Positions 1-64,000 of a DNA stretch of 64,000 nucleotides are shown here, one piece after another. Each line of letters begins with the position of its first letter. Position 1 is the first letter of the stretch. The DNA comes from Cinnamomum chago. Lineage: Eukaryota > Streptophyta > Magnoliopsida > Laurales > Lauraceae. Made by a program: the position numbers and the translations under genes. The notes beneath the pieces are model-generated. The model saw only the letters and a list, made by a program, of their open reading frames with translations. It searched no databases and was not told where the DNA came from. Location: assembly GCA_038049695.1 (NCBI GenBank), contig CP142455.1, positions 22,295,501-22,359,500 on the forward strand, in the 5' to 3' direction.

Positions 1-2000
1 TTTTCTAGCCACTAGCTCTTGAATTATATAAACATGTACTCATCACCTTTGTTTCTTCTTTTACTTTTTTTTTTATATAAAAATTATAATTTTTTTACTT
101 TATGAGTATTTAAATTGCAATGTTGGTTATATTGGTAATGAGCACACTTCATTGAGCTAGTATTTATTTACCTGGAAAGATCTCCGAATGGATTTCCTGA
201 AAAAATTAATCGACGGAAATGAGACTTTCCAAGATTGTTTGCATATGTGTAGCTCTCTCTTTGGAACACGTGCGGTCACTATCTTCGCTTTCGCTTTAAT
301 AATGACACATCCCAACAAAATCGTTTCCCACTTCTCTGCATCTCTTCCTAGGTCCTTCAATGATTCAATCTGCCCTATTTGGACAAACACCACCAAGCTC
401 TGAAGTTCCATGACAACCCATCTTGCCTAATCTCACTTTTGGCTATTTCCATTGCCTAAAAGCATTTGAATCTCTCATCCTTTCTTCTGCTTATGCTCTT
501 GGATTTAACTGTTCTTCAAAGTACTCAGTTTCATGGGGATTTAGTAAGCCAAGGCTTGGAAGATAACAAGGTGAGTTTTTTTTTTTTTTTTAAATCTATT
601 TTCCCATCTATTATTTGTGTATAACTATATGTATTGGAGTGACTTACTCCAATTTAGCATTTCATCAATCTCAACCATTTATTTGATGGGCCCCCTATGA
701 ATGGTTCTCAATAATCCATGCTTGAATCTCATCTGTTTGAGGGAACAAAATATCATCTTTTTGGAAAAAAAAAAATTTGGGTGGTTAAGATCATTCAGAT
801 GGATTTTGCTTTTGTCACCCGGTCTAATAACAGTGCTGAGGAGAACATGGGGTTTGAGATTGATGATTGGACTGTCTGAAGGTCCAAATGCAAGTCCAAT
901 ACCACTATTTTTTTTTTATAATATGGGGTCTGATGTGTAAAGATGCCTTTGTTTGTTTATGTATTACTTCTGGTTGCTGCTAGTGGCTGTTTGGCTGATC
1001 TGTTCTGCTCATGTTTTGTGGAGTTTCAGTAAAGAAAATTGAAGAGATCTAGGTGAAGGCATATCTAGATGTATTTGCTTTGCTATTGGTTATTAGAACT
1101 TCGTTTTTTAGTTTCTGTTTTTTGGGGTATGGAAGCATGTGCAAGTTAGCTCGAAACATGAATTTACTGGTCTTTTCTCTGTTTTGTTTTTTGGATTTTT
1201 TTTTTTTTTTTTTTTTTTTGTGTTGTTTTTTCTCCCATAAACTGTCAGTTTTATGGAGATTCAGTAATAGAAGGCTTAAAAGGACCAGCGGGTCTTTATT
1301 ATATTGGTCTGATTTGGTGGAACCTGTATTTTATTTCTTGGTTTTGTTGGTTATTTTGTTTTGTATTGTCTTGCAGCAATTAAAGACTCTTGCAATTAAT
1401 TGTCTTAAAACTGGATGTTCTCTGTTTTTAATTCTCTTTCTTTAGATGTGTTAACTGTTAACTTCTATTAGACTTGGTTTGGCTCTTTGGATGTAAGTGT
1501 GACGGTGCCATGACAAAGTATGGATGCTTAATCTGTTAAATGAACATAGTAACTTGTTTTCGGTGTTAATATCCTTCTGAATGATTGTGTTCCTTGAGTT
1601 GTCTGATAGTTATCTTTCAGTAAAGTGATTAGCTCCATTAGTGGCTTCTGTTTGATGCACAGCAGCTGACGAGTGCATGAAGTTTGGTGTGTGTGTCAGA
1701 GAGCAATTGCTGGAAACAGCTAAGCTTATTAAAGGCAACAAATGGGGTAAAATTTGATCTGTAAAAAAAAATTGATGCCCTTGATTTAATTTTGCTACCT
1801 GTTATAATGATATCTTATGTTATGACACCATTGGAAGTTATTTGATTGTCTCGTGTGCTTTTTTTTTCTTCCCTATATTATATTTATGATCATAGGCTGG
1901 AAAGATAATGTGTTATATGCACTCAAAATTCTGTATTTTACATGACATTACTTCTGACACTATAAACTAGCTCTCATGTGTCAGATATGAACAAAAAGTG

Positions 2001-2057
2001 ATGGGAGCACTGGGGAAAGCTTCAAACGAGGACTCAACTATCTGCAAACATTATTGA
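2001..2057 (+). pseudogene. Possible decayed copy of the CML21-like first coding segment
   Basis: The 18-codon frame begins MGALGKASNEDS and stops at TGA 2055-2057. It resembles MGGALGKDNENS of the real exon at 4474. No donor consensus restores the rest of the exon. The similarity is short and could be chance, but it lies upstream of, and in the same orientation as, the real gene. Confidence 0.3.
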
Positions 2058-2436
2058 TATTTAAGAAGTGTTATAATGTAACTTTTAGTTCAATAATGTA
2101 GAAATATATAAAGAACAAAACTATAAGAGAAAAGAAATACATTACAGTCCTTGTGAATTTTTGCATAGCATTTAATTGGCTTTGAACTGGTGCTTTCTCT
2201 TCTCAAAAGAATGGGGCTGGTATTGTACCTGCAAGGACAGGAATGCTCCTCTCTAATCATGATGTGCACGTGGGAGCTTCACCGGCTAGTGTAATATGCT
2301 ATTACCCAGACCTTTTAGCATCTTGGAAATTCCAGGACTCTGAATTATAAGTAGCATCCAATATCGGTGACTTGTAGAACTAGATATGCCTGTCACGTTT
2401 TTTTTATTATTATTATGAAGGGTAAATTTGGACCAT

Positions 2437-2475
2437 CATCATCATCAAAGCCTTATCCCACCTACCTAGGTTTGA
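2437..2475 (-). mobile_element. 3' tail fragment of an RTE-type LINE
   Basis: A (CAT)n run followed by CAAAGCCTTATCCCA is the reverse complement of the usual plant RTE-type 3' end (GGGATAAGGCTTTG plus a triplet repeat). Only the tail remains. A related tail on the + strand lies at 18797-18843. Confidence 0.45.
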
Positions 2476-4285
2476 CTTTGAGTTTACTTTTCAATTCAAC
2501 CTTATATATAGTCAAGTTCTCTGTCGCTTACCATCAAACATTTGTTTCTTACATTCCAAGACTTTATTGGTATTCATCTTTCCCTAATTTATTAAACTCA
2601 CCACCTTTTGAGCCTTCATAAGGGGATGTTTTGGGTCTTCTTTGTACATGCCCAAATATCTCAACCAATTTTCTTTTTGGCATTTGGATATGCCTCAAAT
2701 TTGCTTTGGGCTGAATATTTTGGCAGGTGGTACGGTAAATTGGTAGTCCTTGCGGTTGGGGTGTTGTGGAATTTCGGAAACCACATACTCTGTTGGTTGG
2801 AAAATTTGGAGTAATGAGTGAAATATAACTGATGAGCAAAAAAAAAAAAAAAAACATGTGGAAAGATGGAAGGTATCATCGTTTCTGAATTCCATTTGTG
2901 ACAGAAGTTTTAATGTTAGGGTCAGCCTGGTTGAAGAATTTGGGTGAGGAAAGCTGGTGTGGTGGAATTTGAGATTCTCGGGGAATTACAAGATGTCAAG
3001 TTAATTTCCTGCCCCCTTAAATTTAGTATTTGGCATTGAGTAAAATTCCCAAATTCCAAAGAGTTTCCACAGCACCATTTTGGTCTTGATTTTTGCTTGC
3101 AATCAGAATTTGAGAATGAAAACATGTTTTCTTCATTCTGCAGTTCTTGAATTTGTTGCCACATTAGCATGTTCTTTTGAGGTATTGTTAGAATTCCTCT
3201 ACCAAACAGATCCTAGGGCTAGGGGAATTTCAATGGAAGTTAATGGGATTCTTTTATTCCATTCCACTACAAAATGAGAAATTTATTCGGACGGAAAAAT
3301 ATCTTGTCCCCCTAATGCTTTTTCCTGCCAGAAATTCTACCTAGTTACCAAACAGACCAGATAATATACTGTTTCTCATATTTCCATCACACATCCATGT
3401 TGACAAATGAACAATACTGCCGAGAATCATTTGTAGTGGAAAAGATACTGATGCGAACCCTTTTGATGAGGGCTTGACTGGGATGGATAAAAGTGCCATA
3501 GCACAGAATTAGGTCTCCTAGAGACTCTCCCAAAGAGAAAAATAAACCTCAAAGGATGGTAATTTAATTAGACTATAACTATGATTTTCCACATGCTTTA
3601 CATCCATATAAAAAGGAAACAAAGAAGCCTGCTAAAATTGAAAGTTTTGAAAAGTAGGAAATTATATCTAACCTAATCGTATTTCTATTTTAAAGTTCTA
3701 ATCACAACTCAAAAAAAGAAATAAATAAAAAATTTAGGATACAAGTGTTCCATTGGCTTTAAATGTCCTTTCACAAAATCCCTTCTTTTGGGCCCTGCAT
3801 TTAGAAATGGGCTTCACTGGTTCGGCCCATAAAACTTGCATCAAGTAGAGACCATTCTACTCTTATGTGTTTTCTGGAGCAAACATGTTTTAATCTGAGT
3901 TGGTACTAAAGCATTATTCTATTCCTTTTCAATTTTTCTCTTTTAGCTTATAAATTCCTATTGTTTTGATTCATCTTTAGGCATGCTTCAAGATTCAGTG
4001 TGTTCTGTTCATCATCCGTTTCCCTCATCAGTTTAAGTTCTAATGGTCTGACTATAGTTATTGATTGCTCATCATTCTTAACTATTTCATTAAAAGAAAA
4101 CCTCCTTAATAATAAACTCAAAGCACAGTTGAATAACTCAAGTTAACCAGTTTTGGTACCGAGTGAGAATTGTGTTTTCTCTGATTTAATCATTGATCCA
4201 TCTTTATAAAAGTAGAAGTCAAAAGACTGATCACTGATTCAGGCCCAAATGTCAAAGATTGATTCATCAATGAGGTTCCGTAATC

Positions 4286-4316
<31 letters not shown>

Positions 4317-4427
4317 TGTTGCATTCTGGGCTAATTTGCTTATTTTTCTCTTTTCCAACATTTACTTGTGCCTTTCTTTTTTCTCCATGGATTTCGTTAA
4401 TGTGGTTCTTTTTGTTGCATTTTCCAG

Positions 4428-4473
4428 TTACACTCTTCCTGTGTCTACGTGCCATTTTTCTGAGTCGGTTAAA
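4428..4473 (+). other. Probable 5' UTR part of the CML21-like first coding exon
   Basis: A strong pyrimidine-rich acceptor ending TTTCCAG lies at 4421-4427, and 46 bases separate it from the CML21-like ATG. This suggests a spliced leader whose first exon lies upstream. One candidate donor is the AACAAG/GTGAG junction near 570, but the leader exon itself is not proven. Confidence 0.45.
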
Positions 4474-7400
4474 ATGGGAGGTGCGCTTGGAAAAGATAAT
4501 GAAAACTCAGGTTCAAAGCCGTATGTGCCCGAGTCAAAGCTTGAAGCGAAGATGGTGAAAGCTATGCAGCGGAGGGCATCTGCGGGGACTGCCATGAAAT
4601 CATTCAACAGCTTAATCTTGAAATTCCCAAAAATTGATGAGAGCTTAAGAAAATGCAAGGAAATTTTTGAGAAATTTGGTGGGTTATTTCCTCATTTCTA
4701 GTGCTAGAAATTGATTCATTTGGAGACACCTATTTTTTTTTTTTGGGCTGTATCTAGCTTGCAAATGAAGTTATATAAAGGGTTTATAGAGTTGAAAACC
4801 TAAGAAACGTTTGTTTCCTCTGAAAGGTTTCTTTTTTTTTTTTGGAATATGATGGACAACATGAGGTATCTATTATACATACATACAAATCTAACAATTT
4901 TTTTTATTTTTATTTTTATTTTTTGTTTTAAGTAATTTGAAAAACCAAGACCTTAGACAGTCTTTAAATCTAGCTGTAGTTTGATTCTAGTAGAATTTAT
5001 GAATTATATTAACCATGACTACTGTAAAACATAACTGTTGTTTTGATATGCTGCTTTGTTTTTTGGCTTTCCCTTGTTGGCCATTCCTTGTTGAGTGGTT
5101 CTTGTTTTTTTGAGGTCTTGGCCCTTGCTTTTCGATGTACTGTTAAGTTTTTTTTTTTAAAATTCAAGTTATACCATTCAAAAAAAAAAAAAAAGTGACT
5201 ACTGTAAAACAGGTTGTCATTTCAAATGGTGGTTTTCTATTATTGCTTTTCTTTTATTACATAATTTGAAAAACCAAGACCTTTGACAATCTTTAAATCT
5301 AGTTGGAGTTTGAGTCTAGTAGAATTTATGGACTATATTAACCATGGGTCCATGACTACTGTAAAACAGGTTGTAATTTCAAATGGTGGGTTTTCTATTA
5401 TTGCTTTTCTTTATTACATAATGGCCCTCTTACTTCAGTCTATGGAGACCTCTTTCAAGTGGGATAGTGCCTCAACCATACCTCTACTCATATAGTTGGC
5501 AATTTCTAATTTCTATCATTATGATGTTGGCGAAGTGCAATCATCCTTATTCTCACACTTGTAAACCAAAAAGGGCTGGAATGACTTGACAACATCTTCA
5601 AAATAGAGGAAGAAACCAATAATTTCTCACTCGCATAGACAAAATGATGCAGTACGGACCAACTAGGTCGACCATGATGCATGAGTCAACCCGGTCCATT
5701 GGGTTCAGCCCACAGGTCCAATTTGACTGAGAGCTATATGGATTTCCTATTTCTATTTATGATTTCTATTTCTATCCTTGTTTAATTAGGATTGCTATTA
5801 TGTATTTATCTAGTTTCTTCTTTTGATTAGATTTCTTTGATGGGGAAGTTTCAAGTGCGTCCATCCCTCACCATAGGGTGAGGGACACTTCCATAATTGA
5901 GAATTTTCAAGTACAAAAGTTATTTTTCAAGTACATAGGGTGAGGTACACTTCCTTGTCTTCATGTGCAAAAAGGAAAAGTGCCCTCACCCTATGGTGAG
6001 GGAGAAACTTCCCCTTCTTTTGATTATTAGGAAAGTCTCAGTTGCTAAGGAAGAGGAACCATCCTATATATAGGTGGATATGCCTTATTGTATTTTCATG
6101 CTTATTATCAATTAAATTTCTCTCTTGAGTTTTTCTTCAACAATGGTGTTTCCCATTATCGTGAGTGTTCTTGCTGGAATCCCTTCGCTGGATTCAATCA
6201 ACCCCATCTAAGGTATTGATCTATTTGATCATGGGTCCAGGGCTGTGCCACAAAAGAAAAAAAAACATGCTGGTCATGTACATTCCTCCTAAAGAACCTT
6301 TGACACATGAAAGGTGGAATAGGTTCCTCTTTGAACTTGATCTACTACTTAGGAACCTTTCGTTCATGGAATACTTTTAAACAGTAAAAGATTGTTACTG
6401 AAGCTCATATAGGACATAACATTTTAACTCTTAGCATTAAAATCAACTAGGACACCTAAAACTCATAATTAAACCATAACGTATCACTAAATGGGTCAAA
6501 ACTTCTTTGATATTTGTCAGAATTTCACAATCTTGCGCTTGCTGATAGGTAATTGAAAATCCCATCAAGGCTGATTTATTTTGTGTCAATCAGACATCGT
6601 TTTACACGCGGAATAGGCCTCTCTAACTGAACATGAAAATAAAAGTGAAAAACAAATAAAGTTTTATTTTATACATTTGCCACATGTGGAAACCTTGTTG
6701 AGTAGATGTGCGCTCCCCATTTCTGATCTTTCACAGCCATTCATCTGCATCACATCATTTCAATTGTTGGCTTCATAAATCACTTTTAGGACTTGAGTAT
6801 ATTTTACTTACCTTCTAAACTGTTACTGAATTCTTAAGCAAGTTACTGCAAGCTTTAAAAAACATACAGAACTGCTTTACATACCCCACACACACATTTT
6901 CTACTTTTCTTTTCTAATGCAAACACTTTATATTATTTATCTCACAGTATGATGACCTTCTAAGTTGCAGTTAAGAGCTTTCTTTTCATTTTTCCCTTTG
7001 TAATATCAGGGAACTTATTCCTTTCATATGCACGTGCTTTCCTTCCTTTTCTCCCATGTGACTTCAAACATGGACTAAGTATTCTGGTGGTAGGGAAAAG
7101 GAGGTGCCTGTTTACACATCCTACATGTGGGCATCTCCATAGTTGTAAGATGATAAAAGGATATAAACTTTATCAGTATTAGTGAGTGTACTTGTAAATG
7201 TAAGAATTATCCAAAAAAATTATAATTGTAAAAAAAGGTATCCCACTTAAATAGACGTAGGCTTGAACAGTGTGAACATAGTATAGAACAACAACAACAA
7301 CAACAAAGTGAAATGGAAGATCAAAGATTTCTCTAAATTGCAGGATTGATGTGTTTCTGAAGTCCTCATTACGTGGCAGTAGTCTTCTCTTTCAAGTTTA

Positions 7401-10400
7401 TCAGTTGTAAATAGTCAGCATTTTATCCTTCCCGTTTAAGATTACTATTTTGAGAAACTTCATGACAACAGCACTGCATATGTATATGTATGCAGCTCTC
7501 AGATATCGTGAAATTGGGCCTTTAGGCAGTTGGGTTTTATCTTATTTGAAAAAAAGTTCAAGAGAACACCTTATTTGAATAATAGTTGAACAGACATGTT
7601 CTGTTCAAGTTACAGTAGCAGCATGTTTCCAGAAGTCCTTATTATGTTGCAGTATTTATTTTATTTTTCCTGTTCCAACTTTATATGTGGAAAATGGTCT
7701 CTACTGGCAGCTTCTTCATCCCGGCTAAATTTACTATTTTGAGCAATTTCACTATGAAAACACTGCATTTTTATGTCTGTCTCAGTTCTAGTGAAGTGGG
7801 GATTTTACACACCTGAGTACCTGACTAATATCTTAGTTGAGCTGGTTCGAGAGAATCTCGTGCGGTTAGGGGCCATTTTACAATTAGGGTTTAGAAATAC
7901 ATTAGGATTGGAAGTCTTTTTGTATTGAAATTACGTTTGGATACCTAATATAAGAAGAGTAAGGAGGTGTGTGATTAAGAACACATGACCTTCGACCAAC
8001 TGCTGTTCATAAATCTCTCTCTCTCTCTTATATTCCTTCTCAAATCTCTAATATCTCTTCATCTACCTTCCCTTTATTTCTTAAACTTAAAATTTTACTG
8101 CATGATTCCGCTGATTCATTTCTCTATCCTTGCAGATGAAGACTCAAATGGTGCAATAGATCCAGAAGAATTGAAGCATTGCTTTCATAAACTTGAAATC
8201 TCTTTCTCAGAGGAGGAGATTATCGATCTTTTTCAGGCATGTGATATCAATGAGGATATGGGTATGAAATATAATGAGTTCATAGTGCTCCTTTGCCTTG
8301 TATATCTTCTGAAAGAGGACCCGACTGCCCTTCAAGCTGTATCCTAAATGACATTTCAGTTGTGCATTTTTATTTGTTTTCTTTTAATATTTTTTTATTA
8401 CTTTGAGAATTAGGGCTGAGTGGAGAACTAGAACTCCAGAGATGACACTATCTAGATTATAAAAGGCTTTTGTTTCTTTATTACCTTGAGAATTTGGTTT
8501 CAGTGGAAAAGTAGAAGTCCAAAGAGGATCCTATAAAGATTGGCTTTGGTGATTGATTCTGATAAAGATGTCACATCATGGTCACAATGAAGAATTCCTT
8601 TAGGATATGGATCCCTGCATTAGACTTTGACCTTCTGTTGGTTTATTAATAGCTTAACTTGGTCAATTGGTCTCCCACGTCAACCTATGTAACTTTTAGA
8701 TATATTAGAAAATCATTCATATTCAAGGATTTGATTCTCCATTGCCAAAAAAACTAAATCCTGGCTTCTATATTTGATTCACATATCGAAGCATTTGGCG
8801 GTTGAACCACTCAATTCACACTTTGCACAGTTCAACTGTGGGCAAGTCATTTTGGTTGAAGTTGAATCCAACCGCAACTAGTATTGGTTCCAGTTAAACT
8901 GGGTCAGACCAGCCAGTCTGGTGAGGTTTTAAAAGAATTTGATTTCTACTGAAAACAGGATGTTTCTGCTGAATTGCATGTGACTTGTTCAAATGTATCC
9001 CCTTAAATAAGTACTGGAAGCAAGTTGATTAAAACGAGCAACTCAGTTTTGACCTGATTTAACTTCATGGCCTTAGGTCACTACAAAATCTAATCTGCTA
9101 ACGTGTATATGTTAATGCCAAAGATCAATTGCTGTAATTTAGTTCATGAAAGCATTACATGTAATTTTAATTATGTAAATAGAATCACATCAAAATGATA
9201 AAAGGTGCCATCCATTTTTTCAGGTAAACACCATTAAAAATAGAAATGTAAATATATGACAGTATTTTATGCTATAAGATGGATGGAGAGGCTTTGACAC
9301 ATGAACAGTGTTTTTTTTTTTTTTTTTTTTTTATAACTATTTGTTCATTATGTATACTAGAACATAAGTGGAAAGCTTCAGAATTTTAATTTCCATGACC
9401 AAATTGCTAGAAATCACAGTTGGGATTGCAAAATCTTGACACAACATTTGAAACATTAGTTGATGCATTTGTGTTTCTGGACAAGAACAAAGATGGATAC
9501 GTCAGTAAGAATGAGATGGTTCAGGCCATAAATGAAACTACTGCTGGTGAACGCTCTTCTGGTCGTATAGCCATGAAAAGATTCGGTGCACTCTCTCTCT
9601 CTCTCTCTCATGTTCATGGACACTCAAACACAAATTTTCCTTGAGTTATAGACAATAGAAGATGCATCTCCTCTCTCTTGCATGTCCATGGACACAAACT
9701 CAAATTTTCCTTGAGTTATAGACAATATAAGCTGCATTCCCTCTTTGATCTTGTATAAATTGCTGACATACAAATGACATGAATCCATCTTGTGCTGGAA
9801 AAGTCCTGCACATGTGTAGTTTGAGGATCCTATTCCTCTCAATTATGCCAGTGGCCAGGCGCATTGTTCTCTTTTATACAGGGCAGCTTATTTGGCTATC
9901 TTGATTGTTCATTCGATGGTCCTTACCATGGAATGTGACGTCTTAAAATTTATCAAATTTGAAGTTCCTAGTGGGAAAAGGCTTGGTTTGGTTTGGTTTG
10001 GTTTGAAGTTCCTAACTAATATTGGTTGGTCAAATAGATCCAGAAAAATATAATTGGGGGGGGGGGGGGCTACAATTCCACTATATCCTGTGTCCACTTA
10101 AATCTGCAACCAAACAGCATCATATGGTGGACTATTTAGAACTACTATCTACTTGGTTTCTCGTCTCCGTACAGATACCAAGTTGAATGGTGTAGATGTC
10201 TCACAGTCTTCAGTTTGGAAGTTTCTTGTACAAACTTGAAGCTTATAATTACTTTATTGAATCACGACATAGGCTTTCTTTTCATTTGTTAATATTCTAG
10301 TGTCTAGAATTCCTAATAATGTATCTAGATGCTCATCAAATTGTGATCAGTTTGAATATTTTGGTTGGATGAATGGTTTTATTTTGCTGTGTCCTGGGTG

Positions 10401-12053
10401 GTGAGGATGAAGAAATTGAAAATTATGTTAAGCAAGATGCTGCAGTCGTTGCTATCCGGTATTCTGATCCCTTACCAATATCGATGACCAGTGTTCATAA
10501 TGCATTGAAGAGAAATAGGAGAAATGCAGTGTCCACTTTATGCAATATATATTCTACATTCCTTCCTAAAATTTGAGGAATGAATGATCATCTGTTCTTG
10601 TATAACACCCAAACAACTTCTGGCTTTTAGGGCTTGTCTCACTGCCTCTACCATCAGAAGGACAAGAACATTGAATTTTGTGAATCAAAAGTTGGAAACC
10701 AGAGCCCAAAACTGAAATCAATATTTCGAGGTCCTTCAATTTTGGTAAGCAAACGATATGTTGGTTCTTACAGTTTTAAAAGGAAGTCACTTTCAAAACT
10801 GGCATCATCTTTTTTGTAATTGCAATGTCTCACAGGTCCTTCAGTTCTTCAAAGATATTACAACATTTTAGAAAAGTGCTCATGTCGGGACACAACAATT
10901 TGCCATTGTGCGAGTATGCCTATAAGCTTTTTCCCCCCTTTAGCTATTATTTGTTCATCTTTCAGAACTACTTTTGTATATTTATATGCTTGATGTATTT
11001 ATAAAATATTGGCATCAACTCTGAAGGAACTATATTATTCTTAATTTGAGTTTGTTAGTGTCCAGACCCAGCTTGGATAGATCATGCTCCCCCAAAAAAA
11101 ACCCTACTCTTCTAGAAGATCCTAGCTGTTCAGTTTTTGGATGGTGTTTTGGTGATTGTCTGTATTTTATTCCCAATCGTCTACTTGGACGCCATCAGTT
11201 GAAATGTTTCGATCGTCCAATCTGGACTTCTTTTGGAGTATGGTCTATCCATAAAGTGTATCATCTTGTTAATCTGGTTTACTGAAACACACAGCAGAGT
11301 CTTGGAAACTCGGTCCAGAGTCTCATTTGCATATCTTGTGAATCATGTTCAAGTGGAGCGAGGGGATTGTCCTGGAGTAATGTTTTGGGGTTGTGACTGT
11401 CCTGTAGTAATGTTATGGGGTCATTCTAGGTTGTTTTGTAGGGTTTTTCCACTTTGTTTCATGCTTTTAGGGGGTCCACTGCAACTGTTCTTCTTTCAGT
11501 AAAAGTCTCTTGTATTGTTTTGCATTTCAATGAATTTAACTATTAAAAAAAAGAGGATCATTTGCATTTCTTGTTGTATGAGTATCATATAATTTCTCTT
11601 TTCTGTGATTTTTGATGACTTATATGAATTGACAAGGAATGAGTTAGATCAGATTCAATGCTGGTAATATCTGTGTCCGTTGAATTTAGAAAAGCACTCA
11701 CCAAGTTAACTAGAAACTTCTTTAGCAGATGTATGGTATGGGCATTCTAGTGTTTATTTAATTTTACTTGCTATTATTTGCTTTCATCTATCAACTGATG
11801 AGTAATATTATAGCATCCTTTCAGTATCATTTATTTAAATGCCAAGGGAAACCTTTAAATCAATTGTCTTAGTGGGGATTGTTTACTCATAAAATTTTAG
11901 ACTTGAGCCTGCTTTCAACCACTTGATCTTTTGTGTATTACAGAAGAAATGGACTGGGATAGAAATGGAATGGTGACTTTCAAGGAGTTCCTCTTTGCTT
12001 TTACCCGCTGGATTGGGATTGATGACGTAGAAGATGAAGAAGGAATCGTGTAG
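4474..12053 (+). CDS. CML21: CML21-like calmodulin-like calcium-binding protein, four EF hands
   Basis: Coding exons read as 4474-4678, 8136-8338, 9411-9585 and 11944-12053, all with GT-AG borders and compatible phases; together they give 230 residues, about the length of the family. The start ATG at 4474 opens MGGALGK, the expected N-terminus; the 5' UTR part of this exon probably begins after the acceptor ending at 4427. Four 12-residue EF-hand loops are visible: 69-80 (DEDSNGAIDPEE), 105-116 (DINEDMGMKYNE), 160-171 (DKNKDGYVSKNE) and 198-209 (DWDRNGMVTFKE). All keep acidic position 1 and Glu at position 12, so all look able to bind calcium, though loop 2 is less regular. The N-terminal Gly2 and Gly3 could allow lipid modification, which is untested. 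By family, the protein would be a cytosolic or membrane-linked calcium sensor without enzymatic activity. Exon 3 has two possible acceptors nine bases apart (9411 or 9420). The exon structure is inferred by eye; identity with the CML21 branch is recalled from family knowledge. Confidence 0.9.
4934..5422 (+). repeat. Tandem duplication of about 155 bp in CML21 intron 1
   Basis: Copy A (4934-5266) and copy B (5267-5422) both begin AATTTGAAAAACCAAGACC and end in the same TTATTACATAA segment. Copy A is longer because a poly(A)-ended insert sits inside it at 5032-5195. Confidence 0.7.
5032..5195 (+). mobile_element. Short poly(A)-tailed retro-insert with 16-bp target-site duplication
   Basis: The insert ends in a run of 14 As and is flanked by the exact 16-base repeat TGACTACTGTAAAACA at 5016-5031 and 5196-5211. 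Copy B of the surrounding tandem duplication has this site uninterrupted near 5353. The pattern is that of LINE-mediated insertion. The insert may be a truncated L1 3' end or another transcript; its T- and G-rich body is not assigned. Confidence 0.75.
5645..6200 (+). mobile_element. LTR-like remnant split by a foldback element
   Basis: The segment has features of an LTR: a TATA-like CTATATATAGG at about 6063-6073, followed by a T-rich leader. The boundaries are uncertain, and no paired LTR, primer-binding site or coding region is present. It lies inside CML21 intron 1. Confidence 0.4.
5842..6014. mobile_element. 173-bp MITE-like foldback element
   Basis: The ends are inverted copies: GGGGAAGTTTC at the left and GAAACTTCCCC at the right. 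Just inside each end lies a near-palindromic CCCTCACC(AT/CT)A(GG/TG)GTGAGGG block. A third related block (TAGGGTGAGG) is internal. An exact 12-base direct repeat TTCTTTTGATTA occurs at 5818-5829 and 6015-6026, but the left copy is 12 bases away from the inverted repeat, so the true target-site duplication is unclear. Confidence 0.65.
7345..7805 (+). repeat. Old direct duplication in CML21 intron 1
   Basis: Segments 7345-7535 and 7620-7805 are related. Examples are GAAGTCCTCATTACGTGGCAG versus GAAGTCCTTATTATGTTGCAG, and ACTATTTTGAGAAACTTC versus ACTATTTTGAGCAATTTC. The copies differ at many sites and have small indels, so the event is old. Confidence 0.55.
9586..11943 (+). other. CML21-like intron 3 with minor repeats
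   Basis: Besides the 72-bp duplication, it contains a (TTTGG)n run near 9985-10003 followed by a run of Gs near 10060, and an unassigned open frame at 10373-10576. A segment that ends in a T-rich 3' UTR-like stretch and an A run near 11545 may be the end of an old LINE. No coding sequence is assigned. Confidence 0.4.
9615..9740 (+). repeat. Tandem duplication of about 72 bp in CML21 intron 3
   Basis: CATGGACAC...AAATTTTCCTTGAGTTATAGACAATA is repeated with only a few differences at 9615-9667 and 9687-9740. A (CT)n run precedes it just inside the donor of exon 3. Confidence 0.7.
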
Positions 12054-12228
12054 ATGCCACCATCTTGTTCCATATCCACATGATATTAGCATCACATGCA
12101 AGGTTTCTTCTTTCAATAATGGCTATTAGAGTTTTAAGACATTTGAATCAGCCCACCATCCCTTTTTGGGTCTGCAAGTTTTCATGTAAATAGTCTGTAT
12201 GTGAATCAAAAAACCTACCTGCTATTCT

Positions 12229-12234
12229 AATAAA
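12229..12234 (+). terminator. Candidate polyadenylation signal of the CML21-like gene
   Basis: An AATAAA hexamer lies about 175 bases after the stop codon at 12053, followed by a short GA repeat and T-rich sequence. It is well placed for 3'-end formation of the CML21-like transcript. Confidence 0.45.
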
Positions 12235-14565
12235 CCAAAAGAGAGAGAGAGAGGCCGCTTTTGCAGCTATATATGTGATTTTGTGTTGCAAATGTGACAA
12301 TTCATTTCCTTGCCTTCATTTTTATTCCATTTATTTTCATGCTCAGACCTATCAGATTGTAAATATACATCCAGTAATTTATACCACTCGTCTCTGCCTC
12401 CATCTTTCTTGGATTGCGAAGCTACATGCTTCAACCCTTTTTGATGACTGCTTATACCATCATCATTATCACCATTTTCTTCCTGTGTCTAGTAGGTTCT
12501 CAGCGTCTGTATCCAAATCGCATATATTATTGCAACTAGCAATTGTATTTGGAAAGAGAGCTTCTTGTTGCCATGGATTGCAGAAGGCTGCCCAATTGGC
12601 ACCTCTTCTCAGTATGTATTTTCTCTATGGGAGTTTAATAACTGCTTGGCTGTTAACGAAAGTGTGGTAGCTTAGTTGACCAAGGACTCTCCGCCTTAGG
12701 AAGCGTAGGTCTTGTGTTGGGCACTAACCTTCGGTGGCCACCTCCCATATTGTTTTACCTGGTGCATATGGACAGGAGGGTTTGCATGTGCCCTTAGAGA
12801 TTAGTTCATAGCTGTCCAGAATTGACTGTCTATCGAGCTTCAGGGCCAAAGGCTCCTAGGCTGGGCTGTTCTTTACTCTCCCGTACCTATGTAGGAAGAC
12901 TTTAATCGTTAGTTTGAGTGACTCGAGTATGTTGGAGCATGTTACACATAAAAATGAACCACGGGCGCATGGGTTTTGGGGTGTTTGGTTTCGATCTATG
13001 AAATTGGATCGGTCCATAATCCAAAATATGATGCCCAAGCCCAGGTCATGGTGAACCGTGTACTACAAAACGTATTATCAGTATTTTAGAAACCAAAGCA
13101 GACCGGCCAGTAGGACTGGATCAATTTGAAAAAGGTCAAATCTAGGTGACCCATAAGCTGGAAAGTTTAGTCGGTGACTCGGTGTTAAATTTATTCCAGC
13201 AGTTGGGCTTCAGCCTTCTAAAATATTGCTGCTTACAAACGGGCCCAGAAATAGGATGCGGACGCAGGCTCAGTTGGCCGCGGTCAGTCTGACCCATGCA
13301 TGTCCAGCAGCCACAGCCTGCCATTGGACAAGGAACCAAGCGCTTTGGCTCGATGGGTCACTGATTTGGGTGAATGAATGAAGTCTGGGTGTGTGCTTCG
13401 CTACTTAACGAGTTTTTCCTACTCAAAGTGGCTCTAGGTGATCTAAGAGCTGACATACCTGGCTCCTTACCAATCCATACTTTCGATGCATGAATCAAGT
13501 GCCTACACAATTTTAGAGGTATGAATATTGAACCTTAAATTATCTAGGGCAAGCCACATTATGATTCCAAAGGGCCTTTAAACACTGGACACCCCCCACC
13601 ACCCACCAAAGGGCCTGCAAATGGACTGTTAAACCCAGGTTCACCAGGAAAGCCTGCGGCTTGTTGATCGCCGTTCACCCAGCCAAGATGCAAATGTTTG
13701 GGATCCTAGCTTGCTAGGTGTATGATAAGATTTGACCTCTTTTTTTTTTTTTTATAATTTATTGCGAGGTGTTCTTTTTAATACACAAATTCTCAGATTT
13801 TACATGTAAGACTTCAACCCGTTAAAATGGTGGGCTCATCTTCCAGACCCGATCGGTTTGCGATCTAGATATTGGTCATGAAAACTTGGGTCCACAATCT
13901 AAGAGGATCAATATCTGAAGCCATTAACAAATTGGATGCCGAGCCAGTATCATTTTATGTTGGCAGACGCTACAGCACAATAGACCTACAATGTGGGCAA
14001 TTGAGACCCAGATCGGGGGATGGCAGGCAATCTAAGTAATTGTCCATTTTTGGAAGCTCTTGACTGTTAGTATCATCCAAACAGCGTGAGATGTTGGTCA
14101 TTACATGTGAGAAAACCTGATCAACTCACAAAACCAAATGAAAATCATTCAAATGTTCTACGTGTGCTCCATTCAGCAGTGAATGTGTGCGTGCATGGAG
14201 CAATATTTAGCAATCTACAAATCCATAGGGATAGGCCAATCGACGTTGCTGTTTAGGGGAGACCAGTAGATTTAGAATAAGGTTTCTGCGGCATCCATGG
14301 ATTGCCTTCTTATTGAACAGCCCTCATACAACAAAGTTTGGGGTCCAATGTCCAGAAGGCTTTCCATCAGCTCATCCCACCATAAATGCATGAGTCTCCA
14401 TGCACATCCATACACAAGGGTTAAAGAAGCACGAACACAATGCTGAATCTCATGTTCTCTGTAACTTTAGACATCTGATCTTCATCCAAACTAGACAGTT
14501 CCTAAGACTACAACAACAAATGAAAAGGCCTTGAAACAAAGGCGTCCTGCTTACACTGTCATAAC
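12235..14565. other. Intergenic region between convergent CML21-like and PHL7-like genes
   Basis: It holds a possible tRNA-derived SINE at 12661-12735 and otherwise moderately GC sequence with no assignable gene. The - strand part next to 14566 is expected to contain the 3' UTR of the MYB-CC gene; no clear AATAAA is visible there. Confidence 0.4.
12661..12735 (+). mobile_element. Possible tRNA-derived SINE fragment
   Basis: TGGTAGCTTAGTTGACCA resembles a pol III A box, and GTAGGTCTTGTGTTGGGC, spaced about 35 bases later, resembles a degraded B box. No A-rich tail or target-site duplication was found. Confidence 0.3.
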
Positions 14566-17500
14566 TCATATGCCACTGCCTGAAGCACTTTCAAGCCGAT
14601 CCTTATCAGAGAGACGCGTACCCGATGAGTCGAAACGGCCTCCGTATGGGAAAACTGAACATGGCTGATGGAAGCTCAGACTCGAGCTTGACTCGAGTAT
14701 TGGGTGTGCAAGCACAATCTCAGGCCTTGGATGTGAGGCTGAACCAGTGTGCCACTGTTTCTTCATTGGCTTCTCTCTTCTTGGGCTCACAGCGGGGGAA
14801 GAGACCCGACACCCAGAGTCTGGTGTCAGTGGCTCATGACGGGAAGTGGCAAAAGACTCTTCTCTGGAGAGGCTATCAGAAGGGCCCTTGAGGGTTCGCT
14901 CCTCCGGAACCTTGTCCTGAAGGCGAGTCTCAGAAGTTGCTGCAGGAGTGGAGGGATCAGTCTTGTCGTCGGGTCCTGGTAAATGGTCACCCTGGACCCA
15001 AGAGCCAGGTGGATCTCCAAACACACCGCTGAGGCGCTGCTGTTCTTCTATAATCTTCTTTAGGTATTTTCCTTGAGCTTCAATGCGTAGCTGCAGCTGC
15101 CTTTGGACCTGCAATCAGAAAATTTGTATTCTTCATTGGGGAGTAAGGACCCACCCTAAATAAGCAATGATTCCATTTGGTCACCATAGTCCATGAGGAC
15201 CACTATTCGTCATTAGTGCCATCAAAGTAGACCAGTGAGGCCTGGATTTTGAACTAATACTTTAGGCCTTTGGTTTGGGTCCATTCATTTGTCAAGTTTT
15301 CCTATGTCCTGGTTTGACCCAGTGACAACACTAGTCATTTGCTAACTTGGCATAAATTCTGATCCTATAATACCCACTTTCAACATCATTTGAAAGACAC
15401 GTTCCTAGAACTGAGCATAATTTCAGAATCACCATGATTGTTATAGTTGATGCAAGGGTTGTTCAGATATAATCATATACAATAAAAAGAAAGTGGCCCC
15501 TGCTATAGCTCAGCTGGTTTAGGGACACCAAAATGGCCCCCTATGGAGGTGAGAATGCAAGTTCGTTCTCAGTAAAAATAAACAAACAAATAAATAAATA
15601 AACAAATGAAATGTGGAAAAACAATAGCCTCCTAAAGGTATGAATTCAATGATAGAAGTCATTCTCATCCTTTTTCACAGGCAGGAATGAGCAGAAAATA
15701 TCACACAGAATACTTAAAGTACTTTCCTTACTTGTTGCATGGTATGCCTTTTTCCCCCAATGAAAATACAGTAGTATCTCACCATGAGGGGTTGCCATTA
15801 AGAAGTTCCACCCCACCTGACATCTCAGATACAAAGTATTTCCTAAGACCCTTCTAATAAGAGGGATAAACCAAGTTAGCCTTTGATCTCTTAAACTGAA
15901 TGGATTTTATCCCTTCAGTTACAATCCTGTGCATGTAACATATTTGACCGGATTTCTCATTCGAACACTCACTGCATACTCTCAGACTCATTATGAATTG
16001 CTTCTTCTAAGTCCACATTAAGGAAGGTATCTTTATCATAAATCTGGTGCATAGATTGCAGCAAAGGCCACACATGGACAACAGGAAGCAATTCTGACAA
16101 ACGGGTAAAAAGGTAATCGTCCCTTTCGGCTAAACCCTTTAATTGTCCAGAATCCCATCTGCCTTATATTTCTTTCTAAATTTCCATTTGCAACCATTAC
16201 TAATGCAACCAAGAGACAGATCAACAAGGATTCGCGTTATTAAGCATTCTTTCTTCTTCAATGCTTCTAGCCCAGAAATGGAATCATGAAAGAAAGTAGC
16301 CTCTGAATATATAGGAGGGTCCTAAGCAATAATATAGAGCTGGAGATTAGGACTGAAGTCCACTTCCTTCATTAGACTTGAACTTCACCTTAGCTCAATT
16401 TCTACCTATTAACTTTTCAAATTAGAAGAGGGCGTTCCTTCTTTGCGTTTGGAGTTTTATCTAATTTTCTGAAGGAAAGATACTCTCAAAGAAGTTTGAG
16501 ACAACATTCTGTATTAAAAAACATACATTGCTTCACATGGAGTATCCAATGAATGCACAATCCATGCCTTTAACCGACTTTTGGTTTTCTAATTTTGTAT
16601 CTTGACATGAACAAGATGATCCCTCCTCTAAAGTGGTTAATGTTCTGCTTACAACCTTTTCATATCTTTTATCGTGTTGAATAAAGTTTCTCAAGAGGGA
16701 TGATTTAAAATAAGGCAGAGTAAGAGTAATGTGTTTCTCCATAAATTGTCTCATAATCCAGAAGTTAAGTTGATTCTCAAGTCTGCAGGCATCAAATTTT
16801 TCAAGAGCTTCATCCCTGATATCTAAATACTTACAGGCTTTATTCTAAATAGCTGTTACAAGATGCCGGAATGATTACTGGTTGGAGTCTAAATAAGGAA
16901 CATAGGTAAGTTGATTGGTTTTAGGTTAGTTTCCAAGTCTTTAATTAGGTAGAGAACACTGTGGAATGTTCTTTCCCTTCAGAATTACATGGAATTTCGA
17001 AGTAAAGAGATGGATATCTTTTAGAGATGTATCTGTTTAGTCACAAATCAAGTAGTAAGCTTCACTACTTAAATATTCATAATGCTTCTACCAAGTTTTG
17101 TTCTATTTCCATGTCTGACCTATATTTGGATTTTACAGCAACCATTTTTGTAACAACGGCATGGTCTAAAGATAAAACTAGATAAAATAGCTGCCTTGAA
17201 AGATGTGAAGATATTCTAGGTCTATCGTAAGATAAAACCATTTTGATATCAGTTGAAGTAATTTTGGATGACCAGGTCCTCCCAACACTGCTAGATATTT
17301 GTGGAATGAAGAGAGGAGACTATCTTGGTAGGTGTTTCAGCCATAAACGATTCTAAATGAAGTATAATGGTGGTACTTTGTGAAAGATTATGCTACTTTT
17401 CAGCTTCCTTTAACAAGGATCTGATTGTTGTAGGCAATTCTTGAGATATCAAATAATGGTAATGAGCAATCTACTGATAAAAAAAAAAGGTAATGAGCAA

Positions 17501-20500
17501 TCTTGGTGAAGTTGGACCTTTAGAAAATATCTTTCATCAATCATACAAGTAAAGTTTGTATTATATATAAATATTTCTTTATTGCATGTAGTACATGATG
17601 CAGTCATTGTCGTGCACAATCAGGGACATAAATGGACCTCTGATGAAATGATTTAGAAAAAAAAAAAAAAAAAAAAGAGAAACACATTACTATCTTGCTA
17701 ACTTCCAACCTTCAACCTAAAACAAGCTACTTATAGTGCTGGTCCCTTTTCCCTCTCCATTCCCATTTACTTTTCCCTTGTTTTGGTAAAAGTAGGGAAT
17801 CTGCATATGTATAAGAATACCTTCATGCAATTGTAGTGATTTGCCCTTTTCTTTCCACATTCTTTTACAAAGAATGTAATTTCTATCTTTAATTTGGAAG
17901 ACATTAAAGAAAAAAAACATATCCATAATAGTTGTATTAAGATTAATAATAACTTACAAAAAGGGCACTAAAGAGAGCACAACTATGTGGTGAGACAATT
18001 GAGCTACCATTTGGAGTTGGCTTTCGCAAAAGCTCCTTCTTTTAGCACTTAGTTATTTGTTTGGTTAATGGACAACTCGACAGCAGATATGAGAGACGAA
18101 ATTCCGTCATGCCATTTGCTTGCAAATGATGTGCTAATTGGTCACAGCAAAAGCACAGCAAAAGCAATAATAAACAAAACTTTGGATGAATACTTTTGAT
18201 CAAATGGTTTAACAATAAAGCAAACACAACATGCACAGAGAACAAGCATAGCTGTTCTGGAAGTGAGGAAGATGGTCTCATCACAATTGAAGACCGCTTC
18301 ATGTGACAATGTGTTAGTTTCCAATACTTGGTAGCAACTATAGAACGAAAAGGAGGCTTCATGAGGAAACCATAAATAGGATTAGTGCAAGGTAAGCCAA
18401 GTGGAGACAAGATATGGGATATTATGTGATTGTCAAATGCCACTTCTATCAAACATTTTGATAAGACAACTATAAACCTATATTGTTCCGGAGCCGAATG
18501 TTGGGCAACAGAGGACAAGACAAAGTACATGTGGCCAAGATGCATACACTAAGACGGATGCATGCCATTAATTAGGCGGATAGAACTAAACTGAATACAT
18601 ACTGAATACATAACAGAAAATCTGTGGGTTGCTCCAATGCAAAGAGAACATATCTGGGATATGCTTAGAACAACTGAAACATCCCTACATTAAGAATTGA
18701 AGTCATGCAGTAACAAGCTACCAAGGGAAAGCAGAGGACATAAAAGATTTTGAAAGGAGCAATCAAAGACATGTTAGATTGTGGGGTGAAAAAAAAGCCA
18801 ACCCTAAATACATGGGATAAGGCTTTGATTATGATGATCTCTGTCAACATTAATTTAAGATGGAACTTTATGGCAGAAAGTTAGAAGTTGTACAATTGAA
18901 CGAGGAGAGAAAACGTACCTCTAGTTGCTCTTGCAGCCGCTTTTGCACCTCTAGCTGTAGCTTCAATGCTTCTGTAATTTGCATTCCACTGATTACAAAG
19001 AGAAATAATTAAGCTTCGCATATAAAAAATTCATTGAATTATAGCATGAATTTCACAAATAAAGCATAAGCAATTCAAGTAAGAAGATAGAACCAACTTG
19101 ACAGATCTGACAAAACCTAAGAGACAGAGATTTAAGTTTCTTCTAGTATCTCTATCAAGAAGTCACCATGTAAACAAATTATACAGATGCTCGCTAATAA
19201 ATACGACACTTAATAATTTCTATCATGCTTGGTGATAGGTGATATAAGTTGACTGTACTGAATCTGTTTGTGAAATTGTAAGGTCATATAGTACGTGAAA
19301 AGTAAAACAAAATAAAATAAAGGTATAAAATTTTGAAAAATGGAATCAGACATGAACATGAGTAACATAAGTCAGATATAACTGCTCTTACTCGTACATC
19401 TTGAATGAATTCCTTGAAATGAGCAACATACCCATGTCGGATATGAGATCATGTCAAAGTTCACATTCCTTACAAATTCTTCCATTATTAATTTTAACAA
19501 AGTTTTGTAGTTGAAAAAATGTTATTAAATATTGAAATGATTCTTACATGATTATTTAGAGTGAAAATTGCAAATTATTTAAATGTTAGGAAAAATCCAT
19601 GAACACAATGTTCTAATATTTGCTGAATCGGCCACACCTCATAGAGGTAAAGAATTCCGAGACACATACCCCTATACACATACTCATACAACTTACTAGA
19701 TCATAAACCATATATTGCCAAGTAAAAATTAGTTCTTTTTAAAACCACAATCATTATATTTTCAACCACAAAAACTGCAAAAAGAATAGGTTCTGTTTCC
19801 CTCATTATTGGCTCTGTCCAAATGTCTCTGACATGCAGGCCATGGTTATTAGATAACAGTTCTTCTAAAATGGAGTGCCCATGTTATTTGGTTTTTAACA
19901 TTTTGTAAAAGGCTATATGACCTTGGCAGTTCAACGTCTCTTTCCCAAACTAGCTGATGCATGTACAATGTATGACAACCCAACCCTCGATTTCTTTCAG
20001 CAGGTGCACAGTATCCACTACTTTATATACATTGGTTAAGGTACCATTGAAATTAAGAAGCGAGCTCTGCATAAGTTTTTAAGCTCTTGTGAAAATACAA
20101 GCACCTTCATATTTTATTTCCACACCATAATACACCAATGCCTCTTCCACCTTCGACATGCGATGCCTTTAGATAGGAAGAGCAAGCATGGTTACCACTC
20201 TCCACCAGCTTGTTTTCATGAGAAAGACTGTCTATTATCAGCTTGTCAAATGAAAGATTGGACCATATTTGGTAGCAGCATCTACTTTGCAGGCTTAATA
20301 TGGAGAACTATGATCATCAACTAGGAGAATATAGGAGATGTGGGATGCAAATATCGAGTTCCACCTGATTCTGTGGTTGGGCCCAGCATCCAATGTGAAG
20401 GCCTTCTTATGATATTAGGGTTTAAGGGTTTCCATTGTATAACTCCTGTATGTTCAAAATTGGATAATAATTAGACAAAAAAGGACAAATTTCTACTCAC

Positions 20501-22591
20501 GAAGCTTCACCCAAGCCTGAAAGTAAGTTGCCTGTTTCTTTCTTGTCGGCCTTTGTCTCTGCATTGGAACCATTCAATTGATCAGTGAAGATCACTTGAC
20601 AATCCGGAAAAGAATTAGGTACACAGGATCAGCCTCTAATGAGGCTTGTATGCACCAGTTTCATTTCCTAATCCAACAAGCCATCTTTATCACCGAACAA
20701 GCAAGTTAGATATAACTCGAGTTGGGAAGTGTCAGTTTCACCTACCGTCAGATGTGGCATTGGGAATGTATTTTGCGAGCCGATATTTCTGTATTCATCA
20801 TTGTAGGGAAGTTACTAAAAATCCTAAATGAGATTGAGAATGCTTCACAGAGGAAGATGATTTTGGCTAACCACAAAGCTATACCTGTAAGTGGCTTTTG
20901 ACATGGTATATTGTCAAACCTTGCACGCCCATAAGTCTGAGAACACCTTTAGGAGTAGCTCCTGGAGAGGATATTGAGGAAAACATGCCAACATGAACAT
21001 GGTTACAAACAAGATCTAGGAAATTTAACTTAATACTCAAACTCAACAAGGGTTTGAGTTTGGGTCACCTTGTTGCAATGAAGCTCACAAATAAACCATT
21101 GAGTTTTATTTAGCCAAACGAAAGTTGGATTTGCTCATATTCCAAGAGATTGGAATCAAGAGACCAAATGTTTGGCAAAACCAAGATTATCAAGGCCACT
21201 CCTTGTTAGACATCTTCTATGTAGTTTTTATATTTTTCAATAAATTTCATCACTATCACTTCAAAAAAGAAATGATAAGAAAACATAGTAAGCCTTTGAG
21301 ATTTTCTAGGTTATACTGTTGGGAAGCTGAGAGTCCAAGATTTGAGTATTATTTCCACACTCTCAATAGTTTGTAAAGCACTGGATGAAGCTTCTCAAAC
21401 AGCCAATTGGGTTTTGAAACCACCCTACAGCACAGCCCCCACCCTCCGCACCCATCCATCCACATGCCACACACAAAGACATGCACACGCTAAAAAAAAG
21501 GGGTTTGCTCGAATTTTAGATGAAATAAGTTACACCTATGGCATTTCTTTTCAATTAATGGTCACATTTAGGAGGGGGAAAAAGGAATAAACATGAAGAC
21601 AACATTCTAAACAATCAGGATTGTGAAGTCTGATAGATAGGTTTTCTTTCATCAACTCCCTGTCGATTCCATCAAGGTAGGCCACCAAAGTAAATGCATA
21701 AAACCCCTTATATGAAAGCCATAGGTCCCACATGAGACTACCAGCGGTCATAGCAGAGGAGACAGGAAAGTTGCTTCATGGATTATGGAAGGTATAAATA
21801 CATCTGTTAGATAACCATAATTCATAAGCATCAACTTAAAGGCAAAAATCAATCATTTTAACATAGGATGGTTTATTCCCATGGTGAATAACACTAACTG
21901 GTTTATTTCAATCATTTTAGCATTCCTTTTGTTTTAATATACCTGCTCGCACTAGATCATTTTCTAAAAAAAAGAGGGGAACTATGTGAAGCTAGACTCG
22001 AGGTTTTGTACAATAAACTTGAGCCTTGAATTTGCACATTCCCAGACTATAGTTTGGCAATCCAAACCATTTGGCATGATACGTCAACATTGAATGAAAA
22101 ATGTCAGGACAAGGCTGGGTGACCATAGGCATGCAGTTTTCTGAAGCCTGTGTCATTGCTATGTTCCCATCCCAACTGTTGAGTTAGGATGTTGTTGTTC
22201 AATTTTTCTAGAATTTCGAATAGGCAAGCTTTTTCATCATTTCCCTATATCAACCATATCACTAACAGGATCAGTGGTCTTCATTGATCTCATTCACTAA
22301 AATGTAGGCTCCAGGCCTACTGATTCAAGCCTCAAGTATAGTATTTACGGCTCAATTCTAGTGTGCAAAACCTCAGGACAACAATCATATAATGCCTCAT
22401 ATATTGATGAATAATGATATTCAATCACCCTGTTCAAGTTGGTTAGATGATTAGAGGTATTAACTGTCTGGTCCACCAAGTTGTCCAACAGCATCCACAA
22501 AACGTTCATGCAGCTCACTTGTCCACCTCAACCGCTGCCTTGAGGCTAAGCTTGGGTTACTAAGAGCATGCCCTCCACCACTTGGGCCCAT
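14566..22591 (-). CDS. PHL7: PHL7-like MYB-CC (PHR1-like) transcription factor
   Basis: Coding exons on the - strand, in order: 22591-22465, 20961-20885, 20788-20746, 20558-20501, 18988-18919 and 15108-14566. All have GT-AG borders and matching phases, and total 305 residues. A GARP-type MYB domain spans about residues 21-78, with [11 protein letters not shown], the [13 protein letters not shown] helix and KYRLAKYIP. The MYB-CC coiled coil spans about 103-152 ([18 protein letters not shown], then [19 protein letters not shown]). The family hallmark LHEQLE reads LQEQLE here (120-125). The C-terminal part contains EPLTPDSGC and HPILES, as in PHL7 relatives. Such proteins are nuclear, usually dimeric, and bind P1BS-type sites; PHR1 relatives act in phosphate-starvation signalling, but the exact role of this copy is inferred. 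The frame is open back to the acceptor at 22624, so a longer N-terminus is possible; no upstream coding exon is visible. Confidence 0.92.
15492..15610 (+). mobile_element. tRNA-derived SINE-like element
   Basis: GCTATAGCTCAGCTGGTTTA matches a tRNA-type A box. GCAAGTTCGTTCTC, about 45 bases later, resembles a B box. The copy ends in an A-rich tail made of AAAT and AAAC units. It lies in the last intron of the PHL7-like gene, antisense to it. Confidence 0.55.
15870..16760 (-). pseudogene. Ty1/copia polyprotein relic (linker and reverse transcriptase)
   Basis: On the - strand, scattered frames recall copia pol in the right order. [10 protein letters not shown], typical of the region after integrase, lies at about 16540-16575. 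[18 protein letters not shown], the start of the reverse transcriptase, lies at about 16145-16200. [14 protein letters not shown], near the first catalytic block, follows at about 16000. Many stops and frameshifts interrupt it, and no LTRs were found. It sits in the last intron of the PHL7-like gene in the same orientation. Confidence 0.65.
18066..18843 (+). pseudogene. RTE-type LINE relic with 3' tail
   Basis: One frame at 18069-18143 reads [14 protein letters not shown] then [10 protein letters not shown], recalling the RTE reverse-transcriptase block that normally has FADD; here that motif is LAND. Further on, GAECWATED at 18490-18513 matches the conserved GAECW of the C-terminal part. The element ends at 18797-18843 with AGCCAACCCTAAATACATGG and GGATAAGGCTTTG plus a GAT-rich repeat, the usual RTE 3' end. 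It is 5' truncated and broken by stops. It lies in the last PHL7-like intron, antisense. Confidence 0.65.
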
Positions 22592-22596
22592 AGCAT
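22546..22596 (-). promoter_or_regulatory. Upstream ORF overlapping the PHL7-like start codon
   Basis: An ATG at 22596-22594 lies five bases before the proposed main ATG, in another frame. It opens 16 codons ending with TAG at 22548-22546, inside the main coding sequence. If transcripts begin at the inferred 5' exon, scanning ribosomes would meet this ATG first. Confidence 0.4.
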
Positions 22597-22827
22597 CAAG
22601 AATTGTAGAATTGCTGGACGCAAGCTAATGAGTTGTGTAATAAATTGGTAATTGAGATTGTCTTCAGGTGATAATCAAGCATGACCTATAACACAACGAC
22701 AAAGACTCAAATCATAAACGGAATAAAACAAAAATCGTTATCATCAGAAATGATTGGAATGTGCTTCCACCAAAAATGAGAAAATAATAAATATAACTAT
22801 AAGCCAAAACCAGGATTCATTGTCCCT

Positions 22828-22922
22828 AGATGTAACTCAGCTGGTTTGGGACAAGGGTGCGACTTGCGAGTAAGCGTGTGTGAGAGTTTGAGTCTTCCAT
22901 GGAGCCAGAGGGGGTAAAAGGA
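22828..22922 (+). mobile_element. tRNA-derived SINE-like element
   Basis: TGTAACTCAGCTGGTTTGGGACAAGG resembles an A box region, and GAGAGTTTGAGTCTTCC resembles a B box. The A-box segment closely resembles the copies at 15492 and 23421. The A-rich tail is poor. Confidence 0.45.
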
Positions 22923-23420
22923 TCTATGGCATAATAGAACTGATGAATAACCCTCGTGGTTTTAATCAAATGATGAATCTTTTTCCCTAGTGTGGAAAAA
23001 GGTTTACATTTTTTGGCTCCATGGATTGTTGCCTATTTGAGGCAGGACAGAGGGGAACCATATTAATCAAGAATATGGTAGTGTTCCTCTTCCTTTCCTG
23101 ACCCAAATCATTATCTCTTGTAATGTTTTGGGGAAGAGAATTTAGAGAAAGCAGCATATTACCTAATGTGATCTTTTAGGAGCACCAATGGCGGTTCTAT
23201 TTTCCATACAGATCCAAAGAAGAACAAAACAGGACTAGCATGGTTCTCCAGTGTTCCAAGATCAGCTTGGATGTTGACGTAGAGTATGCCAAGCATATGC
23301 GCCATATTTGCCATTCTTTAACAGGCAAAGGCTTTTTTCTTTTCTTTTTTTTGAAAAGTCGCTCAATTACAGCTGCGTTGATAGAAAAGTACCACATGAT
23401 TTTCTTCCTTTTATATTTTA

Positions 23421-23505
23421 ATTTTCTTTTTTGCTACAAGGACATGAACTGATGCACTCACACAGACACCCATGTCCCTAACCAGCTGAGGTGGGGACGG
23501 TTTTC
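23421..23505 (-). mobile_element. tRNA-derived SINE-like element
   Basis: On the - strand CCTCAGCTGGTTAGGGACA (A-box region) is followed by GAGTGCATCAGTTCATGTCC (B-box region) and then an A-rich tail. It belongs to the same apparent family as the copies at 22828 and 32751. Confidence 0.5.
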
Positions 23506-23617
23506 TTCCTATCTACAGAAGTTTGTGGAAAAAATTTCTGAAAAGTTACATTTTGTCAATGTTCAGAAAATCAAATCAGAATGAAGAACTAAAATCATGA
23601 CCTGTAAATTGCTAAAG

Positions 23618-23848
23618 CATAAGATTTTTTGAAATTTTATAGCCTTATCACATTTAATGCCGCATTTCATTGATTCTAATTTTCAATATCCACCCAACTT
23701 TTTCTCTCTTTCTTTTCAGGAGGGAACCATAAGATTTTTTGAAATTTTATATTATCACATTATTGAAGCCTTATAACATTTAATGCTGCATTTCATAGAT
23801 TCTAACTTCCAATATCCACCCAACTTTTTCTCTATTTCTTTTCAGGAA
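23618..23848 (+). repeat. Tandem duplication of about 110-120 bp
   Basis: Copies at 23618-23722 and 23728-23848 share CATAAGATTTTTTGAAATTT, the TTTAATGC(C/T)GCATTTCAT segment and the CCACCCAACTTTTTCTCT segment. Copy 2 carries an extra stretch of about 15-20 bases (TATTATCACATTATTGAA) after the shared start. Confidence 0.75.
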
Positions 23849-26084
23849 AGTAACACTAGCTTGGACCAGGGTCTCCTGTATGTAGCCAAACTAAAGCACC
23901 ATTCACCTGGTTGGTTCATCTTCTATCTTTGAATCTAGTAGCCAAGATAAGTTAATTCCACTCATGATTGCTTATTTAAGTAAAAACAAGATATTATTTG
24001 AACTTAATAAGCCTTAAAAAAAATTTAAAACAAAAATAAAGAAAGAAACAGACAGAGAAGACGATTGTATTGGTTATAGATTTGTACAAAATCATAAAAA
24101 TTGCTTTTTAAAGATTGGGAGATAATTGATTGTCATTGTGTAAATATTCCACCAAAAAAATTTGAAAGAACCATTTAAAGAGGGATTAAAGCATTGAATT
24201 CAAATTGTTTCTTCAAACCATAAGATTTGTTTGAAGTCATACATCACAAGATTATGATAAGAATCTCTTTGGCGACATTGTCAAAGAGCAAAGTTGACAC
24301 CTGAGAGGGTTTCATCAAGAAAGAAGTGAATAAATTGGGACAAGGAACTTTCTTAGGATCTTCCATTATGGGATTCATATCCCTCTCCAACCCGACTCTT
24401 TTTTTTTTTAATCTGTTTTTGGTGATTATTTGTCATAATTGTTAGTTATTTTATTTTTCATTTCTTAAGTTCATCTGAATTTTTGTCAAAGACCTCAAGG
24501 ATACCTACGTCATAAAAAAAAAAAAAAAAAAAAAAATCTTCCAAATTCTCAAATGAATCATGGCCTTCATATTTCTCCGTTGGTTCTTCAACGAATAAAT
24601 TTATTTTACTCATCCAGAGAATAAGAATGATGATCAAGAATTCGGCCTTCTATTGCTCCCTGTTCTTGAGTATATATTTGGGCTTTAATTGCTTGAGTTT
24701 CTTGTAAGGATTTCTAAAATGCTGGCATGAATTTCTTTACTCCAATGTAATGCAAATGTATGGTAAAATCCAGCTCAGAGGCTCTGATCAACCAGCTTCT
24801 CCAATACTAATCATGTTTAATTAATCATTGCCACTTCACCAAATTATAAAAAAAAAGTCAAATTGCTAAAGACAATATCAAATACCTAAAGCAAAGGGGA
24901 AGACAACTGACCCATATTATAGAATATAAATATAAACACCATTCTCCAACCACTGTTCTGATTTCCCCATTTCATACATATGAGTTTATAGGCTCTAACC
25001 AATATCATTTCACAAATAGGGAAAAAAGGACTTGCTTAAAAAATAAAAAAAAAAACAACCAGAAATCCCTAAAATACAGGGGCAGACATGATTCCACACT
25101 CCAAAGGTTTCCATTCCTGTGGAGGCAAGGGACTCCCCTCATAGGATTTTGAAATCCTCTCTACCGAGGAAAATTAATTCATTTATTTTCCATTTTCACA
25201 TGGAAACTTGTCACACCAAACCAAGGAAAGATGGACTGTGCAGAAAAGAAAGCCATTTCTCACTCTATTGTGGAATCCTTACATTACACAAACATGCCCT
25301 TATCCCTCATTCTAGACTACAGAGAACCAGGTTCAATAAAACAGAAACAAAACCAACGTTCCTCTAAAACAGAAGGCTACAACTATAGTCTAGAGCACAA
25401 TAACAAGGAAATGAAGCCACAGGGGGAAAAAAAAACCCACACATCTCATAAACAAACCCAAATATAGGAACCCATGAGAAGAAAAATACCAGGTGAAGCC
25501 TAATCATCATTTTTACCAAAATAAGCAAAACCCAGTTCCAGTTCTTAAATGAAATCTCCAACAATTACTGTGCCCCATGCAATAAAGGAGGGACAAAAAA
25601 CAATTTACTAAAAGTAAATAACTGCAATGGCATCAATTTAGAAATGGACTTGAGTCTCATAAACCCATCTTCAAAACCAATAAACACTAACCCACTTCTC
25701 AAAACTGAAATTCTTACTAAATTCAAGCTCAATACCCCCAAACTTCACACTAAAACAAGGAAAAATAAACATGCCATAGATGATCATGAAGAAAAAGGGG
25801 AACAAGAAAAAGATACCCAGATCCAGAACTCTTGAACACTTCCATTCCTCCCCCTGTCCAAACACAAAAACACAAATTTTAGAAGTTTTGATCAAATGGG
25901 TATTTGGGATTAACAAGAAAAAACACAAGAAACGCATAAAAAAAGGAGAAATATCCAATTTCCGACCTGTTGGGACGACCAAAGATTGTGTTTTTGGGGC
26001 TTTGCTGAAAAGAGAAGCTGAGATTGACTGGGAAAAATCAGAAGCAGACTTTTTTTTTTATCTATGTATTGATATTGATTTTAC

Positions 26085-26260
26085 CTCGCAGTTGTCCGAA
26101 ATTTGTTGGAAATTCACATGAAATTCAACAGCCGGCCAATGAAATGAGGCTTTGGTCCTAGGCTGTCGTTGGTGCGTCGCGACAAATATAACTCCAACCA
26201 CGCTACACAGCGCCCGGAGTTTTTTCTCACCTAGAAACGCGCACCTGCTGTGGGGCCCAC
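26085..26260 (-). promoter_or_regulatory. Probable leader exon and promoter of the PHL7-like gene
   Basis: The stretch is CpG-rich compared with its surroundings. Read on the - strand it ends at a good donor, CTGCGAG/GTAAAATC, at 26085. The matching acceptor would be at 22624, giving a 3.46-kb intron in the 5' leader. GTGGGGCCCAC, a TCP-type consensus, lies at 26250-26260 at the upstream edge. The transcription start is not determined. Confidence 0.4.
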
Positions 26261-27072
26261 CTGGTTAGATCAATGAGAATCAATGGATGGAGGGGGTTTA
26301 GATAGGGTTAAGAAGTGGATTAGCAGTGTGGCCAGGATGGATAGTAGGCCTCGGGCGAGTAGACAAAAAGCTTTATGGTAAGAGAAGGTGGCATAATCAG
26401 AATTTGAACCCTAAATAACTAGGCCATAACCTGACACCTCTTATATTTACTTTAACCGCATTTTTAATACTTGTTGCCCTAATGAAAACAAATGATAGTT
26501 TTAATGTGGGAGTGAATGTGGATATGGGGTTCACCAATATAAGTCTTGTCAACCAATAGTTAGAGAGAATCAAGTTTGATGGCTTTAACTTTTTCTGATT
26601 AAGTCAACTGTAAATAATAGTTGGGTGAAACTATAATTAGGTTGAGTGCTAACTATGCTATTATTCTTGAGTGTGAAGGGATTAAATTGATAATCGGTAG
26701 GACTTGAGGGGATGAATGGGGGCTTTATGAAAGCATAAAGAAAAAAAACATCATGGCGGGATAACGGAGAATGACCTATTTGTTTCGGACACCAATTCTG
26801 GTCAATTTCTCATCTTAGAGAAGGACTGTTGGGGCAATTTTTCAAATTTTGATTTTTTTTAATAAATAAATAATAAGAAATCAACTCTTACAATGCTTTG
26901 AGCCATTTCCTGTCAAAATGGACGTCGACCCTTGCCGCAGTTGGTAAGAAAAATATTTTTTTTTTCTTTCGGGAAGACTAAATCGGTAGGAGGAAAACTA
27001 GAATGGACATTTTTGGTATAGTGTGCATCTAAAGTGAGTTTTTATTATAAAATCATCTTTATCTTTTCATAC

Positions 27073-27334
27073 GGCCTATTTGGTTAAAAACATTTCTGGC
27101 AAGGAATCGAGTTTGTTAAGAATGTTTGACATGATATGAAATTTTGTCCCCTGGATACAAATACTATGTTTGATATTAGAATTTAGAATTTCAAACCACT
27201 TTCAAAAAATGCACTTTAGCCTTAGGAATTTCCAGAATTCGAGCATTTAAAATGCCATAGAGGAGTTAAACATTTGGAATTCTACTTTGGGGGCATCATT
27301 TAGAATACTCATAATTCTTCCAAACAAACAGGCT
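27073..27334. mobile_element. Possible Tourist/PIF-like MITE
   Basis: The left end GGCCTATTTGGTTAAAAAC and the right end TTCCAAACAAACAGGCT are inverted relatives with the GGnCnnTTTGG form common at PIF/Harbinger-derived MITEs. No TTA or TAA duplication is clear, and the internal sequence is unassigned. Confidence 0.4.
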
Positions 27335-28739
27335 TGACACCTCTTTCCTCTCTAAAACTGACAATATGATCATAACCGTTTAGTGGAGCTAATTTTCTTG
27401 TCATTTGAAATTCCCCATTTAACCAGTCGTAGATAAAGGTGGTTGAGGTGGGCCAAACTAGGTCATTTGGGTTGGACTTGATGATTTTCCTTAAATGATT
27501 TAATAAACAAAAGATTATAAAAAAATAAAAAGGGTGTTTTTATCATTTTTCAAAATCTTTTATCTAGGGAATTTGATTTAGAACATTGTGGAAAACCTTA
27601 TACTTTTTTTTAGATATTCAGATTTTCATTTACTTTTTTGAAAATGAGCCAAATATTTATACCTTTTTAAAGAATTTCCTTTTCTTCTCTTGGATTTTTA
27701 CCGATAGCAAACTATGACGCGTGCGATATCGCACAGCCTTAAGAGATGGAGTGAGTAACTCCATGGGAAGTGCTTGAACTTCTACCAGGATGAATGTAGG
27801 GTGTATGTGCGGTTGTACAAGTAAATCCCTTTATTTTTCTTTAGTACTGTAGTTTGCATGTGCAGAAGATAGTCCATGGCTTTAGTTTGAACCTTTTGAT
27901 TGGCTGGCCACATGTTTTCATTGATCACGAAATCCTCACAATCTGCTAAGTTTTCGCTTGTATTTTCTATTTTAGAAGTTCTTCCCTTACCAGCCACATG
28001 GTGGGACATGCAATCCACGCATTATCTCAGCATTAGATCCATTGTTTTGAATAATGGTTGTTATACATCGATTTTGGCTGCTGCATATTGTGGTGTGAAA
28101 CCAATAAACACTGTTGTTTGTTTATAATAGTTTCATTGAAGTACCATTAAAATTATGTTTAGTTATGATGGTTTATAAGATTTTACTTTTCCTAAAATGA
28201 TTTTAAAGTTTCTAGATATTGGAGGTTTCTTAGTTTCTAGATCATGCTTAGGCTTAAGATCTTAAATTTATTGACACGGGAGATTTAGAAGAAAAAAATT
28301 GTGACTGCCATGTACTGTGCTTTTTTCAATTATTTAAAGGAAAGTTTCACTATTCCAATATTGTAGCATTAATTGATATTTTGTAAGAACTCAGTTCTGG
28401 TTTTAATGGCTGAAATTGAAATTTTCTGTCCAACACCGCACGACGAGTTGAAGACTATTATTTGATTTGCATAGAATGATCCTTTGCCCATGTAAATATG
28501 GTGCAAGGGAAGCTAAAAACTTTGATTTAGCATTGCCTTGAGAGTATTTTTTTCATCAAACTTGTTTGTGTAAAATTAGTTAAGGCTTTCAATTCAACTT
28601 TACCTCTCATTAATCCCACATAATTATTTATTTCTTCCTTCTCTTCAAATTATTTATTTAACTTGAACTCATCCCGTAACAATCAAAACTCCTCTAGTTA
28701 CTATATCAACTCTCTCTATCTACAACTTCCATCTTAATT

Positions 28740-28932
28740 TGAATGGCTCGCTGAATGTCAGTTCTTACCTGGCTATCGGGGGTTCGAACCCTGGATACGT
28801 CACCTCTTTCCATTTGTGCGAGTTCCTTTTCTACTTATCTGGGTTTTCTTCCCACTTGAATGGGCTACCTTTCCATGTGTATGTAGTCTTGGGTCCCGAC
28901 CCCCTTGGCTGGGGGTTAAAAAAAAAAAACCT
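28740..28932 (+). mobile_element. SINE-like element with strong B box
   Basis: GGGGGTTCGAACCCTGG at about 28779-28795 contains a near-perfect pol III B box (GGTTCGAACCC). A weaker A-box-like TGGCTCGCTGAATG lies about 35 bases earlier. The copy ends in TTAAAAAAAAAAAA. It cannot fold as a tRNA: no acceptor stem is visible. It differs from the other SINE-like copies here and may be another family. Confidence 0.45.
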
Positions 28933-29440
28933 TAAGACTATACAGGTTGCTTTCCTCTGTGAAGTTTTCTTAGAACTTACTAATCTTTAATTTTCTCTCT
29001 TTAGTTATAAAGAAACCACAAGTCCATCCCCCGTTTTTGAACATTTTCCATATGCATTAGTGTGATATCTCCATCTATATAAATAGATATCTATATTTCC
29101 CTTTTCGTAAAAGGAAAATAATATTAAAAGAGAAAAAAACTATGACAAATAGGAGAGCCCAACCAAACCTGCGAGCAATTCTCAAACTTAGCAGAGTCTA
29201 GGAATTATAATATATGAAGCTAGGGCGACATCATTTAAGAATTGAGGTTCAATTTGACAATTAATTTCTTAATTTTGACCTAATCTTGACTCTTGAAAGA
29301 GAGTTTACGAATTCTTAATAAAGATCACAAAAATTTTGGTAGAAAAATGTGGACTCTTAACCATTAATTGTGTGAGTAGCCTCTTAGTTTCTAATGGAGG
29401 AATTTTATCAAAACTAATCCTAATATATCCAAAATTATCC

Positions 29441-29969
29441 TATTGGGGAAAGCAACGTAGCGGAAAAATGCCCTTAATTGACGGTCAACCATGATGAACA
29501 CAAACACACAAACCATCAAGCATCACACAATGAATATATTGATTTTACGTTGTTCGGTAATATTACCTATGTCCACGGGGAAGAGAAACATTATCTATTG
29601 TTCTCCCCTCAATCCCAAGCGGTAAGGTTACAAAATACATGATATACATAATTCCCGCTATCTTGGCCTCCAAGAAAGTCTTTCTTACCCTCCAAGAAAA
29701 CACCATTTTTAACTGCAAACCTCGGTCCTGGCTAACCCATACGATCTTACCTAGTTAAATCGAAATAATCTATCGTTCTCCCTCTCAATCCTAAGAGATA
29801 GGGTTACGAAGTACGTAATATATATAATTGCCGCTTTCTTGGCCTCCAAGAAAGTCTTTCTTAGCCTTCGAAAAAATCCCGTTACAATTACCCAAGTACC
29901 CTAACCCTAATCCTCGGTAACCTAGGTGAACTGATCAGACTAAACCTGAAGCCAATACAAAACCCAACA
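29441..29969 (-). mobile_element. Solo LTR with 5-bp target-site duplication
   Basis: The + strand segment runs from TATTGGGGAAAGC to AACCCAACA, matching LTR ends of the TGTTGG...CCAACA type with one mutation at the left. It is flanked by exact TATCC copies at 29436-29440 and 29970-29974. GATTTTACGTTGTTCGGTAA near 29540 resembles the R-U5 part of copia LTRs in the - orientation. No internal retrotransposon sequence is attached. Sequence after 29974 has another TATA-like stretch near 30110, so a longer original LTR cannot be excluded. Confidence 0.6.
29590..29873 (-). repeat. Internal direct duplication in the solo LTR
   Basis: Two copies of about 105 bp start near 29592 and 29768. Both contain ATCTAT(T/C)GTTCTCCC and end in TTGGCCTCCAAGAAAGTC; the spacing is about 175 bases. 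Confidence 0.7.
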
Positions 29970-30822
29970 TATCCAGACTCTTTCTGTTAACAATCTCTCA
30001 ATGATCTTAAAGAGAGTACATATCTGATATATCTCCTTGGAAAATATTTTAGAGAGCAAAAAGAGGGAAATGATCACGTAACTATTTTCTGATCAATGGG
30101 TTAGGGTCTATTATATATATTAAAACAACAGCCCCTTCGCTGGAGAGCGACACGTAGCGCTTCCTCTTAAGCTTTTGCGGTGATATGTTGTACCCTCTTT
30201 ATAGATAATTCATAACCCATTTGAATTTTTTCAAAAACCACCCTTAATTATCTCAATCAAATTTTAAACTTTATTTGACCAACCAATGCCTATACCAATT
30301 ATCTCTCAAAATCAAATCCACAGTTTTCCTTTATCTTAGGATTTCTTTATATCAAGCACTACCATCCCAAATATTTCTTTCTAATTTGAACGAGTTAAAA
30401 TTTTATTCTCATTTAAAATTTAAAAAGTCTTATCACATCCGGACTCCATATTCACTATGACCCTTTTACTAATCTAGCGGTCATGAGTTATCCAAGTGCA
30501 AATCTTGATCTTGATCTTACTCATTTTCTCATTTTTTCCTCTACAAATTTTTTTTATTTTCTTTTTTCACGGGCCTCTCACACTAATATATTTTTCAAAA
30601 CCCCTCTTAATCCATACGACTTTAAGCTTTCTACAACTTCGTTTGAGTGATACAGTAAAGAGAATCGAGCAGAAATTTATTTCCATTGCGGTCCTTCAAG
30701 GCACAAACCCATGTGGATATAGATGGTTGAATCATCTGTTTAGCCTCACATGATAAAGACTTACTAAAATTTGTCTTAAATAGATCTACATATGGGACCC
30801 ACTATTTTATTTAGACTAATGT

Positions 30823-31795
30823 ATTTTGGATCATGGTTAAAAAAATCGGCCGATATGAACCGGTATCGGCCCATACCAAATTGATATGGCCCCGCGAGAT
30901 ATTGATATCGGTATCTCGGGGCCAAATATCCCCAATATCTCGGCCCATATCGGCCGAGATTTTGTCCTTCTTAGTATTTCTGAGATCTCAGCTGATATTT
31001 TCTAAACATCGGCCAAGATCATATAAAAAGTTCCAAAGCCTTATTTTTTCTAAGTTTTTTCCCCTTCTTCATCATCTTCTCCTCTCCTCTCATCTCCTTA
31101 CTCCTTAGAGCAGCAGCCATACTCCATCACACATCCCTCTTGCATATTTTCAAACCCCACATCTATTTATTGAAGAAAATATTATTCAAGGTAAGAGAAA
31201 ATCAACTTAAAGCATTTTATTATGTGTTTTTTATTTTTCATTTTTAAATGAAGCATAGAAATCATTAGGTTTGTCACTGGTGTTGTGTTCTTCACTTAGA
31301 AGTTAGATTTACATACTTTCATGCCAGATCTACTCATACACATGATTTTGAATTTTTTTTCAATTCTTTTATTTTCAATTTTTTTAATATTTGAATATAA
31401 TATTTGATGATTGACTTAGTATTAAATGATGATTGATATGTTATCTTTATTTTCTTATATTTTACACTAATAAATTGGTCATGAGCATCAATAATAGTTG
31501 CATTATATGAAATACTGTAGAAGACAGCAAATTGCGACACAGGCAGGACTCATAACTTAAGGTGACTGTGATTTTGATTTATTGTTGTTACTAATGGGAA
31601 AAAAATATTGTTTTCCAATATTTTCTAATATTCTGGGTTTTTTTGAATATTTTTGCGATTTTTTTTGGATTAAAAAAATTTCACACTGGGACAACCGCGA
31701 CGGACCGATAATCGCGACCGATACCAATATTATATCGGTTTTTCGACATGGCTGATACTGCGACTGAGACCGAGATTTTAAACTATGTTTTGAAT
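30823..31795. mobile_element. Putative non-autonomous MULE-like element
   Basis: The left part (GGATCATGGTTAAAAAAATC, then CGGTATCGG and GATATCGGTATCTCGG) and the right part (ACCGATACCAATATTATATC, then GAGACCGAGATTTTAAACTA) are diverged inverted relatives rich in CGATATCGG. The inside is T- and C-rich, leader-like near 31040-31130, and has no transposase. Exact termini and duplications are not resolved. Confidence 0.4.
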
Positions 31796-32750
31796 AGATT
31801 ACATACTGGGTGGATTCATTTGTCATTAGACCAAATTATGCTCCCCATTACAGAGACCTAGCCGATGAAGGATTCTACTAAGCATAATGCCTCAGTAAAG
31901 CCTTTTCGAAAAAGTTGAATTGCTAGTTTTATAGTTAGCTTCCAAGAATGGCTTGTTAGAGCATTATTTGGCTTTAGTCTTGAGGATGTCTCCAACAAGT
32001 CTTAACAAGGAGAGTAAGGTTGTTAGTCTGTGAGTCTCTAATTTCAAGGCCACTCTCATATATGGCCACGGATTTCATTCCATTTCATAGAATGGAGATT
32101 GAATTTTCACCAGGGTCTCCCCACCAGAACCTTACCATAAGTTTGTCAATTTGGTTAATCTTCTGCCTGGTGTCTTGAAAATAGCTGTGGTTGAATAATT
32201 TGAGCCAGTTCGTTATAATGATGTAGACTTTAGTCAGCGAAAAAAAATCAGTCGTTTAGATAATAATTAAAACTTTACCTCAATCAGAGTGGTAGTTTCT
32301 CTTGAATTGATCAGTTGTAAAATATATATTTAAGATTTGTACACATGATCAAGCAAGTGTAGGACACCCTATAAATATAGAAAATTGGCAAATTCTAATC
32401 AAACAAGTATGTGTGATTGGAAAAGAGTTAATAATGCAAGGGTGATCAGCTCCCACATATTGCGTACTTGTCCCAACTATGTACCAGCAGCAGCGGATAT
32501 CATTTTCCTATATAGTCATGTGAAGTATCTCCTTTTTCGGCAATAAGAGGAGGATTTTAAGATCTAATCATAATTAAAAACTAATTACATTAGACATTTC
32601 AAATATTTTGAGAATGAATACATACAAAAAAACAAAAATTGTGCCCCTTACGAGAGTTGTCCTGTTATATTATATTGAACAGCAAGAAACGTCTACCAAA
32701 CTTTATATTTTGGTGTCAACGCATTCTTCTTCTTCTTTGTTATTTTCTTA

Positions 32751-32832
32751 ATTTTTTTTTAAACTAGAGACTCGAATTCATGCACCATCACGTGCTCACA
32801 CTCGCGCACACACTTATAGCTGAGTCCTCTAC
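32751..32832 (-). mobile_element. tRNA-derived SINE-like element
   Basis: On the - strand GGACTCAGCTATAAGTGTGT, then GTGCATGAATTCGAGTCTC (B-box-like), then an A-rich tail. It resembles the - strand copy at 23421. Confidence 0.5.
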
Positions 32833-33142
32833 ATAAACTCTAATCACATATCATGTTTTAAAAATCATTTACTGCACTTCACAAATTATATGGTAAGAGA
32901 TTTGATTTTCAATGAGGGAAGTTTGAGATAATAAATAAAAAAGAGAAGGATAAGACTCTAATGTCAATCTTATGCAACAAACTACCCAAAACTTCAAGGG
33001 GCATCTATTCTGTCTTTATTGGGAAAGGCCTTTGAATTAGGAAACCTCTCCCATTCCTTTATATCTTATGAAGAGAGTGACATGGGAGAGTTTTAAGATA
33101 GAATCAATTAGAAACTGGGCAGAGCAAAACATATTGGCATCA

Positions 33143-33170
33143 GCATCATCATCATCATCATCATCACAAG
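33143..33170 (+). repeat. (CAT)n microsatellite
   Basis: A short run of CAT units, nearly uninterrupted. Confidence 0.8.
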
Positions 33171-34312
33171 ATCTTACTACAAAATTATGTTAATTATAAT
33201 TTTATTATATGAAATATTTTTTATGCAAATAGAACGTAATGTTGATAATATTATAATACATAATTTTGGAATGCTTTGTGATCAATACATGCCAATAAGA
33301 TTGAAGCCACGTTTTTACCACACCGAATCTACGGAAAAACTAGCAGGATAAGGATCCAGTTATGCCTATTGTCGGCTGTGGAAACTTTGGAAAAATATAT
33401 AATGATACCACAACTTCAAAACGGTAAATATAGGACATGAGAACGAAAGAATTTGCACATAGACAGTAATTGAAAGTGTATTCTTATTTCAATCTCATTT
33501 TTTTAGATTTATGTGGGTTCTACATCTCTCACCTCCCAGGTGCAAGTAATTTACATGTATTTTTCATACGACTCCCTCGTTCAGCTTAGGAGATCAAATT
33601 CTAACGGAAATTACAAGGAGTGGAGAGCAATTGCAGTTCGTGGAGGAGTGGAGAAAGTGGGGAAGTGGGCGCCAACTATTGCACTGTCATCGACTACAAG
33701 TGAATTTAAACTCTGTCTGGTTTTGGTAATCAGTCAAAAGTGGTGTTGTGGCATGATCGTGGGCGAGAAGCGCGCAACGTGCGAAAACGGTCTATAACTG
33801 TCGCCCAGTTATGAACCTAATCGACGCCGGTTATATTGGTCATGTGCTCGGTTATGCGGATCGGTTCCGCTCGATTGCGCGAAGCAGATTCTTCCAGTTG
33901 TGCTGAACAACCACGTTCGGTTGTATTGAACAGTTCTTACCAGTTCCAGTTGTGCAGGAAGATGAAGGTTTTTTGGGCTTGTTTCTTGAGATTATAGTAT
34001 CCTTTTGATCTAAAATTTTGAGACTCTCTTGTACACTTGTTTGACCTTCTATGAGCTTTGACCCTTGCTTTGGCTTCGGTAGTTGGCCGAACTTTGACTG
34101 CATTTGCCTGGTTATCCCTCTGTTGTGCTTGCCTTTGACTTGATCTAATATTTGAAATTCTTTGAGTGCCGGTACCTATGTTTTCTCTTCATCTGGTGTA
34201 GCTGCAAATCCTATTTTTTGGGTGTCATTTTTTTGTTAGAGAAGATTTTCAAATTCGAATGTCCCCTCGCATTTCTGTTTCTATAGTTTGGCTTTTGCTA
34301 TGTTATATAAAT

Positions 34313-34459
34313 AAGCTCAAAATGAAAGAAAATTATAGAAGAATGACTAGACCGACAATGACTTATGGAGTAGAATGTTGACCAATACAAATACAACACA
34401 TATATAAAATGAGTATGGTATAGATGAAAATGTCAAGATGAGTGTGTGGTAAAACTAGG
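34313..34459 (+). pseudogene. RTE-type LINE C-terminal fragment
   Basis: One frame reads KLKMKENYRRMTRPTMTYGVEC, stop, PIQIQHIYKMSMV, stop, MKMSR, stop, VCGKTR. This matches the order of conserved blocks in RTE reverse transcriptases (RPAMLYGxECW, QHxxKM, RWxxGxTR). At least two stops (after EC and after SR) fall where Trp is expected. Confidence 0.7.
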
Positions 34460-35325
34460 GAGCACTTCTGGGAGATATGGGTGCTCATGAATCAGGCCGG
34501 CTTGAGCCTGACCCGATCCAGCAAGCTTTGGGTTGTGCTTCGGGTTTAGGTTCTATTAAATTGGCTGGGTTTGGACTCGTTGATAGAGATCTCCAAGCCT
34601 GGCCCAGCCCGAATTTAAAAATAATTATGGTTGTGGTGGTCATTGGGGGAGGGGGGGTTCCTCCCACACATTGACCTTTCACATAAGGTGTTATGAAAAA
34701 CCAATTTTGTACATATTAAGAAATCCTTTTCTATATTATATAAATATAACTCAAGTCGGGCTCAGACTTCATCATTTCCAGACAGGCTAGGCTCAGGGTA
34801 ATAATTTAGAAACCAAGCAGGCCCTGGACATTCCTCAACCCGGCGCAAGAGCACCCCTCTCGGGAGCATTTAGGGAATGTCCAATGCAGGCCGACGATGA
34901 CCCTATTGAGGAAAAATCTTTCTATGTAGGTTGATAGCCCGTCAAGGAAAGTGGCCGACTAAAGAGTACGTGGATCAAAATAGTAAGGATATATCTAAAG
35001 ACGTGTAAAATATACGAGGATTTGACACAAGATAAATAGAAATGAAGAAAGAGAATTCATATATATACTCGACCCCAACATGGTTATTTTATTTTTAATT
35101 TTTTATAGTTAGTGTTCAAAATGTGGTTGTAAGTTATCTCATTTGATACAGTGTTTTAAACTCGTACTTGGCCCATAACTCGCTCAAGGTCGGGTTGAGT
35201 TGAGTAGGCCGAGTATGCATTTGAGCCTAATTTTCTCCAAAAAACTACTATAGAGAACTTAAAAAAATAAAAATATGAACTTTAAATATTATGGTGGATC
35301 AGCTTTTTTTTGGGTAAAAGTCTAG

Positions 35326-35424
35326 GCACCCCGACTGGGACCCCGGGCCCCCTGGGGTCCGTTGGATCCCAGCTCCCCTGGGATCCAACGGACCCCAGGG
35401 GGTCGGGGTACCCAGTCGGGGCAC
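35326..35424. mobile_element. GC-rich foldback (MITE-like) with perfect 25-bp stem
   Basis: 35348-35372 and 35378-35402 are exact reverse complements separated by only 5 bases. Outside this core the arms continue imperfectly: GGCACCCCGACTGGG at the left and CCCAGTCGGGGCACC at the right. The whole may belong to a slightly longer element (about 35312-35450). It is by far the most GC-rich stretch nearby. Confidence 0.75.
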
Positions 35425-35450
35425 CCCAGTCGGGGTGTGTAGCACTTCTC

Positions 35451-38400
35451 TTTTTTTGGTGGGTGGGGGTCGTGTGGGGAAGTGGAACGGGAAAAAGATG
35501 AACCGTAAGAGGGGGTTTGAAAATTTATTAGAAAAATGGTTGGGAGGAAGTGTGGAACCATAGAAGCAAGAGTGTGGGGAAAAGGTAAAGAATTAATTAG
35601 GAATAAATGAGAGATAGAATATTCTCATTACTTAGAAATAATTGTACTTTTTTCAGTCTCGATCGATTCCAAGCTAACGATTCAGTTACTGTCTCGAATT
35701 TTCGAATGCTGATTTGTAGAGAGTGAAGGATTGTGTCATCTTTGAGATGCAGGGGAACATGTGAGAAGGATGAATAATGGCATTTTTTTTCGGTTTAGGT
35801 CCAACTGGCATTGGAAACTCGAATAGTGCCGAGTCAACGCCAATTAAGGAGAGGTAAATCTTAAGTGCCTAGAGCGCGGAGCAGGAGCGCCGAAACGCTA
35901 AATTGTAAGATAATTGTATGTCTGGAGCGCCTATACAATATAGTGCTTGTGGGTTTATGAATAATTAACCAATGGGTATAAATATATCTTATCCATATAT
36001 TTAAGTATAAAAAATGGAGAAGAAAGTAACTTTGCAATTTGACCAAATAAAATAGACATTAATTAATAAGTCAAAAGAAGTTTTTTCATTCAAAAGCTAA
36101 ATGTTAAGTTTACAGGAATTTTTTTTTTCAAAGATTATGCACGATTCACTCGATATTCAGTCAAATCGCGCTCCGAGAAGAATCGAATCGCACTCCGAGA
36201 ACGATTCCGCTCTGATCTACATTTTCGGAGTGGGATCGAGATGGTTGTGAGGAGGTTTCGGACACTAAAGGTAAATCATTGTGAAAAATTATAAGTCGAA
36301 ACCTTTATAATTAAGAAAGACTCTTGCAATACTATTTTTAAGTGGGCATGAGGAAATTGTAATCAACGATGAAGATTAACATCCATTGTTAGTGAATTTA
36401 AGAAAAATGATTGCTCTCATGTGATTTAAGAAAAAATGATTTCTCTCATGTACATGTCTTTCTCATCATACTCCCAAATATAACAATAAAGAGGTGCATT
36501 CTTTTTTTCTTTTTCTTTTTTTGGGAAAAGAGGCACATTCTTTGCCCGAAGACAATGGAGTTCATGTACTATTATATATTTTTTTAATTATTATTTTCCT
36601 TCACCGAAAAAGGTAAAGCCTTTAGACACTAAAAAAAAAGAAAGAAAACTGAATAGGTGTTGAGTTTTAAAAATCTACCAGGTTGGTGTTTTGAGTCTTC
36701 TGACCCAAATGTCTTATTAGGCAAGTGTCGGTTTTGGCTTTCGCAGATAAATACCAAGTCGTAGACCACGCTTTAAAACCACCGTATCAGTCTTAAGCTT
36801 GGATTCTAACCAAATATTATTAGTACATTCCATAGATGATCAAACATTATACAAATCTCTGTCCAATGGAGTCAACCATAAAACATAGCAACACACCAAC
36901 AAGTTGATAGCTAAGAGTTGTTGAAACCCAATTCTAGAATCACACAATAACAAACTTCACTTATTTCAACAAACTTACGGAACTAGTGCGAAAAGCAAGG
37001 AAATGAACTAAACTTCATGCGACCATCCACATTTGAAGATGTTAAACCACTAGTTGTGACACATGGTGTTGTACTGTCCCCTGCAAGCACGAGGGTAATC
37101 AAATATATGCTAGTATGCACCAAGAATGATACAAAATCTTGGAGAATTGATTCTATGAAAAGTAATCCAAGGATATTAATTTAAAATACTTTGATAAAAA
37201 TGAATCCAGATGATTCAAAAACTGCAAATGGAATGGATATGTTGGCAAAATAGATGATTATATGTTCATTTTCTAAAATTTGGCTAAGTAACATTATGAA
37301 TGATATGCATAAAGATAATGATTTGCAACATAGAGACTGTTATCCTACCTCTCCATTTGCATAAAGGACTTGCTTTACCTTGTTAATTTCAATTGTACCA
37401 CCTCATGCTATGCAAGAGAATGATGTAGAGAAAACTAATGAAACAGAAAGAAAAGTACGTTCGATCTTTCAAAACAAAGGTCGTTTTAAGGGGCACTTTG
37501 TTTAAAAATAAAGAAGAAGATTAGCCTAGATCATGGAAGATATGCGTACTACCGTAAGATTCAGACCATCAAATACATAGCTATAAGCAAAAAGGCCTTT
37601 ATAATCCTTGAAGATACTAATACAAATAGCAATGGCAATAAAATCTTTTCCTAAAAGAAGGAAAAGGAATTAATCATGTAACTTTAGACATAAGCGCCAT
37701 GTGGAGAAAGATGGCTTTTAAATATTTGGAAATCCGCCTCTTAAATAGCATGTGAAACTAAACTAACCCAAGACAGAACACCAAAGAAGAACAATTAAAG
37801 GTGATTTGAAGATAATCTTTACAAGACTGACTTGGGCTCCACTTGCACAAGATATGGACCGGATAGTAGATGGAACTTGATACTCTTATATTCTTTTAGG
37901 GCTTTTGAAGGCATGGTTATAAAACAAAAGATCAAAATAGTGGTTGCGGCAAGTGTAGCAGTCAATGGTCAAAACGCTACGTAGCGGTTGCGGAAATACG
38001 TAGCAGCGTAGTGGTGTAAATTCTTTAAGTGGTAAAAGAAAATTTTAAATCTTATGTAGCGGCCAATCTTGTGTTTTTTTAGTGATTTGGAACCATGTAA
38101 GTGTAAAGATAACTTTTGTAAAGATTATTGAAGAGAAGAAATGAGAAAAATAGTGTTTTAAATTGAAACTAGTTGGATTTAATAGTTTTTAGAATGTCGA
38201 GAGTGTGTGTAAAAGAAGAAAATGGGAATTGGGAGAAATGTTTTAATGAGAGTACTGAAGTGAATGAAAGTGTTTATAAGTCTAACAGAAATACATGCGC
38301 TACAAAGTTTTTGTCTAGCAAAAAGTGATCATAAAATAAAATAGAATGAAAGACTGCGAGAAGTTCAAGGATTTGGATCTACATGGCACATTTATTATCT

Positions 38401-40184
38401 AAGAGAACCTACACACCCACCCAATTAAGGAACTTTAATCTGAAAAAAGAAAAAGAAAAAAAAAGAAATTGATTCATAACCATTATTTTAGGGAAAGAAT
38501 TATCAAAATCGCATTGTCATGGAAATAGTGATCAACATTATAAAAGTCATAAAAAAAAAAAAGAAATTGATTCATAACCATCAAAATTATCCAAGATTAT
38601 GAGTGTGAAGGGAATTCACCAATCAAAGGTTGGTCAAATTGGGCTCCATAGAACTGGATCGCTTTTGCAATCCACTGGTAGGAGAAAATTTCTCATTCCT
38701 TCCTTGTATCCTCATCAGAGATTAATGAATTTATAAATTTCTCCATCGAAAGCAGGAGAACAGGATATGAGCTCCTTTTCATCTTTATGATATTTCTCAT
38801 CTCAAAAGCATCAATCCATCTACTGGCTCTATCATACATATGTATTAAAGAGAAAACGACCAAATTACTGAGAGAAAGTCTTACCTGAATTTATAGATAT
38901 AAGTAGTCCTTGCACTTCTTGCTTTCTTACCCCAAGCTCTCCACTACATCATAAGAAACATCAAGGACTATATGAAGAATTATCAACACTGGCACGGGAA
39001 CAAATAGTTTCTAGATTGGATCTTAATTTTATAATTCTCATTTGGATCAAACGAGATGAATTTTATAATTTATTGAAATACAAAGATTACAAAGATCGAT
39101 AAATAAAGAATGTGAGATTTATTCAAAATAAAAGTGTCCGACAGAGGAAAACTTAAAAGGAAATTAGAAACTTTTTTTTTCTAATAAAGAGAACCACCAC
39201 CTTTTAAGGCTAATTTTATTAGAACCATTGGTCAAAATCATTTCCTTTCAAAGAGGAGATTATTTGATTGTTACTGAATCTCCGCATTTTATCCTTTAAT
39301 TATTTCCAGCAGCTTTGATAGAGAGTTGTACTTTGAAATCATTGAAACTAATTTAATAACCAATGAAATAAATGGGCCCAAATCGACCATAGCAATTACA
39401 TATATAGAGAATAGTTTGATCACTACATAGACTCGAAGACAAATTACAAGAAACAAGGAAGAAAAAACGGGGGCTTGGGGCAGCTTCTTATACAACTGCT
39501 TGCATGTTTGGGAGTATAATAGGTTTCATGTTTGTTCACCGATTCAAAGCTCTTCTTTTTATGGTTGGGCCTATGTTTCTCATCCTCTCTGAAAACAGAA
39601 AACTGGAAAAGGAAGATCTTTGGAATGAGAAACAAATAGAGATGATACAAAAGAAATAAACAGCTCCACAGCTAGCCCAATCCTTGTGAAACACATTCAT
39701 AGAAGAAGTGACTCAAAATGGGCATGGGCATGACTCATATAAGCTTAGCATGAGTCCAGCCTACTTTGGCCTAGCTATGGGATATGCTTTACAGTTTACA
39801 CCCTAAAATAAGAGGGGCGGTCTTCTTTGTCTAAAGACCTGATTAAGTTGCCTAAATAGGCCCAATTCTTGGGTCAAACAATTGGGCCTGTAAGCAACAA
39901 TTGAGCCTAAATATTATGCCTAGTTGCTAAACGAGATAAAATGAGATACAGACAGACAATCTTTAGTATGGGTTGGCCCAGCCTAATTGTAACCCTGGTG
40001 TGAATATTAGCAGGTATACCGGATAGGCAGGGTTTTTTTTTTTGAAGTGGCTGGGTCCCACCAAGAACATGCCCAAACAAAACTTGGCCCCTAGAAATAA
40101 CATAAGATCAAGAAAATTGGGGCCGGTTAAATGACAATCGGTGGTCTTAGTAGAATATGGTGACTTACAAAATATAATTGTTTC
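35451..40184. other. Intergenic region downstream of the NLR
   Basis: No coding exons recognised. It holds short local repeats: a segment rich in GTAGCGG and TTGCGG near 37930-38065, and AGAAATTGATTCATAACCAT repeated near 38463 and 38561. The rest is AT-rich and unassigned. Confidence 0.35.
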
Positions 40185-40272
40185 TCCACTGCAGTTCAAA
40201 TGGTTAGGAACATCGGCGTGTTAGTAGAGTGCATGAGTTCAAATCACTAAAGAAGAAAAAAGAAAAAAAAAA
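40185..40272 (+). mobile_element. tRNA-derived SINE-like element
   Basis: GCAGTTCAAATGGTTAGGAAC (A-box region) is followed by GTGCATGAGTTCAAATCAC (B-box region) and an A-rich tail GAAGAAAAAAGAAAAAAAAA. It lies just downstream of the NLR gene. Confidence 0.45.
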
Positions 40273-40545
40273 TTGCTCATCTATAAAATGCATAATATAA
40301 GAGCCTCTTGAAATAAATAATATGCTCCATTTGCAAGGTGGCAACGTTTAATTTCACATGGACCACCACATCGTCATTCATATGAAGTGTCAAATAATTT
40401 CAAGAAAAATGACAGCAGGTCTTGGCCCTAATTAGTAACATTAAAAAGAAAAGATAAATAAATAATTATAAACTCATCTATTTGTACCTTTGAGTTAATC
40501 TCGTAGAAGTAAAATGAGAAAAAGAGATCTAAATTTAATGAGAAA

Positions 40546-43371
40546 CTAATGTGTCAATAGAAGATGATATAGTTGAAGTGGGAACCTACCATGGATGTAT
40601 TGAAGATGGATAAACTCACCTGATTCAGATATTTCTCGGTATGGTTGAGAAGACGAAGAAGAAGATGAAGAAGCAGCCATTTGGGTTCCATCTACGGTGA
40701 CAGATTTTATGTGTTTAATCTTATCCCAATCCTCTCCCTTGTTGTATTGAAGCCTGGCATTGAATGTGTCTGGCATCCCTACAACCTCTAATTTCTTGAT
40801 GCGACGGAGATGCAGCAGTCCTTGTGGAAGCTCTTTCAATCGATTGCAAAGGCGGATGACCAAATGTTGAAGATTTGGCATCGCCCCTTTCTCCACTGTC
40901 CACTCCTCCAGCCCATCCAAAAGACTCAATTCCAAGAACATAAGGTTTCGAAACCTATCGGCAGAGCAGACCATTTTCTTGCCCAAGAAAGAACCGCATC
41001 TTAATTTTAAGACCACAAGATGTCTCAGCTGCTCCAGAGTTGCCATTGGGTCTTGCTCTAGTAAGGACCATTTCAAGCATAGCTTTTTTAGGTACACTGG
41101 GAATATATCTGGGACAGGCATCTTCTGTAGCGGTTTCTCCAAATACAGAGACCTGATACGCCCACTAAGCAACATACGCTCTGGAATTATATCCCTAAAG
41201 CCAAAACCCAACCTGAAGATTTCAATATCGGTATATTCTAGATGGATGATATCCTCATAATCGAGTAGATCCCCATATATTCCCAATTTCCTAAGACGGA
41301 GGAGATTCCCCTTCCATTGACCCGCTCGTATCACTGAAAGGACACGAAGTCTCCTTAAAGAAGAGAGATCCAGCGAATCATTGTCTGTACTACCATCATC
41401 CATATCCATATACAGAAACTCTAGCCGTTCCAATTTCTGGATGGCAGTGGGTATTGGTTTGACTCGAGTGTCTCTTATATCTAGGCTCTGTAGGGTTCTG
41501 AGGTTGCCAATTGAATTAGGGAGACTATACAGACCAGTGCCTCTTAACCCTAAACACCCTAGGAGAACAAGTTCCCCTATCTCTTCGGAAAGTTGAGTGA
41601 TAAAATACATATCCTCTAGATCCAATACCCTAAGTAATTTAAACCTTGACACGGGAAAAGTCACTTCACCTCCAACTACAGTGAGCTGCGGAAAACACAC
41701 CAGAAAGCGGAGATTTGGAAGAGAGACCTTTTGATCATGAAAAATAAGGTTGTAGATGCCACTAGAATGGAGAGCGAGTCCACGGGCATTGCTGCTGCTG
41801 CTGCGGCTGTCAGGAGGCCCTTCGTTGTCGATTTTGTGAGAAAGGTTATATTGCATGGCTTTCATTGCAGCAAAGTCCCACACGGGAGACTCCAAACGAA
41901 TTCTTTTCACCCCAAAACCACCAATTTCTTCCCGGTGATATCCTGGTGGCAAGTCAGAATATTCTACTGGAAAGTAAGAATATTCTACTTGAATCATGCC
42001 CAGGTGTGACAGGTCCTCGAAATATGAGTCTACTCTACGTGTGAACTGTTCCAATGCAAGAAAGCGCTTCATTCCATCTACTTCATCAGGATAGAACCAT
42101 CCTACTGCAAACCACAGCTCGAGTAGTCTCCGGATTGGGATTTCAAATCCTTTTGGGAAAAGGCTGCAATACAAGAAGAACAATTTGAAGGGAGCCTTCA
42201 GGAGATTAAAACTGGAAGCTATTTTCGACAGGGTTCTTTCGGGACCATCTACTTGGTAGTAATGAGGATGATCAAGCATAATATTGGACAATGCACTACT
42301 TTTCCTATTTTCCTTGGATAGCAGGTCACCTAAATTCACAATTTCTGATGGTAAGTGCATTTGCTTTCTCACAATCTCCTCAAGCATGCCTGAGCTCAAA
42401 CTAATACCTGCTGCTGTTTCTGCTGTTGTGGCATCGAAATCCTGAGTGTTTAAAAAGAGCTTCCATTTTTCCTCCGAGCTCAACATTCCTAATTCATGGA
42501 CTTCAATTTCTTGTCCAAACAGATCTGCATCCCTTTTGTCATTGCAAGTAACCACTACTCTGCTGCCATTCCTCTCATCCGGGAAAGCTTCTCTTATGTC
42601 AGACACGAGGTTTTTTATGATGAAGTCCTCTCTGGGATTGATGTCCCCGGGGTATCTGAGATTGATGTCCAGGACAATTAAATACCTCTTGCCTTTCAAA
42701 GCACCAGCTATAAGCTCTACCTCTAGCCCTGCTCTTGAAACCTGTTCCACCTTTGTTAAAATCTCCCCCAAAAAAACACTGTCCCGAAATTTATACTTCT
42801 GGCCACAGAACCAAAAACGGGAAGGGAATTGCTCCTTGACAGCATCGCTATCGTAGACTTCCTTTACAAGAGTAGTTTTTCCTGCACCGCATGGCCCAAC
42901 TATGAACATATACAGGGGATGTGGTTCATTTCCCTCCACCAACAGTTTCACTAATGCATCAACATCTTTATCAAACCCGAAAACTTGTTTATTTGGCATG
43001 CTTTCACAAATTCGACCCATCTTCTCCTTCGCCTGCCTTACTTCTGCAACCATCTTATAACGAGCCACTTTGCCCTTCACAGCGAAGAAGGCGCTGCCCA
43101 TGCATCCCATTCGCTGCTGTCGTCTCTCAAGATTGAAGTCGAAGTTGTCAACAATATCCTCAATGTTTTGAGCTGCATGTATTAAATCTCTCACCCATTT
43201 CCTTAATTCCTTACAGTTCATCTCTAGCCCGGGATCTTCTTCCAGTAGCTCATGTACCCGCCTTAGTTCGCTTTCGATCCATGCGATACCACTGTAGGCG
43301 GTGGAAAGATTTGGAACTTGGAGAAATTGAGCCAGTTTCTCTGCAATCACGAAGAGAATAAATGCAGCCAT
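40546..43371 (-). CDS. CC-NB-ARC-LRR (NLR) immune receptor, motif-degenerate
   Basis: An intact 941-residue ORF without introns starts at ATG 43371; an in-frame stop lies just upstream. Residues 1-125 form an Rx-type coiled-coil domain with IEDIVD (70-75) in place of EDVID. The NB-ARC has a good P-loop, GPCGAGKTT (159-167), then YLIVLDIN (230-237) at kinase 2, where the usual second Asp is Ile, and GSRVVVTC (269-276) as RNBS-B. The GLPL motif is not recognisable; the region reads QMHLPSEIVNLGDLLS. RNBS-D (FKLFFLYCSLFPKG, about 395-408) is clear, but the MHD motif is replaced by LESPVWDF (493-500). Leucine-rich repeats run from about 550 to 900. Such proteins detect pathogen effectors in the cytosol; the lost motifs suggest altered nucleotide cycling or early decay. 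A CAG/GTGAGT donor at 40620 could replace the last 24 residues. No paired NLR is in the window. Confidence 0.88.
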   Translation of the reverse strand: MAAFILFVIAEKLAQFLQVPNLSTAYSGIAWIESELRRVHELLEEDPGLEMNCKELRKWVRDLIHAAQNIEDIVDNFDFNLERRQQRMGCMGSAFFAVKGKVARYKMVAEVRQAKEKMGRICESMPNKQVFGFDKDVDALVKLLVEGNEPHPLYMFIVGPCGAGKTTLVKEVYDSDAVKEQFPSRFWFCGQKYKFRDSVFLGEILTKVEQVSRAGLEVELIAGALKGKRYLIVLDINLRYPGDINPREDFIIKNLVSDIREAFPDERNGSRVVVTCNDKRDADLFGQEIEVHELGMLSSEEKWKLFLNTQDFDATTAETAAGISLSSGMLEEIVRKQMHLPSEIVNLGDLLSKENRKSSALSNIMLDHPHYYQVDGPERTLSKIASSFNLLKAPFKLFFLYCSLFPKGFEIPIRRLLELWFAVGWFYPDEVDGMKRFLALEQFTRRVDSYFEDLSHLGMIQVEYSYFPVEYSDLPPGYHREEIGGFGVKRIRLESPVWDFAAMKAMQYNLSHKIDNEGPPDSRSSSSNARGLALHSSGIYNLIFHDQKVSLPNLRFLVCFPQLTVVGGEVTFPVSRFKLLRVLDLEDMYFITQLSEEIGELVLLGCLGLRGTGLYSLPNSIGNLRTLQSLDIRDTRVKPIPTAIQKLERLEFLYMDMDDGSTDNDSLDLSSLRRLRVLSVIRAGQWKGNLLRLRKLGIYGDLLDYEDIIHLEYTDIEIFRLGFGFRDIIPERMLLSGRIRSLYLEKPLQKMPVPDIFPVYLKKLCLKWSLLEQDPMATLEQLRHLVVLKLRCGSFLGKKMVCSADRFRNLMFLELSLLDGLEEWTVEKGAMPNLQHLVIRLCNRLKELPQGLLHLRRIKKLEVVGMPDTFNARLQYNKGEDWDKIKHIKSVTVDGTQMAASSSSSSSSQPYREISESGEFIHLQYIHGRFPLQLYHLLLTH

Positions 43372-44527
43372 GTGTCTCAATTAAAGGTGATTGACTTCAG
43401 CTCTGACACCTAACTTGCCACCCTCCCGTTTCATTTCTTCTGTTTTCCTGTGTTGCTCACACTCAAAAGGGCTCTTCTATTCCATGCTTCGTACATTAAA
43501 AGAATAAGCCACTTCTTCTAAGAATAATGCCTGCCATGGACAAAGCTTGGCGAGAATGCTAACACCAAACCGGGCTGGCTCTGTTCTTTCAAGGTTAGAA
43601 TCATCCTTTCGATCTTAATGATTTTAAGTCACATAAGAACATGAACAGTGGCTATGTCATTGCAAGTGGATCGTCACTGTCTCTCGGACGATTAATAAGA
43701 AACGAAAAGATTGATTGAATATGCTCTCTCTCTTCTTTTTCATTGAATTTGCTCGATTAGTGGCACCTTCTTTAGCAGTTTTTCCCTGGCAATAAATGAG
43801 AGAAGGATATAAGATGACTGTGTAGAAGAAAATTGAATGACTACATATCCAAACAAAAGTGAATAAATAAATAAAAATTGAATGACTATGGTCCAATCTA
43901 AAAATAGCTAAAGGAGGTATACATGTATGCCATATTCATGCTTCCTTATGGATTGCATACTCTTATCTGCACAGATAATGGTTAATAGACTTAAGTTGTG
44001 GGTTAGCTCCAGTAAAGATAGATGATTGTTTGCGTGAAAATTAGGTTGGATTGAACTGAACCTCTCAAAGATTTCAATCAAAAGAAGAAATCTTAGAATA
44101 GATCAGCTCCTACAAATTTGAAGGCAATGCTAGAAAGCACTCGAATTGCTGAAAAGGAAAACCAGTTTTTGACCTTTTAATGGTAGTAGCAACAATGATA
44201 ATGAGTTCATTCCGAATCCTATCGGCTACATAGATTTTCAGTCCACTACATTGCTTGTGCTAGCTGCCTAGCTTTTAGGGCTTGTTTGTTTCCTATAATT
44301 GAATACCTAGGTGCCATTGCAGATTTTGGCTCCAACAGGACACCCAGCCACAACGATCTTTGAATTTTGAGTTTAAACTTCAAATTCGTCTGTTTAATTA
44401 GTTTTAGTTATGGATAGAAACTCTAAGATAAAGGAGAGAGATGTTAGACTTAGATTCGGAATATGTTGCTAGTTCCACAACGACTTTATAAGTCATTTGG
44501 ATTCAACGACTGTTATTAGGCTTGGGC
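43372..44527. other. Upstream region of the NLR gene
   Basis: No further coding sequence. It should contain the NLR promoter, but no TATA box could be chosen with confidence. A GGGCTTGTTTGTTTCC segment near 44278 resembles a MITE end without a partner. Confidence 0.35.
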
Positions 44528-44770
44528 ATTATTCCGAATGTCGAAAAACCTATTGCATTAAATGTGGACAATACGTCTACTATATTACTTGCAAAAAATC
44601 AAGGGTTTCTCAAACATATCTCCACGGAGTATCATTTTGTCTGTGAATGAATCAAGCATGAGGAAGTTGTCAGCTCCTATATTCTTTCACGAGAAATGGT
44701 AGCTGACCCAATAAGTATGCAAAGAGATTTTTCATTGCATGTAAGAAACATGAGACTGATATTAAGGTAA
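44528..44770 (+). pseudogene. Ty1/copia RNase H C-terminal relic
   Basis: One frame contains PNVEKPIALNVDNTSTILLA, then KHISTEYHF, then SREMVADPISM. These recall the copia blocks with CDN, the KHI-(E/D)-YHF segment and ADPLTK, in the right order. One stop interrupts it. AGTAAGTGGAAGTG near 44780 may be the degraded polypurine tract, so an LTR should follow. Confidence 0.6.
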
Positions 44771-44784
44771 TCTGTTATTAGTAA

Positions 44785-45860
44785 GTGGAAGTGTATTCTT
44801 CATTTTCATGTTGTTACTAATAAAATATTTTGCCTCTTGTTCTTCATGTTCATGTTCATTGCATAGGATGTATTTTTTTTCTTTTCTTTTTTTTTTAAGA
44901 CAAAGAAGACTATACATTTGTTGCATACTTGGTGTCGACATGCAAGGTTATCTTAATCGCACGGATTGACCGCCCCGATCGTCTTTGGGATGGTTGGGAT
45001 GAGGTGTCATGTTCTCATAGTCATTGGGTAATAATGATAGTATGTGTTCATTTGTGATTGCTGCTTCAGATCGCATAGGTACTAGAATAGTGTTGGACTT
45101 GCGACTGGAGAACTAGATCCCCATAAGCATCCTTACAAAGCAACACCCCTGGGCTAGTCAAGTTGCCTATAACTTGACCAGGTTTAATAGTCTATGTGGC
45201 GAATAACTTGCACAATATTGATTTACATGACATGCGATTCGTTTGCATATCCACTGCAGCGTATGCTTTCAACCTGGGCCCGTTTGGTAATTTTACTAAT
45301 ATAGTCAAGTGAAGTCAAGTCAAGTTAAACATCTCATCAAAGGCACTTTTTACCAAAGCTCCCTTCATCTTTTCCAAAAAAATTAAAAAAACAACTACAT
45401 TTACTCACTAAAAGACAAGAAAATTTCATTTTCCCATACAAAAATTAAAAAATATTCCATCCCAAACAACTAAAAACAAAATACCATCATAACTCACTTA
45501 TATTTTATTCATTCTTTTCATTTCACTTCACTCCACTTTATTTTAAAAGTAAATTACCAAACGGGTCCTAAGGACTAAACCTATGAGTGGAAGGATATAC
45601 CCTACATCCTTGACATTGTGCGAGAGTCAGCCCTGTAGGTGGCTCATGAAATGGGTGTCCTTTGTGGACCCCAAAAATCTACTCGCTTCTACATCAGGAG
45701 GATAAGTCTCGGTGTTCGTTACTTTAGTTGCGGATTGGCCATAGGCTCAATTATATAGGACCTACGAGCTGCTGTCCTAGGAAAGAAATTGAGATGATGC
45801 TGAAATTCGTATGAGCGCGATGAAGAACTCTCGGTATTACACTCATTTTTATTTGTACGC
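44785..45860 (+). mobile_element. Probable 3' LTR of the copia relic, interrupted by a MITE
   Basis: Sequence after the RNase H relic is non-coding and moderately GC, as expected of an LTR. Text before 45276 and after 45568 reads as one disrupted segment. The outer end of the LTR could not be fixed. Confidence 0.4.
45276..45568. mobile_element. 293-bp MITE-like element
   Basis: Ends GGGCCCGTTTGGTAATTTTA and TAAATTACCAAACGGGTCC are inverted copies with two differences near the tip. The inside is AT-rich and holds repeated AGTCAAGT and CACTTCACT segments. The target-site duplication is unclear. It lies in the LTR-like sequence of the copia relic. Confidence 0.65.
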
Positions 45861-46507
45861 TTGCTCCTCTTATCCGCCGTGACAATATCATGTGGTTTTT
45901 CGATTTTATAAATTAAATTTTGAAAATTATATTATATAAATAGTATATTTTAAGAAAGTTTTTTAAAATGGTTTGTTGAAAATAAAGAAGATCTCATTTG
46001 TGACCCCCAATTGGACTATCATTTAAAATCTTTTATTTTCCTTTTAATAAAGATATGGATGTATAACAAAATTTTGTCATTTTATCTTATCCTTTTCATA
46101 TTGTATTTAATTTTGTGAATTAGTGTATTTCTTTCCTTTTAAAATTTTATGACATGATAACAATAGAATCAGCGAGTTTACTATAGTATTTGTTTATTTA
46201 ATAAGCTTTGATTTTCGGGGTTTTCTTCTCCATCCACTTAGTATATCATCTTATATTTTATATATTTTTGTTATTTTATTACTAATATTTTATATTTTTA
46301 AGAACCATTTCAGTTTTGGGGCGGGCTTAACACAAGCCTTTGTTGTTAGTTATAGTATAGGAAAACTTGGGATGCTCCGCAGTAGGTTTGAGGTATATCT
46401 ATGCACTGTCCGACTTCTAAACATATGTCCAAGCCCGACCCGTCTAAAAATGAGTAAGCCCGGGCCCAACCGAGTTTACTTTATAAAAATAAAATAGGGC
46501 TTTGTTT

Positions 46508-46608
46508 GTATGATTTCAAGTGGTAGCTCAAATGGTAGTGAGACACAGGACATTCACGATAGAATGTCTTTGAGTCCCCATTCCAACATTATCTCGTAAT
46601 ATTTTTTA
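46508..46608 (+). mobile_element. tRNA-derived SINE-like element
   Basis: GTGGTAGCTCAAATGGTAGTG fits an A box, and TCTTTGAGTCCCCATTCC fits a B box about 35 bases later. The copy directly abuts the left end of the large terminal-inverted-repeat element at 46609. Confidence 0.45.
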
Positions 46609-47099
46609 GGAAAAATTCCAAATAAGGCTTTAAGTTTTGGCCTTATTTCAAAAAAGGTTGTAAGTTTCAAAAGTTCTCAAATTGGGGTCTGAGTTTTCTA
46701 CTTAGTTTTCAATCAAGGACAATTGACCATTTTAAGAGGTTTTCAGGCGAACTTTCCCCTCTTTTGTTTAAATGGCAAAAATGCCCTTCCATGTTCTCTT
46801 TCTTACCCTATATATTCACCCCTCAGCCAACTACACACGAGCCTCTCTCCCCCTTTCTTTCTTCCTGTGTCTTTTTCTGCATCTCCCCTCCAACTTCCAT
46901 CACCTTCCATCACATAAAAAAACCAACCAATCACAACTGAGCCTAAACCATATCATCATCATTCCAAATCCAACACGTGTGGTCTTTCTTCTCCAGCACC
47001 ATCTTCTTTCCTTCTCATCTCCATCTCAACTTTCCAAACAACCCTAATACCCCAAGAAATCTCACCCATTCACTATCTGAAAGTTTTTCCTTTTTAAAC

Positions 47100-48000
47100 T
47101 ACTAGAATGGATTAACTTAATATAAGAAAAACCAATCAACCACAAAAGAAAGGAGGCACGCGATTTTTAACGTGGAAAACCTTATTCGAGAAAACCACTA
47201 GTGGTAGCGACCAGCGGAAAAATCAAGCGCTATATAATGAAAGTTATAAGGACTCATATAACATTTCCCAGTTGCAACTCAACTTAATAACTACGATGGA
47301 CTTATCGACTACTCGCCGTTCACCTTCACCGTGATTGATCCAGCCACACTTTGATGCCTCTCAAAGTGATGCAAACTCAACCTAAGGACTACGATGGACT
47401 TGTCGACTACCCACCATTCACCTTCACCGTGCTTGATCCAGCAATACTTCGACGCCTCTCAAAGTGATGCGAACTCAACCCACCTTGATGGCTCTCAAGG
47501 TACTTCAATTAGCAATAGAGAAAGAAGAAATCTGCTCTTTCAATAATTAGCACAACTACCTTTGCTGCAGAACTCCTAAAACTCTCTCTAAGGATTCTCA
47601 ATCTTTTATTGGGAGAGAGGTAAGTTCCAGGGTAGCAATAAGATGCTTATATAGCCCAAGGGTCGGGCATGAGGTTTCCAATTCGATCAGAACTCAAAAA
47701 ACTGAAGCTTGAGTGAAATTAGGAGTACTCTTCATCGACAGAAAATCTTACTTTGCTATAACGAGCTACCTCTCTGCCCAGGCTCCCAATAGCGAGCCTC
47801 AGTCATAATTCTAGGAGCAGTTGGTTAAATGAACCTAGTTGTCCGTTAACTGAACCGCAGCTCGGTGACTTGTTGGTTCCAATTTCAACGAGCAACATTT
47901 TGAAGGAATTGCGTAGTCGCTCACCTTGTCGGTCAACCCCTTGGTTCACCAAACTGGTCGATTAACTGATTATGGTATTTATTCTAGATTGAATTCCTTT
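47100..48000 (-). mobile_element. LTR-like segment nested in the MULE-like element
   Basis: GATTTTTAACGTGGAAAACC near 47163 resembles the R-U5 part of a copia-type LTR on the - strand, and GCTTATATAGCCC near 47648 would be its TATA box on the - strand. A 98-bp tandem duplication lies inside (47277-47480). Borders are approximate. Confidence 0.4.
47277..47480 (-). repeat. 98-bp tandem duplication
   Basis: Copies start at 47277 and 47375, each running ACTCAAC..., CTACGATGGACTT, CACCTTCACCGTG, TTGATCCAGC and CCTCTCAAAGTGATG. A third partial copy begins near 47473. Confidence 0.8.
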
Positions 48001-49929
48001 TTGGAAAAGGAATTGTTTCCCTAGTTTGAGGACTTAGGTGGGACCTTGGCTACCCTTTGAGGACTCATTTGACTGTATGTGATAATGTTTTGAGCCGACC
48101 TTCCTCGTGGTTATTCCAGTCGTATCGGGATTCAACCTAACTCAATCATGAATGGTATGGGGCAACGGGATACCCTCCTTTGTATGTATGCACGAAGATT
48201 ATTCGTTCGGAGTATCGCGAACCCTAATTCCTTTCATTGACTGAGTAGGGACGTATGATGCTTCAGGAATAACATTGTACTTAGGTGTGGATTGTTTACT
48301 GATTTTGATTTTGAATTGTACTGTTTGGTACCTGTTTACATGTGATGAACATGTTCATTCGCTCTGTTTACTTTGCTTTGTTTGGGATCACATGGAGACT
48401 TAGATGATGAACTTAGGATTCCTTTTGACGTTCCATTTGTTCCGATGCTTGACTGAAGTGTCAAGGCTAGGTGGTTTTTTATTGCATAAGCTTTGAAGAT
48501 GACTACTTTGGTATTTGATGTTCTGCTTGCTTAATTGATTTGATTTGATGAAAGGTAGTAGTCTCTTTTTCGTATTGACGAATCTTGTTCATGTAAGAGG
48601 AACCTAGCCCTTCACTATTACTGCACTAGGACTTTTGTGTCAGGCACCGTTCAGCTGTACCGTTCGACACGGCTGGGGCACCACTATGATAGGACCATTA
48701 CTTTTGGCCGTCTGCAGTTCGGAGATGTGATGGATGTACACCATTGGATACTTATGATGATGGGAGGTTTTGTTGGTTGTTTGCTTGTACCCCAGGTATC
48801 CACTTTTTCTTGCTTGGCCGGGCTTTTCTCCCGTATATTTTCTCTACCACAACTCGGTTCAAGTAGGGAGGGCTGTGATATTATCTCGTGGTAATTAGCA
48901 TACGTGGACTGCCTAACTTGTTAGTTATATGTTAGCTTGTTTATGATTCCGATGCTAGCATTCTTAATGATCTTGTCTACTCGTTTATTTTATCTAGTAA
49001 CGCATACCTTTGATGTTTATATATTCATCTGCTTGCCGATCGTCGTGTCTGATGAGGAGGAGGAGACGAAGGAAGTTCAGATGGATCGGTCTGATCACCT
49101 CCTAGACTACTCTGTACAAATAACATTGTACAGCCGTATCGTCTCTGTACTCAGGAGCCACATCCTTATACTTGGCTAGATTCATCTTTTGGTTATTTCG
49201 TCCTTTTGATTAGGCCCAAGTTTTAGGGTGGCCTTTTGTTGTAAATAATACTTTTGGTTAACTGTTTCAAATTTGAGCTCTAGTTAATACATTTCAGAAT
49301 TTGCTCCTAACTATACATCTTGAGATACCTCATGTATTTATGAAGCTTCCGCTATACGTTTTATGTATCTGATCAAATGTATACACCTCGCAGCGGTCTT
49401 TGATCCATATAGGACATGATTGAGGTCACGTATTGTTTATTGATGTTGAAAATTTTTAATTGGCCCTAATCTCACGCATAATCCTCAGTTTAACAATTGG
49501 AGGAGCGATATAGCTTCAAAACACATCTCCATCACCAGCGTTTTGACATCAAATTCACGTAAACCACCCTGGCTAAACTCGTGGCGGGCGCTCACCAGCG
49601 CCTTAGCCCCGTCATAGAGTTTATCACTCTCTTAATTGTGACATCTTAGAATGGTGACGTTAGGATTCGGTCCCATTGAGGCCAGGGAACCAAAGTTCGC
49701 CAAAACATGGAAGGGCATTGTTGCCGTTTACATGAAATAGGGAAAAGTACCCCGTAAAATCCCTTTAAAATGTTCCGTTGTCCTTGATTGAAAACTAAGT
49801 GGAAAACTTAGACGCTAATTTGATAACTTTTAAAACTTGTGTCCTTTTTTGACATAAAGCCAAAACTTAAGCCCTTATTTATAAATTTGCCCTTTTAAAT
49901 TCTAGCTCGGCTAAGGAAAAGAAGGCTAT

Positions 49930-50462
49930 TTTTTTAGAGAGCTGTTAATGCCACAACCCAAGCTTCTCTTTCCACATCCCTTCTCTTTACACGTCCCACT
50001 TAAGTTAAATTTTTTTTAGAATTTCTCTCTACACACCCTACTGTTCCCAAAATACACAAACCCCTCGACCCTCATTTTCTTAGTTCACTCCCCTTCTTGC
50101 CCCCCTCTTTCCTTCTCCCGGCCACCACCCTCTGCCAACCGCCCTCCACCATCTATCCCTCTCATTCTCATGTCTCTCTCCCCTCGTCCCTCCCTCTCCC
50201 CTCCCTCTTTCTCTCTCCCTCTCCCTGCCATCGCCCTCTCTCCCTCTCCCTGTCCCTTTCCCCCTTCGGTGGTGCTGCTGAAGGGGACGGTGGTGGCTAG
50301 GTTGGGTTGGGTCGGGGGTGCGTGAGTGTAGCAAGAAGTTGGGGAGGGAGAGACTTTTGATAGATGTTCTTTTAGGTAATTTCACATAGGGATATATTTG
50401 TCATAAAAAAAGGAATGTGGAAAGAGAAGCATGGGTTGTCGCATTAACAACTCTCTTTTTTA
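49930..50462. mobile_element. 530-bp foldback element with pyrimidine-rich core
   Basis: The left end TTTTTTAGAGAGCTGTTAAT and the right end ATTAACAACTCTCTTTTTT are inverted copies. The match continues inward for about 50 bases (CACAACCCAAGCTTCTCTTT and its partner). The core at 50085-50270 is almost purely C and T on the + strand. No transposase; the superfamily is undetermined. Confidence 0.65.
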
Positions 50463-50479
50463 AACGAAAGGCAAAGGCA

Positions 50480-50695
50480 CTCATTGCCAGAGTCTGGATC
50501 CCTTGTTTCGTAGAAACAAGGGGATATTTTTCATCCAATCCACAATTGTCAATTGTGTAAAATCTCTCCCTAGAATTTTCTCATTCCAAGAAAGCAATTG
50601 AGATGGTGCATTAGCTGTCATAAGATTTTACATAATTGGTGATTGTGGATTGGATGAAATCGTATCCTTCAGATGCGGACTCCTCATTGTCCGTG
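50480..50695. mobile_element. MITE-like hairpin element
   Basis: TTCATCCAATCCACAATTG at about 50529 and CAATTGTGTAAAATCT pair with the reverse complement of 50624-50660. The inverted match continues weakly to both outer ends (CAGAGTCTGGATCC and its partner). It follows the previous foldback element directly. Confidence 0.55.
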
Positions 50696-51964
50696 TTCTT
50701 TACTCGGGAATAGTTACAAGTGAGTGAGATTTTAGGGATTTGAATCTACAATCATTCTTTTCATCTTCTTTTATTTCCAACAATGTCCTTTTCTTCTTAT
50801 TCTATTCCCAAACAATCTTAATGACAAACTAGCAACAAACGCCAATGCTAAGCCCGAGCCAAAATGAAAATATATTAAAATTTAAGAATTCTTTTAAAAT
50901 ATTACTAAGATAAAATAAAACTAAACTAAAGAAATTTATTAGCTTTGAATATTAAAATCTTTTAACATGTCATGAAAATAAATATAAAATAAAGTAAACT
51001 TACATAACATGACGACCCCTTGAATTTAAAGGCATTGACCATTGCACAAGTATGAATCTGTGTCTATATGGGACAACTCTCTTAAGTTAAAGCTAAGGAT
51101 AAGTTAAAGCTCAAGTGTATGGTGGGGCCCACATGGGGTGGGGATGGGGGGATTTCAAGGACTCCATAGGGCCCTTCTCTTTGTAAAAAAAATAGTCCCA
51201 ACCATGGTTACTACCATCTCCATCTGGCCCTAGAAGTTTAATGGTCAACAGTCCATTCGGATCTGTACACAGTCGATCCAACGGTCCAGTAAACTCTGAT
51301 TTGACTAAAAGCTAGTGGACATGTGCGATTTAGGGGGGTCGTGTGTTTAGTTCATTTGGATGGACCAAGGGCGGGCCCCACAAGCGTAAGCTTATAGAAT
51401 TAAATAGATAGGTATGGTGCCCGGGCTAAAAAAATATGATGAAATATGTGATTCTTTTCTGAGGTATTATTGAAAAAGAATAGATTTTACAGAAATAAAT
51501 AAATAATTTATATTTATTAATATATAATATATATATATATATATATTTAATATTTTATTTCTTTAATGTGGCACTTTATTCAATTAGTTTACCACCAAAA
51601 CCAAACCCAGCCCATTACATATTGTGCAAGTGTGTGTGACCATGGCGTTCAATGGAAGGTCATGGAGCAGGTTTGAAATTAATGACATGAGACCCACTAT
51701 AAAGTGGTGCAGGTTTAGGATGTCAAATGAGGTGGGTATAAAATTAGTATGACCCAATCTTGACCCACCTCATTGCCATCCCTATATAAGACCATCCAAG
51801 CCATTCACGAAGCTTACCAAACCCTCAAAGAAACATAGAAGGATGACCATCCTCTTAATATCATTATAAATTCAGTATGAAGGAGGGCATTTGTTTTCCT
51901 AAATTGAGTTCTTTAATCATATGAACTCCAACTCATTCCTAAATTCAGTCTGAAGGAGTGCACT
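50696..51964. other. Intergenic repeats, no gene
   Basis: It contains a GCTAAGCCCGAGCC segment near 50850, a GTGGGGCCCAC site at 51122-51132 opposite a CGGGCCCCAC at about 51375, and an (AT)n run at about 51515-51546. Parts may be Helitron- or MITE-derived. Confidence 0.35.
51515..51546 (+). repeat. (AT)n microsatellite
   Basis: An almost pure alternating AT run. Confidence 0.8.
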
Positions 51965-52446
51965 TCTTTTAGAGATAATTAGCGAAAGGTCCCACATATA
52001 GGACTTGTAAGGCCTGTAGTCCATCAACTTTTCCTCTAAGGCCTGTAGTCCATGCAGCTTGGAAATATTTTGGTGAGAGGTCTCTAGACACGCCACCTCA
52101 TATATTTTAATGACTTATTTGCCCTTTTAACTGATTAGGCATAAAATTTTAAAATTTGAAAATTTAAATATTTCATTCTCCCTCCTTTTCTTCTTCAATC
52201 AGGATGTGGAGAGAGACTAGGGTTTCCAGGATTTGATTGTGCTACGTTTGCAATCGAAGGATTGGATCAAGGTTTTTTTATCCGGACTTCTGCACGTGGA
52301 TCTTCGTTGCAGGAACAGGAGAGAGATCAATTTTGATCTCGAGAGGGCTACACTGATCTAATTTGTGCAGAAATTCGAAGTTGCAGACGCTCGGCATACA
52401 AGTTTGGGATCGGTTTTGAAGGCTGCAAACGACCGGAGTAGATCTG

Positions 52447-52785
52447 GTGTCCATCGCCATGGCCGGAGAGGGGTTCTTGATTTCGGATTGTAGACCGGAT
52501 TTGATGCACAGAGGGCTACCATTATCGTTGCCATCGTCACTGAAACCGGGAGAAGAACAGAGAAGATTCTTGGGTTTGCCGCACTTCCCTTCACCGGAGA
52601 AGGAGCGGATTGCCATGACGATCATCATCAGAGACTCCACCGTCCACTGCCACAGCTGTTGCGCCGTGGTCAGAGAAGGAAGGAGCAGAGTTTTCATCGT
52701 TTCTTGTTACAGAAACTTAAGGAAGAAGAACCAGTTCTGTTTAGGGAAGAAGACCGATTTGGGTTTGGTTCCGGGTTGTGTTTGA
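52447..52785 (+). other. Unassigned open frame in GC-rich segment
   Basis: A 112-codon frame from ATG 52447 overlaps a 139-codon frame on the other strand (52697-52278). Neither matches a family I know. The GC content is clearly higher than on both sides, so the segment may be a captured gene fragment in a transposon. It may not be translated. Confidence 0.25.
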
Positions 52786-52860
52786 GTCGGTTTGGTCGGG
52801 TTGGTTCCAGGTCAGGTTCGACCTAGCCCATTCCAGAAGTCCATCCCCATTCCAGTAAAA

Positions 52861-53690
52861 GTCAAATTTATCTGAGTTATGTATTTTTTGTCAAATTTAT
52901 TTGAGTTTTGGGCAAATCTATCTGAGTTTTGGCTATTTAACTGACTTCTGAAACAAATTTATCTGAGTTCTAGAAAAAATTATCTGAGTTCTGGGCAAAT
53001 CTATTTGAGTTTTTTTGGCTATTTATCTGACTTTTGGAACAAATTTAATTAAGTTCTAGACAAATCTATTCGTGTTTTTTGTTATTTATCTGAGTTCTGA
53101 AACAAATCTATCTGAGTTATAAACAAATCTATCTGAGTTTTTTGCACATTTATTTGAGTTTTTGAAAAATATAAGTTGGTTTCTGACAAATTTATCTCCA
53201 TTTTGATAAAATTTAACTGAGTTTTTGAACTAATCTTTCTGTGTTTTTGGTAAATTTATTTGTATTTTCTTAGATACATTTGTGTTTTTGAATTTTATTT
53301 GTATCTTTTGAAACTTATTTGTATTTTTTGAAATAAATTTAACTAACTTTTTGACAAAAAATACTTGAGTTTTTTGCCACATTGTTCGCTAATTTGGAAA
53401 ATTGGGTTATCTTAGTTTTGGCAAATGTATTTGTGTTTTTTTTTAAATTTATTTGTTTTTTTAATTTTATTTATGTCTTTTGAAATTTATTGATATTTTT
53501 TTTAAAATTTGTTTGGATCTTTTGAGATTTATATTGGATCTTTTGAAACTGATTTTCATCTTTTGAAATTTATTTATATCTTTTGAAATGTATTTGAGTC
53601 TTTTTAAATTTTTATCTGCATTCTTTTGAAATTTATTAATTTTTTTTAATTTATTTGCATTTTTGAAATTTATTTGTGTGTTTTAAGAAT
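52861..53690 (+). repeat. Decayed short-period tandem-repeat field
   Basis: Units of about 20-25 bases of the form AAATTTATCTGAGTTTTGG recur dozens of times. The first half keeps TCTGAGTT or TTTGAGTT; further right the unit drifts to TTTGTATTTTTTGAAA and TTTGAAATTTAT forms. Confidence 0.75.
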
Positions 53691-53880
53691 TTATTTAAAA
53701 ATCTCATTAATGAGATTCCATTAATCGTGGCCCATTAAATAGTAGTTGACTATTATTAATGGGATATCCCACCAATCATGGGATATGATTTAAAGAAATG
53801 GTAAATTAGGCATGACTTTTTTTTATGGACGGTTTGCAACAAAGTTATACTTTAAGGGACTTCTCACCGAATCACCCTTT

Positions 53881-56810
53881 CTTTTATTATAAAACGTAGC
53901 GATGCCTCATAGAAGAAATTAACATGACTAATAATATGCATTCGCAAATGCATATTATTTTCTTTTTGGGACTATTTATTTCCCCATTGATCATCCAACT
54001 CCCTTGGTCCTCCTTGAATCAAGGTTAATTTCTATGGATCAATGGCATGTGGTGGGCCACTTCAAGTATACTTCAAGCCTTTGTGAAGTAAAATCTCTCA
54101 TGTGGGGCTTGTGGATTTCTTATAAGATTTTCATCGGTAAAAATCTCAGAACTTCAAGCATATCATTGGGTTATGAGTTTTTACGTGATTAATGGCACAT
54201 GATGGACACTTGTGAAGTAGCAATCTCACATGTGGCGCCTGTAGTGCAAGCTGTGTAGCCAATTAGAAACCAAAACGTGTGGAAACTAACAACAATTGCA
54301 TACCAATAATTATGTGGGGCCCACCTTGTGGATCTCAATCACATGGATAAGAGGATTGGTTAGACAGATTTTAGGATGTATTAAGATTAGAGAGTGATTT
54401 GAGGATTAAGATAAGAAGATAAAATAGAAAAGTTAGGAAAAGAGAGATTTTAGGGAAAATTAGAAGGATTTTAGAAATGTAGGTCTATGAAACTATAATC
54501 TTAATTTAAATGGAGAGATTTAGGGAGGAGATTTGGGAGGTGTAGTGGCCCACATTAAGCCCAAAGCTCTGTAAGTATGTTTCTAAAAGGAGAAATTATA
54601 GGTGCTGACGTGACGCCCTCCACAACGCCCGTGCTTAGCCCGGGGCAAAAGGTAAGATATTATATTTTGAATTTATGAGATATCAAAATAAATAATAAAC
54701 ATATAAGAATATATTCATGCATATTTATATAAAAACAGTCAACACATCTTCAATCACAAATACAAGTGGTCAACATCAACAATAAACTATTAAAAGGATA
54801 AAGCTAAAAAACCCATTTAACAACAACATAAAAATAATAATAACAACAATAATTACTATTTGTTAATATATATAATATTAGTAATAAGAAATGCATTCAA
54901 GTTTTAGTTACCCATTGATAATTTCAAAGCCCCATAAAAAAAAAAAAAAAGCCACCCCATTTGGGCTTGTTTGTGCAATAAGAGAACTCTAGTTTATGTG
55001 GATTTTTATTTCTTCATGAGAATGAAATTTTGTATTTTCGCAGAAAATCAAAGTTCTTTCTATTAAGGAAAAATGATTCATTTTTTTCTTATATGCAAGG
55101 AAAATACGTCACACCAAAAAATATAATATTGTTAACTAAGAAAATCATTAAAATCTGCAATCCTCTCGTTGCACAAATGCACCGTTTTTTTATTTTCACA
55201 TCGGCCAATTTTCATTTCAATGCCTCGGTATAAATTTCTTCTCTACCCCTTTAAAGTAGCACTAGTACCATTTTAGAACTGATCAAACCGTTTTGTAGCT
55301 CTAGATTTTTTAAAAAATGTATAAATATCTTAACTTTAAAAGCCATAAATTATGAGACTATAAGATCACATGCTAGTGTTATTTGATCGCAGTAATAATT
55401 AGCCCACTTTGGATCAATGTATATATCTCTTAATTATAAGTCCATGTGGGCCTACGAAAGTGTAATTTATCGTGGGCCAAACTTATGGTCATATTTTTTG
55501 ACTTATTAGTTCATATAGACATAAATTACATAGTCCATGTCATAAAAAACATGAGGTGGTCTACCAGTAAGTAAAAATTTATTAGTGTGAATTGTTGAAA
55601 GATAAAAAGATGACAATCTTGAGAAGATGGAAGATAGATGGTATTGTGAAAAATTTATTAGTGTGAATTGTTGAAAGGTGGGCCCTAAATATTAAAATTA
55701 AAAGATGACAATCTTGAGAAGATGGAAAATAGATGGTGCTGAGAGAGAGAATAATTGTAGTACAATAGAGAGATTTTAGGAGATATTGATTGATAGACTT
55801 TAGGAGATAGAAGATTTGAATAGAGATTTTAGGGGATATTGATTGAGAGACTTTAGGAGATAGAGGATATGGATAAAGAGATTTTTTTGAGAAAAAATTC
55901 TGGCATGTGATGACATGGCACCTTAAATCACTCTATGTTTTTTCTCCATATTTATTTGAAAGGAAAATTATTGGGTTGGTGAGGTGGCACCCCTCACAGC
56001 ACACCTTCCCCTTTGCTTTAATATATATAAAGTGAAACTCTTTAGTGGGTGCTTTCCATCCAAGATCTATATAATTCAAATGCATATCCACCTATTTATG
56101 GGACATGGCAAAATCTAACTCCAATAAGTCATGGTCCCACAGTAAGATTAAGCATGTAAATAATATGAATAAAGTATTAGAAAACACATATATTTTAGAT
56201 ATCAGGCTCCACTTTCTCGGAATGAAAACAAATATATAAACTATTTCAATCCAAAATGATGAAGTCATAAGAAAAAAATTTTAACAGCTAAAAGGAACTT
56301 CAAAAGAAAGTATGAAATGTTTTTTCACCTTAAAGCTACCTTTGTATTTTTTTAATTGAAGATTTACAAAAATCCAATATTTTGATGACCTGGAGATCAA
56401 GCTGGTGGGGTCAACTTAACCTCATATTCAAACCTGATTTTTACTTGGCTTGACATTTGCAGTTTTTTTTAATTTTTATTTAGGTCAATTTAATGTACCC
56501 ACACCCAATATAACAATCAAACTTGGTTCTTGCTCATGAGAAATTCTGATTTTTATTCAACTTGAATCTAGTTTTTGCTCAAATCACATAAACCAAATAA
56601 TATTGTCAAAACATGAATAAAAATATGATTTTATCGATTTTTCTTGTTTATCTACACAATTTTGTAATCTAATTAACACTAATTGAGTGGTGCAATTTCC
56701 CTTACGAGCATATAGTTGTCATATGTAATTTATACTTGACCTAACTTAAATAAAAGAATAATCAATTCATTAATAAAAATAAGTGGTATTAAAAAATTGA
56801 TACATATACC
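53881..56810. other. AT-rich intergenic region with small repeats
   Basis: No coding sequence recognised. It includes a GTGGGGCCCAC site at 54314-54324, a CCCGTGCTTAGCCCGGGGC segment near 54629 of Helitron-terminus type, and two kinds of tandem repeat at 55578-55880. Confidence 0.4.
55578..55880 (+). repeat. Two adjacent tandem-repeat blocks
   Basis: Block 1 repeats ATTAGTGTGAATTGTTGAAA and GATGACAATCTTGAGAAGAT twice (about 55578-55740). Block 2 repeats GAGATTTTAGG(A/G)GATATTGATTGA and GACTTTAGGAGATAGA at about 55770-55875. Confidence 0.7.
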
Positions 56811-56814
56811 TTTC

Positions 56815-59219
56815 AATTCATCACTTTCACAGATGACTACTCAAGATATGGATACATATACCTTATGCACCGCAAGTCTGAGGCTTTTGAAAAGTTCAAA
56901 GAGTTTCGAGCGGAAGCGGAAAAACAATTAGGTAAAAGTATCAAGACTCTTCGATCAGATCGAGGAGGGGAATATCTCTCTGGTGATTTTATGGGATACT
57001 TATCAGAAAATGGGATTCTATCCCAGTTGTCTGCTCCCGGTATGCCTCAACAGAATGGAGTAGCGGAAAGAAGGAACCAGACTCTTTTATATATGATTAG
57101 ATCTATGTTGAGTTTCTCAGGATTACTTATATCCTTTTGGGGATATGCCTTGGATACTGCGATGTACATACTAAACCTCGTGCTATCTAAGTCTGTACCT
57201 AAGACTCCCCAGGAGTTATGGTCTGGGCGAAAGCCTAGTCTACAACATTTACACATTTGGGGTTGTTCGGCACACGTACTGAAGGTAAAGACGGATAAAT
57301 TGGAAACGAAGTCGGAAGTATGCACGTTTGTAGGATATCCTATAGGAACTAAAGGTTGGCTATTCTATAATCCCAGAGAGCAGAAAGTGCTGGTAAACAC
57401 CAATGCGGTTTTTCTGGAGGAATATTATATGATGGACCGGAAATCTTTAGAAGAGGTGATCTTGGAAGAGATTCAAGAACAATCAATTCCAAATCCAAGT
57501 ATGACCGAACTTGAGGAAGAACCGCCCCTACCAGACCCATAGTTACACCAGTGCCTCGTCGTAGTGGGAGAATAATCAGGCCCCCTAATAGGTTCTCGTT
57601 CTTGGGAGAGTCTTACGAGGCAATCCAGGAAGAATTGGAACAGGATCCCTGTAACTATGATGAAGCAATTAATGACATAGATTCGGGACATTGGCAAGAT
57701 GCTATGAAAGTTGAAATGAAGTCTATGTACTCTAATCAGGTCTGAACACTTGTGGACTTGCCTGCCAATATCAAACCTATTGGGTGCGAGTGGGTCTACA
57801 AGAGAAAGAGAGGAACAGATGGAAAAGTTGAGACCTTTAAGGCCAGGCTTGTTGCGAAAGGGTATACTCAGAAAGAGGGTATCGATTATGAGGGAACCTT
57901 CTCGCTGGTAGCCATGCTCAAATCCATCCGGATACTCTTATCTATAGCAGCTCATCTCAATTACGAGATTTGGCAAATGGATGTCAAGACGGAGTTCCTC
58001 AACAACCATCTTGAGGAAGACATCTATATGATGCAGCCAGACGGTTTTATAGCAAGTAACCAAAAGCAAAGAGTTTGCAAGCTGCAGAAGTCCATTTATG
58101 GATTGAAGCAGGCATCCCGAAGCTAGAACATCCGTTTTGACTGGGCAATCAAATCATTTGGTTTTAGTTAAAATCCGGATGAGACATGTGTGTACATGAA
58201 TAATGAAGGTGACATGGTAGTTTTTTTATTTTATACGTCGACGACATCCTTCGCCTTAGGAAAGATATAGGAATGTTGTCAACAGTAAAAGTTTGGTTAG
58301 CAAAGACTTTTGATATGAAGGACTTGGGAGAAGCTAGTTACATCCTGGGATCAAACTCCATCGAGACCGAAAAAATATGATGATTGGCTTATCTCAAGCT
58401 GCTTACATAGATAAGGTACTGGTACAGTTTGCTATGCAGGACTCCAAGAAGGGTATCACACCTTTTAGGCATGGAGTGCACCTTTCCAAGGATCAGGGTC
58501 CCAAGACCCCGAAGGAAAAGGAGCAAATGAGAGCAATTCCATACGCTTCGGCTGTTGGTAGCCTCATGTATGCTATGCTATGTACTAGACTGGATATCTG
58601 TCATGCAGTGGGCTTAGTCAGCAGATATCAGTCTAACCCAGGTCCTGACCATTGGACTACTATAAAATGTATCCTCAAGTACTTGAGAAGAACTAGAGAT
58701 TACATGTTGATTTACGACAGTGATGAGCTGATTCCAGTCGGATACACAGATTCTGACTTCATGTCAGATAAGGATTCCAGGAAATCCACCTCTGGTTATG
58801 TGTTTATGTTTGGCGGAGGAGCTATCAGCTGGAGGAGTATTAAACAGGAATGTACCGCTGATTCTACTTCTGAGGTTGAATATGTAGCGGCTTGTGAAGC
58901 AGCTAAGGAAGTAGTATGACTCAAAAGATTCATTTTGGAACTTGGAGTGGTACCTTTGGCACGACAGCCGCTCACAGTTTATTGTGACAGCAGTAGGGCA
59001 GTCGCTCAGTCCAAGGAACCCAAGAGCCATAAAAGTCAAAAGCACGTACAGAGGAAGTATCACTTGGTCAGAGAGATTGTGCAGAGAGGTGATATTGCTA
59101 TCACTAAGATAGCCTCCGCAGACAATCTGACAGATCCTTTTACTAAGCTTTTGACCACCAAAGTCTTTAAGCAGCATGTAGACGGGATGGGCATGAGATG
59201 CAATCCTGATTGGCATTGA
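56815..59219 (+). pseudogene. 5'-truncated Ty1/copia polyprotein: integrase, RT, RNase H
   Basis: The reading frame opens abruptly in the integrase core at 56815 (FITFTDDYSRYG) and continues with SDRGGEY and GVAERRNQT. RT follows, with GCEWVYKRKRGTDGK near 57785 and MDVKTEFLNNHLEEDIYM near 57980. The YVDD catalytic motif is at 58234-58245. RNase H has GYTDSDFMSDKDSRKSTSGY, YCDSS and ADNLTDPFTK, and the frame ends at TGA 59217-59219. Frameshifts occur near 57540, 58220 and 58340-58380, and there are stops at 57743, about 58124, about 58168 and 58917, so no functional polyprotein can be made. Gag, protease and the 5' LTR are absent. Block spelling is nearest to Tork-like copia elements, which is inferred. 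Confidence 0.9.
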
Positions 59220-59233
59220 GCCCAAGTGGGAGA
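59220..59233 (+). promoter_or_regulatory. Polypurine tract of the copia element
   Basis: GCCCAAGTGGGAGA lies between the last stop codon and the 3' LTR. This is the expected position for plus-strand priming in reverse transcription. Confidence 0.6.
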
Positions 59234-60229
59234 TTATTAGTTTTGATGGTCTCAATACCAAGTATATGATGTAATAAATTGATTTATTTCTTTATTTATC
59301 AATACAATCATGCTTTCCTTTCATGAGATGAATGGTGTTTAATTATATACTTGCACATAACCAATACAAATGACATAATGGTTCATGCGATGAACCGGAG
59401 TCCATAAGTATACTAGATGTAATACATGTGTATGGATGAGATCCACATACAAGAGATATGTATTGCAAATCTTATACTTAAATATCTTCACAATCAGTGA
59501 TGAGATTGGACATCTCATCTGACAAGGTTGCAGCACTTTGATCACTATGGGATAGTGTGATTTGTCTAGATCATCGGAATGTAAAATTCTAGATCATGGT
59601 GCTGGTACATTGGATATATTGAAGGACCATGAGAAGCATCTTATATACACTGTCTTTATTTTAAGGTCTGCTCTCATAATTCCCTAGCAATAGGCTCATA
59701 ATCATAAGACATTAACGAACTCAAGTTTCTCTCTATTTATTTGCTTTGAGTCACCAATGAGTGATGCCAATTGTAGGTCAACACCTCGGTGATTTGAGTA
59801 CGTGGTAGTGGAGCTATGAGAACATTCAATGGTCAAGATGGAATCTATCTTTAATATCTCCTTGTGCCAATTAATGGATTTATCATTGGTAAGTGCGCAC
59901 CCATTCTGATTAAGAGTTAATTGGATCGGTACCAAATGATCACTATAATTAATTGGGGCTCAAGGATAATAAGATATGGATCTACTTTGGAGGACATGTC
60001 CAATTGATCCATGGATATAGATGGAGGGGCCTACTTATGGTACTGAGGAAGTTTAGGGTCTTCATTGTAATATATTCCTAAGATTGGAGTGCAATTGCAT
60101 TTATGTAGTGGAGTTATTTGCAATTAACCGTGGGCCCGGATTGCACATGAGATGTGGGGTCGCGTGTCTCAGTTGGAGCCAGCTTTCTAAGGAATCTCTA
60201 GTGGTCCCCACGCTAGCCCAAGTTATTAG

Positions 60230-60450
60230 AAAGATACTATTTCTACTTGAACTCTAAAAGGAATGTTACTATTTATATTTGAAGTGAGACTTCTAATAGT
60301 GGTAATATTAAGTTACTAATTATTAATGGAAGTAAGACTTCTATTTTAATTAGAAAGGAGAAAGCTACTAATTGTTGTGGAAGTGAGACTTCTATGGCAA
60401 CTAACAATGGAGAAGTTTACTATTTTGTAATGGGAGTTAAACTTCTATTT
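60230..60450 (+). repeat. Periodic GAAGTNNNACTTC motif in the copia U3
   Basis: Related sequences at about 60282, 60328, 60379 and 60433 read GAAGTGAGACTTC, GAAGTAAGACTTC, GAAGTGAGACTTC and GAGTTAAACTTC. Spacing is 46-54 bases. Two are perfect 5-base inverted repeats around three bases. The TATA box follows within about 45 bases. Confidence 0.7.
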
Positions 60451-60479
60451 CAAATAGGAAAACAGGTGGAATGGACGGC

Positions 60480-60487
60480 TATATAAA
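60480..60487 (+). promoter_or_regulatory. TATA box of the copia LTR
   Basis: TATATAAA in GC-poor sequence, followed by a C-rich leader. It fits an LTR promoter. Confidence 0.55.
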
Positions 60488-61240
60488 GAGGAACAAACCC
60501 CTCTTGGACGTCCATAATAGTGAGAGCCATTCCAGCCCCTTTGTGCAAGTGTTGCACAAGTTCTCTTCCTCTCTAAGTTATCTTCTCTTTCTCCTTTAGT
60601 TCCTTAAAGATACTAGTTGGGGTTTCTCTTGGAGATCCACCATCTTCTTGAGAAAAGAGATCTAATACGGGCAATAGCGTGGAAGATTAAAAGGTGTTGG
60701 AGATTCTGAATTGGATAGTGAAGGTGTTCATCATCAAAGGAAAGAACTCAAATTCTCCATTAGAGCACTACAAAGCTCCAAAGGTATATCTACATCCTTG
60801 TATGTTGTAGATTTCGTGGTTGCATGTTTATGTGTTGTTTTCTATCTTCTAGATATGATATATTGCTGTACATGGTTTATGAGTTTGAGAGATTGCATCC
60901 TGGATTGGGTTTGTTGCCTTCTAGGTAGTTGATCCCTGCATCAAGTGGGTCAAAAGTTTTTGAAACCTATCTGAATGACCCACCTATATTCCAACAGTAA
61001 ATGGATACCTTGCTATCAACCTAGTCAATCAAATTCTAGGGAAATCATAGTCATATCCATCATATATCCTTCTATTCACCCTTGACCTCTTAAATAAATC
61101 TTTATATCATCCCATGCTTCATGAGTTTCTAGAATTCAATTCCATGCTAACAATGGGCCCTAACAATGGTTAGAAGTCAGAACTCTATCAAACAAAAAGA
61201 TATGAAGAACAAGGAGAGGAGGATTAACAACTTACCTTAG

Positions 61241-61320
61241 TCAATTCAGGCACATAATAGCACAAACTTGGTCAATTCAGGCACAGACTAGCACAGACTT
61301 GGTCAATTCAGGCACAGATG
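61241..61320 (+). repeat. 31-bp tandem repeat, about 2.6 copies
   Basis: Units start TCAATTCAGGCACA at 61241, 61272 and 61303. The first two differ at only a few positions. Confidence 0.85.
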
Positions 61321-62076
61321 TTGAAAGATGGCTAGACTATTTAGCTTGTTATCTAAGAACAATAAAATCAAATCACAACCAAGATTAATCATTTAATCAA
61401 AATGATGGGCAGAAAGTTAAGCAATAACGCAATGCGGCTTCAGTGCCTTATATATGTTGTGACAGATTTTATAGTACACTAGATAACCAACAGTCCGGCG
61501 TAAAAGAATATTGGACTATCCAGTGGATTCTACTCAGTCTCCAACATTAGGGTCCCAAGCATGCTCAAAGGATACAACAAATGGCTAGGAATAACATCAA
61601 ATGTATGCTTTTACCCAAAAAAAAAAAACATTCAAATGTATGCCTGACAATTAGCTCAGGTGAGCTTCTTTCATTTGGATTATAATAGGTCACACTAATT
61701 CTACTTATATATGGAATTGTATTAGTATGAATGTAGGATATAAAATTATTAGAAAAATTTACTTGCCCCAAAATATCAGAAGCAGCAGGAGATTTATGCA
61801 CTCTAATTTGAAACTCAATAGCTTAACTGTATTTCCAGCACTTAATTTGAATATCCAATATCGGGATTCACTAATCAATCCAGACAGGGTATAGAAATGC
61901 TCATTTTTAGAGCCATGTGAAAACTCAACAGAAATGTGTCACTCAGCTGCTGAATTTTTAGTTAGACCCATAGAAATCTAGTTGTAGCCCACAGAAATCT
62001 AGTTGTAGTAGTCCTAACATGTTGTTTTTAAGCCTTTTGTCGGTTCTTCCAATTGGTTGTAATTGAGGACAACATT
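61321..62076. other. Intergenic sequence, nothing assigned
   Basis: AT-rich, with no recognised coding sequence. The frame at 61565-61801 (-) is not convincing. Confidence 0.4.
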
Positions 62077-62079
62077 TTA

Positions 62080-63267
62080 GGTAGTGTTTGGTTCGCTGTA
62101 ATGAAAGTTGGAATGGAATGGTCATTCCGACGGAATGATCATTATAGCGTTTGGTTCGCCAAAAAATGGCGGAATGACCATTACCTCCGGAGTCCCATTC
62201 CTTTATGTGAGGGAATCATCATTCCATTGGGGATGGGAAGGAATGACCATTCCATTCCCTTTTAACTTTTTGTTGAGACCAAAATACCCTTCCTTGATAT
62301 CTATCTCTATTATAAAAGAGACAATGTTGCATGGTTTTTTCACCACACCACTGTGGGGCCCACCCAAAATATTATAATAAAATATAATCATATATTATTA
62401 TTATATAATATATAATAATATAATATTTATACCCTTATGATCTATCTATCTCATACAAACTTTTTCACTATACCATTGTGGGGCCCACTCCCAAAAATTA
62501 TAATATAATATAATAATATATTATTTTGAGAAATTACAAAATTTTTCACTATACCTTTGTGGGGCCCACCCCAAAATATTATACTGCAAACTTTTTCACT
62601 GCACTATTGTGGGGCATACCCCCAAATATCTACTATCTACTTCTACTATATACTATCCACTACCATTATAAAAGAGGGAAAGTTGCAAACTTTTTTCACT
62701 ACATCATTGTGGGGCCCACCCCCATATATTATAATATAATATCATAATATATTATTATAAGAAATTGCAAACTTTTTCACTACACCTTTGTGGGGCCCAA
62801 CCCCAAATATTATAATGCAAACTTTTTCACTACACCATTGTGGGGCCCACCCCAAAATAGTATAATATAATATAATAATATATTATTATGAGAAATTGCA
62901 AACTTTTTCACTACATCATTGTGGGGCCCACCCCCAAATATTATAATATAATATAATAATATATTATTTTGAGAAATTGCAAACTTTTTCACAACACCAT
63001 TGTGGGGCCCACTCCCAATTTTTTCACAAACAATGTAATGTGACAGGAGAATCTAACAAGGGTATTTTGGTCAATCTTTTGTAAATTTGATTCCATTCTG
63101 GTCATCATTCCAACATACCAAACGCAGGAATAGGAATCAGAATTCTATTACTGGGTTGATTCCTCAGGGTACCAAACATTGGAATGGAAATGACTATTCC
63201 TGCCTTATTCCATTCCGGTCTCTATTCAATTCCTGCCTACAACCATTCTAGCGAACCAAATACTACC
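62080..63267. mobile_element. PIF/Harbinger-type non-autonomous element, 1188 bp
   Basis: The left end GGTAGTGTTTGGTTCGC and the right end GCGAACCAAATACTACC are inverted copies with one difference, and both sides carry TTA (62077-62079 and 63268-63270). This is the terminal form and target duplication of PIF/Harbinger and Tourist elements. Subterminal sequence is rich in GGAATG and CATTCC. No transposase is encoded. The centre (about 62330-63015) is a tandem array with GTGGGGCCCAC sites. Confidence 0.85.
62330..63015 (+). repeat. Tandem array with nine GTGGGGCCCAC-type sites
   Basis: Units contain CAAACTTTTTCACTACACC, then ATTGTGGGGCCCACC, then an AT-rich ATTATAATATAATAT stretch. Sites begin at 62353, 62478, 62559, 62609, 62709, 62790, 62840, 62921 and 63002. 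Seven are exact GTGGGGCCCAC; 62609 and 62790 are altered. Spacing is mostly 81 or 50 bases. Confidence 0.9.
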
Positions 63268-63332
63268 TTAGTTTCTACGATGTTGATACTCAAAAAAGAG
63301 ATCTAGAAATATGAAGTCCTTTCAAAAGTGGA

Positions 63333-63614
63333 TGTTAGGTGCATTTTGTATTTTAGGTTAACCGGATTGACGAATAAGTTAACTAGGGCTTGTTTTAATG
63401 GTCTGAGGGTATTTTGGCCTTTGGCCTAGATTATTTATATTAATACAAATGTACCCCTATCCCTAAGCACAACTATGTGAGAGGGAGAAAAGAATTGACA
63501 TGACACAATGAAGTATGAACTATGTAGTTTCAATGTCTTCTTCATGTGTGTGATTGTTTGATGGATTGTGAGCATGTGAGTTAATCGTAGGTTTTATTCC
63601 TCTATGTCAAAACA
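63333..63614 (+). mobile_element. LTR at the 5' end of a second copia element
   Basis: It begins TGTTAGGTGC and ends GTCAAAACA, with a TATA-like TTATATTAATAC near 63430. A primer-binding-site-like sequence follows at once, so this would be a 5' LTR of about 282 bp. The element continues past the window. Confidence 0.6.
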
Positions 63615-63616
63615 AG

Positions 63617-63628
63617 TGGTGTTAGAGC
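63617..63628 (+). promoter_or_regulatory. Copia primer-binding site
   Basis: TGGTGTTAGAGC matches the methionine initiator tRNA complement TGGTATCAGAGC at 10 of 12 bases and starts two bases after the LTR. Confidence 0.6.
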
Positions 63629-64000
63629 AAGTGTGGTGATCCCTCAGGTTTCATTTGCGGTCAATGAATTTTATGTAGGAAGAAGTGGATCAGCTGACAA
63701 TCTGCTTGGGTCCATCCTCCTATGCATAAGGAGAAGAGTCTTGGTTTCTCGAGTACGATAAACGCTCTTAGGATCAGAGAGAAGAAGAGTTTCCTCTCAA
63801 ATTGTCGCACATTTTAACCATCGCCAAGGTGTTACAGAGCTAGTGGACTAACTCTTGCAGGTTCAGCTAAGGGTAAGAATAGATCAGGTCCAAACTAGGT
63901 CAACCTAACTCAAAGCCTGAATGGTCAAGAAGACTAGCTCAGCCATATTATATACTGCCAAGAGCGTTGACGTCAGTCATACAAGTCAGCAAGTCAAATG
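63629..64000 (+). other. Leader region of the second copia element
   Basis: Non-coding sequence follows the primer-binding site. No gag frame is visible before the window ends. Confidence 0.35.

What the first reader, a model, noticed from the sequence alone, without database searches (positions are those of the whole stretch)
62330..63015. Harbinger-type transposon carrying an array of TCP-consensus sites
Seven exact and two altered copies of GTGGGGCCCAC lie in a 686-base tandem array inside a TTA-flanked PIF/Harbinger-type element. GTGGGNCCCAC is the known consensus for TCP transcription factors, so the element could spread ready-made TCP site clusters. The AT-rich spacers and 81/50-base spacing would place sites on similar helical faces. 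Whether TCP proteins bind here is inference.
Basis: partly seen in the sequence, partly recalled or inferred. Interest (0 to 1): 0.75.

Follow-up and report, generated by a model that had tools for sequence, protein, structure and literature searches.

The report
Plant mini-transposon carrying TCP-like repeats
A small plant jumping element of a known kind carries a variable-length string of repeats, each holding a copy of a DNA word that matches a plant gene-switch binding site; the copies are real and spread with the element, but the sequences give at most weak and mixed signs that they are kept for that purpose.

Summary
Window 62080-63267 is a 1188-bp element with 18-bp inverted ends (1 mismatch), TTA on both sides, and 7 exact plus 2 altered GTGGGGCCCAC. 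It belongs to a repeat family: of 41 family loci examined, 36 have both ends, and these 36 all carry 2-9 exact GTGGGNCCCAC, against 4 hits in 3600 shuffles. The array is a variable tandem repeat; elements run from 650 to 1776 bp.

Ends and TTA/TAA duplications fit a non-autonomous PIF/Harbinger (Tourist-like) MITE, and the family does disperse TCP-consensus sites. But the sites share no helical face at 10.4-10.6 bp per turn. Tests for constraint on the motif are mixed and weak. The array also occurs in larger repeats without Harbinger ends (8 of 8 loci examined). Only 563 of the genome's 21,884 GTGGGGCCCAC have the exact array flank, a lower bound.

Best reading: a MITE that picked up a minisatellite and amplified it; TCP binding is possible but undemonstrated. 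The wider oddity is the genome-wide excess of GTGGGNCCCAC in several unrelated repeats.

The parts
62080..63267 (+). whole non-autonomous element (1188 bp, no long reading frame)
   Evidence: TIR and TSD; 16 relatives aligned in one piece from base 12 or less to base 1184 or more of 1194, at 81-92%; longest stop-free stretch 90 aa
62077..62079 (.). left TTA target-site duplication
63268..63270 (.). right TTA target-site duplication
62080..62097 (+). left terminal inverted repeat GGTAGTGTTTGGTTCGCT
63250..63267 (-). right terminal inverted repeat, 1 mismatch to the left one
62277..62291 (+). left arm of internal inverted repeat GACCAAAATACCCTT, just outside the array
   Evidence: read
63058..63072 (-). 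right arm of the internal inverted repeat
   Evidence: read
62297..63018 (+). array module that also occurs outside this MITE family
   Evidence: eight array-only places start at query 221-304 and end at 937-942; loci L049-L054, L019, L020 lack the MITE ends
62353..62363 (+). GTGGGGCCCAC, exact
62478..62488 (+). GTGGGGCCCAC, exact
62559..62569 (+). GTGGGGCCCAC, exact
62609..62619 (+). GTGGGGCATAC, 2 mismatches
62709..62719 (+). GTGGGGCCCAC, exact
62790..62800 (+). GTGGGGCCCAA, 1 mismatch
62840..62850 (+). GTGGGGCCCAC, exact
62921..62931 (+). GTGGGGCCCAC, exact
63002..63012 (+). GTGGGGCCCAC, exact

Best explanation
It is a non-autonomous PIF/Harbinger (Tourist-like) MITE with an internal minisatellite. 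Shown: the ends and target duplications, a family of many copies, an array in each complete copy examined, and a unit number that varies between copies. Inferred: one ancestral MITE acquired a piece of an already existing repeat with GTGGGGCCCAC in its unit. A PIF/Harbinger transposase acting in trans then copied the MITE, and the array grew and shrank by slippage or unequal exchange. The TCP consensus came along as a passenger. TCP factors may bind some copies, but the sequences give no clear sign that binding has kept the motif.
For: TIR and TTA. 25 of 36 complete copies have identical 3-nt flanks, 22 of them TTA or TAA (the script favoured end pairs with equal flanks when an end was ambiguous). 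36 of 36 complete copies carry 2-9 exact GTGGGNCCCAC; 20 of the 36 come from a search whose query included the array or are the window copy, 16 from the array-free right end. 19 of the 20 right-end loci have a site 260-278 bases from the right end; L068 has none. Element length is 650-1776 bp; spacing 81 is the commonest at 113 of 266 intervals, then 50 at 35. The array module occurs without the MITE ends in 8 of 8 loci tested. Decay looks ordinary by two tests: the motif 11-mer is intact in 69% of 36 first units and 44% of 41 last units, percentiles 0.69 and 0.19 of all 11-mers, and the middle base has 2 of 98 single changes. DDE_Tnp_4 (PF13359) coding stretches exist in the genome, some without stops (150 scored of 1138 candidates).
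Against: No autonomous partner with the same ends was identified; I could not read the surroundings of the PF13359 hits. The direction of transfer (larger repeat to MITE, or the reverse) was not shown. With CpG columns set aside, G/C columns of the motif change less than G/C columns of the flanks: 0.040 against 0.051 in first units (95% interval of the difference spans zero) and 0.066 against 0.110 in last units (interval excludes zero). Against the MITE ends it is 0.040 to 0.063 (interval just reaching zero) and 0.066 to 0.086 (interval spanning zero). In last units the middle base changes at 0.098, in the upper part of the motif's range. Absence of strong constraint is also weak evidence, because only a few insertions would need to matter to the host.
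Confidence: 0.7

Rival explanations
1. One reading: the element is a functional disperser of TCP-bound enhancer-like clusters, and the array is kept because TCP factors bind it.
For: The word matches the TCP14 recognition motif GTGGGNCCCAC as printed in PMC10391996. 36 of 36 complete copies keep at least 2 exact sites. G/C columns of the motif change less than G/C columns of the flanks in last units. TCP motifs are over-represented in transposon-derived open chromatin in rice (PMC9408979, passage); MITEs amplified TCP15/23 motifs in tomato (Morata 2018, as told in PMC12595863); a rice Wx distal regulatory element that was tested by reporter contains GTGGGGCCCAC (PMC12540380, passage; it does not mention TCP).
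Against: Intact 11-mer unremarkable; middle base not relaxed among single-change copies; first-unit comparison with flanks not significant; no common helical face at 10.4-10.6 bp; the word is abundant in other repeats of the genome, and only 563 sites have the exact array flank.
Confidence: 0.17
2. The array is a nested Helitron-like insertion: array repeats begin with A|TCTAT...TATTATAAAAGAG, which resembles Helitron 5' ends, and the MITE carries a truncated copy.
For: In 6 loci (window, L019, L050, L051, L053, L054) the repeat can be read as starting after an A at TCTAT..., followed by TATTATAAAAGAG in 5 of them and by a different sequence in L053. Flanks outside differ.
Against: The start lies in a TCTA microsatellite, so the edge is not sharp. 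L020 reads TCTGTACATC, and L049 and L052 show no such start. No CTRR end or 3' hairpin was seen in the 3' flanks compared, by eye only. No paper in the held library has TATTATAAAAGAG. The resemblance to Helitron ends is from memory.
Confidence: 0.25
3. The repeated sites are binding sites for the element's own transposase, as subterminal motif arrays are in En/Spm-type elements (recalled).
For: Arrayed short palindromes inside a DNA transposon.
Against: In the window copy the first and last sites lie 273 and 255 bases from the ends; site number varies from 2 to 15; the array occurs in repeats without these ends.
Confidence: 0.05

Closest known systems
Tourist-like PIF/Harbinger MITEs of plants (features recalled)
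   Same: 3-bp TTA/TAA target duplication, short inverted ends, no coding capacity, many copies
   Different: carries a central variable tandem array of 81/50-bp units
Plant MITEs that amplified transcription-factor motifs (TCP15/23 in tomato, E2F in Brassicaceae; reviewed in PMC12595863, passages read; the tomato paper is not held, and the E2F paper was not looked up)
   Same: a MITE family spreads copies of a TF motif, here a TCP motif
   Different: a cluster of 2-15 motif copies (up to two mismatches) in each complete element examined; no binding or expression data
MITEs or foldback elements with internal minisatellites (PMC4596501, PMC4079207; search listing and start of abstract only)
   Same: tandem repeat inside a non-autonomous DNA transposon
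   Different: other organisms; no TF consensus noted in what I saw

Membership tests
PIF/Harbinger (Tourist-like MITE) | 3-bp TTA/TAA target-site duplication | tested here: met
   TTA on both sides of the window copy; 25 of 36 complete copies have identical 3-nt flanks, 22 TTA or TAA
PIF/Harbinger (Tourist-like MITE) | short terminal inverted repeats beginning with GG | tested here: met
   18 bp, 1 mismatch, GGTAGTGTTTGGTTCGCT; that such starts are typical of the superfamily is recalled
PIF/Harbinger (Tourist-like MITE) | mobilised by a PIF/Harbinger DDE transposase (plus Myb-like protein) with the same ends | tested here: inconclusive
   PF13359 matches over the cut-off exist in the genome (150 scored of 1138 candidates), but their ends could not be compared with this element
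PIF/Harbinger (Tourist-like MITE) | no coding capacity, multi-copy | tested here: met
   longest stop-free stretch 90 aa; 16 one-piece near-full relatives among 40 scored of 594 candidates
TCP-binding cis-regulatory cluster | sequence matches the TCP consensus GTGGGNCCCAC | tested here: met
   7 exact sites; consensus as printed in PMC10391996
TCP-binding cis-regulatory cluster | motif constrained relative to flanks, free middle base | tested here: inconclusive
   intact 11-mer unremarkable; middle base 2 of 98 single changes; G/C columns lower than flank G/C columns in last units but not clearly in first units
TCP-binding cis-regulatory cluster | bound by TCP proteins and altering nearby expression | not testable with these tools
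   needs DAP-seq, gel shift or expression data
Helitron (for the array module) | 5' TC after host A, 3' hairpin plus CTRR before host T | tested here: inconclusive
   A|TC starts readable in 6 loci but in a TCTA microsatellite; 3' end not seen

The most novel reading that the evidence does not exclude
In this genome several repeat families that look unrelated (this MITE family, the larger array repeats, a repeat with 1,491 first-look candidates, and another with 96) carry the palindromic TCP consensus. GTGGGNCCCAC thereby reaches 29,784 copies, where Markov models of sampled sequence predict a few hundred for each form. On the boldest reading, transposons here have repeatedly recruited TCP sites, for example to be active in dividing cells, and have remade the landscape to which the host's TCP proteins bind.
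Probability: 0.2. Interest if true: 0.65.

Novelty: new member of a known kind. Interest (0 to 1): 0.38.

Why it matters
Transposons that carry ready-made binding sites are one proposed route by which regulatory networks are rewired. Here a whole cluster travels in each complete copy examined, with a variable number of sites, so copy-number effects could be tested between natural alleles. The genome-wide excess of the TCP consensus makes the question of chance passenger or recruited site testable with one DAP-seq experiment.

Tried and rejected
Helical phasing of the sites: not supported at 10.4-10.6 bp per turn; in phase only near 10.1, the best of a scan, which 888 of 2000 random sets of unit lengths also reach. 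Constraint on the motif: tested four ways with mixed results (anchored units, which include some false anchors; TIR-anchored alignments; single-change spectrum; G/C columns without CpG, the only one that leans towards constraint). A Helitron origin of the array: left open, 3' end not seen. A MITE of this family without an array: among the 20 right-end loci only L068 has no site, and its left end was not found; the left-end search was not followed by fetching. Rows dropped before the count of 36: L047, L055, L062, L068, L071 (ends beyond the mismatch limits; L047 and L062 do carry sites). Wider context of GTGGGGCCCAC: only 13 sites could be classed in an unselected way (the first 8 places listed, 5 from 232.8 kb of sampled and window sequence). 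None lies in the arrays, 6 fall in one related group, 7 are unlinked apart from one weak 26-base match between L004 and L027. The species was not identified; that it is a plant is inferred from the CC-NB-LRR gene.

Full report
What is there. Window 62080-63267 is a 1188-bp element with 18-bp terminal inverted repeats (1 mismatch) and TTA directly outside both ends. It holds seven exact GTGGGGCCCAC and two altered copies in AT-rich 81-base and 50-base units. The 50-base unit reads as an 81-base unit lacking about 31 bases of spacer (sequences). Just outside the array a further inverted pair, GACCAAAATACCCTT and its complement, flanks the middle. The longest stop-free stretch is 90 aa, so the element is non-autonomous.

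Chance. Shuffles of the window give 0.35 matches at up to one mismatch against 23 observed on both strands. The word is close to a palindrome, so each exact site is also reported on the other strand with one mismatch.

The family. The window lies in a genome of 1.061 Gb in 14 contigs. A search with the whole element scored 40 of 594 first-look candidates and gave 73 matches; 16 besides the window copy run in one piece from query base 12 or less to 1184 or more, at 81-92% identity. I fetched 20 places from that list. A search with the array-free right end scored 40 of 266 candidates; 21 of these were absent from the first list, and I fetched 20 of the 21. With the window copy that makes 41 loci. 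Thirty-six have both ends within the mismatch limits (dropped: L047, L055, L062, L068, L071). All 36 carry 2-9 exact GTGGGNCCCAC (175 in all) and 2-15 sites at up to two mismatches; 16 of the 36 come from the array-free query. One hundred dinucleotide shuffles of each gave 4 exact hits in 3600 shuffles. Identical 3-nt flanks occur in 25 of 36, of which 22 are TTA or TAA (the script favoured equal flanks when an end was ambiguous). Among the 20 right-end loci, 19 have a site 260-278 bases from the right end and L068 has none. Element length runs from 650 to 1776 bp, and spacing 81 is the commonest at 113 of 266 intervals, then 50 at 35. The array is therefore a shared, variable part of the family. 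Median pairwise difference in the end regions is 7.6-8.9%.

The array is not private to the MITE. In one search eight scored places match only within query bases 221-942, that is window 62297-63018. I fetched six of the eight. With two loci fetched earlier because they hold clusters of the word (L019, L020), eight loci carry the array. None shows the MITE ends: BLAST gives only chance matches of 12-17 bases at E 0.85, and the best 18-base end match has 5 mismatches; the same two queries hit 38 and 40 of 40 MITE loci. At least five of the eight (L019, L020, L050, L051, L053) also carry a second type of unit with GTGGGCCCCAC and shared 3' sequence. In the window and five of the loci the left edge can be read as A|TCTAT..., followed by TATTATAAAAGAG in all but L053. 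This resembles Helitron 5' ends as I recall them, but the edge lies in a microsatellite, three loci do not fit, and no Helitron 3' end was seen.

The word in the genome. GTGGGGCCCAC occurs 10,987 plus 10,897 times and GTGGGWCCCAC at 7,900 places: 29,784 sites in all. The pattern read backwards gives 33 plus 31, but it contains CpG and is a poor control. A better control with the outer bases swapped, CTGGGGCCCAG, gives 123 plus 117. Markov models of order 1 to 4 from 232.8 kb of sampled and window sequence predict 170 to 599 for GTGGGGCCCAC on both strands; the order-4 figure is raised by the five sites in the sample itself. The array flank CACTACACCNTT directly before the word accounts for 245 plus 318 sites, a lower bound because flanks decay and the second unit type is not counted. 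Another repeat flank, CTCAAGTGTNTG, accounts for 311 plus 306. Most of the 21,884 sites are thus unassigned. Of the three other exact sites in the window, 51122 lies in a repeat with 1,491 first-look candidates, 54314 in one with 96, and 26250 in sequence found once. Of 13 sites taken without regard to family, none lies in the arrays.

Is the motif kept? The tests disagree. In TIR-anchored alignments the exact 11-mer is intact in 69% of 36 first units and 44% of 41 last units, at percentiles 0.69 and 0.19 of all 11-mers. Of 310 units anchored on the left flank, some of them false anchors, 171 have the exact word and only 2 differ from it at the middle base alone. Among 98 single-change copies, the middle base has 2 changes and the last base 23, 21 of them the same C to A, probably inherited; 55 of the 98 are G to A or C to T. 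If TCP binding kept the word, the free middle base should change most. On the other side, when only G/C columns without CpG are compared, the motif changes less than the flanks: 0.040 against 0.051 in first units (95% bootstrap interval of the difference -0.039 to 0.019) and 0.066 against 0.110 in last units (-0.068 to -0.018). Against the MITE ends the figures are 0.040 to 0.063 (interval just reaching zero) and 0.066 to 0.086 (spanning zero). In last units the middle base, at 0.098, is in the upper part of the motif's range; in first units it never changes. I read this as mostly ordinary decay with at most weak constraint. These tests concern the family as a whole and cannot exclude that a few insertions matter to the host.

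Helical phase. At 10.4-10.6 bp per turn the sites are spread. A scan finds R 0.80 near 10.1, but 888 of 2000 random sets of unit lengths do as well in the same scan.

Literature. GTGGGNCCCAC is given as the TCP14 recognition motif in PMC10391996 (passages). MITEs that amplified TCP15/23 motifs in tomato and E2F motifs in Brassicaceae are described in the review PMC12595863 (passages); the tomato paper is not held. Rice transposon-derived open chromatin near duplicated genes is enriched for a TCP motif (PMC9408979, passage). A TCP-type motif is reported over-represented in Copia elements near Arabidopsis heat-stress genes (PMC8725346, passages). A tested rice Wx distal regulatory sequence contains GTGGGGCCCAC, without mention of TCP (PMC12540380, passage). 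A MITE with a minisatellite is known from a bacterium (PMC4596501, listing and start of abstract). I found no report of this family; the searches were made, in an open-access library only.

Verdict. The element is a new family member of a known kind, a PIF/Harbinger-type MITE, by target duplication and ends; its transposase was not linked. It does disperse clusters of the TCP consensus, but functional dispersal is not established, and by the exact-flank count this family is a small source of the word in its genome. The genome-wide excess in several repeats is the more unusual observation.

Noticed in passing
whole genome G000: GTGGGNCCCAC occurs 29,784 times in 1.06 Gb, far over a swapped-end control and Markov expectation, in several repeats that look unrelated.
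   Followed up: partly
window 51122-51132: The exact word lies in a repeat with 1,491 first-look candidates; related L002 and L005 copies hold the word in opposite orientations.
   Followed up: partly
window 54314-54324: The exact word lies in another repeat (96 candidates); many other copies have about 150 extra bases in the middle.
   Followed up: partly
window 40546-43380: A CC-NB-LRR type resistance gene reading frame of 944 aa (Rx_N, NB-ARC, LRR).
   Followed up: no
window 56865-58919: Remains of a retrotransposon, probably Copia-type: integrase and SH3-like domains in the first frame; the second frame (58377-58919) has no Pfam match at the threshold.
   Followed up: no
L019:2762-3284: A different short element (TAGGGGTGTAACGG ... 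ACACCCCTA) appears to be nested inside the array.
   Followed up: no
L049:811-896: A third type of unit, with AGCCAATCAAATGTAAGTT or a close form before the same word.
   Followed up: no
window 61236-61318: A 31-bp tandem repeat, 2.7 copies, 92% match.
   Followed up: no
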